A DNA stretch of 64,000 nucleotides from assembly GCF_900090295.1 (NCBI RefSeq), contig NZ_LT607753.1, forward strand, positions 1,550,001-1,614,000, in the 5' to 3' direction. Under the pieces are notes generated by a model that saw only the letters and a list, made by a program, of their open reading frames with translations, was not told the origin of the DNA and searched no databases. Every line of letters starts with the position of its first letter. Within the stretch, counting starts at the first letter, position 1. Shown here in pieces: positions 1-64,000 of the stretch. A program made the translations under genes and the position numbers. Origin of the DNA: Micromonospora coxensis (lineage in GTDB: Bacteria; Actinomycetota; Actinomycetes; Mycobacteriales; Micromonosporaceae).

Positions 1-307
1 CCGCACCGCCGGCACCCGGGACGGGATGCTCTCCGCGCTGCGGGTCACCGGTGGGGTCATCACCAGCGCGGGTGTCCTGCTCGCCGCGGTCTTCGCCGTC
101 CTCGGCGTCCTGCCGCTGATCACCCTGACCCAGATCGGGATCATCGTCTGCATCGGCGTGCTGCTCGACACCCTGCTGGTGCGTACCGTGCTCGTGCCGG
201 CGCTGGCGTTCCTGCTCGGCGACCGCTTCTGGTGGCCGGGCCGGATCGCCCGGGAGCCGGTGGCGGACGTCACGCCCGAACGGGAGCCGGTCGCCGCACG
301 CGACTGA
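1..307 (+). CDS. MMPL family transporter, C-terminal fragment
   Basis: The reading frame is already open at base 2, so only the last ~101 residues of the protein are in the window. They hold three hydrophobic segments ending in LLVRTVLVPALAFLLGDRFW, which is the typical last transmembrane pair and end of MMPL/RND-type exporters (LLDTLLVRT..P....L.GDR.WWP), followed by a short charged cytoplasmic tail. MMPL proteins are proton-driven inner-membrane exporters of lipids or small molecules; the substrate cannot be told from this fragment. The gene is convergent with the DedA-like gene, with a strong hairpin between them. The family is confident, the specific role is not. Confidence 0.85.
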   Translation, partial: RTAGTRDGMLSALRVTGGVITSAGVLLAAVFAVLGVLPLITLTQIGIIVCIGVLLDTLLVRTVLVPALAFLLGDRFWWPGRIAREPVADVTPEREPVAARD

Positions 308-327
308 CCGGTTCCACCGGGCGGCCG

Positions 328-356
328 GGGCCGGGGGCGCGACGCGCCCCCGGCCC
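328..356. terminator. Bidirectional hairpin terminator
   Basis: Perfect 12-bp inverted repeat (arms 328-339 and 345-356, loop CGACG) lies between the stops of two convergent genes (307 and 392). It has no T-tract, as is usual for high-GC actinobacterial terminators. Confidence 0.7.
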
Positions 357-391
357 TTCGGCGTCGCGGGGGCCGGCGCCCCGCCGGTCGG

Positions 392-1822
392 TCACTGCCC
401 GGTGCTGCTCCCGGCGCCCGAGCAGCCGGTGGCCGGGGCGTGGGGTTGCGCGGGGGCGGGCCCGGCCGCACCCGTGGAGGGCGGGCCGGCCGCCACCGCC
501 CGGTCCCGGGTGACCCAGGCGATCACGAAGACGGCGGTCCAGGCGACCCCGAGCAGGACCGAGGTGGCCGTCCCGCTGGCCGTGCTCCAGCCCAGGTAGA
601 GGCGGGCCCCGCCGACCACCGCGATGCCGGCCGCCGCCGCGGTCCAGGCGGCCACCGCCAGCGGCCAGCGGGCGTCGCGGGACAGCAGCCAGGCCAGCGT
701 GCACAGGCTCGCCGCCGCCACCGCGTTCTGGGTCGGGAACACCACGGCGGGCCGGCCGGACGCGGTCGCGTCGGCCACCACGGCGAGCACCACCAGCGGC
801 AGGAACGCCCCGGCCGTGCCGAGGACGCTGAGCAGGTCCGCCCGCCAGGGCCGGTGCCGCCAGGCGAGCCCGGCGGCGACCACCGTCACCAGCACGATGA
901 GGAACGACCCACGCAGCACCGAGACCGTCGTGAAGGCCACCTCCACCGCCCCCGGGGTACGGCGGTCGGCGAACCAGTCGGCGATCACGCCGTCGACCAC
1001 GGCCAGCCCGCTCCAACGCACCACCGCCTCCAGCAGCCAGGCGACGGCGAACCCGGCGGCCGAGAGCAGCAGCAGGCCGGTGGCGAGGTTGACCAGCAGC
1101 GCCCCGCCGGGGCCGACCTGCATGGCGATCAGGAAGAACAGCACGCCGTACCGCCCGGTGACCCAGCGCACCGGCGGTAGCGCGGCCGCCCGGGACAGCA
1201 GCGCCCGCACCGGGTCCGGGTGGCGTCCCAACCAACGGCCGGCCAGCACGATCGCCACCAGCACCACCAGCAGCGCCAGCACCACGCCGGTGGCCCGCCC
1301 GAGCAGCCGGGAGACCGTCTCGTACGACTCGCCGGCGAGGTAGCCCAGCAGCACCGAGCCGCCCACCCAGCTGACCACCCCGGCCACGTTCCACGGCGCG
1401 AAGCGCCGGTACGGCATCCCGGCGGCGCCGGCCAGCCGGGGCACCAGGGTGCGGGCGAAGGCCACCCAGCGGGCGGCGTACACGCCCCGTCCGCCCAGCC
1501 GGTCCAGCATCGCGTCGGCGCGTGACCAGCGGTGCGGGCCGACCCGCGCGCCCAGCCCGGAGGCGCGCAGCCGGGGCCCGTACCGGCGGCCGGAACGGAA
1601 GGCGAGTGTGTCCCCGATCACGGCAGCCCCGGTCATCACCAGCAGCGCCGGGGCGAGCCGTAGCGTCCCCGCGTACGCTAGGAAGCCGACCAGCAGCAGG
1701 GTCGCCTCTCCCGGCACCAGCAGACCGAAGATCACCGCGGTCTCGCCCGCGACGATCGTCGCGGCGACCAGGTAGATCACCAGGGTCGGCAGGCCCTGCA
1801 GCGACGTCAGCAGGTCATGCAT
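392..1822 (-). CDS. DedA (VTT) / PAP2-like fusion membrane protein
   Basis: 476 aa. Residues ~1-200 are a DedA/VTT (SNARE-associated) domain: a hydrophobic N-terminus, the reentrant-loop motif [17 protein letters not shown] and the [11 protein letters not shown] segment with the conserved Arg. DedA proteins act at the inner membrane in lipid carrier recycling and envelope homeostasis. Residues ~240-450 are a second polytopic domain aligning with PAP2 phosphatases, but the signature positions are changed: FPTQNA stands where FPSGHA is expected, and [12 protein letters not shown] stands where SR-YLG-H-xxxD is expected. Both catalytic histidines are therefore missing by my alignment, so phosphatase activity is doubtful. 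The start is the ATG at 1822, the first of the codons MHDLL. It is divergent from typA, with ~135 bp between the starts. Confidence 0.82.
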
Positions 1823-1957
1823 CCGGTCCCCAGCACCACGGGGGCCAGCATGCCAGCCGTTGGAACGGTCGGGACAGCAGTTTCGGCAGAGATCCGGGCG
1901 ATCTCGGGGGTGACCCCGACACGTGTCCCGGCAACCGCAGACAGGAGTATGGAGGGT

Positions 1958-3826
<1,869 letters not shown>

Positions 3827-3844
3827 CCACCACCCCGCCGCACC

Positions 3845-3877
3845 GGAGCCCCGGCCGTCCCCGACGGCCGGGGCTCC
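3845..3877. terminator. Bidirectional hairpin terminator after typA
   Basis: Perfect 15-bp inverted repeat (3845-3859 with 3863-3877, loop CCC) 18 nt after the typA stop and upstream of the convergent methyltransferase stop at 3967. Confidence 0.78.
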
Positions 3878-3966
3878 GCCGTTCCCCGACCGCGCCGCTG
3901 CGGCCTGATCCGGCCGACCCGTCGACCGGATCACCCCGCCTCCGTACCGGCCGCTGCCGGGGCGGG

Positions 3967-4632
3967 TCAGGCCGGCCTGGTGGCCCGGAGGGCGAAGAGG
4001 TCGGGGATCGGACCGGAGCCCGATTCGGTGGTACGGGTGAGGGCGAGGCCGGCGCCGGTGACCGCGTCGAGCAACTCGGCCAGGGGGACGTGCCAGGCAC
4101 CCACGCGGGAGCGCACGCCGTGCACCGACCAGGCGCGGAAGCTGCGTTCCCGCTCGGCGTACCCGCCGTCGACGACGATCCGCTCCGGGTCGGACCGGTC
4201 GGCGAACGGGCCGATGAAACAGGGGTGCACCCCGACGTGGACGAAGCACCCGCCGGGCGCCAGCACCCGGGCCGCCTCGGCGACCACCGCCCGGTAGTCG
4301 GGGACGTCGGTGTGGGCGAGCACGCAGACCACCGCCGGCAGCGAGGCGTCGGCGACCGGCAACGCGGCGGCCTCACCGCGGGCCACGGGCAGCCGGGCGC
4401 GGGCGTGCCGCAACTGGCCGCCGGAGAGGTCCACGCCGACCGGGTCCCAGCCCAGCCGGCGCAGCTCGGCGGCGTGCGCCCCGGTGCCGCAGCACAGGTC
4501 GAGGCAGCGGCCCGACCCGTCGCCCAGCAGCTCGGCGAGCTGCCGGCGGACCCGGTCCATGTAGTCGGCGGAGGTGTCGGTGGCGAACTGCTCGTACCAG
4601 TCGGCGTGGGCGTCGTACGCGGCAACCGTCAT
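3967..4632 (-). CDS. Class I SAM-dependent methyltransferase
   Basis: 221 aa. SAM-binding motif I is CLDLCCGTGAH (residues 43-53), followed by the acidic end of beta-2 (GVDLSGGQL) and the post-motif ARVLAPGGCFVHVG, all typical of the Methyltransf_11/25 Rossmann fold. The extra segment HPCFIGPFADR and the C-terminal PLAELLDAVTGAGL resemble small-molecule methyltransferases rather than RNA or protein ones. No membrane segment or signal peptide. Start ATG at 4632; it is divergent from the serine hydrolase with a 70-bp intergenic region. Substrate unknown. Confidence 0.88.
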   Translation of the reverse strand: MTVAAYDAHADWYEQFATDTSADYMDRVRRQLAELLGDGSGRCLDLCCGTGAHAAELRRLGWDPVGVDLSGGQLRHARARLPVARGEAAALPVADASLPAVVCVLAHTDVPDYRAVVAEAARVLAPGGCFVHVGVHPCFIGPFADRSDPERIVVDGGYAERERSFRAWSVHGVRSRVGAWHVPLAELLDAVTGAGLALTRTTESGSGPIPDLFALRATRPA

Positions 4633-4702
4633 GTCCGCACGCTAGACCCTCGGGTACCCTCGCGCCGCCCCGTCGCCGGCGGGATCGGCTACGGTCACCG
4701 GC

Positions 4703-5569
4703 ATGATCTGGGACCACCTCGACGCCCGCCTGGACCGGGTGCCCGGCACCGTCTCCGCGTACGTGGGGCGGCTCGACGCGCCGCCCACCTGGACCCGGCA
4801 GGCCGGGGCCACCCACTACGCGGCCAGCACCATGAAGGTGGCGGTGCTGCTCGCGCTGCACCGCGCCGCCGAGGCCGGCGAACTGGACCTGGACGCCCCG
4901 GTCGCCGTGGCCAACGAGTTCGACTCCGCCCTGCCCGGCGCGCCCCGGTTCTGCTGCGCCCGGCACTACGACAACGACGAGGCGGTCTGGGAGCGGCTCG
5001 GCGACACCGCCCCGCTGCGCTGGCTCGCCCACCGGATGATCGTCCGGTCGAGCAACCTGGCCACCAACATCGTCATCGGGCACGTGGGCCTGCCCGCCGT
5101 GGCCCGGGCGTGGGGGCTGGCCGGCGCGCGGCACAGCGTCACCGGCCGCGGCATCGAGGACTTCGCCGCCCGCGACGCTGGCATCACCAACCTGGTCACC
5201 GCCGCCGACCTGGCCGCGCTGCTCGCCGGCCTGGCCGGCGGGGCCCACCGGCCCGGACCGCTGGCCTCACCGGCCGGCTGCGCCGCCATGCTGGACGTGC
5301 TGCTCGCCCAGGAGCACCGCGAGGACCTGGCCGCCGGGCTGCCCGAGGGCACCCGCATCGCCCACAAGAACGGCTGGGTACGCGGGGTGCGCCACGGCAG
5401 CGGAGTGGTCTTCCCCGACGACGCCCCGCCGTACGTGATCGCCGTCTGCACCACCACCGACCTGGCCGACGGCGGCCCGAGCGGCGAGGAGGTCGAGGAC
5501 GACGCCTGCCGGCTGATTGCCGACGTGTCGGCCACGGTCTGGGCGGCCCGGCACGACCTCGCCGGCTGA
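4703..5569 (+). CDS. Serine hydrolase, penicillin-binding / class A beta-lactamase fold
   Basis: 288 aa. It has the three boxes of the fold in order: S-T-M-K at 42-45 (SxxK nucleophile), S-S-N at 116-118 (SxN) and H-K-N-G at 221-224 (KTG box variant). There is no signal peptide or transmembrane helix, which is unusual because most members work outside the cell, so a cytoplasmic peptidase or amidase role is possible. The next genes on this strand are a dipeptide epimerase and an NlpC/P60 endopeptidase without export signals, so a cytosolic murein-peptide step is a reasonable inference. True beta-lactamase activity is not shown by the sequence. Confidence 0.82.
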   Translation: MIWDHLDARLDRVPGTVSAYVGRLDAPPTWTRQAGATHYAASTMKVAVLLALHRAAEAGELDLDAPVAVANEFDSALPGAPRFCCARHYDNDEAVWERLGDTAPLRWLAHRMIVRSSNLATNIVIGHVGLPAVARAWGLAGARHSVTGRGIEDFAARDAGITNLVTAADLAALLAGLAGGAHRPGPLASPAGCAAMLDVLLAQEHREDLAAGLPEGTRIAHKNGWVRGVRHGSGVVFPDDAPPYVIAVCTTTDLADGGPSGEEVEDDACRLIADVSATVWAARHDLAG

Positions 5570-5585
5570 CCCGCCGCCGGCCGGG

Positions 5586-6383
5586 TCACTCCAGCAGGTT
5601 GTCCCGCAGCGCGGCGCGCACCTCGTCGGTGACGCCCAGCCCGTCGCGCAGGTACGCCTCGAACGACCCGTGCACCCGGCGCACCTCGTCGTACGCCGCG
5701 TCCAGGTACTCCGGGCGCACCTCCAGCACCGGCCGCACCGTCTCCGGGTCCAGCGTCGGGTGCCGTCGCACCATCGCCTCCAGCAGCACCTCGCGCAGGC
5801 TGCCGGTCAACTCGTTGTTGCGCAGGTAGTCGGCCCGGATCTCGGCGTCGTCGACGCCCAGCGCGGTCAGCAGCACCACCGCCAGCCAGCCGGTGCGGTC
5901 CTTGCCCGCCGAGCAGTGGAACAGCAGCGGCAGGTTGCCCGCCTCGGCGGCCAGCCGCACCGCCGCGGAGAACCCGGCCCGGGCCGACTCCCCGGTGACG
6001 AACCAGCGGTAGATCGCCGCCATCGCCGCCGGCGTCCCCTCCCCGGCCAACTCGTCGTACGCCTCCAGGTCGTGGCCGAGCAGCACCGCCGAGACGTACG
6101 TGAAGACCGGGTGCGCCGGGTCGTGCACCGGCAGGTGCACCACCCGTGGCTCCCCCACCAACCGGTCCGCCGGGGCGACCGCCATCTCGGAGGTGTCCCG
6201 CAGGTCCACCACGCAGGCCGGCGCCAGCTTGCCGAGCACCGGCAGGTCCTCGTCGGTCAACCGGCCCAGCGCCGGGGTGCGCAGCAGCCGGCCGGCGCGT
6301 ACCCGGCGGCCGTCGGTGGTGCGCAGCCCACCCAGGTCGCGCGCGTTGGGCGCGCCCACCAGTTCCCAGTCCCGCCCGTCCAT
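5586..6383 (-). CDS. Tyrosine-protein phosphatase (dual-specificity-like)
   Basis: 265 aa. P-loop HCSAGKDRTG (residues 156-165) gives the Cx5R signature with Cys157 and Arg163. The N-terminal NARDLGGLRT (13-22) is typical of the Y_phosphatase3 family (LipA/MptpB-like), whose members hydrolyse phosphotyrosine and phosphoinositides. No signal peptide, so cytosolic unless exported by another route. Start ATG 6383 is preceded by GGAGGGG about 8-10 nt upstream; an upstream in-frame start at 6455 would overlap the divergent epimerase. Its stop is 16 bp from the stop of the convergent serine hydrolase. Confidence 0.88.
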   Translation of the reverse strand: MDGRDWELVGAPNARDLGGLRTTDGRRVRAGRLLRTPALGRLTDEDLPVLGKLAPACVVDLRDTSEMAVAPADRLVGEPRVVHLPVHDPAHPVFTYVSAVLLGHDLEAYDELAGEGTPAAMAAIYRWFVTGESARAGFSAAVRLAAEAGNLPLLFHCSAGKDRTGWLAVVLLTALGVDDAEIRADYLRNNELTGSLREVLLEAMVRRHPTLDPETVRPVLEVRPEYLDAAYDEVRRVHGSFEAYLRDGLGVTDEVRAALRDNLLE

Positions 6384-6428
6384 CTTCGGTACCCCTCCCC
6401 CAGTCCGGCTCCGTATAGGGTGCCGCAC

Positions 6429-7526
6429 ATGACGATCGCCGCGGTACGCACCCACCGGCTTTCCGCCCCCTTACACACGCCGTTCGTCACCGCGCTGCGG
6501 CGCACCACCACCGTGGACACCCTGGTGGTGGAGGTGCTCGACGACGACGGGCGCTCCGGGTTCGGCGAGGCGCCGCAGGTCTGGCAGGTCACCGGGGCGT
6601 CGGTGACCGGGGCCGAGGCGTGCGTACGCGACATGCTGGGCCCCGCCGTCGTGGGTCGGGACGCCGACGACCTGATGGCCCGCTGCGCGCAGGTGCAGGC
6701 GGCCGTCGTCGGCAACGAGTCGGCGAAGGCGGCGCTGGACGTCGCGCTGCACGACCTGGCGGCGCGGCGGCTCGGCGTACCCCTGGTGCGGCTGCTCGGC
6801 GGCACGGCGCTGCGCGTCCCCACCGACGTCACGCTGGCCGCCGGCGACGCGGTGGAGTTGGCGGCGGCGGCCCGGCAGCGCCGCGCCGAGGGCTTCGACG
6901 TGCTCAAGCTCAAGGTGGGCACGGACGCCGCGAGCGACCTGGACCGGGTCCGCGCGGTGCGGGCGGCCGTCGGTCCGGGTGTGCGCGTGCGGCTGGACGC
7001 CAACCAGGGCTGGACGCCCCGCGAGGCGGTCCGGGTGATCCGCGGCATCGAGGACGCCGGGCTCGACGTGGAACTGGTCGAGCAGCCGGTGTCCCGGTGG
7101 GACCTGGACGGGCTGGCCTGGGTCAGCGACCGGGTGAGCGTGCCGATCCTGGCCGACGAGTCCGTCTTCGGCGTGCGCGACCTGGTCGAGGTGATCCGCC
7201 GGCGGGCCGCCGACATGGTGAACGTGAAGCTGGCCAAGTGCGGTGGGCTGCACCCCGCGCGCACGCTGCTGGACCTCGCCCGGGCGCACGGCATGGGCAC
7301 CGTCGTCGGTTCGATGATGGAGAGCGCGGTCGGCGTCGGGGCCGCCGCCAGCCTGGTCGCCGCGTACCGCACCAGCGCCGTGTCCGATCTCGACGCCGCG
7401 TGGTGGCTGGCCTGGTCGCCGGTGCGCGGCGGCATCCGGTACGACGGCGCGAGCGTCGTGCTGCCCGACGCCCCCGGCCTCGGCATCTCCTCGGTGACTG
7501 AAGTTAAAGTGCAGCAGCATGGTTGA
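6429..7526 (+). CDS. Dipeptide (L-Ala-D/L-Glu) epimerase, enolase superfamily
   Basis: 365 aa. All residues of the dipeptide-epimerase active site are present at nearly the same numbers as in Bacillus subtilis YkfB: K160 and K162 (LKLKVG), metal ligands D190, E218 and D243, catalytic K267 (NVKLAK), and D320/D322 (SDLDAAW), the pair that binds the dipeptide amino group. The enzyme would turn L-Ala-D-Glu, released from murein peptides, into L-Ala-L-Glu for catabolism in the cytosol. The next gene is the partner endopeptidase. The last ~25 bp of the gene are markedly A+T-rich and run into a candidate promoter. Start ATG 6429; no strong ribosome-binding site, 45 bp from the divergent phosphatase. 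Confidence 0.92.
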   Translation: MTIAAVRTHRLSAPLHTPFVTALRRTTTVDTLVVEVLDDDGRSGFGEAPQVWQVTGASVTGAEACVRDMLGPAVVGRDADDLMARCAQVQAAVVGNESAKAALDVALHDLAARRLGVPLVRLLGGTALRVPTDVTLAAGDAVELAAAARQRRAEGFDVLKLKVGTDAASDLDRVRAVRAAVGPGVRVRLDANQGWTPREAVRVIRGIEDAGLDVELVEQPVSRWDLDGLAWVSDRVSVPILADESVFGVRDLVEVIRRRAADMVNVKLAKCGGLHPARTLLDLARAHGMGTVVGSMMESAVGVGAAASLVAAYRTSAVSDLDAAWWLAWSPVRGGIRYDGASVVLPDAPGLGISSVTEVKVQQHG

Positions 7527-7551
7527 TGGTTGTTGGTTTCTTTCATAGGGT
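7523..7551 (+). promoter_or_regulatory. Candidate promoter of the NlpC/P60 gene in an A+T-rich island
   Basis: TTGATG (7523-7528), a 17-nt spacer and TAGGGT (7546-7551) fit a vegetative promoter, 30 nt before the GTG at 7581. The stretch 7500-7551 is strikingly A+T-rich for this genome and contains AAGTTAAAG and GGTTTCTTTC, which may be regulator sites. Confidence 0.45.
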
Positions 7552-7580
7552 CGGGTAGGCGCCCGCAACCGGAGGTCGAC

Positions 7581-8498
7581 GTGAAGCTGCAACCCGGCCG
7601 CGAGGCCGTCGTCCAGGTCTCCGTCGCCACACTGTGGGCCGACCCCGGCGCGGTACGTCCCGTCGACGGCCCCGCCCTCGCCGCGCACCCCGACATCCCC
7701 GCCTGGATCGCCGGGATGGACGCCGACCAGCGGGTCGGCGACTGCGTGCTCACCCAGCTCCTGCTCGGCGAACGGGTGCTCGTCACCGCGCTGCGCCCGG
7801 ACGGCTGGGCGCAGGTGGTCGCCCTCGGCCAGCCGTCCGCGAAGCTCGATCCGCGCGGCTACCCCGGCTGGCTGCCCGCCGCCCAGCTCGCCCCCGCCGA
7901 CGAGGCGTCCCCGGCCGGCGCCCCGCTGGTCGTCGACGCGACCGCCACCACGCTGCACACCGCGCCGGGCGGCCCGGCGGCGCTCGCCGGACTCGTGCCG
8001 GGCACCCGGCTCGATCCCGCCGGCCCGCCCACCGGCGGCTGGCAACCGGTACGCGTACCCGGACATCCGGATCCGCGCTGGGCGCCCGAGGCGGACCTGG
8101 TCGGGCTGCCGACCGGGCAGCCGAAGCCGACCGAGGTGCTGGCCCTGGCCGAGCGGCTGCGCGACGTGGTCTACATCTGGGGCGGGCTCACCGGCCACGG
8201 CATCGACTGCTCCGGGCTGGTGCACCTGGCGTGGCGCCGGTTCGGGGTGACCCTGCCCCGGGACGCCGACGACCAGGCCGGCGCGACCACTGCCGTGCCG
8301 TTGGGCGAGGAACGCCCCGGCGACCTCTACTTCTTCGCCCGGCCCGGCCGGCCCATCCACCACGTCGGCATCGTCACCGCCGCGCCCACCGCCGAGGAGC
8401 GGCGGATGCTGCACGCCTGCTACCGGCAGCGCCGGGTCCTGGAGGAGGCGCTGCCACCCGAGCGGGTGGCCACCCTGGTGGCCGTCCGCCGGGTCTGA
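7581..8498 (+). CDS. NlpC/P60 family endopeptidase, YkfC-like
   Basis: 305 aa, close to the ~300 aa of Bacillus YkfC. Two SH3b-like domains (about residues 10-105 and 115-175) precede a C40 catalytic domain: Cys210 in GIDCSGL, His261 in HHVGIV and a third His in MLHACY. YkfC-type enzymes cut L-Ala-gamma-D-Glu from diamino acids in free murein peptides. No signal peptide is visible, which fits a cytosolic recycling enzyme feeding the adjacent epimerase rather than a wall hydrolase. Start: GTG 7581 behind GGAGGT (7571-7576); a TTG at 7530 is in frame but lacks a ribosome-binding site and would precede the candidate promoter -10. Confidence 0.9.
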   Translation: MKLQPGREAVVQVSVATLWADPGAVRPVDGPALAAHPDIPAWIAGMDADQRVGDCVLTQLLLGERVLVTALRPDGWAQVVALGQPSAKLDPRGYPGWLPAAQLAPADEASPAGAPLVVDATATTLHTAPGGPAALAGLVPGTRLDPAGPPTGGWQPVRVPGHPDPRWAPEADLVGLPTGQPKPTEVLALAERLRDVVYIWGGLTGHGIDCSGLVHLAWRRFGVTLPRDADDQAGATTAVPLGEERPGDLYFFARPGRPIHHVGIVTAAPTAEERRMLHACYRQRRVLEEALPPERVATLVAVRRV

Positions 8499-8509
8499 CC
8501 GGGACGACG

Positions 8510-8543
8510 CAAGGGGCGCCCTCCTGCTGGAGGGCGCCCCTTG
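8510..8543. terminator. Bidirectional hairpin terminator
   Basis: Perfect 15-bp inverted repeat (8510-8524 / 8529-8543, loop TGCT) between the convergent stops at 8498 and 8560. Confidence 0.85.
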
Positions 8544-8559
8544 CCGTCGGTGGCGTGGG

Positions 8560-9558
8560 TCAGCGGCGGGCGTCGGCCAGTTCCCGACGACGGTCCCGGG
8601 AGGACTTGACCAGGCTCGCCGCGGTGGCCGCGGCCAGGGTGCCGAGGATGACCGTCAGCGACAGCCAGATCGGGATGTGCGGAGCCCAGCCGACGTGCTC
8701 GCCGCCGTTGATGAACGGCACCTGGTTGTCGGCCAGCGCCTCCAGCACCAGCTTCACGCCGATGAAGCCGAGCACCACGGCCAGGCCGTAGCTGAGGTAG
8801 ATCAGCCGGTCCAGCAGGCCGCCGAGCAGGAAGTAGAGCTGGCGCAGACCCATCAGCGCGAAGACGTTCGCGGTGAAGACCAGGTACGGCTCCTGGGTGA
8901 TGCCGAAGATCGCGGGGATGGAGTCCAGCGCGAAGATCAGGTCGGTGGTGCCGATGGCGATCATCACGATCAGCATCGGGGTGAACAGCCGCTTGCCGGC
9001 CTGGTACGTGGTCAGCTTCGCGCCGTCGTAGTCCTTGGAGATCGGCAGCGCCTTGCGGCTCCACCGGATCAGCACGTTCTCGCTGAACTCGTCCTCGTCC
9101 GGCTCGCCCTGACGGGCCAGGTTGACCGCGGTGTAGATCAGGAACGCGCCGAAGATGTAGAAGACCCAGGAGAACTGGGAGATCAGCGCCGCGCCGGCGG
9201 CGATGAAGCCACCGCGCATGACCAGGGCCAGCACGATGCCGATGAGCAGCACCTTCTGCTGGTACTGCCGGGGCACCCCGAACCGGGCCATGATGATGAC
9301 GAAGACGAAGAGGTTGTCCACCGAGAGGCTGTACTCGGTGAGCCAACCGGTGTAGAACTGCCCGGCCACGCTCGCGCCGGAGGTGAGCCACAGTCCCGCG
9401 CCGAAGAGCAGGGCCAGGCCCACGTAGAAGCCGACCCAGATGCTCGACTCACGGATGCTGGGCTCGTGTGGGCGTCGGCCGACGATGAAGAGGTCGACCA
9501 GGAGCATCGCCGTCATCGCGACGAGCGTTGCCGCCCACACCATTCCGGACACGTTCAA
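8560..9558 (-). CDS. TerC family integral membrane protein
   Basis: 332 aa with about nine hydrophobic segments. Family hallmarks: the acidic intramembrane motif EYSLSVDNLFVF and the second half IGTTDLIFALDSIPAIFGIT. TerC/Alx/MeeF-type proteins export manganese (and were first linked to tellurium resistance). The C-terminus is a basic tail. Start: TTG at 9558 lies 5 nt after GGAGGA; GTG at 9552 is the alternative. The leader contains a probable yybP-ykoY manganese riboswitch, which supports a Mn2+ export role. Confidence 0.93.
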   Translation of the reverse strand: MNVSGMVWAATLVAMTAMLLVDLFIVGRRPHEPSIRESSIWVGFYVGLALLFGAGLWLTSGASVAGQFYTGWLTEYSLSVDNLFVFVIIMARFGVPRQYQQKVLLIGIVLALVMRGGFIAAGAALISQFSWVFYIFGAFLIYTAVNLARQGEPDEDEFSENVLIRWSRKALPISKDYDGAKLTTYQAGKRLFTPMLIVMIAIGTTDLIFALDSIPAIFGITQEPYLVFTANVFALMGLRQLYFLLGGLLDRLIYLSYGLAVVLGFIGVKLVLEALADNQVPFINGGEHVGWAPHIPIWLSLTVILGTLAAATAASLVKSSRDRRRELADARR

Positions 9559-9639
9559 TCCATTCCTCCGGCAGACACGCGGCGTCGGGCACACCGTACG
9601 CCCCGGTCGGGGCGGCGCGGGTGGCGACGCGGACTCTGG

Positions 9640-9770
9640 TGACTGTCGGAGGTCTCTTCCGCCGACGGCCCGGGGCGGGACGTCGACCGACGGAGCCGGG
9701 TCGGGTGCCGGGGGTTGGCGGTCGACCGTGCTGACGACTCCGTCGCGAGGGAATACTCCCCTCCTCGGCC
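9640..9770 (-). ncRNA. Probable yybP-ykoY (manganese) riboswitch
   Basis: Read on the minus strand upstream of terC, the leader holds the two most conserved blocks of this riboswitch: GGGGAGTA (complement of 9754-9761) and AAGAGACCT (complement of 9650-9658). The flanking GGAGG and CCTCC can pair as P1. Between them lie GC-rich arms that can form the second helix. Downstream, a hairpin (9599-9604 with 9609-9614) sits before the ribosome-binding site and could be the expression platform. This riboswitch class binds Mn2+ and is commonly found before TerC/MntP-type genes. The outer limits are approximate. Confidence 0.75.
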
Positions 9771-9996
9771 GCCATTGTTCACCATCCGGGCGCGCAGGCG
9801 CATCTTCAGGCTCCCTCATTGCCGGCAGCATCACGTTCCGACACCGCGAGTCCGGCCATATCCCCTACGGCTTCCTAGGAGGATAGGCCAGGAACTCGGT
9901 TCGGTGGCGCGGCGCTGCGGGACCCGACGAACGCCGGAAACGGGACGCCGGCACCCACCCCGCCCGCCGCCTCCGTGGACGTGCGAGGCTTCGGAC
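9771..9996. other. Intergenic region, terC leader to small monooxygenase
   Basis: Together with the riboswitch and the 3' part of the terC leader this makes a 438-bp gap between genes (9559-9996). It must hold the terC promoter (minus strand) and that of the gene at 9997. I see no conserved coding frame. An AGGAGGATAG at 9878-9887 looks like a ribosome-binding site but no convincing start follows it. Confidence 0.4.
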
Positions 9997-10290
9997 ATGG
10001 TGCTTGAGGTCGCGCTCATCGACGTACTGCCCGGACACGAGGACGAATTCGCCGCCGCCTACGCGAAGGCGCACGCCGTCATCACGGCGGCCGAGGGCTG
10101 CCGGTCGGTCCGGATGACCCGGGGCATCGAGACCCCGACCCGCTTCGTGCTGCTGGTCGAGTGGGACTCGGTGCAGGCGCACGAGGAGAACTTCCGGGCC
10201 ACCGAGGCGTTCGGGAAGTGGCGCGCGCTGATCGGCCCGCACTTCGCCGGCCCGCCCCACGTCGAGCACTTCGTCGACGTCCCCGCCTGA
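9997..10290 (+). CDS. Antibiotic biosynthesis monooxygenase (ABM) domain protein
   Basis: 97 aa, one ferredoxin-like dimeric alpha/beta-barrel domain. The pattern EVALIDVLPGHEDEFAAAYA, EGCRSVRMTRG, FVLLVEWDSVQAHEENFR and the terminal HVEHFVDV is typical of ABM/YgiN-like proteins, which are cofactor-free quinol oxygenases or heme-related enzymes. No neighbour suggests a pathway, so the substrate is unknown. Start ATG 9997 has only a weak upstream purine tract. Confidence 0.85.
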   Translation: MVLEVALIDVLPGHEDEFAAAYAKAHAVITAAEGCRSVRMTRGIETPTRFVLLVEWDSVQAHEENFRATEAFGKWRALIGPHFAGPPHVEHFVDVPA

Positions 10291-10380
10291 GCCGGAGTCG
10301 ATCCACACCGGTCTTTGTCGGACCCCCGGGATACCGTGCGGCGCACGCGCGGCACACCGGCCCCGACGCGTTCGGGGGTG

Positions 10381-10564
10381 CCGGGTCCGGTGGCCCGCGC
10401 GTCGTGCAGCGGGCAGCCAGGCCCGGTGGCCTGCGCGACCGTGCAGCGGGCCGCCAGGTCCGGTGGTTTGTGCGGCCGTGCAGCGGGCCGCCGGATCCGA
10501 TGGCCCGCGCGGTCGTGTGGTAGGTAGCCGGGTCCGGTGGCCCGCGCGGCCGTGTGGTGGGCCG
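10381..10564. repeat. Minisatellite, five ~37-bp tandem copies
   Basis: Five imperfect direct copies (36 + 4 x 37 bp) starting at 10381, 10417, 10454, 10491 and 10528. Each begins CCGGGTCCGG or a close variant, followed by TGGCCCGCGC, and ends in a GGGCCG-like block. The array stops 2 bp before the stop codon of the XRE regulator. There are no unique spacers, so it is not a CRISPR array. Confidence 0.85.
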
Positions 10565-10566
10565 CC

Positions 10567-11496
10567 TCAGCCGATCGACGGGGCGGAGGCGGCGTCGGGA
10601 TCGGCGGACAGGTCCACCGCGTGATGTCCGTTGACCACCTCGGCCGCCCGCTCACGCAGCAGCGCCAGCGTCTCGTCGGCGCCGAGGGCGACCGACGCCA
10701 GCCACTCGCTCATCCGCTCGTAGCGGTCGACGTCGGCGTCGGAGACCAGCCGCACGTCGGCGGTCAGCGTCTCCAGCATGACCGTGCGCGGATCCGCCGG
10801 GTCGGGGAACGCGTAGCTGGTGTAGCCGGTCAGCGGATGCAGCCCGGCGCGGGGCGCGGCGGCGCGGGGCACCACCCGGACCGTGACGTGCGGCAGGTCG
10901 GCCACCGCGATCAGGTGCGCCAACTGCTCCCGCCACACCTCGGGCGGCAGGCCGCCCTGGTCGCAGACCCGCTCGTCGAGCAGCGCCGTGTAGCGGGGCG
11001 GGTCGGCGCGGCGCAGCACCTCCTGACGCAGCAGCCGGGCCCGGACGTCGGCCTCGACGTCGACCTCCGGGTGCAGCAGCCGGCCGGCGGCGATGCGCCG
11101 GCGGGCGTACCCGGGCGACTGGAGCAGACCGGGCACGACGGCCGGCTGGTACTCCACGATGACCGCCGCGCCCGCCTCCAGCTCGGCGTACGTGCGCTGC
11201 CGCTCGTGCATCTCGCCGAGGGAACGCCACCAGCCGCGGCTGGTCGCCGCGTCCCGGGCGATGACGATCAGCGCGTCCCGCTGCGGCGGCGGGACCTGGT
11301 AGACGTCCAGCAGGTCGAGCACGTCGGCGAGGTCGGGCCGGCTCTGCCCCAACTCGATGCGGGACAGTTTGGAGGTGGAGGCCCACCCGAGCAGGCCGCA
11401 GACCTGCTCCAGGGTGAGCGACCTCCGCCTGCGCAACTGGCGCAACTCGGCGCCGAGTCGCGCACGTCGAATGACCGGACTCGATGACAACGGCAT
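10567..11496 (-). CDS. XRE-family HTH regulator with DUF5753
   Basis: 309 aa. N-terminal helix-turn-helix (residues ~10-65: [30 protein letters not shown]), then the DUF5753 effector domain with its signatures AAVIVEYQPAVVPGLLQ and PHVTVRVVP. Such proteins are abundant in mycelial actinomycetes, often paired with a small DUF397 partner; no DUF397 gene lies next to this one. Start ATG 11496 follows a GGGGAGG box. The gene is bracketed by two tandem-repeat arrays. Confidence 0.92.
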   Translation of the reverse strand: MPLSSSPVIRRARLGAELRQLRRRRSLTLEQVCGLLGWASTSKLSRIELGQSRPDLADVLDLLDVYQVPPPQRDALIVIARDAATSRGWWRSLGEMHERQRTYAELEAGAAVIVEYQPAVVPGLLQSPGYARRRIAAGRLLHPEVDVEADVRARLLRQEVLRRADPPRYTALLDERVCDQGGLPPEVWREQLAHLIAVADLPHVTVRVVPRAAAPRAGLHPLTGYTSYAFPDPADPRTVMLETLTADVRLVSDADVDRYERMSEWLASVALGADETLALLRERAAEVVNGHHAVDLSADPDAASAPSIG

Positions 11497-11650
11497 CCCC
11501 GCCTCCCCACGACGGAGGGTACGCAGGACCGTCACACACTGCAATAGCTCGCTTGCGGATAGCGACCGTCCATCGTGTCCGGCGCCGGGTACCGGGTCCC
11601 GGGCGCCCGCCGCCGGCTCGTCGGCGTCCGGCCCACGACCGACGGCCGCG

Positions 11651-11768
11651 CCGGACGGACCCGCCGCCACCGACGGCACCGGACGGACCCGCCGCCACCG
11701 ACGGCACCGGACGGACCTGCCGCGACCGGCGGCAGCGCCGGACGGACCCGCGCGACCGGCGACCGGCG
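11651..11768. repeat. Minisatellite, four 28-31-bp tandem copies
   Basis: Copies start at 11651, 11679, 11707 and 11738, each beginning CCGGACGGACC. The first two are identical 28-mers, the last two are 31 bp and diverged. The array lies upstream of the XRE regulator in the 290-bp gap 11497-11786, which has no other recognisable feature. Confidence 0.85.
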
Positions 11769-11786
11769 CCGCCGCGCGGGGCCGGG

Positions 11787-12155
11787 TCAGGGCCGGTACG
11801 TGCCGAACGACCAGACGTTGCCGGCGAGGTCCCGGGCGGCGTAGTCGCGGGAGCCGTAGTCGGTGTCGAACGGCTCCCGGACGATCTCGGCGCCCGCTGC
11901 CCGGGCGCGCGCGCAGTGCGCGTCGACCTCGTCGAGCGCCACGTAGACCGTCCAGTCGTCGTCGGCCGGGCGTGGTCGGCGCCCGGCCCGCTCGCCGAGC
12001 ATGATCATTCCGCTGCCGAGGACGAGTTCGGCGTGCGCCACCGCGCCGTCCGGGGCGTCGTGCACCGCGTGCACCTGGAAGCCGAAGGCGGCGCAGAGCC
12101 AGTCCATGGCGGCGCGGGCGTCGGGATAGCTGAGGACCGGATAGATGGTTCGCAT
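11787..12155 (-). CDS. VOC (glyoxalase/bleomycin-resistance) family protein
   Basis: 122 aa, two beta-alpha-beta-beta-beta modules: MRTIYPVLSYPDARAAMDWL and TVYVALDEVDAHCARARAAG, ending DLAGNVWSFGTYRP. This is the PhnB-like branch of the VOC superfamily, whose members bind metals or small aromatic ligands. It starts 24 bp after the stop of the AraC regulator on the same strand, so the two are probably cotranscribed and the protein may act on or sense the regulator's inducer (inference). Confidence 0.88.
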   Translation of the reverse strand: MRTIYPVLSYPDARAAMDWLCAAFGFQVHAVHDAPDGAVAHAELVLGSGMIMLGERAGRRPRPADDDWTVYVALDEVDAHCARARAAGAEIVREPFDTDYGSRDYAARDLAGNVWSFGTYRP

Positions 12156-12179
12156 CCGCCCACTGTGCCGCTCCGACGG

Positions 12180-13019
12180 TCAGCCGGGATTGGACGGATG
12201 TGACGTGGCCAGGCGCAGCGGGGTCGCGCCGGCGAACTCGTGGAACTCGCGGATCAGGTGCGACTGGTCGTAGTAGCCGTACTCGGCGGCCACCTCGGCG
12301 CCGCCGGGCGGCGGCGCACCCGCCGGCCGCTCACCGGTGAGCGCCGCGTGGGCCCGGGCGAAGCGCAGCAGGCGTGCCGTCGTCTTCGGGGGAAGCCCGA
12401 CCTCGCGCCGGAACACGGTGGCCAGGTGACGACGGCTCCAGCCCAGCTCGGCGGCGAGCGCGCCGACGCCCACCCGCCCGGCGCTGTCGGCCAACCGGTC
12501 CCAGGCCCACGCCACGCGGGGATCGACCGGTGCGGTGGCGGCCAGCCGGGCGGTCAGCGCGGCGTCGAGCAACCGGAACCGCCCGGGCCACTGCGGCGTC
12601 TCGGCCAACCGGCGGCGCAGCCGGTCGAGCCAGCCGTCGGCGAGCCGGTCCACCGCCACCGCGCGGTTCGCCAGCTCGACCAGGGGCACGCCGAGGATCC
12701 GGCGAGCGGCCAGCGGGGCGAGCAACAGTTCCACGCCCGTGCCCACCCCCACGGTGCGGGTGGTGCACCAGCCGTCGAACGTGCCGGCCACGAACGAGTC
12801 CACCCCGTACGCGCCGCGCTCGGCGCACCGCGGGTCGACCACGTCCAGGGGCGCACCCCAGCCGAGGACCAGCACCACGAAGGCGCCGGCGGCCTCCCGG
12901 CGTACCAGGGGCAGCGCGGTCACCTCCCGATAGCCGAGGTACCGGTCGACGAAGGGGCGCAGCCGGATGTCGGGACGGCCGACGACCAGCCCCGGCTCGG
13001 CTCCGCCCCCGGCCGTCAC
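12180..13019 (-). CDS. AraC-family transcriptional regulator
   Basis: 279 aa. C-terminal AraC domain with two helix-turn-helix units: [30 protein letters not shown] and, after a short Pro/Gly-rich insertion, [25 protein letters not shown]. The N-terminal ~160 residues are the DUF6597-like sensor part seen in many actinobacterial members. The GTG start (13017-13019) overlaps the uvrB stop by 3-4 bp, so it is probably co-expressed with uvrB. The VOC gene follows. Confidence 0.93.
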
Positions 13020-15121
13020 TTCACGCCTGCGGCGTCCATCCCGCGCAGCTCCTTCTTGAGCTCGGCCACCTCGTCGCGGATCCGCGCGGCGAGTTCGAAC
13101 TGCAACTCCCGGGCGGCGGCCAGCATCTGGTCGTTGAGCTCCTGGATGAGCTGCGCCAGGTCGGCGCGGGCCATCCCCTCCCGCGACGGGCCGGCGGTCG
13201 CCCGGCTGCGGCTGCGGGTCTCCTTGACCGGCGCCTTGCCCCGGGAGAGCTGCCGCACCGCGCCGCCGATCCGCGAGTTCTCGGTGTCCTCCGCCTCGCG
13301 GTAGATGTCGTCGAGGATGTCGTGGATCTTCTTGCGCAGCGGCTCCGGGCTGATGCCGTGCGCCTCGTTGTGCGCGATCTGCTTGGCCCGCCGGCGGTTG
13401 GTCTCGTCGATCGCGTCCGCCATCGACGGGGTGATCTTGTCGGCGTACATGTGGACCTGGCCGGAGACGTTCCGGGCGGCCCGGCCGATGGTCTGGATCA
13501 GCGACCGGCCGCTGCGCAGGAAACCCTCCTTGTCGGCGTCGAGGATCGCGACCAGGGAGACCTCGGGCAGGTCCAGACCCTCGCGGAGCAGGTTGATGCC
13601 GACCAGCACGTCGTAGTCGCCCTTGCGCAGCTCGCGCAGCAGCTCGACCCGGCGCAGGGTGTCGACCTCGGAGTGCAGGTAGCGCACCCGGATGCCGTTC
13701 TCCAGCAGGTAGTCCGACAGGTCCTCGGCCATCTTCTTGGTCAACGTGGTGACCAGCACCCGCTCGTCCCGCTCGGTGCGCAGCTTGATCTCGTGCATCA
13801 GGTCGTCGATCTGGCCCTTGGTGGGCTTGACCACCACCTCCGGGTCGATCAGGCCGGTCGGCCGGATCACCTGCTCGACGTACTCGCCCTGGGCCCGCTC
13901 CAGCTCCCAGGAGCCGGGGGTGGCCGAGAGGTAGACCATCTGGCCCACCCGCTCCAGGAACTCGTCGAAGCGCAGCGGCCGGTTGTCGGCGGCGCTGGGC
14001 AGCCGGAAGCCGTGGTCGATCAGCATCCGCTTGCGGGACGCGTCGCCCTCGTACATGCCGCCGATCTGCGGGATGGTCACGTGCGACTCGTCGACCACGG
14101 TGAGGAAGTCGTCGGGGAAGTAGTCGAGCAGGCAGTGCGGCGGGCTGCCGGGCAGCCGGCCGTCCATGTGCATCGAGTAGTTCTCGATGCCGGAGCAGAA
14201 GCCGACCTGCCGCATCATCTCGATGTCGTAGGTGGTGCGCATCCGCAGCCGCTGCGCCTCCAGCAGCTTGCCCTGCCGCTCCAGCTCGGCCAGCCGCTCC
14301 GCCAGCTCGGCCTCGATGTCGCGGATGGCCCGCTCCATCCGCTCCGGGCCGGCCGCGTAGTGGGTGGCCGGGAAGATCACCAGCCCGTCGACCTCCTTGA
14401 CCACGTCACCGGTGAGCGGGTTGAGGTAGTAGAGCTTCTCCACCTCGTCGCCGAACAGCTCGATCCGGACGGCCAGCTCCTCGTACGCCGGGATGATCTC
14501 CAGCGTGTCGCCGCGGACCCGGAACGTCCCCCGCTGGAAGGCCATGTCGTTGCGGGTGTACTGGATGTCGACCAGCCGGCGCAGCAGTTGGTCGCGGTCG
14601 AGCTCCTGCCCGACGGCGACCCGCACCGCCCGGTCGAGGTACTCCTCCGGCGTGCCCAGACCGTAGATCGCGGAGACCGTGGCCACCACGATCACGTCGC
14701 GGCGGGTGAGCAGCGACATGGTCGCCGAGTGCCGCAGCCGCTCGACCTCCTCGTTGATCGAGGAGTCCTTCTCGATGTAGGTGTCGGTCTGCGGGATGTA
14801 CGCCTCGGGCTGGTAGTAGTCGTAGTACGAGACGAAGTACTCCACCGCGTTGTGCGGCAGCAGCTCGCTGAACTCCTTGGCCAGCTGGGCGCAGAGCGTC
14901 TTGTTGGGGGCGAGCACCAGGGTCGGCCGTTGCAGCCGCTCGACCAGCCACGCCGTGGTGGCGCTCTTGCCGGTGCCGGTCGCGCCGAGCAGCACCGTGT
15001 CCCGGTCGCCGCGCCGCACCCGGCGCTCCAGCTCGTCGATCGCGGCCGGCTGGTCACCGGCGGGCTGGAACTCACTGACGACCTGGAAGCGGCCGTCCAG
15101 CCGGGGAATGTCGAGCGCCAT
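13016..15121 (-). CDS. uvrB: UvrABC excision nuclease subunit B
   Basis: 701 aa, normal for actinobacterial UvrB. It is the DNA damage-verification helicase of nucleotide excision repair. Walker A GATGTGKS (residues 46-53), the beta-hairpin region [12 protein letters not shown] (99-110), helicase motifs with DESHVTIPQ and QTIGRAARN, and the C-terminal UVR/UvrC-binding domain ([25 protein letters not shown]). Start ATG 15121 (MALDIPR) is the point where family similarity begins; a longer frame upstream is low-complexity. First gene of a unit with araC and VOC genes. Confidence 0.98.
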
Positions 15122-15196
15122 GACCTCAACGGTACGCCGGGGGTCCGACACCGCGCGGCCACTACGGTGGGTCCGTGATCGGCTTCGATATTCGCG

Positions 15197-15226
15197 TTGT
15201 GTGGCACATCCCACCCGCGCTAGCCT
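15197..15226 (+). promoter_or_regulatory. Candidate promoter of the two-repeat membrane protein
   Basis: TTGTGT (15197-15202), an 18-nt spacer and TAGCCT (15221-15226). A transcript starting near 15233 would have a ~190-nt GC-rich leader before the GTG at 15426. I see no recognisable riboswitch motif in that leader (gap 15122-15425). Confidence 0.35.
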
Positions 15227-15425
15227 GGATGCCGTAGGCCGCTCGCGGCGGCCGACCGGGCCGGTGGCCGGGCCCTCATCGGGCTCCCACCCCCGGCACG
15301 CGGGGTCGCAGCACCCGGACATCACCGGCGTGCGCACCCGAGCGTGGTCGCGCCCACGGCGCAGACCGGCCGCCGCGAGCGCCCCTGCGTCGTCACCCTC
15401 CGCCCCCGCCGGGCGTTTCTCCCTC

Positions 15426-17003
15426 GTGGAAACCTCTCCCGACCCACGTCGCCGTGGGCGCGGCCGGCGCCGCCGCGACCCGGGCCTGCGCGCCGCCCCG
15501 ATCCCGCCCGACGTCTCCGCCGGCGAGCCGCCCGGCGACGAGGCGGGACGCCGCCGCACCACCCTGCTCGCCCTGGCCGTGGTCGCCACCGCCTCCGCCG
15601 CGGCCCTGGTGGCCGGGCTGCCGACCTGGGCCCCCGCCCCGGCGGGACCGGCCCGGGCGCTGACCGGGAGCGAGTCCGAACGGCTCGCCGCGACCCGGGT
15701 CACCAACTACCGCGACATCCGGGCCGGGGTACACCTCGTCGTCGGCGCCGGGCGGGCCCGCACCGACCTCGTCGGCTGGATCGACTGGGCCCGCCCGCTG
15801 GCCTACCTGGACGTGGCCGGGCCGGGCGCCGGGGCGGACCGGGGACTGCTCCAGGCGACCCCCTCCGTCGTCGTGCTCCGCCCCGACCCGGCGGCGGGAC
15901 CGGCGTCGACTCCCCCGCCCCTGGACCCGCCGTCCGACCGCTGGCGGCTGCGCGACCTGCCCCCCGGGCGAGGACTGGCCGGCGCGCTCGACCTGCTCTT
16001 CCGCCTCGGCGCCCGGCACGCCGACCCGGTCGAGCCGCTGCGCCGCGGCGGGGGGCGCTGGGTGGGGCGGGAGACCGTCGGCGGCGAGCCGGTCGACGTG
16101 CTCCAGGCCGCGCTGCCCGCGCCCGCCCCGGCCACCCCCACCACCGGCGCACCCGCCCCGCCGACGGCCGGGGACGGCGATCCGCGCTGGTGGGTCGACC
16201 GCGACTCCCGGCTGCACCGGTGGCAGGGACGGCTGCCCGACGGCGCCCCGGTCACCGTCGAGCTGACCCGCCTCGACCGGCCCACGCTGCGGCCGGTCGA
16301 GGCGCTGGGCGGACGGGCGGCACTGCCCCGGACCCTCACCGACGAGGAGGGCGAGCGGCTGGCCGGGGTGCCCGACCGGTTGCGCGCCGAGGCGGGAGCC
16401 GCCGTCACCGTGACCGCCCCGCTCGGCGCCGCCGCGAACCTGCGCGGCTCCGGCTGGCTGAGCTGGTCCGCCGCGACGGCGTACCTGTCGGTGGCCGAAC
16501 TGGACACCCTCGGCCGGCGTACCCTGCTGCGCCGCGACCCGGCCGGCTTCGCCCGGGCCGAGGTGCCGGTCGGGCCCGGCGCCGGCAGCGCCACCGCGCC
16601 GACCGGACCGCCGCTGCCCCCGCCGCCGGACGCCGGCTGGCGCCGGAGCGTTCGCCCCGGCGACGACCTCGACCTGCTGGTCGACACCGCCGTACGGGCG
16701 AGCGGTACGCCGCTGCGCCCCGGCGCCGCCGTGCGACTGCGCGCGGACCGGGTCGCCGGACGGGTGGTGGACGTGGTCGAGCTGCGCGTGCAGGGGCTCC
16801 GGCTGCGCTACTGGCTGGACCGGACGGGCCTGCCGCGCCGGCTGGAGCTGCGCACCCGCGCCGGGAGCTGGGCGCAGCTGGACCTGGTCCCCGGCCCGGT
16901 GCCGGCCGGCGTCGCACCGCCCCGGCCGGAGCCGTCCACCGCGCGGGCGACCACCGGGAAGCCCACCGCCTCGCCCCGCCCGCCCGCTCGGGCGCGCCGC
17001 TGA
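15426..17003 (+). CDS. Membrane-anchored protein with two similar extracellular halves
   Basis: 525 aa if the GTG at 15426 is used; the start is uncertain because no clear ribosome-binding site is present. A basic Arg-rich cytoplasmic N-terminus (1-45), one transmembrane helix (~46-66), then two related domains (~80-280 and ~295-500). The halves match around [16 protein letters not shown] and [16 protein letters not shown], then VVVLRPDP and TLLRRDP, and each ends with W-[VL]-D-R-x-x-x-L-x-R ([24 protein letters not shown]). That ending resembles LppX/LprG-like lipid-binding proteins, so a role in envelope lipid handling is possible but not shown. I do not recognise a named family. Confidence 0.72.
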
Positions 17004-17028
17004 CCGGTCCGGTGCCGGCCGTGCCCGG

Positions 17029-18204
17029 TCAGGGGCGCCAGCCGGTCCGGGCGGCCCACTCCTCGGCCCGCAGGTGCTCCTCGTCGAACCAGGGGTCCTT
17101 CGCGGTCGCGTACGCGCCGTTGTCCGGGGCGGCCGCCGCCAGCTCCCGCTTCACCATCAGGTAGGCGGCCCGCTGGTCGGGATCGGCGCGCAGGTGGTCG
17201 CGCATCAGCAGGGCGTACCGCCAGCCGGGCGAGCCGGCCACCCGCAGGTGCAGGTACGCCGGACGGGCTGGGTCGGCGCTGCCGTGCAGCCGCTTCTCCC
17301 ACCGCCCCTCGCCGGCCGGACGGGGGTTGTCCCACCACTCGCCGGGCAGCCGGGGGAACCCGGCCCGGGCCAGGCGCTCGGCGAGCGGCCCGTCCGCCTC
17401 CTCGATCGAGTCGACGGTGAGCTGGATGTCGATCACGTCCTTGGCGGCGAGCCCGGGTACGGCGGTCGAGCCGATGTGGTCGACGCGCGGGTCCGCCGGG
17501 GCGGCGGCGTGCCGGATCCGGGCGGCGAGCCGGGCGTACTGCTGGGGCCAGGTGGGGTCCGGTCCGGTGAGCACCACCTGCTCGGGGCGCACCGCGCACC
17601 CGTGCCGCACGTTGTGCTCGTAGGGCAGCAGGCGGTCCTGCCAGAGGGCGTCGACCGCGGCGTGCAACTCGTCCAGGGTGCCGTCGTTGTGCAGCACCAC
17701 GTCGGCCACCGCCTGCCGGCGGGCGTCGTCGGCCTGCGCGGCGATCCGCCGCTCCGCCTCGGTCCGGGACATGCCCCGGTGCCGGGCCAGTCGCCGTACC
17801 CGGGTGGCGACCTCCGTCTGCACGACCACGACCAGGTGGAACGTCGGGGCGAGCCCCACCTCCACCAGCAGCGGCACGTCGTTGACGACCACCGCGTCGG
17901 CCGGGGCGGCGGCGACGAGTTCGGCGGAGCGGGCCCGGACCCGGGGATGGGTGATCGCCTCCAGCCGGCGGCGGGCCGTGTCGTCACCGAAGACCAGGGC
18001 GCCCAGCGCCGCCCGGTCCAGCGCGCCCTGGGCGTCGAGCACCCGGTCGGAGAAGGCGGCGACGATCTCGGCCAGCCCCTCGGTGCCCGGAGCGACCACC
18101 TCGCGGGCGATCCGGTCGGAGTCCACGATCACCGCGCCCCGCTCGGCGAGCCGGGCGGCCACCGCGCTCTTGCCGGACCCGATCCCACCGGTCAAACCCA
18201 CCAT
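17029..18204 (-). CDS. coaE: Dephospho-CoA kinase fused to GrpB-like domain
   Basis: 391 aa. Residues 1-195 are CoaE, the last enzyme of coenzyme A synthesis: P-loop GLTGGIGSGKSA (3-14), DSDRIAREVV and the lid region RRLARHRGMSRTEAERRI. Residues ~205-390 are a GrpB/UPF0157 nucleotidyltransferase-fold domain with DHIGSTAVPGLAAKDVIDIQL and WRYALLMRDHLRADP. The same CoaE-GrpB fusion is known in mycobacteria, where the tail assists folding or regulates the kinase. Start ATG 18204; GTG 18210 is also possible. No clear ribosome-binding site. Confidence 0.96.
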   Translation of the reverse strand: MVGLTGGIGSGKSAVAARLAERGAVIVDSDRIAREVVAPGTEGLAEIVAAFSDRVLDAQGALDRAALGALVFGDDTARRRLEAITHPRVRARSAELVAAAPADAVVVNDVPLLVEVGLAPTFHLVVVVQTEVATRVRRLARHRGMSRTEAERRIAAQADDARRQAVADVVLHNDGTLDELHAAVDALWQDRLLPYEHNVRHGCAVRPEQVVLTGPDPTWPQQYARLAARIRHAAAPADPRVDHIGSTAVPGLAAKDVIDIQLTVDSIEEADGPLAERLARAGFPRLPGEWWDNPRPAGEGRWEKRLHGSADPARPAYLHLRVAGSPGWRYALLMRDHLRADPDQRAAYLMVKRELAAAAPDNGAYATAKDPWFDEEHLRAEEWAARTGWRP

Positions 18205-18281
18205 CAACACCCGACCAGTCAACCGGATCACCGCGCCCACCACAAACCACGCCCGCCGGGCTTCGCCGCTGCGGTTTGCGA

Positions 18282-18320
18282 CGTGTCGCGGTGTCCAGGG
18301 TCGTGGGACACCGCGACACG
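18282..18320. repeat. Perfect 15-bp inverted repeat upstream of coaE
   Basis: Arms 18282-18296 and 18306-18320 are exact reverse complements with a 9-nt loop. It lies 78 bp before the coaE start, so it could be a regulator site or a second terminator for rpsA read-through. Confidence 0.7.
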
Positions 18321-18362
18321 CCGCACGTGGAGTGGATCAGGCGGCGGTCCGGGACAGGACGA

Positions 18363-18411
18363 GGGCCCCGTCCCCGCGGTCCGGTGGAACCGGATCGCGG
18401 GGACGGGGCCC
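18363..18411 (-). terminator. Terminator hairpin after rpsA
   Basis: Arms 18363-18378 and 18396-18411 are perfect 16-bp complements; the interior can also pair (TCCGGT with ACCGGA). It is located 68 bp downstream of the rpsA stop (18479) on the minus strand. Confidence 0.75.
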
Positions 18412-18478
18412 GTCGTCGTCAGTGGCCGCTCCCGGCGCGGCGCGGCGTCAGCCGTGCCGGGCCGGAGTCGTCACCGGC

Positions 18479-19969
18479 TCACTTGCCGCCGGCGAGCTTC
18501 TCCCGCAGGGCGGCGAGCGCCTCGTCGGTGGCCAGGGTGCCGGCCGGCTCCTCGGCCTGCCGGCTCGGGGCCGTGCTGGTCGAGGTGGTGGTGCCGGCGG
18601 ACACGGCCGGAGCCGGGTTGGCAGCGGCCTCGGCGTCGGCGGCACGGGAGGTCTGCACCTGCTTGGTGTGGGCCTCCCAGCGCTGACGCGCCTCGGCGTA
18701 CTGCTGCTCCCAGGTCTCGCGCTGCTTCTCGTACCCCTCGAGCCACTCGCCCGTCTCCGGGTCGAAGCCCTCCGGGTAGATGTAGTTGCCCTCGGCGTCG
18801 TAGGTCGCGGCCATGCCGTAGAGGGTCGGGTCGAAGTGCTCCTCGCCCTCGACGAAGCCCTCGTTGGCCTGCTTGAGCGACAGCGAGATGCGGCGGCGCT
18901 CCAGGTCGATGTCGATGACCTTGACCATGACCTCGGAGCCGACCTGCACGACCTGCTCCGGGATCTCCACGTGGCGCTCGGCCAGCTCGGAGATGTGGAC
19001 CAGGCCCTCGATGCCGTCGTCCACCCGGACGAAGGCGCCGAACGGCACCAGCTTGGTGACCTTACCCGGCACGATCTGCTGGATCGCGTGGGTGCGGGCG
19101 AACTGACGCCACGGGTCCTCCTGGGTCGCCTTCAGCGACAGCGAGACCCGCTCGCGGTCCAGGTCGACGTCCAGGACCTCGACCTCGACCTCCTGGCCGA
19201 CCTCGACGACCTCGGACGGGTGGTCGATGTGCTTCCAGGACAGCTCGGAGACGTGCACGAGGCCGTCCACGCCGCCCAGGTCGACGAACGCGCCGAAGTT
19301 GACGATCGAGGAGACGACGCCCTTGCGGACCTGCCCCTTCTGCAGCTTGTTGAGGAACTCGGTGCGCACCTCGGACTGCGTCTGCTCCAGCCAGGCCCGG
19401 CGGGACAGGACCACGTTGTTGCGGTTCTTGTCCAGCTCGATGATCTTGGCCTCGAGCTCGCGGCCGACGTACGGCTGCAGGTCGCGCACCCGCCGCATCT
19501 CGACCAGGGAGGCGGGCAGGAAGCCGCGCAGCCCGATGTCGAGGATGAGGCCACCCTTGACCACCTCGATGACCGAACCGCGGACGACGCCGTCCTCGTC
19601 CTTGATCTTCTCGATCGTGCCCCAGGCCCGCTCGTACTGCGCCCGCTTCTTGGAGAGGATCAGACGACCCTCCTTGTCCTCCTTCTGGAGGACGAGGGCC
19701 TCGATGTGGTCACCGACCGAGACGACCTCGGCGGGGTCCACGTCGTGCTTGATCGACAACTCCCGAGAGGGGATGACACCCTCGGTCTTGTAGCCGATGT
19801 CGAGCAGGACCTCGTCCCGATCGACCTTGACGACGGTGCCTTCGACAATGTCGCCGTCGTTGAAGTACTTGATGGTCTCGTCGATCGCGGCGAGGAAAGC
19901 CTCCTCAGAGCCGAGATCGTCGTGGGTGACCCGGGTGGCGCTCGAGGGGGCCTCGATGCTGCTCGTCAT
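18479..19969 (-). CDS. rpsA: 30S ribosomal protein S1
   Basis: 496 aa. Four S1 OB-fold repeats (about residues 37-105, 122-190, 205-275, 290-360), as usual in actinobacteria, against six in E. coli. Each has the K-G-x-V and GAFV/GLVH core (for example SIVNFGAFVDLGGVDGLVHVSELS). The C-terminal 130 residues are an acidic, Gln- and Ala-rich tail with EGFDPETGEWLEGYE. It binds mRNA on the small subunit. Start ATG 19969 (MTSSIEAPSS). Confidence 0.97.
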   Translation of the reverse strand: MTSSIEAPSSATRVTHDDLGSEEAFLAAIDETIKYFNDGDIVEGTVVKVDRDEVLLDIGYKTEGVIPSRELSIKHDVDPAEVVSVGDHIEALVLQKEDKEGRLILSKKRAQYERAWGTIEKIKDEDGVVRGSVIEVVKGGLILDIGLRGFLPASLVEMRRVRDLQPYVGRELEAKIIELDKNRNNVVLSRRAWLEQTQSEVRTEFLNKLQKGQVRKGVVSSIVNFGAFVDLGGVDGLVHVSELSWKHIDHPSEVVEVGQEVEVEVLDVDLDRERVSLSLKATQEDPWRQFARTHAIQQIVPGKVTKLVPFGAFVRVDDGIEGLVHISELAERHVEIPEQVVQVGSEVMVKVIDIDLERRRISLSLKQANEGFVEGEEHFDPTLYGMAATYDAEGNYIYPEGFDPETGEWLEGYEKQRETWEQQYAEARQRWEAHTKQVQTSRAADAEAAANPAPAVSAGTTTSTSTAPSRQAEEPAGTLATDEALAALREKLAGGK

Positions 19970-20146
19970 GTGGGCGGTTGCTCCGGTCGGATGGGTTGTC
20001 ACAGCAGGCGTGGTGTCGCAGTGACCATTTCGCGCCAACGGATCCGCCGCCGGGCACACCGAACGATCGCCAAGTGAAGATCATTAGTGGCTCCGGTGAC
20101 CGCGCACCTGCTCCCTGCCGAGGCACACGATCCGCGAGCGCATCGT

Positions 20147-20177
20147 CTAGCCTACCCGCTGCATTACCACAGCGTGC
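20147..20177 (-). promoter_or_regulatory. Candidate rpsA promoter
   Basis: On the minus strand TTGCAC (complement of 20172-20177), a 19-nt spacer and TAGGCT (complement of 20147-20152). The rpsA leader would be ~170 nt. The rest of the 375-bp gap 19970-20344 shows no coding signal. Confidence 0.4.
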
Positions 20178-20344
20178 AAGGCCTCCCGTCTCCTCGCGAC
20201 CTCGCCACCTGCGAAAGCGGAGATATCGGCGGAAAAGCGTCACGACTGTCTCGTGCGTCACATCCGCCCCGGGAGGGACAAGGTAGCGCACCGCCGGCGC
20301 GGCCGCCGTCCGAGGTGCGCGGGGCAGGGCCTAGCGTGGACCGG

Positions 20345-21145
20345 GTGGATGACGACCGGGTGACCCGACGGCGGGTCGGCGACGCGGAGGCGCGCCGGGC
20401 CAACCGCGGCTGGTGGGACGCCGACGCCGACGACTACCAGGCCGAGCACGGCGCGTTCCTCGGTGACGTGGACTTCGTCTGGTGCCCGGAGGGGCTGCGC
20501 GAGGCCGACGCCCGGCTGCTGGGCGACGTCGCCGGGCGGCGGGTGCTGGAGGTCGGCTGCGGCGCCGCAGCCTGCGCCCGCTGGCTGGCCCGGCAGGGGG
20601 CCCGACCGGTCGCCTTCGACCTCTCCGCGGGGATGCTGCGCCACGCCGCGCACGCCGCCGCGACCACCGGGGTACGCGTACCGCTGGTGCAGGCCGACGC
20701 GCTGGCGCTGCCCTTCGCCGACGCCGCCTTCGACATCGCCTGCACGGCGTTCGGCGCGATTCCCTTCGTCGACGACTCCGCCGCCCTGATGGCCGAGGTG
20801 CACCGGGTGCTGCGCCCCGGCGGGCGCTGGGTCTTCTCGGTGACCCACCCGATGCGCTGGATCTTCCTGGACGACCCGGGCGAGGGCGGGCTCGTCGCCA
20901 CCCACTCGTACTTCGACCGCTCCCCGTACGTGGAGCAGGACTCCCACGGCGTGGCCACCTACGTCGAGCAGCACCGCACCCTCGGCGACCGGATCCGCGA
21001 GCTGGTCGGGGCGGGCTTCCGCCTGCTCGACCTGGTGGAGCCGGAGTGGCCGGCGGGGCACGACGGGACCTGGGGGCAGTGGAGCCCGCTGCGCGGGCGA
21101 CTCTTCCCCGGCACCGCCGTCTTCGTCACCGAGAAGCCGGCCTGA
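20345..21145 (+). CDS. Class I SAM-dependent methyltransferase
   Basis: 266 aa. Motif I VLEVGCGAAACARWLA, acidic end of beta-2 AFDLSAGML, motif II region DAAFDIACTAFGAIPF and post-II HRVLRPGGRWVFSVTHP are all present (Methyltransf_11). The N-terminal NRGWWDADADDYQAEHG and the segment RWIFLDDPGEGG are shared with a group of actinobacterial methyltransferases of unknown substrate. Start taken at GTG 20345; GTG 20336 is also in frame, and neither has a clear ribosome-binding site. It is divergent from rpsA. Confidence 0.88.
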   Translation: MDDDRVTRRRVGDAEARRANRGWWDADADDYQAEHGAFLGDVDFVWCPEGLREADARLLGDVAGRRVLEVGCGAAACARWLARQGARPVAFDLSAGMLRHAAHAAATTGVRVPLVQADALALPFADAAFDIACTAFGAIPFVDDSAALMAEVHRVLRPGGRWVFSVTHPMRWIFLDDPGEGGLVATHSYFDRSPYVEQDSHGVATYVEQHRTLGDRIRELVGAGFRLLDLVEPEWPAGHDGTWGQWSPLRGRLFPGTAVFVTEKPA

Positions 21146-21289
21146 CCCTCGACCGCACCGGTGGTCCGGCTCCGCGGTTCACGCCCCGGCGTGGAGTGAG
21201 CCGTTCGAGATCACGCTCCCGGTCGCCGAGATCACCCCGTAGCGACGGGAGCGCCGTTTCGGCCCACCGGACCCGGGTACGCGTCGACC

Positions 21290-21508
21290 ATGGCCGAGAA
21301 GGAGTTCCGCAGGGGCGACCACGTCTCCTGGGCCAGCCACAGCGGCCGGGCGTACGGCGTGGTCAAGGAGAAGATCACCGAGCGGACGCACGTACGCGGA
21401 CACGCCGTGAACGCGTCGCCGGACGACCCGCAGTACCGGATCCGCAACGACGACTCGGGCCGGGACGTCGCCCACCGACCGGAGGCGCTGCGTCATGAGC
21501 AGGAGTGA
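21290..21508 (+). CDS. DUF2945 (HVA1/TUDOR-like) protein
   Basis: 72 aa, a single small barrel domain: FRRGDHVSWASHSGRAYGVV, HVRGHAVNAS, DPQYRIRNDDSGRDVAHRPEALR. This matches DUF2945, a small predicted Tudor-like domain of unknown role. It overlaps the next gene by 14 bp, so the two are translationally coupled. Confidence 0.85.
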   Translation: MAEKEFRRGDHVSWASHSGRAYGVVKEKITERTHVRGHAVNASPDDPQYRIRNDDSGRDVAHRPEALRHEQE

Positions 21509-21842
21509 GGATCCCGAGCAGACCTACCGGGAGTTCACCGACGCGGTGAACATGAAGCCGGGCGAGCTGCGGACGTGGTTGGAGACCGACGAGTCGAAGC
21601 ACGTCGGCTGGCGGAAGAAGGGCACCAAGGGCGGTGAGTCCGTCGGGCACGAGTCCGGCCGGAAGATCATCGACCTGTTGCGCCGCAAGCGGGCGGAGCT
21701 GACCGCCGCCGACTACAAGCACATGCGCAAGGTCGTCGGGTACGTGCACCGGCACATGGCGCAGCGCCCCTCCGGCGACGTCCGGGACACCAGGTGGCGC
21801 TGGTCGCTGATGAACTGGGGCCACGACCCGCTCAAGGACTGA
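21495..21842 (+). CDS. DUF3140 family protein
   Basis: 115 aa. YREFTDAVNMKPGELRTWLETDESKHVGWRKKG and KIIDLLRRKR..DYKHMRKVVGYVHRHMAQRP match DUF3140, a small helical family often encoded beside DUF2945, as here. The central KKG...GHESGRKI is typical. The role is unknown; the basic, helical nature and partner domain suggest nucleic-acid or stress-related binding (inference). Start ATG 21495, within the previous gene. Confidence 0.87.
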   Translation: MSRSEDPEQTYREFTDAVNMKPGELRTWLETDESKHVGWRKKGTKGGESVGHESGRKIIDLLRRKRAELTAADYKHMRKVVGYVHRHMAQRPSGDVRDTRWRWSLMNWGHDPLKD

Positions 21843-21872
21843 GCCGCTCGACGTTCGCCGCGTGTTGTTACC

Positions 21873-22748
21873 GTGCCGGCGGTGACGACAGACACTCCGG
21901 CGCCACACCGTCACCCGCGAGCCGGACGGGTCGTCCTCGTGGCGGGCCTGGGTGCCGTCCTCGCCGCCGCCCTCTGGCTGGCCGCCACCGGGAACGGCGG
22001 CATCCGGTACAGCGCCGACCACGGGGACACCGTGCCGATGTGGACCAGGTGGATCCCGGCCCTGGTCGGGATCGCGCTGATCCGGCTGGTCCCGCCGCGT
22101 ACCGACCCACGGTGGCCGGACCCGGTCGCGCCGTACCGCGAGGCGGTACCGCTGCTGCTGGCCGGGATCGCGTTCGCCGCCGTCCTGCCGCTGCTCGGCG
22201 GCGAACCGGCGTACACCGTGGGCAAGCTCGCCCTGCTGCTCGGCGTACCGGCCGTGGTGTTCCTGGCCGCCCGTCGGCGCCCGCCGCGCTGGCGCCCCGG
22301 GCCGGACCCGACCGGCGCCGCCTACCGGTGGGGTCCGGCGCTGCCGGTGGCCGGGTGGCTGGTGCTCAGCTACGCGACCCCGCTGGCGGTGCCGGCCAGC
22401 GACTGGGGGCGGACCGTCACGCCGGCGGAGCTGATCGCCACGATCCTGGTGGCGTTCGCCGTGAACGCCCTGCTGGAGGAGGTCTTCTACCGGCGGTGGC
22501 TGCAGACCCGGTGGGAGTCCCTGCTGGGCCGGTGGCCGGCCGTCGTGCTGGCGTCCCTGGTCTGGGCGGTCTGGCACGTGACCATCCAGGGCACCGGCCG
22601 GCTCGGCACCGACCTCGCCGCCGTGGTGGTCAACCAGGGCGTGCTCGGGCTCTTCCTCGGCTACCTGTGGTCCCGGTACCGCAGGATGTGGCCGTTGTTG
22701 GTCGTGCACGGGGCGGTCAACGCGGTGCCGATCCTGCTCGGCCTGTAG
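21873..22748 (+). CDS. CPBP family intramembrane metalloprotease
   Basis: 291 aa, about eight transmembrane helices. The Abi/CAAX-protease motifs are intact: E202-E203 followed by VFYRR, His235 in WAVWHV and His279/Asn283 in VVHGAVNA, which form the metal site of Rce1-like proteases. Family members process prenylated or small membrane proteins, or protect against self-made bacteriocins; no bacteriocin gene is nearby. Start GTG 21873; GTG 21882 is also possible. It is 31 bp after DUF3140 and may be cotranscribed with it. Confidence 0.9.
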   Translation: MPAVTTDTPAPHRHPRAGRVVLVAGLGAVLAAALWLAATGNGGIRYSADHGDTVPMWTRWIPALVGIALIRLVPPRTDPRWPDPVAPYREAVPLLLAGIAFAAVLPLLGGEPAYTVGKLALLLGVPAVVFLAARRRPPRWRPGPDPTGAAYRWGPALPVAGWLVLSYATPLAVPASDWGRTVTPAELIATILVAFAVNALLEEVFYRRWLQTRWESLLGRWPAVVLASLVWAVWHVTIQGTGRLGTDLAAVVVNQGVLGLFLGYLWSRYRRMWPLLVVHGAVNAVPILLGL

Positions 22749-22901
22749 CCCGGTCACCCGTCCCGCCGCCGCTCCGACCGCCGCCGGCCCGGCAGCTCGA
22801 CGGGCACGCGGTCGAGCGGAGACGGCCGCCCCACTGCCGAACGATCCGGGGCGGCGTGGACACCAGCCGTGGCCAGCAGGCCGGCCGCCCCGGCGCCGTC
22901 G

Positions 22902-25601
22902 TCAGTGGTCGGCGCTGTTCCAGTCCCGGCCTTCGCCGACCGACACCTCCAGCGGCACCGACAGCGGGTACGCCCCACCCATCTCCCGCCGCACCAGCGC
23001 CTCCACCGTCTCCCGCTCCCCGGGTGCGACCTCGAAGACCAGCTCGTCGTGCACCTGCAACAGCATCCGCGAGCGCAGGCCGGCGTCGCGCAGCGCGGTG
23101 TCGACGTGCAGCATGGCGACCTTGATGATGTCGGCCGCCGAACCCTGGATCGGGGCGTTGAGCGCCATCCGCTCGGCCATCTCCCGGCGCTGGCGGTTGT
23201 CGCTGACCAGGTCCGGCAGGTAGCGGCGGCGGCCCAGGATGGTGGAGGTGTAGCCGTCCTGGCGGGCCCGGGCCACCACCTCGTGCAGGTAGTCGCGCAC
23301 CCCGCCGAAGCCGGCGAAGTAGTTCTCCATCAGCCCGCGCGCCTCCTCGGCGCTGATGCCGAGCTGCTGGGACAGGCCGAACGCGCTCAGGCCGTACGCC
23401 AGGCCGTAGTTCATCGCCTTGATCTTGCGTCGCTGGTCGGCGGTGACCTCGTCGACCGGCACCCCGAAGACCGACGAGGCGGTCGCGGCGTGGAAGTCCG
23501 CGCCGGAGTTGAACGCCTCGATCAGCGCGTCGTCCGACGACAGGTGCGCCATGATCCGCATCTCGATCTGGCTGTAGTCGGCGGTGAGCAGGCACTCGTA
23601 CCCCTCCCCCACCACGAAGGCGCGCCGGATGCGCCGCCCTTCCTCGGTGCGGATGGGGATGTTCTGCAGGTTCGGCTCGGTCGAGGAGAGCCGGCCGGTG
23701 GCCGCCACGGTCTGGTTGAAGGTGGTGTGGATGCGGGCGTCGTCCGAGACCGACTTCAGCAGCCCGTCCACCGTGGACTTCAGCTTGGCCACGTCCCGGT
23801 GGCGCAGCAGGTGCTCCAGCACCGGGTGCGGGTTCTGCGCGTACAGCCACTGCAGGGCGTCGGCGTCGGTGGTGTAGCCCGTCTTGATCTTCTTGGTCTT
23901 GGGCAGGCCCAGCTCACCGAAGAGGATCTCCTGCAGCTGCTTGGGCGAGCCGAGGTTGAACTCCCGCCCGACCGCCTCGTACGCGCCCTGCGCCGCGGCC
24001 TTCACCTCGGCGGCGAAGTGCGCCTCCAGCTCCGACAGGTACTGCGTGTCGGCGGCGATGCCGATCCGCTCCATGTCGGCGAGCACCCGCATCAGCGGCA
24101 GCTCCACCCCGGCCATCAGCCGGGCGGACTGCTCGCCGTCGCGGGACAGCTCGGCGTCGATCGCGTCGGCCAGGTCGAGGGTGGCCCGGGCCTGGAGCAT
24201 CAGGTTCTGCTCGGCCACGCCGTCGTCGCCCAGCCCGTCCAGGGTGAGCTGCCCGGTCTCCGGCGCGTCGACCCGCAACTCCCGGTGCAGGTAGCGCAGC
24301 GCCAGGTCGGTCAGGTCGTACGAGCGCTGGTCGGGGCGGGCCAGGTAGGCGGCGATCTGGGTGTCCCGGGCGATGCCGTCGAGGGCCCAGCCGTGCGCGG
24401 CGAAGGCGAGCACCGCCGGCTTGCTGTCGTGCAGCACCTTGGGCCGGGCCGCATCGGCCAGCCAGGCCGCGAGGGCCGACTCGTCGGCCGGCTCCAGCCG
24501 GGCCGGGTCGAACCAGGCCGCCGCCCCGCCGGAGGTGGCCAGCGCCATGCCGGTCACCGAGGCGGTGTGCCGCCGGTTGGGGCCGGTGTCGAGCTTGACC
24601 GCCAGCCCGACGGCGGTGCCGGTGGGGGCGTGTGTCGCCAACCAGCCGGCCAGCGCGCCGGGCGCGGTGAGCACCTCGCCGTCCAGGTCGAAGCCGGCCT
24701 CGGCCTCCGGCTCGACCGCCTCCAGGTACTGGTAGAGCCGGTCGCGCAGGATGCGGAACTGGAGAGTGTCGAAGACCTGGTGCACGGCCTCGCGGTCCCA
24801 GCCCTGCCAGCGGGTGTCCTCCGGGCGCACCGGCAGGTCCAGGTCGGAGACCAGGCAGTTGATCTCGTAGTTGCGGATCACGTCGGCCAGCCGCTCGCGC
24901 AGGCTGTCGCCCGCCTTGCCCTTGATCTCGTCGGCCCGGGCGATGACCCCGTCGACCCCGCCGTACGTGTTGATCCACTTCGCGGCGGTCTTCGGCCCCA
25001 CGCCGGGGATGCCGGGCAGATTGTCGCTGGTCTCCCCGACCAGGGCGGCCAGGTCGCGGTAGCGCTGCGGGCCGACGCCGTACTTCGCCTCGACGGCGGC
25101 CGGATCCATCCGGGCCAGGTCGGAGACGCCCTTGCGCGGGTAGAGCACGGTGACGTCGTCGCCGACGAGCTGGAAGGCGTCCCGGTCGCCGGTGGTGATC
25201 AGCACCTTCATGCCCTGGTCACGGGCCTGGCAGGCGAGGGTGGCGATGACGTCGTCGGCCTCGTAGCCCTCCTTCTCCACCACCGGGATCCGCAGCGCGG
25301 CCAGCACCTCCTTGACCAGGCTGACCTGGCCCTTGAAGTCGGTCGGGGTCTCGCTGCGGCCGGCCTTGTACTCCGCGTACTTCTCGGTGCGGAAGGAGCG
25401 GCGGGAGACGTCGAAGGCCACGATGATGTGGGTCGGCTGCTCGTCGCGCAGCACGTTGATCAGCATCGAGGTGAAGCCGTACACCGCGTTGGTCGGCTGA
25501 CCCGTCGTGGTGGAGAAGTTCTCCACCGGCAGGGCGAAGAAGGCCCGGTATGCCAGGGAGTGTCCGTCGACGAGAAGCAGGCGCGGCGTCGTAGCTGTCA
25601 C
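22902..25601 (-). CDS. polA: DNA polymerase I
   Basis: 899 aa. 5'-3' exonuclease domain (1-~300; VDGHSLAYRAFFAL, EADDVIATLA, GDRDAFQLV, GVGPKTAAKWI), a middle domain (~310-490) and the polymerase domain with motif A DYSQIEMRIMAH, motif B RRKIKAMNYGLAYG and motif C QVHDELVFE. The middle domain keeps the RNase H-like fold but where the first exonuclease motif (DxE) should be it reads VGLAVKLDTG, so proofreading is presumably lost, as in other actinobacterial PolA. Start GTG 25601; an extension to ATG 25637 or 25631 is open but low-complexity. Confidence 0.97.
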   Translation of the reverse strand: MTATTPRLLLVDGHSLAYRAFFALPVENFSTTTGQPTNAVYGFTSMLINVLRDEQPTHIIVAFDVSRRSFRTEKYAEYKAGRSETPTDFKGQVSLVKEVLAALRIPVVEKEGYEADDVIATLACQARDQGMKVLITTGDRDAFQLVGDDVTVLYPRKGVSDLARMDPAAVEAKYGVGPQRYRDLAALVGETSDNLPGIPGVGPKTAAKWINTYGGVDGVIARADEIKGKAGDSLRERLADVIRNYEINCLVSDLDLPVRPEDTRWQGWDREAVHQVFDTLQFRILRDRLYQYLEAVEPEAEAGFDLDGEVLTAPGALAGWLATHAPTGTAVGLAVKLDTGPNRRHTASVTGMALATSGGAAAWFDPARLEPADESALAAWLADAARPKVLHDSKPAVLAFAAHGWALDGIARDTQIAAYLARPDQRSYDLTDLALRYLHRELRVDAPETGQLTLDGLGDDGVAEQNLMLQARATLDLADAIDAELSRDGEQSARLMAGVELPLMRVLADMERIGIAADTQYLSELEAHFAAEVKAAAQGAYEAVGREFNLGSPKQLQEILFGELGLPKTKKIKTGYTTDADALQWLYAQNPHPVLEHLLRHRDVAKLKSTVDGLLKSVSDDARIHTTFNQTVAATGRLSSTEPNLQNIPIRTEEGRRIRRAFVVGEGYECLLTADYSQIEMRIMAHLSSDDALIEAFNSGADFHAATASSVFGVPVDEVTADQRRKIKAMNYGLAYGLSAFGLSQQLGISAEEARGLMENYFAGFGGVRDYLHEVVARARQDGYTSTILGRRRYLPDLVSDNRQRREMAERMALNAPIQGSAADIIKVAMLHVDTALRDAGLRSRMLLQVHDELVFEVAPGERETVEALVRREMGGAYPLSVPLEVSVGEGRDWNSADH

Positions 25602-25700
25602 GGCAGCGACTCTAGTCCGTACCGCCGACATCCCCACGACGGCGGCACCGCGCCACGGGACGGAAACCGACGGCGGACGCGGCCGGGCCGGAACGCCGCG

Positions 25701-25731
25701 CGGCCGCCCACCCCACCGGGGTGGACGGCCG
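25701..25731 (-). terminator. Terminator hairpin after the liv operon
   Basis: Arms 25701-25714 and 25718-25731 pair over 14 bp with one mismatch, 17 bp beyond the livF stop. Confidence 0.65.
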
Positions 25732-25747
25732 CGACGGCACGACGACC

Positions 25748-26461
25748 TCAGGCCACGCCGAGGTACGCCTCCTTGACCGCCGGGTCGTGCAGCAGGTCCT
25801 GCCCGGACCCCTCCTTGACGATCCGACCGGTCTCCAGCACGTAGCCCCGGTGGGCGCGGGAGAGCGCCTGCTGGGCGTTCTGCTCCACCAGCAGGATCGT
25901 GGTGCCCTGCTGGTTGATCTCCGTGATGATGTCGAAGATCTGCCGGATCACCATCGGGGCCAGGCCCATCGACGGCTCGTCCAGAAGCAGCAGCTTCGGC
26001 CGGCTCATCAGCGCCCGGCCGACGGCCAGCATCTGCTGCTCACCGCCGGAGAGCGTGCCGCCGGGCTGCTTGCGCCGCTCGCGCAGCCGCGGGAACAGCT
26101 CCAGCACCTTCTCCAGGTCGGCGGCGATGCCGGCGGAGTCCCGCCGGGTGTACGCCCCCATGTCGAGGTTCTCCAGCACCGTCATGCCGGGGAAGATCTG
26201 CCGGCCCTCGGGCGACTGGCACAGACCCCGGACCACCCGCAGGTCGGCGCGGAGCTTGCTGATGTCCTCGCCGTTGAAGGTGATCCGGCCACCGGCGAGC
26301 GACCGGATCCCGGAGATCGCCCGCATGGTGGTGGTCTTGCCGGCGCCGTTCGCGCCGATCAGGGCCACCACCTCGCCCTCGTTGACGGTCAGGCTGATGC
26401 CGTGCAGGGCCTCGATGCGGCCGTACGACACCGTGACGTTGTCCAACTCAAGCAGCGTCAT
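25748..26461 (-). CDS. livF: Branched-chain amino acid ABC transporter, ATP-binding LivF
   Basis: 237 aa. Walker A GANGAGKTTT (36-45), signature LSGGEQQM, Walker B LLLLDEPSMGLAP and the LivF-typical SPEGRQIFPGMTVLENLDMGA. It is the second cytosolic ATPase of the transporter. Its start overlaps the end of livG by 14 bp. Confidence 0.96.
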   Translation of the reverse strand: MTLLELDNVTVSYGRIEALHGISLTVNEGEVVALIGANGAGKTTTMRAISGIRSLAGGRITFNGEDISKLRADLRVVRGLCQSPEGRQIFPGMTVLENLDMGAYTRRDSAGIAADLEKVLELFPRLRERRKQPGGTLSGGEQQMLAVGRALMSRPKLLLLDEPSMGLAPMVIRQIFDIITEINQQGTTILLVEQNAQQALSRAHRGYVLETGRIVKEGSGQDLLHDPAVKEAYLGVA

Positions 26462-27389
26462 CAGCGGACTCCCCCAGGTACGCGGCGATCACCTTCGGGT
26501 CCCGGCTGACGTCGGCCGGTGCCCCTTCGGCGATCTTCCGGCCGAACTCCAGCACCACGATCCGGTCGGTCACGCCCATGACCAGGCGCATGTCGTGCTC
26601 GATGAGCAGCACGGTCAGCCCCATGTCGCGGATCCTGCGGATCAGCCCGAGCAGCTCCTCCTTCTCCGCCGGGTTGAAGCCGGCGGCCGGCTCGTCCAGG
26701 CAGATCAGCTTCGGCTCGGTCGCGAGGGCCCGGGCGATCTCCAGGCGGCGCTGGTAGCCGTACGGCAGGTTGCGCGCCGCGTCGTTCGCCCGGTCGGCGA
26801 TGCCGACGAAGCGCAGCAGCTCCATCGCCTTCGCCTCGGCCGCCCGCTCCTCCAGGACGTGCCGGGACAGGCCGAAGGTCTTGGCGAACGACCGCCGGAT
26901 CTGCTGCCACGTCCGGAAGGGTTCGGAAGTGGCGGTGACCTGGGGCAGCTCGTGCGGCTTGGGCTTGAGCCGGGGCACCCGGAACAGCGCCCCCGGCACG
27001 CTGGTCCTGTGCCGGGAGTCGGTCCCGACGATGACGTTCTCCAACGCCGTCATCTCCGGGAACAGGCGGATGTTCTGGAAGGTCCGGGAGATGCCCATCC
27101 GGCTGATCTGGTGCGGCTTGCGGCCGGTGACCCGCTCGCCGCGGAACCGGACCGCCCCGGAGGTCGGCCGGTACACCCCGGTCATCACGTTGAAGCTGGT
27201 GGTCTTGCCCGCGCCGTTCGGCCCGATCAAGCCCAGGATCTCACCCTCGTAGATCTGGAAATTGATCTTGTCGAGGGCGACCACACCGCCGAAGCGGAGA
27301 GTCACGTCGTCGACCTCGAGCAGCACGGGGCGGGGCCCCGGCTGGGTCGGGATCTTCGGCGCCACGGTGCCGGTGGTCTGGTCAGACAT
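26448..27389 (-). CDS. livG: Branched-chain amino acid ABC transporter, ATP-binding LivG
   Basis: 313 aa. Walker A GPNGAGKTTS, LivG-typical RTFQNIRLFPEMTALENVIVG, signature LPYGYQRRLEIARAL and Walker B LICLDEPAAGFNP. It has an insertion of ~40 residues between the Q-loop and the signature (PRLKPKPHELPQVTATSEPF), as in other actinobacterial LivG. Start ATG 27389 (MSDQTTG); it overlaps livM by 8 bp. Confidence 0.96.
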   Translation of the reverse strand: MSDQTTGTVAPKIPTQPGPRPVLLEVDDVTLRFGGVVALDKINFQIYEGEILGLIGPNGAGKTTSFNVMTGVYRPTSGAVRFRGERVTGRKPHQISRMGISRTFQNIRLFPEMTALENVIVGTDSRHRTSVPGALFRVPRLKPKPHELPQVTATSEPFRTWQQIRRSFAKTFGLSRHVLEERAAEAKAMELLRFVGIADRANDAARNLPYGYQRRLEIARALATEPKLICLDEPAAGFNPAEKEELLGLIRRIRDMGLTVLLIEHDMRLVMGVTDRIVVLEFGRKIAEGAPADVSRDPKVIAAYLGESADDAA

Positions 27390-28539
27390 GAGCGGGCGCC
27401 TCCTCTGCCTCCGCCGCACGGTCCTTCAACTCGCGGGTGCGTCGCCGGCTGGGGATCAGGCCCTGCGGACGCAGGATCATCACCAGCACCATGGCCAGGC
27501 CGAAGGCCAGCCACCGGTAGTCGGCGATCTCCCGGAACCGCTCGGGCAGGTAGGCCAGCAGCACCGCGCCGAGCGAGACGCCGACCATGTTCCCCGAGCC
27601 GCCGACCACGACCATCGCCACGAAGAGGATGGACAGGTTGACGTTGAACTGGGTCGGGTCGATGAACGCGTTGCGGCTGGCGAACAGGAACCCGGACAGG
27701 CCGCCCAGGGCCGCGCCGATGGCGAACGCCCAGAGCTTGAACTTGAACGGGTAGACCCCCATCACCGCGGCGGCGTCCTCGTCCTCGCGGACCGCCAGCC
27801 AGGCCCGGCCGACCCGGCTGTGCTCCAGCCGGCGTACCGCGAAGACCATCAGCAGCACCACCGTGATGGCCAGCCAGTACCACGGCTTGGCGTCGATCAG
27901 GCCGAAGACCTGGTTGTCCGCCGACGGCGGGCCCTCCGGGCCCGGGATGGCGGAGATGCCCTGCGGGCCGTTGGTGAGCGAGTTGGAGTTGCGGGCGACG
28001 ATGCGGATGATCTCGCCGAAGCCGAGGGTCACGATGGCCAGGTAGTCACCGCGCAGCCGCAGCGTCGGCCAGCCCAGCAGCACCCCGGAGATCAGCGTCA
28101 GCACGATCGCGATGAACAGGCAGATCGCCCAGGTCACCGCCCAGGTCGACGGCAGGTCGAACTCCCGCTGGATCCACTTCACCACCGGCGAGTTGACCGA
28201 GCCGAAGAGCGCGACACTGTACGCCCCGATGGCGAAGAAGCCGATGTAGCCGAGGTCGAGCAGGCCGGCCAGGCCGACCACCACGTTCAGGCCGATGGCC
28301 ACCAGCACGTAGATGGCGCAGACGAAGAGCACGCCGGCCCAGTTGTTGCCACCGGCGATCGAGTCGGTGCGCAGCCAGGTGAGGCCCGGGATGCCGAGCA
28401 GCGGCAGGTAGTAGAGGAACGCCACGAACGCGAGGAACGCGGCGATCCGCTGCCACTTCGGCAACGCCCGGAACCGGTCGCCGACGGAGTTCAGCAGGCC
28501 GACCCGCCGTTGGTCCGCGTTACGGATCTTGTCGATCAT
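27382..28539 (-). CDS. livM: Branched-chain amino acid ABC transporter permease LivM
   Basis: 385 aa, ~9-10 transmembrane helices. Family motif GLAGLLDLGYIGFFAIGAYSVAL and the EAA-like ATPase-docking loop HSRVGRAWLAVREDEDAAAVMG. Inner-membrane permease pairing with LivH. The ATG start is in an ATGA overlap with the livH stop (28536-28539). The C-terminal tail is charged. Confidence 0.96.
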   Translation of the reverse strand: MIDKIRNADQRRVGLLNSVGDRFRALPKWQRIAAFLAFVAFLYYLPLLGIPGLTWLRTDSIAGGNNWAGVLFVCAIYVLVAIGLNVVVGLAGLLDLGYIGFFAIGAYSVALFGSVNSPVVKWIQREFDLPSTWAVTWAICLFIAIVLTLISGVLLGWPTLRLRGDYLAIVTLGFGEIIRIVARNSNSLTNGPQGISAIPGPEGPPSADNQVFGLIDAKPWYWLAITVVLLMVFAVRRLEHSRVGRAWLAVREDEDAAAVMGVYPFKFKLWAFAIGAALGGLSGFLFASRNAFIDPTQFNVNLSILFVAMVVVGGSGNMVGVSLGAVLLAYLPERFREIADYRWLAFGLAMVLVMILRPQGLIPSRRRTRELKDRAAEAEEAPAHV

Positions 28540-29519
28540 GCGCGTGCCCTTCCCAGCGACTCACCCAACAGGCCGGTCGGACGGAACATCAGCACCACGA
28601 CCAGCACCACGAAGGCGATGACGTCCTCCCAGTTGGACGCGAAGAGCGTGGCGCCGTAGACCTCGACGATGCCGAGGAACAGGCCACCCACCAGCGCGCC
28701 ACGCAGGTTGCCGATACCGCCGAGCACGGCCGCCGTGAACGCCTTGAGGCCCAGCACGAAGCCGATGCTGTTCTGGGTGAAGCCGAACCGCATGCTCCAC
28801 AGCAGCGCGGCCGCGCCCGCCATGATGCCGCCGAGCACGAAGATCAGCATGATCACGCGCTCCTGGTTGACACCCATCAGGGCGGCCGTCTCCGGGTTCT
28901 GGGCCACCGCGCGCACGCCCCGGCCGTACCGGGTGCGGTTGATGAACCAGTCCAGCAGCGCCATCATGACCACGGCGGAGACGAAGACGATCACCTGGAT
29001 GTTGGTGATCTGCGTGCCGCCGATCTCGAACAGGGTCTCCTGCTTCAGGATCGTCGGCATGCCGACGATCTGCCGTGCCCGGCCGAACATCGACGGCAGC
29101 GCGCCGCCGGCCACGTCGGGCAGGAGCAGGCCGAAGACCTCGACCAGCACCAGAGAGAGGCCGATCGCGGTGATCAGGAAGATCAGCGGCGGGGCGTTCT
29201 TGCGCCGCAGCGGGCGGTAGGCGATCCGCTCGATCGCCAGGGCCGTGCCGCCCGAGGCAGCCGCCGCGACGACCAGACCGATGACCAGGAAGAGGATGGC
29301 CTGGCCGATCGGCGGGTTATTTTCCACCCCGAGCGCGGTCCACACGCCCAGCACCGCGAAGGTGCCGACCATGAAGACCTCGGAGTGGGCGAAGTTGATC
29401 AGACGCAGCACGCCGTAGACGAGGGTGTAGCCCAGAGCGATCAGGGCGTAGATCGCCCCCTTGGACAGCCCGTCGACGGTGTGCTGGCCGAGGTGGCCGA
29501 AGAGTTCGTCGAAATTCAC
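28536..29519 (-). CDS. livH: Branched-chain amino acid ABC transporter permease LivH
   Basis: 327 aa, ~8 transmembrane helices. GAIYALIALGYTLVYGVLRLINFAHSEVFM near the N-terminus and the docking loop TRYGRGVRAVAQNPETAALMG define LivH. Start GTG 29519 has AAGGAG 6 nt upstream; an upstream open extension is low-complexity and crosses the hairpin that follows livJ. Confidence 0.96.
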   Translation of the reverse strand: MNFDELFGHLGQHTVDGLSKGAIYALIALGYTLVYGVLRLINFAHSEVFMVGTFAVLGVWTALGVENNPPIGQAILFLVIGLVVAAAASGGTALAIERIAYRPLRRKNAPPLIFLITAIGLSLVLVEVFGLLLPDVAGGALPSMFGRARQIVGMPTILKQETLFEIGGTQITNIQVIVFVSAVVMMALLDWFINRTRYGRGVRAVAQNPETAALMGVNQERVIMLIFVLGGIMAGAAALLWSMRFGFTQNSIGFVLGLKAFTAAVLGGIGNLRGALVGGLFLGIVEVYGATLFASNWEDVIAFVVLVVVLMFRPTGLLGESLGRARA

Positions 29520-29536
29520 CGGGGTCTCCTTGCATC

Positions 29537-29570
29537 GAGTGCGGCCGGGGACGACACCCCGGCCGCACTC
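29537..29570 (-). terminator. Intra-operon hairpin between livJ and livH
   Basis: Perfect 14-bp stem (29537-29550 / 29557-29570, loop ACGACA) in the 64-bp gap livJ-livH. It probably ends or stabilises part of the livJ message so that the binding protein is made in excess over the permease. Confidence 0.75.
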
Positions 29571-29583
29571 CAGCGCCGTGTCG

Positions 29584-30732
29584 TCAGCTGAGCTTGAGCT
29601 CCTGCAGAGCAGCGATCTCCGTGCCCTTGATCTGGTAGGCCCAGATGACGACCTTCGACGGGTCGACGTCACCCTTGTCGTCGAACTTGATGTACTTCGA
29701 CACACCCTGCTTGTCGTAGGACTTCACGTACGCCAGGATGTCGGCCCGGGTCTTCTTGCCGTCCTTGAACGCGTCCAGGTAGATCTGGGCGCCGTCGAAG
29801 CCCTCCGCGCCGTAGGAGCCCGGCGCCTGGCCGTACTCCTTCTGGTAGTCGGCGGAGAAGGTGCCGCCGGCCTTGTCGGCCGGGAGGCAGGGGCAGGTGA
29901 TGATGGCGCCCTCGGCGCCGCCCGAGGCGCCCTGCGGGAACGCCGGGTCGTACAGACCGTCCGGGCCGACGAACTTGGCCTGGACGCCGGCGGCACGCAT
30001 CTGCTTCACCAGCGGCGCGGCCTCACGGGTGTACCCGCCGTAGAAGACGAAGTCCGCCTGCGCCGCCTTGATCTTGGAGATGGTCGCGTCGAACTGCGAC
30101 TGCTTCTCCTGGATCTTGTCGGTGCCGGCCAGCGTCGCGCCGAGGTTCTTGCCCAGCTCGGCGGTGATGCCCGCGCCGTAGGCGCTGCCGTCGTCGATCA
30201 GGAAGACCTTCGCGGCGTTCTGCGCCTTGAGGTAGGTCGCCACGGCGCCCGCCTGGGTGCCGTCGTTGCCGACCACCCGGAAGAAGGACGTGTTGCCCTT
30301 CTGGGTCAGGTCGGTCCGGGTCGCCGACGGGCTGACCATCGCCAGGCCGGCGGCCTGGTAGATCGGCATCGTCGCGTCGGACTCACCGGAGAAGTGACCG
30401 CCGATGACACCGAGGAACGAGTTGTCCCCGGCGATCTGGTTCGCGAACGGGGTCGCCACCGCCGGGTCACCCTGGGTGTCGAACTCCTGCAGGGTGACCT
30501 TGCAGTCCGGGTTCTTCTCGTTGTGCTGCTTGACGGCGAGCTTCGCGCCGTTCAGCGACGGCAGGACCAGACCGGCGTTGTCACCGGTGAACGCGCCGAA
30601 GATAGCGATCTTGCCACCGCAGTCGCCGGACGCGGTGCTGTCGCCACCGCCCGAGTCCTGGCAACCCGCGGCACCGACCATCGCCGCGGCGATCGCGGCG
30701 GCTCCCAGCACCCGTACATAGCTACGCCTCAC
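29584..30732 (-). CDS. livJ: Branched-chain amino acid ABC transporter substrate-binding lipoprotein
   Basis: 382 aa. Lipoprotein signal: VRRSYVRVLG, a hydrophobic stretch, and a lipobox GAAGC giving the mature Cys at about residue 24. The Peripla_BP_6 fold follows (KIAIFGAFTGDNAGLVLPSLNGAKLA, FLGVIGGHFSGES, FVFYGGYTREAAPLVKQMR). It is the extracellular ligand-capture subunit. Start GTG 30732 with a GGAGGTCAGGAAG purine tract upstream. It is first in the livJHMGF operon; ligand assumed to be Leu/Ile/Val, but amides or peptides are possible. Confidence 0.94.
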   Translation of the reverse strand: MRRSYVRVLGAAAIAAAMVGAAGCQDSGGGDSTASGDCGGKIAIFGAFTGDNAGLVLPSLNGAKLAVKQHNEKNPDCKVTLQEFDTQGDPAVATPFANQIAGDNSFLGVIGGHFSGESDATMPIYQAAGLAMVSPSATRTDLTQKGNTSFFRVVGNDGTQAGAVATYLKAQNAAKVFLIDDGSAYGAGITAELGKNLGATLAGTDKIQEKQSQFDATISKIKAAQADFVFYGGYTREAAPLVKQMRAAGVQAKFVGPDGLYDPAFPQGASGGAEGAIITCPCLPADKAGGTFSADYQKEYGQAPGSYGAEGFDGAQIYLDAFKDGKKTRADILAYVKSYDKQGVSKYIKFDDKGDVDPSKVVIWAYQIKGTEIAALQELKLS

Positions 30733-30982
30733 GGCTTCCTGACCTCCTCCAGAGGCAGAAGGCGACTGCACCGAGGGAGCGTCGGCAGCACAGCCCGCAC
30801 CACCACCCACCCGGCAGGGACGCCCCTGCGTTACGGCTCGTGATGGCGGAGCGTACCGACACTCATACGGCCGGGGAAGGGCTCGGCGCGGGGTCTGCTA
30901 AACCGTTACGAAGACGTGCGGGATCGATACGGACCCCGTAACAGGCCGATCCCTGACCGGTCCTTAAACCCCCGATACGCCC

Positions 30983-32182
30983 TCATCGCGGGACGCCGGA
31001 CACCGATCCGGACCACACCGCCGACCGCTCGCCGTCGTCGGCGAAGAGCCAGCTCCGCTCCCCCACCGCCAGCACCGCCACGTCCCGCTGCGCCCCGGCG
31101 GCCACCGGCAGCGGCAACGCCACCGGCTGCCAGGAGTCACCCCGGTCGGTCGACGTCCACACCGACCGGGCCGCGCCGTCGGACACCGCGGCCAGCAGCC
31201 GGGACCCCGCCGCGACCAGTCCGTCCACCGACGGCGCCCCGGCCGCCCGGACGCCGGAGCCGACGCCCGCCGCGGCGCCGGCGAAACCGCCCGCCGCGAC
31301 CCAGTCGTCGCCGGTGCGCCGCCACGCGCCGAACCCGTCGCCGCGCAGGCCGACGGCCACCGGGACACCGTCGAGCAGCGCCACCCGCTGCGCCTCCTCG
31401 TAGCGCTCCGTGCCGGGCAGCACCGCGCGCCGCCAGGAGCGTCCGTCCGCCGACGACCACACCGCCGGGTCCCGGTCGATCCGGCCCGCCGGCAGCACCC
31501 CGCCCACCGCCAGCCAACCCTCGGGTACGCCCACCGCGTCGAACGCCCAGGTCGCCCCGCGCCCGTCACCGGCCAACTCCGGCGCGCCCTCCACCAGCGC
31601 GAAGTCCGCCGCGTCCGGCGACACCCAGGCCGCCGCGCCGCTGGAACGGTTGCCCACGATCAGCCAGCCCCGCGGACCTCCCGCCAGCCGGGACACGTTC
31701 ACCGCCTTCGGCCCGCCGTACGTCTCGAAGGACGCCGACACCTCGACCAGCCCACCGTCGGCGCGCTGCCGCCAGGTGCTCACCCGGGGATAGCCGTGCG
31801 CGCCACCGACCTTCGCGCCGATCGCGGCCAGCACACCGTCCCGACAGCCCGCCGCGTAGAGCACGTTCTGCCGGCCGTAGAAGGAATCCGCGGCGATCGG
31901 CAGCGCCGTCCAGGTCGTACCGTCCAGGCTGGACCAGGCCGCCGGGCGGGTGCCGCCGGCGGTGTCGGCGAGCCCGCCCACCGCGTACCACCGGCCCGCA
32001 CAGGCCGTCGCGTCGCGCAGCAGCGCGCGGCCGGGCGGACCGGGCGGCGCGGGCAGGACGAGCGGCCGCCACCCGGGGTTCACCGGCGCCGCGGCGACCT
32101 CCCGCCGGGGCGCCGGGTCGCAACCGGCCGCCGCCAGCACGGCGAGGACGCCGAGCAGCGCGAGGACCCGTCGGGTGGACAC
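30983..32182 (-). CDS. Secreted lipoprotein with Asp-box beta-propeller
   Basis: 399 aa. Signal peptide with lipobox LAAAGC (Cys21). Several Asp-box-like repeats are visible: SSLDGTTWTAL, SSADGRSWRRA and STDRGDSWQPV, as in sialidase/BNR-fold propellers, with about six blades by spacing. No sialidase active-site Arg triad is evident, so I call it a structural or binding propeller on the cell surface. Start at 32182 (MSTRRVL). The gene lies between the ANTAR regulator and livJ on the same strand, with 250 bp to livJ, so it is likely a separate unit. Confidence 0.8.
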   Translation of the reverse strand: MSTRRVLALLGVLAVLAAAGCDPAPRREVAAAPVNPGWRPLVLPAPPGPPGRALLRDATACAGRWYAVGGLADTAGGTRPAAWSSLDGTTWTALPIAADSFYGRQNVLYAAGCRDGVLAAIGAKVGGAHGYPRVSTWRQRADGGLVEVSASFETYGGPKAVNVSRLAGGPRGWLIVGNRSSGAAAWVSPDAADFALVEGAPELAGDGRGATWAFDAVGVPEGWLAVGGVLPAGRIDRDPAVWSSADGRSWRRAVLPGTERYEEAQRVALLDGVPVAVGLRGDGFGAWRRTGDDWVAAGGFAGAAAGVGSGVRAAGAPSVDGLVAAGSRLLAAVSDGAARSVWTSTDRGDSWQPVALPLPVAAGAQRDVAVLAVGERSWLFADDGERSAVWSGSVSGVPR

Positions 32183-32206
32183 GCGTCGATGCTAGCCACG
32201 GACGGG

Positions 32207-32228
32207 GCGTCGCGGGAGCCCGCGACGC
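32207..32228 (-). terminator. Possible terminator upstream of the lipoprotein gene
   Basis: 10-bp inverted repeat (32207-32216 / 32219-32228) about 130 bp after the ANTAR regulator stop. Confidence 0.4.
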
Positions 32229-32357
32229 ATGGCGGCTGCCGGCACGGTCACCGGCACCCGGACGCCGGCCGCCCTCGGTCGACGCGGGTCACGGCCGGTG
32301 GGCGGCGAGCCGCCACTGCCGTGCCGCGCCGCCGACGACGCCGAGCCCGTCCCGAAG

Positions 32358-32978
32358 TCAGGCGGTGGGCTGGGTGACCTCGCCGCCGGCGGTCTCGGCG
32401 AGGATCCGCTCGGCGACCTCCTTCATGGTCATCCGGTGGTCCATCGCGGTGCGCTGGATCCACTTGAACGCCTGCGGCTCGGTCATGCCGTACGTGGTCA
32501 TCAGCGCGCCCTTGGCCCGCTCGACGGTCTTGCGGATCTCCAGCCGGTCGGTGAGGCCGGCGACCTCCGCCTCCAGCGCGGCGATCTCCGAGTACCGGGA
32601 GAGGGCGATCTCCACCGCCGGCACCAGGTCGCTCTTCTGGAACGGCTTGACCAGGTACGCCATCGCGCCGGCCGCCCGGGCCCGCTCGACGAGGTCACGC
32701 TGGCTGAACGCGGTCAGGATGATCACCGGGGCGATCCGGGCGCCGGCGATCCGCTCGGCGGCGGCCAGCCCGTCCATGATCGGCATCTTGATGTCGAGGA
32801 TGACCAGGTCCGGCTTGAGCTCCTCGGCCAGCCGGACGGCGGTCTCGCCGTCGCCGGCCTCACCGACGACCTCGTAGCCCTCCTCGACCAGCATCTCGGC
32901 CAGGTCCAGTCGGATGAGCGCCTCGTCCTCGGCGATCAGTACGCGCCTGCGCTCGGCATCCGTCTGCGTCTCGGCCAC
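32358..32978 (-). CDS. pdtaR: ANTAR-domain response regulator (PdtaR type)
   Basis: 206 aa. Receiver domain (residues ~12-125): acidic EDE near the start of beta-1, phospho-acceptor Asp in VILDIKMPIMDG, Thr in ILTAFS and Lys in YLVKPF. The C-terminal ANTAR RNA-binding domain (~130-195) has EIRKTVERAKGALMTTYGMTEPQAFKWIQRTAM. ANTAR regulators act after phosphorylation by binding paired hairpins in mRNA leaders (antitermination or translation control). Ortholog of Rv1626 by domain order and by its position between polA and tesB-pyk. Start ATG 32978. Confidence 0.95.
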   Translation of the reverse strand: MAETQTDAERRRVLIAEDEALIRLDLAEMLVEEGYEVVGEAGDGETAVRLAEELKPDLVILDIKMPIMDGLAAAERIAGARIAPVIILTAFSQRDLVERARAAGAMAYLVKPFQKSDLVPAVEIALSRYSEIAALEAEVAGLTDRLEIRKTVERAKGALMTTYGMTEPQAFKWIQRTAMDHRMTMKEVAERILAETAGGEVTQPTA

Positions 32979-33073
32979 GAGCCACTCCCACCAGTCTGTG
33001 CCCCCGACACCCGCCGTGCCGGGTGTCGCCGCCCCTAGCCTAGTGGGTAACCTATTGGAGCCGAACTACAGAA

Positions 33074-33147
33074 GCCCCTGTAGCCCAACCGGCAGAGGCG
33101 CGATTCTCAAAAGATCGACAGTGTGGGTTCGAATCCCACCGGGGGCA
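33074..33147 (+). tRNA. tRNA with anticodon CAA (Leu, UUG) but short variable arm
   Basis: A full cloverleaf of 74 nt: acceptor GCCCCTG/CGGGGGC with discriminator A; D-arm with G-G in the loop; anticodon stem CGATT/GATCG, loop CTCAAAA with anticodon CAA at 33108-33110; 5-nt variable loop ACAGT; T-arm GTGGG/CCCAC with loop TTCGAAT. No CCA is encoded (CAA follows). CAA reads UUG (Leu), yet standard bacterial tRNA-Leu is a class II molecule with a long variable arm, so this is either a rare class I leucine-type tRNA or a tRNA charged differently. It is divergent from the ANTAR gene and 34 nt from a homing-endonuclease-like ORF. Confidence 0.88.
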
Positions 33148-33181
33148 CAAAGTTGTCATACACCCGTTCGAAGATGGCGGG

Positions 33182-33928
33182 GTGCATCCGCCCGAAATCC
33201 GCGCCCGCGCACGAAGCCTGTACCTCGCCGGGGCGACCGTCGCCGAGGTGTCTCGGACTGTAGGCCTGCCCTACCCGACGGTCCGACACTGGTGCAAGGA
33301 CCGACCAGAACCGAAGCGACGAGCCAGCGCCCTCCGCTGCTTCCGCTGTCGGTCCGAAGCCGGGGATCCGAGCGATCGCAGTCAGTTTGCCTACCTGCTC
33401 GGCCTATACCTGGGTGACGGGCACCTGGTCGTGGGCCGGGTGCCGGTGCTCCGCATCTTCTGCGCCGACGCCTGGCCGGACCTGATAGCCGCCTGCGAGG
33501 ACGCGATGCGCGATGTCATGGCCGCCTCGGTGCAGCGAGTGCAGAAGCAGGGCTGCGTCGCCGTTCAGAGCTACGGCAAGCACTGGCCGTGTCTGTTCCC
33601 ACAGCACGGGCCAGGCAGGAAGCACGAACGCGCGATCGTCCTGGCCGACTGGCAACGGGAGATCGTGGAAGCGCATCCGGGCGACTTCCTACGCGGCCTC
33701 TTCCACTCCGACGGCTGCCGCGTGAGCAACCGGGTCACGGTACGGGGCAGGCGATACGTCTACCCGCGCTACATGTTCGTCAACGAGTCCGCCGACATCA
33801 TGGGCCTCTGCCAGTGGGCCCTCGACCTGCTCGGCATCGCCTGGCGGATGAACCGACGCAACTCGCTCTCGGTCGCCCGCCGCGACGCGGTCGCCGCTCT
33901 CGACAGGCACGTGGGCCCGAAGTCGTGA
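33182..33928 (+). CDS. HTH-LAGLIDADG homing endonuclease-like protein
   Basis: 248 aa. N-terminal helix-turn-helix (~13-38: YLAGATVAEVSRTVGLPYPT), a C-F-R-C knuckle (53-56), then two LAGLIDADG motifs: YLLGLYLGDGHL (71-82, acidic Asp79) and FLRGLFHSDGC (169-179, Asp177), at the ~100-residue spacing of monomeric LAGLIDADG enzymes. Both catalytic acidic residues are kept. Base composition is lower in G+C and codon choice less biased than in neighbours (it uses ATA, TTT and TCG more), a sign of transfer. It sits 34 nt after a tRNA gene, a usual target of such elements. Start GTG 33182 behind a weak GGCGGG. Annotated elsewhere often only as a regulator; nuclease activity is inference. Confidence 0.78.
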   Translation: MHPPEIRARARSLYLAGATVAEVSRTVGLPYPTVRHWCKDRPEPKRRASALRCFRCRSEAGDPSDRSQFAYLLGLYLGDGHLVVGRVPVLRIFCADAWPDLIAACEDAMRDVMAASVQRVQKQGCVAVQSYGKHWPCLFPQHGPGRKHERAIVLADWQREIVEAHPGDFLRGLFHSDGCRVSNRVTVRGRRYVYPRYMFVNESADIMGLCQWALDLLGIAWRMNRRNSLSVARRDAVAALDRHVGPKS

Positions 33929-34050
33929 CCCCCGGCGCGAGGTGCCGGCACGTCGGCCGGCTGCGCGCCCGGGCGGGGCGGGGAGGGCCGGCGCTGGCCC
34001 CGGGTCGAGCCGCCCGGCTCGTGGGATCGTCCCCTGCCCGCGAGGCGGGG

Positions 34051-35208
34051 TCAGATCACCGACAGCGCCCGCTCCAGGTCCGCCCGCAGGTCCTCCGGGT
34101 CCTCCAGCCCGACGGAGATCCGCAGCAGCCCACCGCACGGCTTGGCCTCCCCCTCGACCGGCCGGTGGGTGAGCGAGGCCGGGTGCTGGATCAGCGTGTC
34201 CACGCCGCCGAGCGACACCGCGTGGGTGATCAGCTCGCAGGCTCCGGCGACGGTGGCCGCGGCGGTGGCCCCGCCGCGTACCTCGAAGGCGAGCAGGCTG
34301 CCGGGGCCGGACATCTGCCGGCCGATGAGCCCGGCCGGGTCGTGGACCGACGGGTGGTGCACGCGGACCACGGCCGGGTGGCCGGCGAGCCAACCGGCCA
34401 GCTTCTCCGCGCCGGCCTGCTGGGCGCGGACCCGCAGCGGCAGCGTCTGCAGGCCCCGGTGCAGCAGGTAGGCACCGAGCGGGTGCAGCACCGCCCCGGT
34501 GACGGCGCGGACCTGGCGCAGCCGGGCGGCCCAGCCGGCGTCGCAGGCGACGGCGCCGGCGAGCACGTCGCCGTGGCCGCCGATGCTCTTGGTGGCGCTG
34601 TGCAGGACGAGCGCGGCGCCGTGCCGGGCGGGCTGCTGGAGCACCGGGGTGGCGACGGTGTTGTCGACCAGCAGCGGCACGTTGCCGGCGGCGTCGGCGA
34701 GGGCGGCGATGTCGACCAGGTCGAGGGTGGGGTTGGCCGGGGTCTCGACGACGACCAGGGCGGTGTCGGGGCGGACGGCGGCGGCGACCTCGTCCGGCCG
34801 CGCCCAGGTGACCTCGGTGCCGAGCAGGCCGGTGGCGAGCACGTGGTCGGTGCCGCCGTAGAGGGGGCGGACGGCCACGACGTGCCGGCTGCCGTCGCGG
34901 GTGGCGGCGAGCAGGGCGGCGGTGAGGGCGGCCATGCCGCTGGCGAAGGCGACGGCTTCGGCGGTGCCCTCCAGTTCGGCCAGCGCGGTCTCGAAGCGGG
35001 CCACGGTGGGGTTCCAGAGCCGCTGGTAGACGGCGCTGGCGCCGGGCGGGAGGGTGCCGCCGGTGGCGAGCAGCTCGTACGCGTCGCCGCCGCCGTCGAC
35101 CGAGGGCAGTGGGCTGGTGGTGGAGAGGTCGATCGGCGGCACGTGGACGCCGAGGGCTGCCAGATCGTCGCGGCCGGCGTGCACGGCCCGGGTGTCCACC
35201 GTCGTCAT
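34051..35208 (-). CDS. PLP-dependent trans-sulfuration enzyme (methionine gamma-lyase-like)
   Basis: 385 aa, Cys/Met metabolism PLP family. The cofactor lysine is K207 in LHSATKSIGGHGD, with Asp182 (LLVDNT) and the phosphate-binding SGMAALTAALLA. ASAVYQRLWNPTVARFE is the N-terminal gamma-family motif. Divergent from an Lrp regulator, an arrangement common for catabolic methionine gamma-lyase (L-Met to methanethiol, 2-oxobutyrate and ammonia), which I favour over cystathionine gamma-lyase; the typical MGL active-site Cys is not evident. Start ATG 35208; ATG 35226 and TTG 35244 are alternatives. Confidence 0.85.
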   Translation of the reverse strand: MTTVDTRAVHAGRDDLAALGVHVPPIDLSTTSPLPSVDGGGDAYELLATGGTLPPGASAVYQRLWNPTVARFETALAELEGTAEAVAFASGMAALTAALLAATRDGSRHVVAVRPLYGGTDHVLATGLLGTEVTWARPDEVAAAVRPDTALVVVETPANPTLDLVDIAALADAAGNVPLLVDNTVATPVLQQPARHGAALVLHSATKSIGGHGDVLAGAVACDAGWAARLRQVRAVTGAVLHPLGAYLLHRGLQTLPLRVRAQQAGAEKLAGWLAGHPAVVRVHHPSVHDPAGLIGRQMSGPGSLLAFEVRGGATAAATVAGACELITHAVSLGGVDTLIQHPASLTHRPVEGEAKPCGGLLRISVGLEDPEDLRADLERALSVI

Positions 35209-35245
35209 GGCGGAAGCGTCGAACATCCGCACACCGATGGGCAAT

Positions 35246-35263
35246 AGATTCGAAGATGATTCT
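35246..35263. promoter_or_regulatory. Candidate Lrp-type operator
   Basis: 18-bp imperfect palindrome AGATTC-N6-GATTCT, A+T-rich in a G+C-rich setting, between the divergent gamma-lyase and Lrp genes; Lrp/AsnC sites have this size and shape. Confidence 0.5.
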
Positions 35264-35309
35264 GCGAGTCGGGCTAGGCATGCCGTGAGATTCGGGGAAG
35301 GATGTTCAC

Positions 35310-35789
35310 ATGCCTGCTGCGCCGAATGATGTGCGGCGGTTCGCCGCGCTGGACGAGGTCGACCGCGCCATCCTGACCGAGCTGGCCGCCGACGGCCGGC
35401 TGCCGAACAACGCGCTCGCCGAGCGGGTGGGGGTGGCGCCCTCGACCTGTCTGACCCGTACCCGCGCGTTGCGCGAGTCGGGGGCCATCCGCGGCTTCCA
35501 CGCCGAGGTCGATCCGGCGGCGGTGGGGCTGCCGTTGCAGGCGCTGGTCTCGGTCCGACTCACCGCGCACGAGCGGGCCGCGGTGGACGCCTTCCGGGCC
35601 CGGTCGGTGCGGCTGCCCGGGGTGGTGTCGGTGTTCCACGTGGCCGGCGCGGAGGACTACGTGCTGCACGTGCGGGCCGCGTCCGGGGACGCGCTGCGCG
35701 ACTTCGTGCTGGACCATCTGGCGGTGGATCCGGTGGTGCAGCACACCCAGACCAGCCTGATCTTCGAGCAGGCCCGGGGTATGGGATAG
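35310..35789 (+). CDS. Lrp/AsnC family transcriptional regulator
   Basis: 159 aa. Helix-turn-helix at ~10-60 (LDEVDRAILTELAADGRLPNNALAERVGVAPSTCLTRTRALRE) and a C-terminal RAM ligand-binding domain (VSVFHVAGAEDYVLHVRA). Such proteins sense amino acids and bind as multimers to A+T-rich sites. It is divergent from the gamma-lyase, which it probably controls in response to methionine or another amino acid (inference). Start ATG 35310 with GGGGAAGGA upstream. Confidence 0.94.
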   Translation: MPAAPNDVRRFAALDEVDRAILTELAADGRLPNNALAERVGVAPSTCLTRTRALRESGAIRGFHAEVDPAAVGLPLQALVSVRLTAHERAAVDAFRARSVRLPGVVSVFHVAGAEDYVLHVRAASGDALRDFVLDHLAVDPVVQHTQTSLIFEQARGMG

Positions 35790-35835
35790 GGCACGATCCG
35801 GAACACCCGGGGCGTCGGGCCGGTTGGTCCCCGAC

Positions 35836-36846
35836 GTGATCGACGTACCGATGTCTGTTCTTGATCTTGCTCCGGTGGCCCGTGGGGCGACCGCCGGGGA
35901 GGCCCTGCGGCACACCACCGAGCTGGCCCGGCGCACCGAGGAGCTGGGCTACCGCCGGTTCTGGGTGGCCGAGCACCACAACATGCCGGCGATCGCCAGC
36001 TCCGCCCCGGCGGTGCTGCTGGCGCACCTGGCGGCGCACACCTCGACGATCCGGCTCGGCTCGGGCGGGGTGATGCTGCCCAACCACGCGCCGCTGGTGG
36101 TGGCCGAGCAGTTCGGCACCCTGGAGGCGCTGCACCCGGGCCGGATCGACCTGGGCATCGGGCGGGCGCCCGGCACCGACCAGGTGACCGCGCTGGCGCT
36201 GCGCCGCACCATGGAGGGCCTGTCGGCGGAGGGCTTCCCGCGCGAGCTGGCGGACCTGATGAACTACTTCAGCGGGGACGAGCCGGGACCGATCACCGCG
36301 ACGCCGGGGCTCGGCCAGTCCCCCACGGTCTGGCTGCTCGGCTCCAGCGGGTTCAGCGCCCAACTGGCCGGGCTGCTCGGGCTGCCGTTCTCGTTCGCGC
36401 ACCACTTCAGCGCGCAGCACACGCTGCCGGCGCTGCAGCTCTACCGGCAGCACTTCCGGCCGTCGCGCTGGCTTCAGCGGCCGTACGCGATGGTGGCGGT
36501 GAACGTGGTCTGCGCGGAGACCGACGAGCGGGCGCAGTGGCTGGCCGGGCCGAGCTCGCTGTCGTTCCTCAAGCTGCGCTCGGGACGGCCGGAGCCGCTG
36601 GCCACGCCCGAGGAGGCGGCGGCGTACCCGTACACCGAGTTCGAGCGGGAGTTCGTGCGGCAGCGTCGGGAGGGTCAGGCGATGGGTTCGCCGGAGACGG
36701 TCGGCCGGCAGCTCGGCGAGCTGTTGGCGCGCACCGGCGCGGACGAGTTGATGCTCACCACGATGGTGTACGACGTGGCCGACCGGGTGCGCTCCTTCGA
36801 GCTGGTCGCCGAGAAGGTCGCCGGCGGGCTCACGCGGAATGCCTGA
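35836..36846 (+). CDS. LLM-class (luciferase-like) flavin oxidoreductase
   Basis: 336 aa. The MsnO8/YhbW-type pattern is clear: the opening strand VPMSVLDLAPVARG, RFWVAEHHNMPAIASSAPAV, LGSGGVMLPNHAPLVVAEQF, HPGRIDLGIGRAPGTD and the C-terminal MGSPETVGRQLGELLARTGADELML. These enzymes use F420 or FMN; the substrate is unknown. Start GTG 35836 keeps the first beta-strand; ATG 35851 would cut into it. It follows the Lrp gene by 46 bp and may be cotranscribed. Confidence 0.92.
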   Translation: MIDVPMSVLDLAPVARGATAGEALRHTTELARRTEELGYRRFWVAEHHNMPAIASSAPAVLLAHLAAHTSTIRLGSGGVMLPNHAPLVVAEQFGTLEALHPGRIDLGIGRAPGTDQVTALALRRTMEGLSAEGFPRELADLMNYFSGDEPGPITATPGLGQSPTVWLLGSSGFSAQLAGLLGLPFSFAHHFSAQHTLPALQLYRQHFRPSRWLQRPYAMVAVNVVCAETDERAQWLAGPSSLSFLKLRSGRPEPLATPEEAAAYPYTEFEREFVRQRREGQAMGSPETVGRQLGELLARTGADELMLTTMVYDVADRVRSFELVAEKVAGGLTRNA

Positions 36847-36958
36847 AACACGCTCTTCATACCCACGTCACCCCACCGTCGCGCGCTGCCCCTAGCGTAG
36901 TGACCGGTGGTGGTACGGCACTCCCGGTCGGGACGGGTCGGGGGTGCTGCGGTGTGGT

Positions 36959-37005
36959 GCACCGGGTCGCCAGCTGTGCGGATTCCGCGGCTGGCGACCC
37001 GGTGC
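36959..37005. terminator. Strong hairpin terminator between convergent genes
   Basis: Perfect 15-bp arms 36959-36973 and 36991-37005; the interior can pair further (TGCGG with CCGCG). It lies between the stops at 36846 and 37084. The remaining 237 bp hold nothing else I recognise. Confidence 0.75.
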
Positions 37006-37083
37006 CTGCTTTCCGAGCCGGTCCGGGTCAGCGCCGCCCCGGGCCGGGGAGAGCGCCGTCACGCTCGCCCCGGCGCGGGCAGC

Positions 37084-39342
37084 TCAGCGCAGGTAGATGT
37101 TCGGCGTCGGCACCGGGCCCATCCGGTCGCCGATGAAGAAGCCCGGGTGCGGCGGCTGGTTGTAGGCGGTGTTCTGCCAGGCGATCGCCGTGCGGTACTG
37201 CGGGTCGTGCATCAGCGTGTGGATCCGCAGGCCGGTCGGCGTCGGGGTGCTGTAGATCCGCAGCGCCCTGCTGTCGCTGGTGCGCCAGACGACCTCCTCC
37301 CGCCAGTCACCCAGGATGTCGCCGGAGAGCGCCGGGGTGGACTTGGTCCCGTTGTTGGCGGACACCCCGCTGCCGGTGAGCAGCCGGGTCTCCCCGGCGG
37401 TGCCGTACTTGTCGATCCTGGTGCCGTCGAGCAGTTCGCGCACCGGGTCGCCGTCCCACCAGGCGAGGAAGTTCATCGAGGACGGCTTGCGGCCGACGTT
37501 CTGCCCCCGGGTGTCGGCCAGGCCGGCGACGGCGGCGGACCAGGACTCGGCGCCGGGGCTGCCCGACCAGATGTCGGCGGAGACGCCCCGGCCGTTGTCG
37601 CCGGACGCGGGGGTGGACCAGAGGACCTGGCCGGTGCGGGCGTCGGCGAACCACGAGCTGGGCTTGCTGGCGTCCTCGCTGACCTTGAAGTACTCCAACC
37701 CGGCCCGGGACGGGTCGAGGTCGCCGACGTGCCCGGCGTCGCCGTGGCCGTAGCCGGTGGACCAGAGCAGGCGGCCGTTGTCGTCGATGGTGGCGGCGCC
37801 GTAGACGATCTCCTGGCGGCCGTCGGCGTCGACGTCGGCGACGGAGAGGCTGTGGTTGCCCTGCCCGGCGGCGGCGGAGTTGCCGGAGGCGCTGGAGTCG
37901 AAGGTCCACCGCCGGGTCAGGGCGCCGTTGCGGAAGTCCCAGGCGGCGACGACCGCGCGGGTGTAGTAGCCCCGCGCCATGATCAGTGAGGGGCGCTGGC
38001 CGTCGAGGTACGCGGTGCCGGCGAGGAAGCGGTCGACCCGGTTGCCGTACGAGTCGCCCCAGGAGGAGACGGTGCCGCGCGGCGGGTCGTAGGTGACGGT
38101 GGAGAGGGCGGCGCCGGTGCGGCCGTCGAACATGGTCAGGAACTCCGGACCGGCGAGGACGTAGCCGCTGGAGTTGCGGTGGTCGGCCGACGCCGAGCCG
38201 ATCACCTGACCGGTGCCCGAGCGGGTGCCGTCGGCGGTCTTCATCGCCACCTCGGCGTCGCCGTCGCCGTCGTAGTCGTACACCTGGAACTGGGTGTAGT
38301 GCGCGCCGGCGCGGATGTTGCGGCCCAGGTCGATGCGCCACAGCCGGGTGCCGGTGAGGGTGTACGCGTCGACGTACACGGTGCCGGTGTAGCCGGATTG
38401 CGAGTTGTCCTTGGCGTTGGACGGGTCCCACTTGAGCACGAACTCGTAGTCGCCGTCCCCGTCGAGGTCGCCGACGCTGGCGTCGTTCGCGGCGTAGCCG
38501 TACGCCTCGCCGCTCGGCGTGGTGCCACCCGGCGGCACCTGCAACGGCACGTCCAGGTAGCCGTTGGCGAACTGCAGCGCCGGCGCGGACGCCGGCTGCT
38601 CGGCGCCGTTGACCACGGCCCGCACCGTGTACGACGACCCGGCCGCCGCCCCGGCGTCGAGGTAGCTGGTGGCGCCGGTGATCGGGCTGCCGTTGACCTT
38701 CGTGGCGCCCCGGTAGAGGTTGAACGCCACCGAGGTCTCGGTGCCCAGCAGCCGCCAGGACACCAGGTTGCCGCTGCCCGAGCGGACGCTGACCAGCCCC
38801 CGGTCCAGGTCCTCCAGCTGCTTCGCGCCGGCCGGCGGTGTGCTGGGCGGCGGGGTCGTCGGCGGAGGCGGGGTGGTCGGTGGCGGGGTCGTCGGTGGCG
38901 GAGTGGTGGTCGGCGGGGTGGTGGCGCCGGTGCAGGTGGTGCCGTTGAGCGCGAAGCTGGTCGGCGCGGGGTTGCTGGAGTTGTTCCACGAGCCGTTGAA
39001 GCCGAAGCCGGCGGTGCCGTTGGTGCCGATCGCGGCGTTGTAGCCGGCGTCGCGGGCGGTGACCCGGTCGCCGGACTGGGTGACGGTGGCGTTCCACGCC
39101 TGGGTGACCTGCTGGCCGGCGGTGTAGGACCAGGTGAGCGTCCAGCCGTCGACCGGGTCGCCGAGGTTGGTGACGGTGACGTCGGCGCCGAAGCCGCCGC
39201 CCCACTGGTTGGTGATCCGGTAGTCGACACGGCAGCCGGCCGCGGCCGCCGAGGCGGTCACGGCGGTCAGGGCGCCGGCGACGAGGGTGGTGGCCGTGGC
39301 GGCGGCGAGCAGCGCGGCACGGCGGGACGGGACGGGGCGCAC
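37084..39342 (-). CDS. Secreted rhamnogalacturonan lyase (PL11) with CBM2
   Basis: 752 aa. Sec signal peptide (1-~35), a CBM2 cellulose-binding domain (~37-138; [48 protein letters not shown], Cys pair 37/137), a Thr/Pro linker (139-172) and a PL11 eight-bladed propeller lyase (175-752) with Ca-binding loops [10 protein letters not shown] and [10 protein letters not shown] and the family end [31 protein letters not shown]. It would cut the rhamnogalacturonan-I backbone of pectin outside the cell. Start GTG 39342 has GGAGG 8 nt upstream. Confidence 0.95.
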
Positions 39343-39567
39343 GGGCGGTTCCTCCACTGGAGGGGCGCGCGGCGAGGTCGACCGCGCCGGCCTGCCCTGG
39401 GCCGGCGGGGGGGGTACGCCGCGCTGACGGCGATGGATGGACGCATCTCGGCGTCCGCAGTTCGGCTCCGCGCACGCCGATGCTAGGACAACGCTTTCCG
39501 GCCGCACAACCACCCCGGCCTTGATCGCGGCCGGCGCGCCTGATCGACTCGTCGGATGGATGGGCAC

Positions 39568-40989
39568 ATGGACCCGGAGGAGTTCCGCCGCGCCGGGTAC
39601 GCCGTGGTGGACTGGATCGCCGACTACTGGACGACGCTCGGTGAGCGGCCGGTGACCTCACAGGACCCGCCCGGCACGGTCGCGGCCGCGCTGCCGCCGG
39701 CCCCGCCCGCGCACGGCGAGCCGGTCGAGGCCGTCCTGGCCGACCTGGACTCGCTGATCGCGCCCCGGCTCACCCACTGGCAGCACCCCGGCTGGTTCGG
39801 GTACTTCCCGGCCAACACCAGCGGCCCGAGCGTCCTCGGCGACCTGGTCAGCGCCGGGCTGGGCGTGCAGGGGATGCTCTGGGCCACCGGGCCGGCCTGC
39901 ACCGAGCTGGAGACGGTGATGCTGGACTGGCTGGCCGGCCTGCTGGACCTGCCGGAGAAGTTCCGCTCCACCGGGCGCGGCGGCGGGGTGATCCAGGACT
40001 CCGCCTCGTCGGCGACCCTGGTCGCCACCCTGGTCGCGCTGCACCGGGCCGGCGAGGGCAGGTGGCGGCAGTCCGGCGTGGACCGCCGCTACCGCGCGTA
40101 CACCTCCACGCAGGGGCACTCCTCGATCGACAAGGCGGCCCGGATCGCCGGGCTGGGCGCCGACGGCGTACGGCCGGTCGAGGTGGACCCGGTGACCCAG
40201 GCGATGCGACCCGAGGCGTTGCGCGCGGCGATCGAGGCCGACCGGGCCGCCGGCGTCGTGCCGGCCATCGTGGTCGCCACCATCGGCACGACCTCCACCA
40301 CCGCCGTCGACCCGCTGCCGGAGATCGGCGCGATCTGCGCCGAGTACGGCGTCTGGCTGCACGTCGACGCGGCGTACGCGGGCGCGGCGGCGGTCTGCCC
40401 CGAGCTGCGCTGGACGCACGCCGGCCTGGCGCACGCCGACTCGTACTGCTTCGACCCGCACAAGTGGCTGCTCACCGGCTTCGACTGCGACGCGTTCTGG
40501 GTGGCCGACGCCGGCGAGCTGATCGAGGCGCTGACGGTGCTGCCCGAGTACCTGCGCAACGCCGCGACCGAGTCCGGCGCGGTGATCGACTACCGGGACT
40601 GGCAGGTGCCGCTGGGCCGCCGCTTCCGCGCCCTCAAGCTCTGGTTCGTGCTGCGCTGGTACGGCGTCGAGGGGCTGCGCGCGCACATCCGCTCCGGGGT
40701 GGCCCTCGCCGACCGGTTCGCCGAGCGGGTGGCCGCGGACGCCCGCTTCGAACTGGTCGCGCCGCACCCGTTCTCGCTGGTCTGTTTCCGGCTGCGGGCC
40801 GGGGACGAGGCGAGCGCCGAGCTGCTCGCCCGGGTCAACGCCACCGGACGGGTGCACCTGACGCACACCCGGGTCGAGGGCCGGTACACGCTGCGCCTGG
40901 CGGTCGGCGCACCGCAGACCCGGCAGGAGCACACCGACGAGGCGTGGGAGCTGCTGGCGTCCGCCGCGACCGAGATCCTCACCGACTGA
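39568..40989 (+). CDS. PLP-dependent group II decarboxylase (aromatic amino acid type)
   Basis: 473 aa. PLP lysine K299 in FDPHKWLL, with [13 protein letters not shown], the substrate-site [14 protein letters not shown], and [16 protein letters not shown]. This is the DOPA/tryptophan decarboxylase branch of the family by overall pattern. It would make an arylalkylamine in the cytosol; no modifying enzymes are adjacent, so a stand-alone amine or acid-stress role is possible. Start ATG 39568; ATG 39556 adds four residues and has no better ribosome-binding site. It is divergent from the lyase gene. Confidence 0.94.
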
Positions 40990-41026
40990 CCCGCCCCTGC
41001 CACCCACCCCGCCCTCGCGCCGCCGG

Positions 41027-41148
41027 CCCGGCAGCCAGGCCGCCACCACGCCGCCCGCCCGGCGGTCAGGCCGCCACCACGCCGCCCGCCCGGCAGCCAG
41101 GCCGCCACCGCACCGCCCGCCGCCCGGCGGTCAGGCCGCCCGCCGCCG
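41027..41148. repeat. Minisatellite, four ~31-bp tandem copies
   Basis: Copies start at 41027, 41058, 41089 and 41123, each with CCCGGC(A/G)G and CAGGCCGCC; the first two are 31 bp, the third has a 3-bp insertion and the fourth is shortened. It lies in the 284-bp gap between the decarboxylase and the convergent TauE/SafE gene. Confidence 0.82.
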
Positions 41149-41273
41149 AGGAGGGGCGAGGGCGTGACGATCACGCTGGATCCGGGAAGCAGGGGCGTGG
41201 GTCGCGGACCGACACCACGACGTCCCGGGTCGAGCGGGATCTCGCAGGGCGTCGGCGGCGTACCCGGGGAGGG

Positions 41274-42245
41274 TCAACGCTCGGCGGCGGCCAGCCGGGC
41301 CTCGGCCTCTACCGACCCGGGCGCCGCGTCCTCGGCGGCGGCAACGCCGGGCGGGGTGGCGGCGGCGAGGACGGCGGTGGTCCGGGCGTGGCGGGCGCGG
41401 CGCAGCGCCCGCACCGACAGCGTCAGGGCGACGACCCAGCCGACGACGAGCAGCGTGTAGACCACCGGGGTCAGCGCCGCGCCGGCGTCGCCGGCGCGCA
41501 GCAGGGTGCGGGCGTTGGTCAGCACGATCACGCCGCCGATGGTGGCGCCGAGCAGCTGCGCCGGGACGATGCGCACCAGCCAGGCGGCGATCGGCGCGGC
41601 GATCAGGCCGCCGACCAGCAGCGCGGCGACGGTGGGCAGCAGGAAGCCCTCGGTGCCCAGGCCGATCAGGAAGCCGACGCTGGCCGCGCCGGCCACCATG
41701 AACTCGGCAGTGTCGACCGAGCCGATCACCTTGCGCGGTTCGAGGCGGCCGGAGACCAGCAGCGCGGGGGTGGCCACCGGCCCCCAGCCCCCGCCGCCGG
41801 TGGCGTCGACGAAGCCGGCGAACAGGCCGAGCGGGCCGAGGAACCGGCCGCGCAGCCGCCCGGCGGCCGGGCGGGGGCGCAGCGGCCGGGAGAAGCGGAC
41901 CAGCAGGTACGCGCCGAGGCCGAACAGGATGGCGGCCATCCAGGGCGCGGCGGACTCGGTGGAGATGGCGCTGAGGAAGGTCGCGCCGGCGAAGGCCCCG
42001 ATCGCGCCGGGGACGGCGATCCGGGCCACCACCCGCCAGTCGACGTTGCCGAAGCGCCAGTGCGCCACCCCCGCCGCGAGGGTGGTGCCGATCTCGGCCA
42101 GGTGCACCGAGGCGGAGGCGGCGGCCGGGGCGACCCCGGCGAAGAGCAGCAGGGTCGACGAGGTCAACCCGTACGCCATGCCGAGCGCACCGTCGACGAG
42201 TTGGGCGGCCAGCCCGACGAGGGCGAGGACCAGAAGCTTGCGCAC
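41274..42245 (-). CDS. TauE/SafE family sulfite/sulfonate exporter
   Basis: 323 aa, about eight transmembrane helices in two similar halves: LAAQLVDGALGMAYGLTSSTLLL near the N-terminus and LFAGFVDATGGGGWGPVATPALLVSG in the middle, the family's paired motif. These permeases move sulfite, sulfoacetate or other small anions. Start GTG 42245 has GGAGG 8 nt upstream. An Rrf2 regulator gene lies upstream on the same strand. The C-terminal ~45 residues are an Ala/Glu-rich cytosolic tail. Confidence 0.93.
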   Translation of the reverse strand: MRKLLVLALVGLAAQLVDGALGMAYGLTSSTLLLFAGVAPAAASASVHLAEIGTTLAAGVAHWRFGNVDWRVVARIAVPGAIGAFAGATFLSAISTESAAPWMAAILFGLGAYLLVRFSRPLRPRPAAGRLRGRFLGPLGLFAGFVDATGGGGWGPVATPALLVSGRLEPRKVIGSVDTAEFMVAGAASVGFLIGLGTEGFLLPTVAALLVGGLIAAPIAAWLVRIVPAQLLGATIGGVIVLTNARTLLRAGDAGAALTPVVYTLLVVGWVVALTLSVRALRRARHARTTAVLAAATPPGVAAAEDAAPGSVEAEARLAAAER

Positions 42246-42277
42246 GGGCGCCCCTCCGAACTTTTCGGCATCTCCTA

Positions 42278-42290
42278 TCGACTTGGTCGA
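42278..42290. promoter_or_regulatory. Candidate operator upstream of tauE
   Basis: Palindrome TCGAC-TTG-GTCGA with A+T-richer flanks (CTAT and CAAT), 33 bp upstream of the GTG start; plausible site for the adjacent Rrf2 protein. Confidence 0.35.
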
Positions 42291-42358
42291 CAATGCGGCA
42301 GGACGGTGCCCGGGTCAAGTCCCGTGTCGGAAGATGGGACACCGGCCGACCGGCCGGG

Positions 42359-42829
42359 TCAGCTCCAGGCGCGCGGGTCGGCGGCGAGCTGGTTGATCCG
42401 CCCGGGCAGCGTCCCGGCGGCCACGTCGGCGACGCTGACCTGCTCCAGGATCTCCCGCTCGCTGGCCCGCAGGGCGATCCAGACGTCCTGCAACGCGCGG
42501 GCCGCACCGTGGTAGCCGAGCTCCTCGGGACGCTGCCCGCGCACGTGCGCCAGCGGCCCGTCGATGACCCGGATCACCTCGGCCAGGGAGATCTCCGCCC
42601 CCGGCCGGGCCAGCCAGTAGCCGCCCTCGGGGCCCCGCTGGGCGTGCACGATGCCGCCCCGGCGCAGCTGGAGCAGGATGCTCTCCAGGAACTTCGGCGG
42701 GATCTCCTGGGCGCGGGCGATCTGTTCGGCGGTGACCGGTCGGGTCCGTCCGGCGTTCGCGCCGTCGGCCACCGAGGCGAGCTCGGCGACCGCACGGAGG
42801 GCGTAGTCGACCCGGGCGGAGAGGCGCAT
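42359..42829 (-). CDS. Rrf2 family transcriptional regulator
   Basis: 156 aa. Winged helix at the N-terminus (MRLSARVDYALRAVAELA, QIARAQEIPPKFLESILLQLRRGGIVHAQRGPEGGYWLARP). It has no cysteine at all, so unlike IscR or NsrR it cannot hold an Fe-S cluster; it fits the CymR-like branch that acts with a partner or ligand in sulfur control, consistent with the sulfur-anion exporter next door (inference). Start ATG 42829. Confidence 0.92.
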   Translation of the reverse strand: MRLSARVDYALRAVAELASVADGANAGRTRPVTAEQIARAQEIPPKFLESILLQLRRGGIVHAQRGPEGGYWLARPGAEISLAEVIRVIDGPLAHVRGQRPEELGYHGAARALQDVWIALRASEREILEQVSVADVAAGTLPGRINQLAADPRAWS

Positions 42830-42886
42830 GACCGCAAGGTTAGTCGGCTGGTCAGCCGGGCGGCCCGTCGCCCCTCGCCCGTTCGA

Positions 42887-43771
42887 TCACTCGCCGACGC
42901 GGCGCAGCAGACCCTCCTGCACGGCGCTGGCGATGTGCCGGCCGTCGGTGGTGAACATCCGGCCGGTGGCCAACCCGCGCGCGCCGGAGGCCGACGGGCT
43001 CCAGCAGTCGTAGAGGAACCACTCGTCGGCCCGGAACGGGCGGTGGAACCAGAGCGCGTGGTCGAGGCTCGCCCCGACCACGCCGCCGGGGCCCCAGACC
43101 TCGCCGTGCACCGAGAGCACCGAGTCCAGCAGGGTCAGGTCCGAGGCGTAGGTGAGGGCGCAGGCGTGCAGCAGCGGGTCGTCGGGCAGCTTGCCGTCGA
43201 GGCGCATCCAGACCCGCTGGTGCGGCTCGGCGGGGCGGTCGCCGGGGCGTACCCAGCCGGGCTCGCCGACGTAGCGGACGTCGATCGGGCGCGGGATCTG
43301 GCCCCAGATGCCCAGCCGCTCCGGGTAACGGGCCAGCCGGTCGGACATGGTGGGGACGTCGTCCGGCATCGGCACGTCGGCGGGGGTCGGGGCGTGGTGG
43401 TCCAGCCCCTCCTCCTGCCGCTGGAACGACGCGGACATGAAGAAGATCGGCTTGTCGTGCTGCAACGCCACCGAGCGGCGTACCGAGAAGGAGCGCCCGT
43501 CGCGGACGTTCTCCACCTGGTACTCGATCGGCTCGGTGGGGTCGCCGGGGCGGACGAAGTAGCCGTGCAGCGAGTGCACGAACCGCTCCGGATCGACGGT
43601 GCGCCCGGCGGCGACCAGGGCCTGGCCGGCGACCTGACCGCCGTACACCCGCTGCGGACCCACCGGGGGGCTCATCCCCCGGAAGGTCATCTCGCCGGTG
43701 TGGTCGAGGTCGAGGACCTCCAGCAGCTGGTCGACCGCGGCCTGGCCGGTCGCCACCGGGCGCTCGGTCAC
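42887..43771 (-). CDS. tesB: Acyl-CoA thioesterase II
   Basis: 294 aa, double hotdog fold: RVYGGQVAGQALVAAGRTV, HSLHGYFVRPGD, and in the second half LDHALWFHRPFRADEWFLYD and SARGLATGRMF. It hydrolyses medium/long acyl-CoA in the cytosol. Position next to pyk matches tesB1 of mycobacteria. Start GTG 43771 with GGAG 8 nt upstream; a GTG at 43807 would add twelve residues. It is 55 bp from the pyk stop and probably in one unit with it. Confidence 0.93.
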   Translation of the reverse strand: MTERPVATGQAAVDQLLEVLDLDHTGEMTFRGMSPPVGPQRVYGGQVAGQALVAAGRTVDPERFVHSLHGYFVRPGDPTEPIEYQVENVRDGRSFSVRRSVALQHDKPIFFMSASFQRQEEGLDHHAPTPADVPMPDDVPTMSDRLARYPERLGIWGQIPRPIDVRYVGEPGWVRPGDRPAEPHQRVWMRLDGKLPDDPLLHACALTYASDLTLLDSVLSVHGEVWGPGGVVGASLDHALWFHRPFRADEWFLYDCWSPSASGARGLATGRMFTTDGRHIASAVQEGLLRRVGE

Positions 43772-43826
43772 TGTGTCGTCTCCGTTCGCGACTGCGGGGC
43801 TTGCCACCCCGGCTCACTCCTCGCGC

Positions 43827-45275
43827 TCACTGCAGGGCCCGGGCGGAGGCGGCGTCGACCAGCGAACCGAGCTGGTGCACGCGCAGGGTGTTGGTGGAGC
43901 CGGGGGTGCCGGGCGGGCTGCCGGCCACGATCACCACGTAGTCGCCGGGGTTGGCCCGGTTGAGGCCGAGCAGCGCCTGGTCGACCTGGCGGAACATGTC
44001 GTCGGTGTGCTCGACGAACGGCATCAGGAAGGTCTCCACGCCCCAGCAGAGGGCGAGCTGGTTGCGCACCTCGGGCACCGGGGTGAAGGCCAGCAGCGGC
44101 AGGTCGCAGTGCAGCCGGGAGAGCCGCTTGACGGTGTCGCCGGTCTGCGAGAAGGCGACCATCGCCTTGGCCCCGATGGCCCGGGCGATGGAGGAGGCGG
44201 CGACGGTGAGCGCGCCGCCGTGGGTGCGCGGGTCGTGCTGGAGCCGGGGCACGCCGATCGAGCCGGCCTCGGTGGTGGTGATGATCTTGGCCATGGTGCT
44301 GACCGTCAGCACCGGGTACTTGCCGACGCTGGTCTCGCCGGAGAGCATCACCGCGTCCGCGCCGTCGAGCACCGCGTTGGCCACGTCGGAGGCCTCGGCG
44401 CGGGTCGGGCGGGAATTCTCGATCATGGAGTCGAGCATCTGGGTGGCCACGATGACCGGCTTGGCGTTCTCCCGGCACAGCTGCACGGCGCGCTTCTGCA
44501 CCAGCGGCACCTGGTCCAGCGGCAGCTCCACGCCCAGGTCGCCCCGGGCGACCATCACGCCGTCGAAGGCGAGCACGATCGCCTCCAGGTGGTCCACCGC
44601 CTCCGGCTTCTCCACCTTGGCCAGCACCGGGCGGCGCACGCCCTCCTCGTCCATGATCCCGTGGACGAGCTTGATGTCGTCGGCCGAGCGGACGAAGGAG
44701 AGCGCGATCATGTCCACGCCGAGCCCGAGGGCGAAGCGCAGGTCCTCGGCGTCCTTCTCGGACAGGGCCGGGACGCTGACCGCCACGTTGGGCAACGAGA
44801 CGCCCTTGTTGTTGGAGACCGGACCGCCCTCGGTGACCAGGCAGCGGATGTCGTTGCCGGTGACGTCGCTGACCTCGACGGCGACCCGGCCGTCGTCGAT
44901 CAGCAGCCGGTCGCCCGGCTTCACCTCCTGCGGCAGCTTCCGGTAGGTGCAGGACACCCGGTCCTTGGTGCCGACGACGTCGTCACCGGTGATCACCACG
45001 GAGTCGCCGGTGCGCCACTCGTGCGGGCCGTCGGCGAAACGGCCGAGGCGGATCTTCGGGCCCTGCAGGTCGGCCAGCACGGCGACGGGACGCCCGGCCG
45101 CGTCGGCCGCCTCACGCACCAGCCGGTACACCGCCTCGTGATCTTCGTGGCTGCCGTGGCTGAAGTTGAGCCGTGCCACGTTCATGCCCGCCTCGACGAG
45201 CCCCCGGATCCGCTCCGGTGACGATGTGGCAGGGCCAAGAGTGCAGACGATCTTCGCGCGGCGTGTCACGCCCAT
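43827..45275 (-). CDS. pyk: Pyruvate kinase
   Basis: 482 aa. All motifs present: KIVCTLGPATSS, VARLNFSHGSHEDH, LADLQGPKIRLG, ARGDLGVELPLDQVPLVQK, TQMLDSMIENSRPTRAEASDVANA and a complete C-terminal domain. It catalyses PEP + ADP to pyruvate + ATP, the last step of glycolysis. Start ATG 45275 (MGVTRRAKIV) with GGAGGA ~12 nt upstream; the open frame further up is not conserved-looking. Confidence 0.97.
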   Translation of the reverse strand: MGVTRRAKIVCTLGPATSSPERIRGLVEAGMNVARLNFSHGSHEDHEAVYRLVREAADAAGRPVAVLADLQGPKIRLGRFADGPHEWRTGDSVVITGDDVVGTKDRVSCTYRKLPQEVKPGDRLLIDDGRVAVEVSDVTGNDIRCLVTEGGPVSNNKGVSLPNVAVSVPALSEKDAEDLRFALGLGVDMIALSFVRSADDIKLVHGIMDEEGVRRPVLAKVEKPEAVDHLEAIVLAFDGVMVARGDLGVELPLDQVPLVQKRAVQLCRENAKPVIVATQMLDSMIENSRPTRAEASDVANAVLDGADAVMLSGETSVGKYPVLTVSTMAKIITTTEAGSIGVPRLQHDPRTHGGALTVAASSIARAIGAKAMVAFSQTGDTVKRLSRLHCDLPLLAFTPVPEVRNQLALCWGVETFLMPFVEHTDDMFRQVDQALLGLNRANPGDYVVIVAGSPPGTPGSTNTLRVHQLGSLVDAASARALQ

Positions 45276-45497
45276 CAGGCTAGTCTCTCCTCCGGGTCGA
45301 CCTGCGGGCCGACCCCTTGCGGACTGCGGAACAGTTGCCCCACGACGCGCGACCGGGGCGCGTGGGCCGGCGGCACGCGGACCGCACCGGGGAACGTCGG
45401 GAGTGGCGGGCATCGGCGACCGCGCGCCGGGAATCGTACCGCCCGGGCGCATCCGCCGCCGGAGGTGCTCCCGGCCACCCCCGGTCGCCGGTCACGG

Positions 45498-46880
45498 TCA
45501 CGGTCCACCGGTCACCGCCGGCAGCGTGGGTACGGCGGAGAAGACCTGCCGCGGGTCGTAGCGGTGCTTGGCCCGGCGCAGCCGCGCCCAGTTGTCGCCG
45601 TACGCCAGCCGGACCCGGTCGGTGTCGGTCGGGGCGAGCAGGTTCGGGTAGCCGCCGGGCAGCGCGTGCTCCGCCAGCGCGGCGCTGACCTGCTCCGCCC
45701 ACTCGCCGTGCGGCCCCGGCGGGTCACCGGGGGCCCAGACCGCGATCACCTCGACCAGCGAGTGGTCGACGCGCAGCCCGAACGCGGTCTCGTCGACGGC
45801 CACCCGGGCGGCCGCGCCGTGGAAGTGGTGCAGGGCGATCGCCGAGTACGGCGAGGTGACCCGGCGCGCGGCGTCGACCAGCACCGCCACGGCGTCGTCG
45901 GAGAGCCCCGGCAGCCAGCGGGTGCGCAGCAGGTAGTGGTTGCCGTCGGCCATGCCGCCGTCGAACATCCGCAGCACCTCCTCGTACGGCAGGACCGCCA
46001 CCTGGTCGACCAGCGGGGTGCCCAGTGCCCGGATCCGGTCCACGTGCCGCCGGCCGGCCTCGGGGTCGTCCCCGGCCCAGACCGGGCAGACGAAGACCAC
46101 CGGCTCCCCCGTCGGGCCGGGCAGGAACCCCGCCATCACGGTCAGCTCGTCCGGCGCGTCGGCGAGCAGGTCGCGGTAGCCACGCAGCACGTCGACCGCC
46201 TCGTCCAGGGCGAACAGGACCATCCCGGCGAGGGCGGCGGGCAGCCGGTGCGCCCGGTAGGTCAGCCGGGTCACCACCCCGAAGTTGCCCCCGCCGCCGC
46301 GCAGCGCCCAGTACAACTCCTGCTCGTGCTCCGCGTCGGCGCTCACCCGGCGGCCGTCGGCGAGCACCACCTCGGCGGCGAGCAGGTTGTCCAGGGCCAG
46401 GCCGTGCCGGCCGCAGAGCGGGCCGTACCCACCGGCGAGGGTGAGGCCGGCCATGCCGACGGCCCGGACCACGCCGGTGGCGACGGCCAGGTCGTACGGG
46501 CGCAGCGCGGCGACCACGTCCCCGGCGGTGGCCCCGCCGGCCACGGTGACCGTGGCGGCGTCCGGATCGACCGTCACCTCGCGCATCCCGGTCAGGTCGA
46601 GCACCAGGCCGCCGTCGCGCAGCGCCCGGCCGGCCCAGTCGTGGCCGCCGGCGCGCACCGAGAGCGGCACCCGGCACCGCCGGGCGATCCGGAGCACGGC
46701 GGCGACCTCGTCGGCGTCGCGGCACCGGGCGATCAGCGCGGGCGTCCGGTCGACCGCGCCGTTCCACAACGTCACGGCGGCGGCGAAGCCCGGGTCGGCG
46801 GGGGTGAGCGACCGGTCGCCCAGCAGGTCGCGCAGGAGCGCGGCGGCGCGCGGCAGGTCGGGGGTGTCGGCGGCGCTCAT
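45498..46880 (-). CDS. FAD-binding oxidoreductase, BBE-like
   Basis: 460 aa. FAD_binding_4 domain with VRAGGHDWAG, whose His80 is the usual attachment site for 8-alpha-histidyl FAD, and GGGGNFGVVTRLTY; it ends with the berberine-bridge motif YGDNWARLRRAKHRYDPRQVF. Family members oxidise sugars, alcohols or secondary metabolites. No signal peptide, and no second (cysteinyl) flavin link that I can assign. Start ATG 46880 with GAGGAG 5-6 nt upstream. Substrate unknown. Confidence 0.92.
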   Translation of the reverse strand: MSAADTPDLPRAAALLRDLLGDRSLTPADPGFAAAVTLWNGAVDRTPALIARCRDADEVAAVLRIARRCRVPLSVRAGGHDWAGRALRDGGLVLDLTGMREVTVDPDAATVTVAGGATAGDVVAALRPYDLAVATGVVRAVGMAGLTLAGGYGPLCGRHGLALDNLLAAEVVLADGRRVSADAEHEQELYWALRGGGGNFGVVTRLTYRAHRLPAALAGMVLFALDEAVDVLRGYRDLLADAPDELTVMAGFLPGPTGEPVVFVCPVWAGDDPEAGRRHVDRIRALGTPLVDQVAVLPYEEVLRMFDGGMADGNHYLLRTRWLPGLSDDAVAVLVDAARRVTSPYSAIALHHFHGAAARVAVDETAFGLRVDHSLVEVIAVWAPGDPPGPHGEWAEQVSAALAEHALPGGYPNLLAPTDTDRVRLAYGDNWARLRRAKHRYDPRQVFSAVPTLPAVTGGP

Positions 46881-46990
46881 GGCGGCTCCTCGGGCCGGGC
46901 CGGTCGACGCCCGGCGCGTCCACCCTGCCCGGGTCCGCCCAGTCAACACCGGCGGACGCGGCGCCGCCGTCACCCTGCCGACACCCTGGC

Positions 46991-47356
46991 TCAGCTCTGC
47001 GTCTTGGCCAGCGGGAACTCCATCGAGCCGGCCGGGCAGAGGAACGTCAGCACGTCCACCTGGTAGAGCCCGGCCTGCACCGCCGGGTCGGCCTCCATCA
47101 CGCTGCGCACGTCGTCGACCGAACCGGTGCGGGCCAGCCCGATGCCGATGGGGGGCGCCGGCTCCCGGGCCGGGCCGTCGATCGAGCCGGCGACCAGCAC
47201 CAGGCCACGGCGCTGCAACGCCTGCATGTGCTCGGTGTGCTCGGCCTGCAACCGCTGCACCGTCTCCGCCGGCAGGGCCGCACCGGCCGGCCCCGGGTAG
47301 AGCACGATGCACTCGAACGTGTCGAGCGCGAAGTCCAGCTGCGGCGTACCGGTCAT
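46991..47356 (-). CDS. YciI-like (YCII-related) protein
   Basis: 121 aa, one dimeric alpha/beta domain: FECIVLYPGPAGA, HTEHMQALQRRGLVLVAGSI, SVDDVRSVMEADPAVQAGLYQVDVLTFLCP. YCII proteins are small dimeric proteins of poorly known role, some being muconolactone isomerase-like. Start ATG 47356. It is upstream of the flavoprotein on the same strand with 110 bp between, so cotranscription is possible. Divergent from the large sensor kinase. Confidence 0.85.
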   Translation of the reverse strand: MTGTPQLDFALDTFECIVLYPGPAGAALPAETVQRLQAEHTEHMQALQRRGLVLVAGSIDGPAREPAPPIGIGLARTGSVDDVRSVMEADPAVQAGLYQVDVLTFLCPAGSMEFPLAKTQS

Positions 47357-47612
47357 GGCGTCCCCTCCCGCGCTGCCGGCGCGCCCCGCACCTCGCCGGC
47401 CCCCCGATTCGGGCCCAGCGTCGCACGGCCGGGACGTCGGCAGCGGACGCTTGCCGCCAACTGCCCTCGCCGACGCCCGGTTGCCGACCGGCTGGGTCGT
47501 TCGTCCGCGCGGTTCACCAGCCTGTCATGATCGACTGAGTGGGGTGCGGCCGCGCGCTGGTACGGTCCGACTGATGGGGAAAGCGCCTGAGCCGGCGAGT
47601 GGAGGTCCCGAC

Positions 47613-50600
47613 ATGACGGACTCCCCCGCCCGCCCCACGCCGCCGGAGGACCTGCGCTGGCGGGACGTCTTCGCCGCCGGCGGCGAGATGGGCGACCGGA
47701 TCGCCGGCCACGACTGGTCGGCCACCCCGCTCGGGCCGGTCGAGTCCTGGCCGCAGAGCCTGCGGACCGCCGTCACGATCTGCCTGCACTCCCGCTTCCC
47801 CATCCTGCTCTGGTGGGGCCCGGACCTGGTGATGCTCTACAACGACGCCTACGAGCCGATCCTCGGGGCGTCGAAGCGGGACGCGCTGGGCCGTCCGGGC
47901 GCGACGGTGTGGCCGGAGATCTGGGACGTGATCGGGCCGATGCTCACCGGCGTGCTGGCCGGCGAGGGCGCCACCTGGAACCAGGACCAACTGCTCCTGC
48001 TGGACCGCAACGGCTTCGTCGAGGAGTGCTACTTCACCTTCTCGTACAGCCCCATCATCGACGAGTCCGGCGCACCCGGCGGGGTCTTCACCGCTGTCAC
48101 CGAGACCACCGACCGGGTGGTCGGCGATCGCCGGCTGCGGGCGGTCGGCGACCTCGCCGCGAGCCTGGTCGACGCCGACGACCCGGACGAGGTGGCCCGA
48201 CGCACGGTGGCCACCCTCGCGTCCGGTCCGACGCTGCCGATGGTCCGGCTGCACCTGCCCCACCCGGAGGGTCTGCGGCTCGCCGCGGCCGGTGGCGACG
48301 CGGTGCCGGACGAGGTGACCCGCGCCTGGCCGCTGGCCGAGGTGCTGGCCTGCGGGGAGACCCGGCTGCTGCCGCTGGACCCGGCCGGCGACCCGACCCG
48401 CCCGGGGACCCCCGTGGTGGCGCTGGTGCCCGTCCCGGAGCCGGGCGGCACCGAGCCCACCGCGGTGCTGGCCGCCGCACTGAACCCGCGCCGGCCGGTG
48501 GACGACGGCTACCGGGCCTTCCTCGACCTGATCGCCGGGCACGTCGGCACCGCCCTGGCCGCCGCCCGCGCCTTCCAGCAGGAGCGCCGCCGGGCCGAGG
48601 CGCTGGCCGAGCTGGACGCGGCGAAGTCGGCCTTCTTCGCCAACGTCAGCCACGAGCTGCGTACCCCGCTGACCCTGGTCGCCGGTCCGGTCCGCGACGC
48701 CCTGGACGACCGGTCGCAGCCGCTGCCCGAGCCGACGCGACGTCGGCTGGAACTGGCCGACCGCAACGCGGCGCGGCTGCGCCGACTGGTCGACAGCGTG
48801 CTGGACTTCACCCGGATCGAGGCCGGACGGCTGCGCCCGGAACGGGTCGCGGTGGACGTCGCCCGCCTCACCCGGGAGATCGCCGCGTCCTTCGCGCCGG
48901 CCGTCGACCGCGCCGGGCTCGACTTCGAGGTGGACTGCCCACGGCTGCCCCGGCCGGCGTACCTGGACCGGACGATGTGGGAGAAGGTCGTGCTCAACCT
49001 GCTCTCCAACGCCCTCAAGGCCACCGTGGCGGGCGGGATCCGGCTGCGGCTGACCAGGGCCGAGGGCGGGTTCCGGCTCGCCGTGACCGACACCGGCGTC
49101 GGCATCCCGCCCGACCAGCTGCCCCGGCTGTTCCAGCGCTTCCAGCGGGTCGACGGCCCGCACGGGCGCTCGGCGGAGGGCACCGGGATCGGGCTGGCGC
49201 TGGTCCGCGAACTGGTGCAGCTGCACGACGGGGAGATCGGCGCGACCAGCACGTTGGGCGTCGGGTCGACGTTCGAGGTGCGGATGCCGTACGGCGCGGG
49301 GGCCAGCCGGTCCGCCGTCGCCGCGCCCCCGGCGCCGCTGGACCGCGCCATGGTGCTGGCCGCCGCCGAGACGGCCCGCCCGGGCGGCCCCGGGGTGGTG
49401 AGCGGGCCACCGGACGCCCCGCGCGTCCTGCTGGTCGACGACAACGCCGACCTGCGCGACTACGTGACGGACCTGCTCGCGGCGCAGTTCCGGGTGCAGA
49501 CCGCCGCCGACGGGCGGGCCGCGCTGGCGCTCATCACCGCCGACCCGCCCGACCTGGTCCTGGCCGACGTGATGATGCCGCTGCTGGACGGCTTCGGGCT
49601 GCTCGCCGCGCTGCGCGCCGCGCCGGCCACCTCGCACCTGCCGGTGGTGCTGCTCTCCGCCCGGGCCGGACCCGAGGCCGCCGCCGAGGGGTTGGCGGCG
49701 GGCGCCGACGACTACCTGGTCAAGCCCTTCTCCGGCCGTGAGCTGCTGGCCCGGGTCCGAGCCAACCTGGACCGCGCCCGGGACCGGCTGCGCCGGGGCG
49801 CGTGGGCCACCCGGGTCGTCGAGTCGATCACCGACGGGGTCTTCGTGGCCGACGAGTTCGGCGCCGTCCTCCAGGTCGACGAGACCTTCGGCGCGCTGAC
49901 CGGGTACGGGCCGCAGCAGGTCCCCTACCGCCCGCCCTACCCGTGGTGGCCCGACCCCGCATCGCACCCCCGGGAGCGGGAACTGCTCGACCGGGCCCTG
50001 GTGCACATGCTCGACGAGCACGCCGGGGCGTACGAGGTGCCGTTCCAGCGCCGCGACGGCGGGCTGTACTGGGTGTCGGTGACGGTCACCGAGGTGGCCG
50101 ACCCGGAACGGGACCGGATCCTGCTGGTCGGCACCGTCCGCGAGGTCACCGACGAGCACCTGGCCCGGGAGCGGCAGCAGGCCGCCCTGGCGCTGACCAG
50201 CCTGCTCGCCGCCGCCACCGACACCGACGAGGTGCTGGCGCTGACCGCGCGCGCCCTCGGCGAGGCGTTCGGCGGCACCGGACACCTGATCCCGGTCGAC
50301 GACGGCGCACCGGAGCGGGCGTACACCGCCACCGGCCCGGTCGCGGTGGCCGACCTCGACCCGGCGGTGGCCGAGCGGCTGCTGCCCGGCCGGCGGGCCG
50401 ACGAGCCGCCGGTGACCGGCGAGGTGCCGGGCGTCGCCGGGCGGCTCAGCACCCCGACCCGGGAGTGGCGGTCCTGGGTGGCGCTGCCCGCGCCGCGCGT
50501 GCTCAGCGCCGACGAGCACCTGCTCGGCGGGCTGCTCACCGCCGCCGGGGTGCAGGCGCTGCGCCGGGTGGAGGCGGTCGGCCGGCAGGACGCGGTGGTC

Positions 50601-53600
50601 GAGCAGCTGCGCGACGCGGTCCGCGAGGCCGGCGAACGCGAGCGGGCCTGGCAGGCCGAGGCCGCCGCCCGGGCCGCGCGGCAGCACGCCGACCAGCGCT
50701 TCCGCACCCTGATCGAGGCGTCCACGGCGGTGATCTGGACCGCCGACGCGGTCGGCGCGATCGTCGAGCGGCAGCCCTCCTGGGAGGCGTACACCGGGCA
50801 GCACTGGGAGCAGTACCGGGGCGACGGCTGGGCGACGGCGGTGCACCCCGGCGACCGGGCGCGGATCGGCCTCGCCTGGCGGGAGGCGCTCGCCAGGCGA
50901 GCGCCGCTGTTCGAGACGGAGGGGCGACTGTGGCACGCCGGCAGCGACGGGTACCGGCACTTCGCCGTACGCGCCGCGAGCCTGCGCGACCCGGACGGGA
51001 CCATCACCGAATGGATCGGCAGCATCTACGACATCGAGGACCGGGTGCTCGCCGAGGCGGCGGCCCGACGCACCGCGGCGATCAGCGAGTCCCTGCTGGA
51101 CAGCGCGCCGGTCGGCTTCGGGCTGGTCGACACCGCGCTGCGCTACGTGCAGGTCAACCCGGCGCTGGCACGGATGAACCGGGTGCCGGTGGCGGAGCAC
51201 CTGGGCCGGCGGCCGCGCGACATCGTCCCGCGGCACGGGGAGCGGATCGAGGAGCTGATGCGCCGCGCCCTGGCGCACGGCCCGGTCACCGGGGTGGAGT
51301 TCACCGAGCCCGAGGGCACCCCGGACGCGGCGCGCCGGCACCTGGTCGCCGACTACTTCCCGATCCGCATCGCCGACACCGACGAGCTGGTCGGGCTGGG
51401 CTTCGCCATCGTCGACGTCACCGAACGCACCCGGCTGCTGGAGGCGCTCGGCGCGGAGCGGGCCCGCTACGAACGGCTCGCCGCCACCGACGTGCTCGCC
51501 GTCTTCGGTGGTGAGGAGGACCGGATCACCGAGGCCAACGAGGCGTTCCTGGCGATGCTCGGCTACACCGCCGACGACATCGCGCAGGGACGGCTGAACT
51601 GGCCGGACCTCACGCCACCGGGCTGGGAGGAGGCCGACGCCGAGGCGCTGGCCGAGCTGCGCGCCAACGGCCGGGCACGCGCCTACGACAAGGAGTACCG
51701 GCACGCCGACGGGCACCTCGTCCCGGTGCAGATCGGGGTGGTCGCGCTGGAGCGCCGGCCGCTGCGCTGGCTGGCGTACGCCTCGGACCTCAGCGCCGAA
51801 CGGGCCATCCAGGCGGAGCTGCGGCTGTTCCAGGCGCTGGTGGAACGCTCCGGCGACTTCATCGCGGTCGGCGACCCGGACGGGCGGGCGGTCTACGTCA
51901 ACCCGGCCGGACGGGAGTTCGTCGGCCTGGCCGACGGCGCGCGCCTGGACGGGCTGCGGCTGCTCGACTTCGCGGCGCCCGAGCTGCGCGAGGTGTGGCG
52001 GCGCGAGTTGATCCCGGCGGCGCTGCGCGAGGGGCACCACCGGGCGGAGAGCCGGCTGGCCCGGCTGGACACCGGCGAGCAGCTCGACGTGGACCACCAG
52101 ACGTTCACCGTCACCGCCGCCGACGACCGGGAGACCACCGCGTTCGTCGCCACGGTGGCCCGGGACATCAGCGACCGGCAGCGGGCGTTGCGGCAGGCCG
52201 AGGGGCTGGCCCGGCTCGCCGGGGCGCTCAGCTCCGCGCAGGGGCAGGCCGCGGTGGTCGAGGTGGTCACCTCCGTCGTGCCCGCGGTGGTCGGGGCGTC
52301 CGTCGTACGCCTGGCGGTGGCCCGGCCCGGGTCGCCGACGCTGGACGTCGCCGACGGCGCGGGACCGCAGCGGGTGCCGGTGGCGGCGCGGCTGCCGCTG
52401 GCCCGCGCGGTGCGCGACAACTCCGCCCGGCGGCTGCCCGGCGGCGCCGGGATCTGCCTGCCGCTGCGCTACGGCGACGGCGGCGTCCTCGGCGCGCTGG
52501 AGGTGCGCTGGGAGCGGCCGGCGCCCGACGGCCGCACCGACGCGGTCCGCCGCCGCGACGACGAGGCGCGGCGCAGCCTGCTGGACGCGGTCGCCGGGCT
52601 GTGCAGCCAGGCGTTGCAGCGCGCCGAGCTGACCGGTTCGGCGCAGGCGATGGCGGACTTCGCGGCCCGGCTCAGCGTCACCCGCTCCACCGCCGAGGCG
52701 ATCGAGGTGATCCTGGACGCGGCCCCGCTGGCCCTGGGCGCGGCGCTGCCCGGGTTGGCGATGCGCGACGAGGGACGCCGGGTGCTGCTCTGGCACCCGG
52801 AGGTGCCGGACTCGCTCGCGGCGACCTTCAAGGACCTGACCGTCGACGACCCCCGGCCGATCGTGCGGGCGCTGCGCAGCGGCGAACGGATCGTCCTGCC
52901 GAACCGGGCCGCCTTCGCCGCGGCCTTTCCGGGGCTGCCCGACCCGGTCGGCGCGCACGGCATCGTCACCACGGTGGCGCTGCCGCTGCTGGACGCCCAG
53001 CGTCGGCCGATCGCCGCGCTCGCCTTCGGCTGGTACCGGGAACGCCCGCTGCGCGAGGGCGACCTGGCGCTGCTGGACACCATCGCCGACCTGTGCGAGC
53101 AGACCCTGGAGCGGGTCCGGCTGGCCGCCGCCGAGCACAACCTGGTGACCCGGCTGGCCGGGCGGTTGCGCACCTCGGCCACCCGCACGCCCGCCGGCCT
53201 GGAGATCGCCACCCGTTACCAGCCGGCGATGAGCGGCCTGCACCTCGGCGGCGACTGGTACGACCTGATCGCCCTGGACGGCGACCGGCTCGGAGTGGTG
53301 GTCGGTGACGTGGTCGGCCATCAGGTGGAGGCCGCCGCCGACATGGCGCAGCTGCGGACGGTGGTGAACACGCTGATCCGGTCCGGGGTGCCGCTGGCCG
53401 AGGTGTTCCCCCGGCTGACCGAGCTGCTCGGGGTGGGGTTCCTCGGCACCTGCCTGGCGATGGTGGTCGACCCGGCCGCCGGTCAGGTGGCGGTGGCCCG
53501 GGTCGGGCACCCGCACCCGGTGCTGGTCCCCGCCGGCCGGCAGCCGCGGGCGGTGCACACCGGCAACGCGCTGCCGCTGGGGCTGGTCCGCGAGCCGGTG

Positions 53601-53861
53601 CCGGTGACGACGGTGCCCTTCGGCCCGGGCGACCTGCTGGTGGCGTACACCGACGGGCTGGTGGAGCGGCGCGACCAGGAGTACGACGCCGGGGTGGCGG
53701 CGCTGCACGAGGTGATCGTGCCGGTGCGCGACCAGCCGGTCGGCGCCATCGCCGACGCGATCCTGAGCAAGCTCTCCGGCTCCGACGACGACCAGGCGCT
53801 GGTGGTGATCCGGCACGTCACCCGGCCGGGCCGAGCCGCGGCCGGCACGTCACCCGGCTGA
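47613..53861 (+). CDS. Giant PAS/GAF histidine kinase - REC - SpoIIE phosphatase
   Basis: 2,082 aa, soluble. Order: PAS (~1-165; WSATPLGPVESWPQSLR), GAF (~170-330), HisKA with His347 in NVSHELRTP, HATPase (N box ~462, DTGVGIP ~492), receiver (~605-725; acceptor Asp652, Lys704), PAS (~735-850), GAF-like (~860-1000), four PAS (~1030-1530), two GAF (~1540-1840) and a C-terminal PP2C/SpoIIE phosphatase (~1850-2080) with metal ligands D1881 (GGDWYD) and D1899 (GDVVGH). The protein thus joins a complete hybrid kinase with a Ser phosphatase, suggesting that several signals control an anti-sigma-factor antagonist. Start ATG 47613: GGAGGT 7 nt upstream, better than ATG 47574. No anti-sigma genes lie nearby. 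Confidence 0.93.
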   Translation: MTDSPARPTPPEDLRWRDVFAAGGEMGDRIAGHDWSATPLGPVESWPQSLRTAVTICLHSRFPILLWWGPDLVMLYNDAYEPILGASKRDALGRPGATVWPEIWDVIGPMLTGVLAGEGATWNQDQLLLLDRNGFVEECYFTFSYSPIIDESGAPGGVFTAVTETTDRVVGDRRLRAVGDLAASLVDADDPDEVARRTVATLASGPTLPMVRLHLPHPEGLRLAAAGGDAVPDEVTRAWPLAEVLACGETRLLPLDPAGDPTRPGTPVVALVPVPEPGGTEPTAVLAAALNPRRPVDDGYRAFLDLIAGHVGTALAAARAFQQERRRAEALAELDAAKSAFFANVSHELRTPLTLVAGPVRDALDDRSQPLPEPTRRRLELADRNAARLRRLVDSVLDFTRIEAGRLRPERVAVDVARLTREIAASFAPAVDRAGLDFEVDCPRLPRPAYLDRTMWEKVVLNLLSNALKATVAGGIRLRLTRAEGGFRLAVTDTGVGIPPDQLPRLFQRFQRVDGPHGRSAEGTGIGLALVRELVQLHDGEIGATSTLGVGSTFEVRMPYGAGASRSAVAAPPAPLDRAMVLAAAETARPGGPGVVSGPPDAPRVLLVDDNADLRDYVTDLLAAQFRVQTAADGRAALALITADPPDLVLADVMMPLLDGFGLLAALRAAPATSHLPVVLLSARAGPEAAAEGLAAGADDYLVKPFSGRELLARVRANLDRARDRLRRGAWATRVVESITDGVFVADEFGAVLQVDETFGALTGYGPQQVPYRPPYPWWPDPASHPRERELLDRALVHMLDEHAGAYEVPFQRRDGGLYWVSVTVTEVADPERDRILLVGTVREVTDEHLARERQQAALALTSLLAAATDTDEVLALTARALGEAFGGTGHLIPVDDGAPERAYTATGPVAVADLDPAVAERLLPGRRADEPPVTGEVPGVAGRLSTPTREWRSWVALPAPRVLSADEHLLGGLLTAAGVQALRRVEAVGRQDAVVEQLRDAVREAGERERAWQAEAAARAARQHADQRFRTLIEASTAVIWTADAVGAIVERQPSWEAYTGQHWEQYRGDGWATAVHPGDRARIGLAWREALARRAPLFETEGRLWHAGSDGYRHFAVRAASLRDPDGTITEWIGSIYDIEDRVLAEAAARRTAAISESLLDSAPVGFGLVDTALRYVQVNPALARMNRVPVAEHLGRRPRDIVPRHGERIEELMRRALAHGPVTGVEFTEPEGTPDAARRHLVADYFPIRIADTDELVGLGFAIVDVTERTRLLEALGAERARYERLAATDVLAVFGGEEDRITEANEAFLAMLGYTADDIAQGRLNWPDLTPPGWEEADAEALAELRANGRARAYDKEYRHADGHLVPVQIGVVALERRPLRWLAYASDLSAERAIQAELRLFQALVERSGDFIAVGDPDGRAVYVNPAGREFVGLADGARLDGLRLLDFAAPELREVWRRELIPAALREGHHRAESRLARLDTGEQLDVDHQTFTVTAADDRETTAFVATVARDISDRQRALRQAEGLARLAGALSSAQGQAAVVEVVTSVVPAVVGASVVRLAVARPGSPTLDVADGAGPQRVPVAARLPLARAVRDNSARRLPGGAGICLPLRYGDGGVLGALEVRWERPAPDGRTDAVRRRDDEARRSLLDAVAGLCSQALQRAELTGSAQAMADFAARLSVTRSTAEAIEVILDAAPLALGAALPGLAMRDEGRRVLLWHPEVPDSLAATFKDLTVDDPRPIVRALRSGERIVLPNRAAFAAAFPGLPDPVGAHGIVTTVALPLLDAQRRPIAALAFGWYRERPLREGDLALLDTIADLCEQTLERVRLAAAEHNLVTRLAGRLRTSATRTPAGLEIATRYQPAMSGLHLGGDWYDLIALDGDRLGVVVGDVVGHQVEAAADMAQLRTVVNTLIRSGVPLAEVFPRLTELLGVGFLGTCLAMVVDPAAGQVAVARVGHPHPVLVPAGRQPRAVHTGNALPLGLVREPVPVTTVPFGPGDLLVAYTDGLVERRDQEYDAGVAALHEVIVPVRDQPVGAIADAILSKLSGSDDDQALVVIRHVTRPGRAAAGTSPG

Positions 53862-54037
53862 CCGTCGCACCGGCACGTCCCGGCGGCCCGGTCGACCGCG
53901 CCCGTGCTGGGGCCTGCCGGGCCGGTGTTCCCGGCCACATCTCGCCCGCAGGTGTGGAAGGCGGCGATGCGCGGGAAAGCCGGTCGGTCGGTGGCTAGAT
54001 TGGCCGCTGACGACGACGCACACCAGGAGGATCGCCG

Positions 54038-54910
54038 ATGGCGACCAGCGCCAGCACCGCGCCCGCGAAGGCCTCGGGCACCTACCGCATCGGCGGGGAC
54101 GTCCAGGTCGACCGCCTCGGCTACGGGGCCATGCAGATCACCGGCCCGGGGGTCTGGGGCGACCCGAAGGTCCCGGCCGAGGCGGTGCGGGTGCTGCGCC
54201 GGGCGTACGAGCTCGGGGTCACCTTCATCGACACCGCCGACTCGTACGGCCCGTTCGTCTCCGAGCTGCTGATCCGGCAGGCGCTGCACCCGTACGCCGA
54301 CGACCTGGTCATCGCGACCAAGGCCGGCCTGACCCGTTCCGGGCCGGGCGACTGGCGGCCGGTGGGCCGCCCGGAGTACCTGCGCCAGCAGTGCGAGCTG
54401 AGCCTGCGGCACCTGGGCCTGGAGGCTATCCCGCTGTACCAGCTGCACCGGATCGACCCGAAGGTGCCGCTGGCCGACCAGCTCGGCGAGCTGGCCCTGC
54501 TCAAGCAGGAGGGCAAGATCCGCCACATCGGCCTGTCCGAGGTGACCGTGGAGCAGATCGAGGCGGCCCGGCAGATCACCCCGATCGTGTCGGTGCAGAA
54601 CCTCTACAACCTGGCCGACCGCAGCGCCGAGGACGTCGTCGAGTACTGCGAGCGCGACGACCTGGCCTTCATCCCGTGGTTCCCGATCGCCACCGGCAAC
54701 CTGGCCCGGCCGGGCGGCCCGCTGGACGCGATCTCCACCGAGCACGGCGCGACGCCCGCGCAGCTCGCGCTGGCCTGGCTGTTGCGCCGGTCGCCGGTCA
54801 TGCTTCCCATCCCGGGTACGTCGTCGGTGGCGCACCTGGAGGAGAACGTGGCCGCCGCCGAGGTCCAGCTCACCGACGCCGAGTACGAAGCCCTCGCCCA
54901 AGCCGCCTGA
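54038..54910 (+). CDS. Aldo/keto reductase
   Basis: 290 aa TIM barrel. The catalytic tetrad is complete: D65 and Y70 (FIDTADSYG), K95 (ATKAG) and H137 (YQLHRID); NADPH site [18 protein letters not shown] at the C-terminus. It reduces aldehydes or ketones; substrate unknown. Start ATG 54038 with AGGAGGATCG upstream. Confidence 0.95.
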
Positions 54911-54958
54911 CCCCTCCCCCCGCCCCGCCCTCCTCCCCCGCCCAACCCGCCACCTCGC

Positions 54959-55018
54959 GCACTTACAGAGAAAGAGTGGCCATCCACGCCGGAATAGCCA
55001 CTCTTTCTCTGTAAGTGC
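54959..55018. terminator. Perfect 22-bp inverted repeat, probable bidirectional terminator
   Basis: Arms 54959-54980 and 54997-55018 are exact reverse complements with a 16-nt loop. The arms begin GCACTTACAGAG and are ~50% A+T, out of character for the surroundings. The element lies between convergent genes (stops 54910 and 55041). It could also be a dispersed palindromic repeat. Confidence 0.85.
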
Positions 55019-55040
55019 AGGGTGGAGGGGTGGGTGGGTG

Positions 55041-55967
55041 TCAGAGGGCGAAGCAGTTGGGCCAGATGGGGCGGTCGGTGAGGACCTGGCGGACGACGGT
55101 GTAGGTGGTGCCGTCGAGGACCAGGCCGAGGTGGCCGACGACCCGCAGCGGGCACCAGCCCTGGATCAGCACGTTGGTGGCGCCGTCGGCGAGGGAGGCG
55201 TTGCCGACCGGCCGGACCAGCTCGTCCTGCCAGGTACGCACGGTCGTCCAGCGCAGCGCGCCCGGGGTGTCGTCGCCGCCGTTGAGGTTGGCGAGGAAGT
55301 CCGAGCCGATCGACATCTGCTGGCAGGCGACGATGCCGGCGCAACTGCCCAGCCCGACGACGTTGAGGATGTTGGCGACGTAGGTGCCCTGCTGCGGGCT
55401 GCCCAGGCTGACGTAGCGGCCGACGGCGTCCGCGCCGCCGAGGAACTTGACGTACCAGCGGGAGACGAGGCCACCCTCGGAGTGGGCGACGATGTCCACC
55501 TTGGCCGCTCCGGTGCTGGCGCGGACCTGGTCGACGTAGCTCCTGAACGCCTTGGCGGACTCCCGGATGTCGCCGAAGCCCAGGCCGGGGAGCTGGTAGA
55601 TGGAGACCCGGAAGCCGTCGGCGCGCAGCCGGGCGGCGATCGGCTCGTACGCGATGGAGACGCCGATCAGACCCCCGACGACGATGACGGGGTTGGCGTT
55701 GGCGGCGACGGTGAACGCCTCGCCGGCGACCGATGCCGGCGCGCTCCCGTCCGGGGCGGGCGCCGGTGCGGCGACGGTGCCCGGCGCTGCGGCGGCCCGG
55801 TCGGCGGCGCCGGCCTGAGCGGCGGCGGTCCGGTCGGCGGTGTCGCTCTGTCCGGTGGTGGCGGCCGGGGCGGCGGTGGACCGGTCGGGGGCCGCCTGGA
55901 CGGCGGTGGCGGGGACGAGGAGCACGGCGAGGGCGGCGGTGGCCGCGAGGATCGTTCGGAGCAGCAT
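55041..55967 (-). CDS. Secreted lipase / esterase, alpha/beta hydrolase
   Basis: 308 aa. Sec signal peptide (1-~26, cleavage near VQAA), an Ala/Thr-rich linker (~27-92), then a class-2-type lipase domain: PVIVVGGLIG, nucleophile Ser163 in AHSEGGLVSRWYV, and four cysteines likely in disulfides (GLGSCAGIVACQ, GWCP, PNCF). It acts on extracellular esters. Start ATG 55967. Confidence 0.9.
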   Translation of the reverse strand: MLLRTILAATAALAVLLVPATAVQAAPDRSTAAPAATTGQSDTADRTAAAQAGAADRAAAAPGTVAAPAPAPDGSAPASVAGEAFTVAANANPVIVVGGLIGVSIAYEPIAARLRADGFRVSIYQLPGLGFGDIRESAKAFRSYVDQVRASTGAAKVDIVAHSEGGLVSRWYVKFLGGADAVGRYVSLGSPQQGTYVANILNVVGLGSCAGIVACQQMSIGSDFLANLNGGDDTPGALRWTTVRTWQDELVRPVGNASLADGATNVLIQGWCPLRVVGHLGLVLDGTTYTVVRQVLTDRPIWPNCFAL

Positions 55968-56024
55968 GGCTGCACCTCCGGTGGGAGGTTCCCGGGAGCC
56001 GGGGACGGGTGGGTGGGGGATCCG

Positions 56025-56070
56025 ATCGATCGTGGGATCGATGATGCGTGGCCGATTTCACACCCGTCAA
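56025..56070 (-). promoter_or_regulatory. Candidate lipase promoter with operator palindrome
   Basis: Minus-strand TTGACG (complement of 56065-56070), 18-nt spacer, CATCAT (56041-56046). A palindrome ATCGATC-GTGG-GATCGAT (56025-56042) overlaps the -10 edge and could be a repressor site. The rest of the 303-bp gap 55968-56270 has only a GTTAC-N6-GTAAC repeat at 56077-56092. Confidence 0.38.
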
Positions 56071-56270
56071 TGAAAAGTTACGCGCTGGTAACGTGAAGTC
56101 GCTCCAGGGGCACAAACCGTCCTATCGGACGGCGGCGGTCAACTGCCGGGCCACGGGAGTCGGAAGACGGCACCGTCGGCTGCGCGACGCAACGCTCCGC
56201 ACCCACCACGCCCATCGATACGGTCGCCCCACACCCCGCGACCGGACGGGGACCGGCAGGGGAGGAAACC

Positions 56271-56618
56271 ATGCAGCCAGGTACGGACACCGCCGTCGTC
56301 CTGCACACCTTCGACGAGTGCGACCGCAAGGCAGATCGGCTGCGACGCGGCTACGTGGACCTGGCCACGAACGTGATCGAGGACGGCAAGCTCGGCGAGC
56401 GGACGCACGACGAGGACGTGAAGCTGACGGCCGCCGACCTCCAACTCGGCGCGCAGGAACTGCTGGACACCATCGACGGTCAGCTGACACTGCTGTCGGG
56501 GCCGGTCGCCCCCACCGGGCTACCGACCGACATCCAGGGCCGTTACCAGCAGATGCGCACGGACATGGCCGCCGTCCTCAAGTACGCCGCGACCGTCCTG
56601 GCCAGCCGCACCGGCTGA
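56271..56618 (+). CDS. Small helical protein of unknown function
   Basis: 115 aa, acidic, predicted mostly helical, no signal peptide, no membrane segment and no WXG motif. Start ATG 56271 has GGAGG 5 nt upstream, so expression is likely. Sequence such as TFDECDRKADRLRRGYVDLA and QGRYQQMRTDMAAVLKYAATVL suggests two long helices. I do not recognise a family. It converges with the DUF6244 gene and the FtsK-like cluster, and its size and helicity fit a partner of that system (inference only). Confidence 0.7.
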   Translation: MQPGTDTAVVLHTFDECDRKADRLRRGYVDLATNVIEDGKLGERTHDEDVKLTAADLQLGAQELLDTIDGQLTLLSGPVAPTGLPTDIQGRYQQMRTDMAAVLKYAATVLASRTG

Positions 56619-56767
56619 CCGCGCTCAGCTGTCCAGCGGTTGCAGCAACGACGCCTGCAGACCGGCGGAGCCACGTGCACCCGGACGTGTGGCTCGGCGC
56701 AGGCGGCCAGCACGGAGCGGAGCTTTTCGCGCATGGTGGCGGGGCCGCCGACCGGCCGCCGCAGTGC

Positions 56768-57031
56768 TCAGTTGCCCAGGGCCTGGACCTTCGCGATCGT
56801 CTCCTGGACGTGCTGCCGGGCCGGCTCACTGCCCTGGGCGGCCTGCTCCAACGCCTGCCGGTAGGAGTCGATCACGCCGATCAGCTGGCCGGCGGCCACG
56901 CCCTCCAGCGCGCCGGCCACCAGCGCCCGCGCCTCGGCGGCGTCCTGCGCGGCGGCGGCCGTCTTCGCCTTCGCCTCGTCCAGCTTCTGCACCGCCGCTG
57001 CCAGCCTCGCGATGATCTGCGCCGCGCTCAC
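56768..57031 (-). CDS. Small helical protein, DUF6244-like
   Basis: 87 aa. A two-helix Ala-rich protein: SAAQIIARLAAAVQKLDEAKAKTAAAAQDAAEARAL, a Gly-containing turn, then GVIDSYRQALEQAAQGSEPARQHVQETIAKVQALG. Size and shape are like WXG100/ESX-type substrates, but the WXG turn itself is absent. It resembles DUF6244, known from actinomycetes. It follows the coiled-coil membrane protein by 120 bp on the same strand. Start GTG 57031. Confidence 0.75.
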   Translation of the reverse strand: MSAAQIIARLAAAVQKLDEAKAKTAAAAQDAAEARALVAGALEGVAAGQLIGVIDSYRQALEQAAQGSEPARQHVQETIAKVQALGN

Positions 57032-57151
57032 GTGCCCCCCCGGATCGACTCACAATCGGCCGGGTCACCGCACCGGCAGCGACCACAAGGGAGCCTACGA
57101 GATCCGCGCACCCACCGCGACCAGGCGCTGACGCGAGCCGCCGTGACCGGC

Positions 57152-57919
57152 TCAGCGCAGGGCGCGGACCACGAGCAGGCTGGCGCAGTAGGCGATGGGC
57201 ACCAGGGCGACGCAGATGACGAAGCCGAGCGGGACGAAGCGCGGCGGGTCCACGGTGGCCAGGGCGGGACGGCCCCAGCGCCCGAGGATGAACCAGCCGG
57301 CGGCGAACGACAGCACCGGCAGCCCGGCGCAGACCCACGCGCCCAGGGTGAAGCCGCTGACCAGCCCGACCCCCGATGCCACCACCAGCACCAGCATGAG
57401 CAGCACCCCGACGGCGGCGCAGGCGACGTAGACAGCGACCGCCCGGGCCGCCGGTGACCAGGTGGGCAGCAGCTCGGGGCGCTGCCCGAGCGCCTCGACG
57501 TGCCGGGTGTGCCCGTCGGCCTCGTCGGCCAGCCGGCGGGCCTCCTCCAGCGCCGCCGCCGGATCGCTGTCGGCGACGGCCGAAACGGGTGTCGGGGACC
57601 CGGCTAGGGCCGGGCCGGGAGTCGGGGACCCGGCGACGGCCGGGACGGGAGTCGGGGACCCGGCGACGGCCGGGACGGGAGTCGGGGACCCGGCGACACC
57701 GGCCGGCGCGGCGGACGCCGGACCGGCGGGAGCGACGCCGATCGCCTGGCCCAACTGCTCCAGCCGCTGCTCCTGCACCATCAGCCGCTGGCCGAGCTGG
57801 TCGATTCCGGCGTGCAGCCGGCGGCGGCGTTCGGCCTCGGCGGCCGCCCCCCGCTCCCCGTCGCGGACCTGGCCGGAGAGCTGGCGGACGGCGGCGGCGT
57901 ACTCGTCGAAGGTGGCCAC
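57152..57919 (-). CDS. Coiled-coil membrane protein with Pro-rich repeat linker
   Basis: 255 aa. N-terminal coiled coil (~1-60; FDEYAAAVRQLSGQVRDGER, LGQRLMVQEQRLEQLGQ), a linker of four GSPTPVPAVA-like decapeptides (~75-115), a second short helix, then three to four transmembrane helices (~160-250). No signal peptide. GTG start at 57919 immediately abuts the TGA stop of the FtsK-like gene, so translation is coupled. I recognise no named family; it may be the membrane anchor of the neighbouring ATPase (inference). Confidence 0.78.
   Translation of the reverse strand: MATFDEYAAAVRQLSGQVRDGERGAAAEAERRRRLHAGIDQLGQRLMVQEQRLEQLGQAIGVAPAGPASAAPAGVAGSPTPVPAVAGSPTPVPAVAGSPTPGPALAGSPTPVSAVADSDPAAALEEARRLADEADGHTRHVEALGQRPELLPTWSPAARAVAVYVACAAVGVLLMLVLVVASGVGLVSGFTLGAWVCAGLPVLSFAAGWFILGRWGRPALATVDPPRFVPLGFVICVALVPIAYCASLLVVRALR
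57591..57710. repeat. 30-bp coding tandem repeat
   Basis: Exact 30-bp period with copies starting at 57591, 57621, 57651 and 57681 (GTCGGGGACCCGGC...), inside the coiled-coil membrane protein gene; it encodes the decapeptide linker, so copy-number change would keep the frame. Confidence 0.88.
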
Positions 57920-60472
57920 TCAGCGCTCCTCGTCCTCGGGCCGGTGCCCGGGGCGGACGAACGGCACGATCAGCGCGGTCCGCTGGGCGTGCCGGTCGAC
58001 CAGCAGCGCCCGGTCGGGCCGGGGGGTGTAGGTGAGGTCGGTGACGCCGAGGTGCAGGCCGAGGTCGGCGGCGGGCACGTTCAGCGCGACCAGGCAGGCC
58101 ACGTCGTCGCGGTTCTGCGAGCCGCCGAGGTCCTCGCCGAGCCGGCGCAGCCCGCGCCACCAGCCGAGCAGGTGGGTGCCCTGCCCGGGCCCCTGGCGCA
58201 GCAGGGTGCGCAGGTCGTCGTGGCCGGAGCGGAAGGTGCCCGGGTCGCTGCGGCCGAGCGCGCCGGCCGCCGCGTCGACGCCGAAGACCACCAGGTACGT
58301 GCGGCGCTCCCCCGCTGCGGCGGCCAGCTCACCGATGCGCTGGCGCAGCCCCGCCGCGTCCAGGACGGTGACCGGGTGCCCGGCCGCCTTGATCCCGGCG
58401 ACGGTGTCGTCGGCCAACTCGTCGGCGGCCTCCACCAGCGGGGCGAGGACGAAGTCCGCCTCGCCCGGGGTGTGCTGGCGGGCCACGCCCAGCGCGGCGG
58501 CGCGCAGCACGTGCCCGCCGGTGACCGAGGTGCCGACCACCGCCAGGTGCCGGCCGGGGGTGGCGTCCAGGGTGAACCGGGCGGGGCTGCCGTCCACGTC
58601 CACGGTCCGGCCGACCAGGATGGTCGGCCGCCGGCCGCCGGGGCGCAGGGCGACGCCGGCCGGGTCGTCCTCCAGGTGCGCCGGCTCGTACCCCCGGAAG
58701 ACGGTCGGCGGGCGGGTGCCCTCCGGCGCGGCGTCCCACAGCTCGTAGCGCAGCCGGGCGACCTGCCGGGCGTCGGCGTGCGCGTCCGGGAACCGGACCA
58801 GCAGGTCCGCGCCGGGCGCGCCGGCGGCGGTGTTCACCACGGCGGTGCCGAGGGTGGTGGCGGCGCTGCCGCCGGGGCGGTGGCCGAGCACGGCGTCCCC
58901 GCCGGGCAGCGCCACCCGCAGGGCGAACTGCCCGAAGAGCGTGTCGGCGCGGCCGTAGAGGGCCTCGACCCCGGTGGTGCTCTGGCTGGCCAGCACGAGG
59001 TGCACGCCGTAGGAGCGGCCCTTGCGGGCCAGTTCCTCCAGCAGGTCGACGGCGTCGCGGGCCAACCGGTCGTTGCCGGAGAGCAGCACGTGGAACTCGT
59101 CGATCACCGCCACCACGCGGGGGACGGACGCGTCGGCGGGCAGGTCGGCGAGCTTGGTGGCGCCGTGCCGCTTGAGCAGCCCGGCCCGGCGGCCCAGTTC
59201 CCGGCGCAGCTCGCGCAGGACGGCGAGGCCGTACTCGCGGTCGGACTCGACGCCGACGGCCCGGGCGTGGGGCAGGAAGGAGGGGTCGCGTTCGGTGGGC
59301 ACGAACTCGGTGAAGCTGACGCCCTCCTTGAAGTCGAGCAGCCAGAGCTGGAGTTCGGCCGGGGAGTACCGGGCGGCGAGCGAGTAGAGCACGTCGACCA
59401 GGAAGACCGTCTTGCCCGCGCCGGTGCGCCCGCCGACCAGCCAGTGCGGGGTGGCGTCGTCGAAGCCCAGCACCGCCGGCTCCCGCCCGGCCCGGCCGAC
59501 CACCGTGCGCAGTCCGGCCCGCGCGGACTCCGTCCAGCGCCGCTCGGGGAGCAGGTCCTCGACGTGCAGCGCCGCGTCGCGCCGCACGGCCGCGTCCAGC
59601 CGGGCGGCCAGCGAGCGTACGGCCTGCGCGGGCGGGTCGCCGTCGAGCAGCACCGGTACGGCCAGCCCGCCGCCGTCGTCGCCGAACGGGTGCCCGGGCG
59701 GGTCGCCGACCCAGGCGTACCGCTCGTCGAGCCGCAGCGGCGTGGTGGCGCCCAGCGGCGGCGGGGCCTGCCCGGGTGACCCGGCCGGGTACCCGGCGAG
59801 CAGCACGCACACCGCGGCGGTCGGCCCGGCGTGGGTGAGCGCGGCGAGCCGGGCCAGCTCGCGCGGGCCGGGTGCGGAGGCGGCGACCACCAGCAGCAGC
59901 TCGTGGTCGTCCCGGCCGGACTGCTGGGCGGCCCGCACGTGCGCCTCGGCCCCGTCGAGCAACGCGGCGATCTCCGCCTCGGTGGTGGCGGTCGCGTCGA
60001 GCACCCCGGCGTCGCGCAGGGGGCGCAGCGGCAGGAAGGTGGCGCCGAGGGCGGCCGGGTCGATGCCGACCACCCGGACCGCGCCGGGCGCGGCGGTGGC
60101 GAGCAGGCGCAGCACCAGCACCCGCAGCAGCACCGCCACCCGGGGGTCGCGGGCGTCGGCGGTGACGGCGAGGTGGTGCCCGGCGCCCAGCGGCAGCAGC
60201 AGCGGGAACCGGCCGTCGGCGGTGGACGCCTCCCCGATCCGCACCGGCGCCGGCGCGCCGGCCGGGCGGGTGGTCTCCGCGCCGGGCGCGGTCAGCGCGG
60301 CGCCGAGGCGGCCCAGCCGGGCGATGAGGTCGACGGTGCGCTCCGGCACGGGTTGCCCGCTGAGCTTCTCGAGCAGCGCCCGGGCGCGGGCCCAGTGTTG
60401 CCGGGCCTGCCGGTGGACCGCGACCGCCTGCCCGTACGTCGACGCGAGCCTGCCCACCGTCTGCTCCCCCAC
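57920..60472 (-). CDS. FtsK/SpoIIIE-type ATPase, EccC-like
   Basis: 850 aa. Central ATPase domain with Walker A GGRTGAGKT (347-355), DFKEG (380-384) and Walker B VVAVIDEF (453-460), then ELARKGRSYGVHLVLASQS, a typical FtsK/HerA sensor region. An N-terminal module (~95-235) and a C-terminal one (~620-850; LAVVGTSVTGGHVLRAAAL) look like degenerate copies without P-loops, giving an EccC-like three-ATPase plan with only the middle one active. There is no transmembrane helix, unlike EccC or FtsK; the next gene supplies membrane segments. Residues 1-60 are helical. Start GTG 60472; 61 bp after the receptor gene. Confidence 0.88.
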   Translation of the reverse strand: MGEQTVGRLASTYGQAVAVHRQARQHWARARALLEKLSGQPVPERTVDLIARLGRLGAALTAPGAETTRPAGAPAPVRIGEASTADGRFPLLLPLGAGHHLAVTADARDPRVAVLLRVLVLRLLATAAPGAVRVVGIDPAALGATFLPLRPLRDAGVLDATATTEAEIAALLDGAEAHVRAAQQSGRDDHELLLVVAASAPGPRELARLAALTHAGPTAAVCVLLAGYPAGSPGQAPPPLGATTPLRLDERYAWVGDPPGHPFGDDGGGLAVPVLLDGDPPAQAVRSLAARLDAAVRRDAALHVEDLLPERRWTESARAGLRTVVGRAGREPAVLGFDDATPHWLVGGRTGAGKTVFLVDVLYSLAARYSPAELQLWLLDFKEGVSFTEFVPTERDPSFLPHARAVGVESDREYGLAVLRELRRELGRRAGLLKRHGATKLADLPADASVPRVVAVIDEFHVLLSGNDRLARDAVDLLEELARKGRSYGVHLVLASQSTTGVEALYGRADTLFGQFALRVALPGGDAVLGHRPGGSAATTLGTAVVNTAAGAPGADLLVRFPDAHADARQVARLRYELWDAAPEGTRPPTVFRGYEPAHLEDDPAGVALRPGGRRPTILVGRTVDVDGSPARFTLDATPGRHLAVVGTSVTGGHVLRAAALGVARQHTPGEADFVLAPLVEAADELADDTVAGIKAAGHPVTVLDAAGLRQRIGELAAAAGERRTYLVVFGVDAAAGALGRSDPGTFRSGHDDLRTLLRQGPGQGTHLLGWWRGLRRLGEDLGGSQNRDDVACLVALNVPAADLGLHLGVTDLTYTPRPDRALLVDRHAQRTALIVPFVRPGHRPEDEER

Positions 60473-60533
60473 GACGTCCGTCCGGTCGTGGGGAACCCTA
60501 ACGGAGCCGCGCCCGCGGCGCACCAGCCGCAGC

Positions 60534-63203
60534 TCACCGCGGGCGGCACGCCGGATCGGGCCCGCCGTCGACGCTGCCGCAGTGGAACACCTCCACCGGC
60601 GCGGCGTCGACGTCGGGCACCCGGGCGACGGTGAGCAGCGCGATCCGCTTGGCGACGGGCTCACCGGAGTCCGGGCCGTACCGGATCACCCCGGCGACCC
60701 CCGGGTAGCCGCCGGCGGCGTTCTGGCGCAGCACCTCGGCGTGCACCCCCACCGGGTTGACCGAGCGGGGTTCCCACCGCCGGCCGGTGTCGGCGTGCCG
60801 CAGCCGCGCGGCGAGGCTCTCCAGCGCGCGCACCATCATCATCGAGGCGTCGTAGGCGAGGCTGACCCGTTCCCCGACCGGCGGCCCGGCGCCGTCGCGG
60901 CAGCGCGGCGGGTCGAGCAGGTCGTCGGCGCTGATCCAGGCGAGGAAGCTGCCCCGGGCGTCGTCGCGGCGGGCCTGCGCGGCGCGCAGCGCGGCGCAGG
61001 TGGCCGGCGCGGCCTTCGACACGTACGTGACCGGCAGGTTGCCCGGCGCGCTGGCCCGCAGCCCCGGGTTGGCCATGTACCGGTTGACCGAGTCGTCGGC
61101 GACGAGGTGCCGGGGCGGGTCGGTGCCGCACTCCTTGAGCGCGCGCAGGAACCCGTCGAACTCCGACCAGCGGCCGGCGAAGACCAGCACCCCGCGGAAG
61201 CCGCACTCCTGGGTCAGCCGCCGTCCGGTACGCCATTCGTCGAGCCGGGTGAGTCGGCTGCCGAACCGCTCCCGCAGCCCGTCGACCAGGGTGGACACGT
61301 AGAGGTCCTCGGCGAGCGAGCTGTCCTGGCCGGTGGTGTGGTAGACGTGCGCCTCGCCGACCCGCAGCACCTGCCGGGAGTACGCCTCGATCATCCGCGC
61401 CTGGTCGGCGTTGGGCGCGGAGATCTGCAGGTAGAGGCTGGAGTTCTGGTCCAGCCGGTCGGCCGAGAGGGTGGGCGCGAGGACCGGCAGGCCGACCCGG
61501 TTGAGTTCGCGCAGCGCGGCGGCGGTGCTGGTGCGGCTCTCCACCAGGCCCACCACCCCGAGCACGGTCGGGTCGTCGCGGGCCAGGTCCTCCAGCATGG
61601 CCACCGCCCGCCCGGCGTGGCGCATCTGCCGGCCGCCGTTGGCCACCACCACCCGCAGCAGGGCCGCGCCGTCGGCGGCGGCGGACTCCTTGAGCAGGGC
61701 GTACTGGGCGGTCGCCATGCCCTCCAGTTCCTCGCGCTCGGAGACGTACGACTCCTCGTCGGCGCGGGTCCGGTTGCCGGTGAGGGTGCCCAGGTAGACC
61801 AGGGTCAGGTACGGCCGGCGGTGGTCGCTGCGCCGCCACACCTCCTCGGCGGCCCGGTTCTGCGCGAAGATGCGCCGTTGCACCGCCCGCAGCCGGTCCT
61901 GGCCGGGTTCGCTGTTGAAGACCTGGCCGGCGCTGTCGCTGTAGCCGACGCACTCGCCGTCGACCAGCGTCACCGCCACCCGGCCCCGCGGGTCGGGGTG
62001 GCAGTCCAGGTTCCACCGGCCGGTCGCCCACGCGCCGACGCCGAGCAGCAGGGCCAGGGCCACCGCCGCCGGCAGGAACCGCCGCGACCACCAGGGCGGG
62101 TCGGGCGCGACCAGCGCCGCCGGGCCGGCCCCGGGCCCGGCCACCAGGTCACCGGCGGCCAGCCGCAGCACCAGCAGCCAGGCCGCGGCCCGCCGCAGCC
62201 GCCGGGTCTCCGGCAACGCCTCGGCCCATTCGTCGTACGCCTCGTCGGCCTCGCGCAGCGGGCGCGGCGCGGGCAGTTCCGGCGGTGCGGCGGTGGCGAC
62301 CGCGACGACCAGCAGCGGGTCGTTGCGGCCGGTCTCGTTGCGCACGTCGGTGAGGAGCCGGACCAGGGTGTGCCCGACGTCGCCGACGGTCACCCCGTCG
62401 AGCAGCAGCACCGGGTACGCGGTGCGCCGCCAGTCGCCGGGCCGCCAGAACCGCCGCCGGTACGCCTGCCGCAGGTCTTCCAGGAAGGCGTGCAGCAGCA
62501 GCTTGTCCACCTGGGCCGGGTGCTCGCCGTCGCGCCACCCGGCGGTGAGCCGTTCGGCGAAGCCGAGGAAGGTCACCGACTGCCGTGGGGCGAGGTACTG
62601 CTGGCGCATGAACCAGCGGTACTGGCTGCCGACCAGCGGCACCCGCCCGGACACGGCGATCCGGAACACCACGCTGGGCACGGCCCGGCGTAGCAGCCAG
62701 AACAGCACCTGCACCGCCGTGCCGAGGCCGGAGTCGCCACCGACCTGGGGCTCCTCGCTGGCGCGCCGGCCGCGCCAGTCCCGCAGTCGGCGTACCAGGG
62801 TGGCCCGGCCGCTGTCGGCGGTGTCGGTGGCGAGGCTCTGCTGCATCAGCCAGTCGGCGAGCGGGTAGTGCCGGAAGCGCAGCCGGGCGGCGCCGAACGC
62901 CTCCAGGGAGAGTTGGCGGTGCAGTTCGCGCAGCACCGTCGGGACGTCGTCGGTCTCCGGCCGGTCGGTCAGGTCGAGCACGGCGTGCGGCACCCGCCGT
63001 CCCGCGCCCCGGCCGACGAAGCGGCGCAGCAGCACGCCCGGCTCGCCGGTGGCGGGACGGACCAGCCACAGCAGCGGCAGCCGCCGGTCACCCCGGCGGG
63101 GGCGGCGCACCAGCCGGGCCAGCAGGTGCAGCAGTTCGGGACCGCCGGTCGGGAACCGGTCCCGGGCGCTCGGGGGTCGCTGCCGCCTCACGGAATCCCG
63201 CAT
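60534..63203 (-). CDS. Single-pass receptor: NTPase-like domain + TM + LivJ-like ligand-binding domain
   Basis: 889 aa. Cytosolic part (1-~370): beta-strand LPLLWLVRPATGEPGVLLRRF where an NTPase P-loop would be but without GxxxxGK; later YPVLLLDGVTVGD (Walker-B-like) and DPLLVVAVAT (sensor-1-like), so it looks like a degenerate AAA/STAND NTPase. One transmembrane helix at ~376-394. The outer part (~395-889) has the Peripla_BP_6 fold of LivJ-type proteins (YLTLVYLGTL, TVLGVVGLVESRTSTAAALRELNRVGLPVLAP, YLQISAPNADQARMIEAYS), with several cysteines. It would link an outside ligand to a cytosolic response through the FtsK-like partner. Start ATG 63203 with GGAGG 6 nt upstream. Confidence 0.82.
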   Translation of the reverse strand: MRDSVRRQRPPSARDRFPTGGPELLHLLARLVRRPRRGDRRLPLLWLVRPATGEPGVLLRRFVGRGAGRRVPHAVLDLTDRPETDDVPTVLRELHRQLSLEAFGAARLRFRHYPLADWLMQQSLATDTADSGRATLVRRLRDWRGRRASEEPQVGGDSGLGTAVQVLFWLLRRAVPSVVFRIAVSGRVPLVGSQYRWFMRQQYLAPRQSVTFLGFAERLTAGWRDGEHPAQVDKLLLHAFLEDLRQAYRRRFWRPGDWRRTAYPVLLLDGVTVGDVGHTLVRLLTDVRNETGRNDPLLVVAVATAAPPELPAPRPLREADEAYDEWAEALPETRRLRRAAAWLLVLRLAAGDLVAGPGAGPAALVAPDPPWWSRRFLPAAVALALLLGVGAWATGRWNLDCHPDPRGRVAVTLVDGECVGYSDSAGQVFNSEPGQDRLRAVQRRIFAQNRAAEEVWRRSDHRRPYLTLVYLGTLTGNRTRADEESYVSEREELEGMATAQYALLKESAAADGAALLRVVVANGGRQMRHAGRAVAMLEDLARDDPTVLGVVGLVESRTSTAAALRELNRVGLPVLAPTLSADRLDQNSSLYLQISAPNADQARMIEAYSRQVLRVGEAHVYHTTGQDSSLAEDLYVSTLVDGLRERFGSRLTRLDEWRTGRRLTQECGFRGVLVFAGRWSEFDGFLRALKECGTDPPRHLVADDSVNRYMANPGLRASAPGNLPVTYVSKAAPATCAALRAAQARRDDARGSFLAWISADDLLDPPRCRDGAGPPVGERVSLAYDASMMMVRALESLAARLRHADTGRRWEPRSVNPVGVHAEVLRQNAAGGYPGVAGVIRYGPDSGEPVAKRIALLTVARVPDVDAAPVEVFHCGSVDGGPDPACRPR

Positions 63204-63312
63204 CGCGCACCTCCGGCGGGGACGGACCAGGACCGTCCATTGTCGGATGTGGATGCAAGCGCCGACGGCGGCCGGCGGTCCGGGGTGGACCGCCGGTCGC
63301 CGCCGGGACGCG

Positions 63313-64000
63313 TCAGCGCAGCGCGGCGTTGAGCGCGGGCAGGTAGCCGTAGCGGTAGCCGTCGGCGTCCGGGTGGTACGCCTCGATGACCCCGGAGACG
63401 TCCCGGATCCACGGGTCGGCGGCGCAGACGCCGTGCCCGGCGAAGGTGGGGCGGGTGTCGGCGAACGTGGCGCCGGCCGCGCCGGCCCGGTCGGCGATGA
63501 CGGTGGCGAGCAGGTCGGCGGCCTCGTTGAGGATGGTCCGCTTGTAGGTGCTCATCGCCAGCCAGCCGCAGTAGTTCGTCTCGAACAGTCGCGGGTAGCC
63601 GAGCACGATCAGCCGGGCGTTCGGCGCCCGGCTGCGGATGGCGGCGTAGGTGCGGTCGAGCCGGCCGGGCAGCGTGGCGGTGGCGAACGCCTTCGCCTCG
63701 TTCACCGCGTTGGTGCAGGTGCTGGTGCTGCCGAAGCGGCAGCTGGTGATGACGTCGGCGAAGCCGGCGTCGTTGCCGCCGATGGTGACGGTGACCAGCG
63801 TGGTGCCGGTGCTCAGCGCGGAGACCTGCTTGTCGATCACGTCTGAGGTGACCGCGCCGCCGCAGGCGACGAACCGGAAGCTGGTGACCGCGTTGGCGGC
63901 GGCCCAGAGCGGGGCGTACGACTTCTGGCTGCGCAGGCAGCCGGAGAGGTCGTACGGGCCGGCGCCGACCCCGGAGGAGTAGGAGTCGCCGAGGGCGACG
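63313..64000 (-). CDS. SGNH/GDSL hydrolase, N-terminally cut by the window
   Basis: The last ~229 residues are in the window, read from the end inwards. Block I GDSYSSGVGAG with the nucleophile Ser lies at 63967-63990 (minus); block III GGNDAGF and block V HPDADGY supply the oxyanion Asn and the catalytic His. Cysteine pairs (SGCLRSQ, VACGG, TSCRFGSTSTC, NYCGW, HGVCAADP) are those of the secreted SEST-like Streptomyces esterase group, so a signal peptide is expected outside the window. It would hydrolyse extracellular esters. The apparent GTG at 63840 is internal, not the start. Confidence 0.92.
   Translation of the reverse strand, partial: VALGDSYSSGVGAGPYDLSGCLRSQKSYAPLWAAANAVTSFRFVACGGAVTSDVIDKQVSALSTGTTLVTVTIGGNDAGFADVITSCRFGSTSTCTNAVNEAKAFATATLPGRLDRTYAAIRSRAPNARLIVLGYPRLFETNYCGWLAMSTYKRTILNEAADLLATVIADRAGAAGATFADTRPTFAGHGVCAADPWIRDVSGVIEAYHPDADGYRYGYLPALNAALR

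What the first reader, a model, noticed from the sequence alone, without database searches (positions are those of the whole stretch)
56768..63203. Candidate undescribed ligand-sensing FtsK/EccC-like system
Four same-strand genes are packed together: a single-pass receptor with a LivJ-like extracellular domain and a degenerate NTPase-like cytosolic domain, an EccC-like ATPase with one intact and two decayed ATPase modules, a membrane protein with a coiled coil and repeat linker, and a small WXG100-sized helical protein. Gaps are 61, 0 and 120 bp. An ATPase of the secretion/DNA-pumping class coupled to a solute-binding receptor is not a standard secretion, cell-division or ABC system. I infer a signal-gated translocation or conflict/defence role.
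Basis: partly seen in the sequence, partly recalled or inferred. Interest (0 to 1): 0.8.

Follow-up and report, generated by a model that had tools for sequence, protein, structure and literature searches.

The report
Minimal type VII-like toxin exporter cassette
A motor ATPase gene and a membrane-protein gene sit side by side across many actinobacteria, often with a gene for a tiny helical protein, and likely form a stripped-down secretion machine; relatives of the tiny protein stand directly before bacterial toxin genes and are predicted to be fused to them by a ribosome slip, while the receptor gene next door comes and goes on its own.

Summary
Genes and gaps (61, 0, 120 bp) are as described, but the unit is not a receptor-driven operon. 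ATPase and membrane coiled-coil gene are an almost inseparable pair: the second follows the first in 94 of 96 testable loci. In 67 of 106 an 86-87-residue helical protein lies downstream on the same strand; DUF6244 belongs to that family. The ATPase models like three-module EccC, with only the middle module intact. The receptor is optional: intact at 14 of 28 loci of this lineage, absent from 27 other-lineage loci. Elsewhere, DUF6244 genes (one in this genome) precede CdiA_C or DddA-like toxin domains. There the toxin lies in the -1 frame behind a G_GGA_AAC heptamer at the stop codon, with a hairpin 6 nt further on: a programmed -1 frameshift is predicted to fuse the two. Where this ATPase lineage is dead or truncated, DUF6244 is missing (26 of 26 intact against 0 of 3). 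Best reading: a reduced type VII-like exporter of DUF6244-tagged proteins. Export and frameshifting are unmeasured, and the window's own DUF6244 lacks the slip site.

The parts
57920..60472 (-). EccC-like ATPase, three modules, only the middle one with intact Walker A and B
57152..57919 (-). Membrane protein with N-terminal coiled coil, variable repeat linker and C-terminal hydrophobic helices; partner gene of the ATPase
56768..57031 (-). DUF6244 protein, 87 aa helical, third member of the cassette
56771..56777 (-). GGGCAAC directly before the DUF6244 stop: position of the GGGAAAC slip heptamer of other DUF6244 genes, here changed; the -1 frame behind it has 50 unconserved codons
60534..63203 (-). 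Receptor: N-terminal alpha/beta domain, one hydrophobic segment, LivJ-like ectodomain; optional neighbour, not part of the conserved cassette

Best explanation
The ATPase, the membrane coiled-coil protein and the small DUF6244 protein belong to a conserved actinobacterial cassette that likely works as a reduced type VII-like export machine, in which the coiled-coil protein would hold the EccC-like ATPase at the membrane and the ATPase would pump out DUF6244 and proteins tagged with it. Shown by sequence and models: conserved linkage; EccC-like fold with one live module; absence of DUF6244 where this ATPase lineage is dead or truncated; DUF6244 genes placed directly before toxin domains and immunity-type genes. 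Strongly indicated but not measured: a programmed -1 frameshift (G_GGA_AAC, then a hairpin) that makes DUF6244-toxin fusions. Inferred only: the membrane tether, export itself, its direction, and use against other bacteria. The window's own DUF6244 would give only the short form; a second copy in this genome, at 0.579 Mb, keeps the slip site before a DddA-like domain and an Imm1 gene. The receptor is an accessory neighbour that the cassette does not need.
For: Linkage: coiled-coil gene next to the ATPase in 94 of 96 testable loci; 86-87-aa gene downstream on the same strand in 67 of 106. Fold: EccC and EssC are the first eight PDB matches, before FtsK. Co-loss: 26 of 26 genomes with an intact ATPase of this lineage have DUF6244, 0 of 3 with a dead or truncated one (Fisher p 2.7e-4); by locus 52 of 66 against 0 of 4 (p 0.003). 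Toxins: 13 of 15 DUF6244 loci away from the cassette precede CdiA_C or DddA-like domains. Frameshift: slip heptamer in 49 of 50 intact CdiA_C-type loci; -1-frame codon pattern from the heptamer on; hairpin at the right place. Two more sets of the cassette genes in this genome.
Against: No export data. DUF6244 has no PF06013 match and its sequence has neither a WXG motif nor a C-terminal Y/FxxxD/E. No toxin of the two kinds lies in any of the 115 loci L090-L204, so toxin and machine are unlinked in the DNA. The window's DUF6244 has no slip site. The genome also has two canonical EccB loci and six WXG100 genes elsewhere, which could be the true exporter. G015, G067 and G138 carry DUF6244 but matched only the second ATPase lineage at 54-55 %, so DUF6244 does not need this lineage. 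The small gene is missing within the fetched stretch at 14 of 66 intact loci of this lineage and at 7 of 22 other-lineage loci (as corrected). The hydropathy scan also flags ATPase 112-130 and DUF6244 36-54, so it does not settle which protein spans the membrane. Helical proteins can attract each other in profile searches, though decoys gave 0 hits.
Confidence: 0.58

Rival explanations
1. The receptor, ATPase and coiled-coil protein form a ligand-gated translocase: the ectodomain senses a solute and signals through the N-terminal domain to the ATPase.
For: In 10 of 28 loci an intact receptor stands directly upstream of the ATPase, same strand, 61-230 bp away; the ectodomain is a ligand-binding fold.
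Against: 14 of 28 lack an intact receptor, in 4 of the other 14 an opposite-strand gene intervenes; 0 of 27 other-lineage loci have it; in the closest relative L127 (ATPase 94 %) only pieces of the receptor's first 177 residues still match.
Confidence: 0.07
2. DUF6244 proteins and their toxins leave through the canonical ESX systems, and the cassette is a regulator or quality-control partner.
For: Two EccB loci and six WXG100 genes lie elsewhere in the genome; the cassette has none of the other ESX membrane genes next to it among the genes scanned.
Against: DUF6244 is absent where the cassette ATPase of this lineage is dead, and a small gene of the same family sits in the cassette itself; whether ESX is intact in those genomes was not tested.
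Confidence: 0.17
3. The ATPase moves DNA (FtsK, TraB or conjugation type), and the small helical proteins are DNA-related adaptors.
For: FtsK motor domains match the model next after EccC and EssC; PF01580 covers the motor module.
Against: Best matches by sequence and by model are EccC, over the whole length in the model search; three modules with one live; toxin and immunity genes beside DUF6244.
Confidence: 0.1
4. For the toxin loci: toxin and DUF6244 are two separate proteins, the toxin being started by reinitiation or at a start codon inside the linker, with no frameshift.
For: 35 of 50 CdiA_C-type loci have some ATG/GTG/TTG between heptamer and toxin domain; in L260, L261 and L277 a TTG overlaps the stop.
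Against: 12 of 50 have no ATG/GTG/TTG from 60 nt before the stop to just before the toxin domain; the linker evolves as -1-frame codons from the heptamer on, third position fastest in 263 of 285 pairs; heptamer in 49 of 50; hairpin 6 nt downstream; SD-like purine runs upstream in only 2 of 62.
Confidence: 0.13

Closest known systems
Type VII secretion ESX/T7SSa: EccC ATPase with WXG100 proteins
   Same: Three-module ATPase; EccC is the best match by sequence and by model; small helical partner gene; toxin link
   Different: DUF6244 is no PF06013 member; the membrane helices seem to sit in a separate coiled-coil protein; EccB lies elsewhere
Mobile T7SS versions with a three-module ATPase, only the middle module active (footnote in Zhang et al. 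2012, PMC3482391, passages seen)
   Same: Three HerA/FtsK modules with only the middle one active, small solo WXG-type protein
   Different: Reported there for other phyla, not actinobacteria; the passage names no coiled-coil partner and no frameshift
T7SSb LXG toxins with small WXG100-like targeting partners DUF3130/DUF3958 (PMC9600955, abstract and outline seen)
   Same: Small helical DUF proteins encoded next to toxins act there as targeting factors
   Different: In that system partner and toxin are separate proteins; here a frameshift fusion is predicted
Polymorphic toxins: CdiA_C (PF18451) and DddA-like/SCP1.201 deaminases (PF14428) with Imm1
   Same: Toxin domains and, for the deaminase, Imm1 as listed in PMC3482391 (passage)
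   Different: Carrier is DUF6244 in another reading frame
Programmed -1 ribosomal frameshifting in bacteria and phages (PMC5009743, 12 of 21 matching places seen)
   Same: X_XXY_YYZ heptamer in register, short spacer, stable hairpin, C-terminal extension in a new frame
   Different: None of the passages shown describes a carrier-toxin fusion of this kind; the rest of the review was not read

Membership tests
Type VII secretion system (ESX) | EccC-type ATPase with three FtsK-like modules | tested here: met
   NCBIfam EccCa E 3.9e-21 but 75.5 bits against a cut-off of 509
Type VII secretion system (ESX) | Transmembrane helices in the ATPase itself | tested here: inconclusive
   A simple hydropathy scan flags only 112-130, which is a helix inside module 1 of the model
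Type VII secretion system (ESX) | WXG100 (PF06013) protein in the cluster | tested here: not met
   DUF6244 has no PF06013 match at E 0.1; the 86-aa gene of the 6.09 Mb set gives E 0.02, below cut-off
Type VII secretion system (ESX) | EccB beside the ATPase | tested here: not met
   EccB matches in this genome only at 4.09 and 5.95 Mb; the window is at 1.55-1.61 Mb
Type VII secretion system (ESX) | EccD, EccE and MycP beside the ATPase | not tested
   No whole-genome search was made with these families; the seven proteins scanned gave no such match
Type VII secretion system (ESX) | ATPase-dependent secretion of the small helical protein | not testable with these tools
   Needs a secretion assay
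Programmed -1 frameshift site (relatives, not the window) | In-register X_XXY_YYZ heptamer, downstream structure, and coding in the -1 frame | tested here: met
   slight covariation only
Programmed -1 frameshift site (window DUF6244) | Same | tested here: not met
   GGGCAAC and an unconserved 50-codon -1 frame
Programmed -1 frameshift site (relatives, not the window) | Measured frameshift product | not testable with these tools
   Needs reporter or peptide data
Polymorphic toxin system (relatives, not the window) | Toxin domain followed by an immunity gene | tested here: met
   CdiA_C and DddA-like domains; Imm1 after the DddA-like domain; the gene after the CdiA_C-type domain has no Pfam match, so its immunity role rests on position and recurrence
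ABC uptake system with LivJ | ABC ATPase and permease genes beside the binding protein | tested here: not met
   Pfam of the seven proteins at and around the locus shows none

The most novel reading that the evidence does not exclude
Actinobacteria carry a stripped-down type VII-like secretion machine (EccC-like ATPase, membrane coiled-coil protein, DUF6244-type protein) whose toxins are loaded by decoding: a programmed -1 frameshift at the very end of the small protein's gene adds a DNA-deaminase, tRNase-type or membrane-helix domain, so that a set share of carrier molecules becomes armed while the rest stay as unarmed partners.
Probability: 0.45. Interest if true: 0.86.

Novelty: new variant of a known kind. 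Interest (0 to 1): 0.74.

Why it matters
It would add a small secretion module to the type VII family and give a role to DUF6244, which no paper of the searched library names. A frameshift that fuses a carrier to a polymorphic toxin would be a new way to set the ratio of armed to unarmed carrier, and would mean that gene annotation splits the real protein in two. Both ideas can be tested with ordinary reporters and gene deletions.

Tried and rejected
Receptor-gated system: rejected as the general explanation by synteny. Known defence system: PADLOC gave only matches to the ATPase motor and a weak coiled-coil match. Rfam: only a tRNA in the window. Receptor N-terminal domain: no Pfam match in 54 members; the 50 fold-search rows shown concern the ectodomain type. 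The full ATPase as a whole-genome query failed twice by machine error; a 577-residue part worked on 20 genomes. Covariation in the hairpin is slight because the stem hardly varies: 4 of 11 pairs change on both sides, 5 cells; paired cells 92.7 % against 92.0 % in shuffles. One search scored L180, L183, L188 and L191 as dead because their called starts were too late; one search shows intact Walker A, and they are not counted as dead. In one search the script found no frame in L219 and took a wrong frame in L073, L243, L292 and L295; L073's true end was read. A first adjacency count for the coiled-coil gene (70 of 106) was too strict about start codons and was replaced. The 98 DUF6244 loci are the high-scoring part of two searches, so toxin-linked copies are over-represented. 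Reading the linker in another frame gave too few stop-free rows for a control.
Full report
OBSERVATION. The four minus-strand genes are present with the stated gaps. The genome is a Micromonospora (names of the nearest proteins); the window is G000:C1:1550001-1614000. The receptor has one hydrophobic segment at 376-394 and a LivJ/mGluR-like ectodomain. The ATPase matches FtsK_SpoIIIE, NCBIfam EccCa (E 3.9e-21, far below that model's cut-off) and T. curvata EccC in the PDB.

THE RECEPTOR IS OPTIONAL. In 61 genomes (37 of the tool's genus set, 24 of other genera of the order) the receptor matches in 22, the coiled-coil protein in 39 (37 of the genus set, two of them weakly: G015, G027) and DUF6244 in 33, all in the genus set. 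The genus set follows the tool and holds at least one Salinispora: G138's first contig has the length of one of the named Salinispora contigs. I fetched 35 stretches; 28 hold an ATPase gene of this lineage. Of these 28, 14 have an intact receptor, 2 a frame-broken one (L102, L121), 1 a deletion remnant (L103) and 11 none. In L090, L091, L094 and L116 an opposite-strand gene, alone or with two others, stands between receptor and ATPase; in the other 10 the gap is 61-230 bp. In 80 named loci the receptor matches in 23, some of them remnants, and in 0 of 27 loci of other genera or of the second ATPase lineage. Four relatives of 32-42 % identity (L111-L114) have no ATPase or coiled-coil relative nearby. 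Receptor and ATPase evolve apart.

THE REAL UNIT. With the 28 above, 106 loci with a readable ATPase gene were examined (2 of the 80 had none called; some species occur in both sets). The coiled-coil gene follows on the same strand in 94 of the 96 with enough sequence (exceptions L185, and L190 where it lies further on). Outside this lineage it is only 21-31 % identical to the window's; six of those scanned show three hydrophobic segments, the window's two. A third gene of 86-87 residues often follows. An HMM begun from seven 86-residue proteins of other genera reached 83 of 10,485 ORFs in four rounds, among them the window's DUF6244 (E 2.5e-5), with 0 hits in reversed and 0 in shuffled ORFs. 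67 of 106 loci have such a gene downstream on the same strand, at 39 bp to 9.2 kb. This genome holds two more sets: at 6.09 Mb an 86-aa gene, a 300-aa gene without Pfam match, an ATPase with intact Walker A and a coiled-coil gene; at 3.185 Mb an ATPase with a ruined Walker A and a coiled-coil gene, with no small gene found.

THE ATPASE IS EccC-LIKE. The model (pLDDT 87.3, pTM 0.75) matches EccC and EssC in its first eight rows and FtsK next. The middle module keeps Walker A in 22 of 23 orthologues aligned; the exception is L122.

DUF6244 IS MISSING WHERE THIS ATPASE LINEAGE IS DEAD. Of the 37 genus-set genomes, 26 have an intact ATPase of this lineage, and all 26 have DUF6244 over the cut-off; three have a dead or truncated one (G012, G016, G020), and none of these has it (Fisher p 2.7e-4). 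The other eight were not resolved for this lineage or, like G015 and G027, gave only second-lineage matches as best hit. Among 70 loci of this lineage with at least 3 kb downstream, 52 of 66 intact and 0 of 4 dead or truncated have the small gene (p 0.003; G012 and G020 are among the four, so the two tests overlap). Two further genomes without DUF6244 (G137, G111) and one with only a weak match (G093) also have a ruined or partial ATPase of this lineage; they were looked at because they lack DUF6244 and are not counted. G086, G098 and G139 also lack DUF6244 and gave second-lineage matches as best hit, with Walker A not checked; G165 was not resolved. G015, G067 and G138 have DUF6244 but gave only the second lineage as best hit, so the dependence is not strict on this lineage.

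DUF6244 AND TOXINS. 137 of 151 genus-set genomes carry DUF6244 over the cut-off. Of 15 DUF6244 loci away from the cassette (L060-L074), 10 are followed by a CdiA_C-type domain and 3, one of them in this genome at 0.579 Mb, by a DddA-like domain. A recurring small gene follows each: Imm1 after the deaminase type; no Pfam match after the CdiA_C type. Pfam on eight more toxin frames gave CdiA_C four times and DddA-like four times. The same toxin queries hit nothing in the 115 loci L090-L204.

FRAMESHIFT. In 97 DUF6244 genes located in 98 such loci, 84 end in G_GGA_AAC or G_GGA_AAT directly before the stop. Of 50 with an intact CdiA_C-type -1 frame, 47 have GGGAAAC, 2 GGGAAAT and 1 GGGAGAT; of 12 DddA-type rows 9, 2 and 1, the last a mis-chosen frame. 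The last glycine is GGA in 50 of 50, against 73 of 881 other glycine codons in the last 150 codons of those genes and 5 of 248 in five window genes. No in-frame G_GGA_AAY occurs in 39,326 codons of called genes from the window and four own-genome stretches, one of which repeats part of the window. From heptamer to toxin domain the DNA evolves as -1-frame codons: mismatch 0.218, 0.197 and 0.323 at positions 1, 2 and 3, third highest in 263 of 285 pairs (related sequences, so pairs are not independent). In 12 of 50 no ATG/GTG/TTG lies between 60 nt before the stop and just before the domain; in 35 of 50 there is one after the heptamer. RNA folded from 5 nt after the first base of the stop has mean z -2.05 against dinucleotide shuffles in 62 loci; windows at 60, 120, 200 and 300 nt give -0.06, -0.03, 0.17 and -0.42, upstream ones at -90 and -160 give 0.25 and -0.62. 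The stem GGGCTGG...CCAGCCC begins 6 nt after the heptamer in 45 distinct CdiA_C-type sequences, 92.7 % of cells paired, with little covariation. A DddA-type locus has another sequence but also a hairpin there (L074). No reporter or peptide evidence exists.

THE CASSETTE COPIES. Of 45 distinct cassette-linked DUF6244 genes, 17 have the heptamer. Heptamer and a homologous -1 extension coincide in 11; 6 have the heptamer only, 1 a shortened extension without it, 27 neither (Fisher p 1.2e-5). Nine intact extensions of 107-122 residues are conserved, third codon position fastest in 36 of 36 pairs; one of two tested passes a simple hydropathy cut. Their downstream RNA gives mean z -1.15 (11) against -0.46 for copies without heptamer (28). 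The window's copy reads GGGCAAC and has no such extension.

MECHANISM. The live middle module would drive export; the coiled-coil protein would supply membrane helices that EccC carries itself (recalled for EccC); DUF6244 would be the export tag; a slip in a share of translations would add the toxin. Everything after linkage, fold, co-loss and the frameshift signature is inference.

LITERATURE. 'DUF6244' is in 0 papers of the library. FtsK+WXG100+DddA+Actinobacteria: 0. Type VII secretion+frameshifting+toxin+WXG100: 0. Programmed ribosomal frameshifting+polymorphic toxin: 2, seen in the listing only, on other subjects by title. Ribosomal frameshifting+toxin+GGGAAAC: 2, one seen in passages. 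Frameshifting+polymorphic toxin+immunity protein+Actinobacteria: 0. Slippery+frameshift+immunity protein+toxin domain: 0. FtsK, EccC, WXG100, novel secretion, Actinobacteria, any four: 25 papers, 12 listed. The library lacks most subscription papers. Zhang et al. 2012 (PMC3482391, passages) mention in other phyla a three-module T7SS ATPase with only the middle module active, the nearest precedent. A Micromonospora lupini genome paper (PMC4182475, passages) places its T7SS genes in three clusters; the passages shown do not describe this cassette.

Noticed in passing
L073 (G000:C1:579321-579581), same genome, outside the window: Second DUF6244 gene of this genome: GGGAAACTGA at its end, a DddA-like domain (PF14428, E 4.6e-19) in the -1 frame and an Imm1 gene (PF14430) behind it.
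   Followed up: yes
L318 6803-11314 (G000:C1, about 6.095-6.099 Mb): Another cassette in this genome with an extra 300-aa helical protein of unknown kind between the 86-aa gene and the ATPase; possibly an effector.
   Followed up: partly
L316 7376-10730 (G000:C1, about 3.185 Mb): A cassette with ruined Walker A and no small gene found, beside folE-like and ftsH-like genes as in Actinoplanes/Couchioplanes loci L197, L202-L204 that keep the 86-aa gene (gene names by eye).
   Followed up: partly
L093, L099, L100, L123, L130, L139, L153, L170, L179 (cassette DUF6244 3' ends): Conserved 107-122-residue extension in the -1 frame with a hydrophobic stretch (EFLPALPKAVAGVVLG) and no Pfam match.
   Followed up: partly
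L175 11636-12271, L180 11661-12296, L184 11196-11795: A further gene of about 200-211 aa (starting near VIVPVG or IIIPVG) recurs right after the cassette in other lineages; no Pfam family at cut-off.
   Followed up: no
L101 4158-8181: In G030 an 847-aa NTPase-like protein and a second binding-protein-like gene (496 aa) stand between coiled-coil gene and DUF6244: the spot gathers variable genes (by eye).
   Followed up: no
L127 7384-7906: In the closest relative (ATPase 94 %) only pieces of the receptor's first 177 residues still match: a recent loss.
   Followed up: no
L120 5084-10952: A relative of the receptor's ectodomain stands in a separate gene behind a 490-aa gene and three small genes, one a 434-aa helical protein that looks ESX-like by eye.
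   Followed up: no
window 56271-56618 (+): 115-aa ORF opposite DUF6244 with coding-like codon usage and no Pfam or NCBIfam match; its query found no match in the other fetched loci.
   Followed up: no
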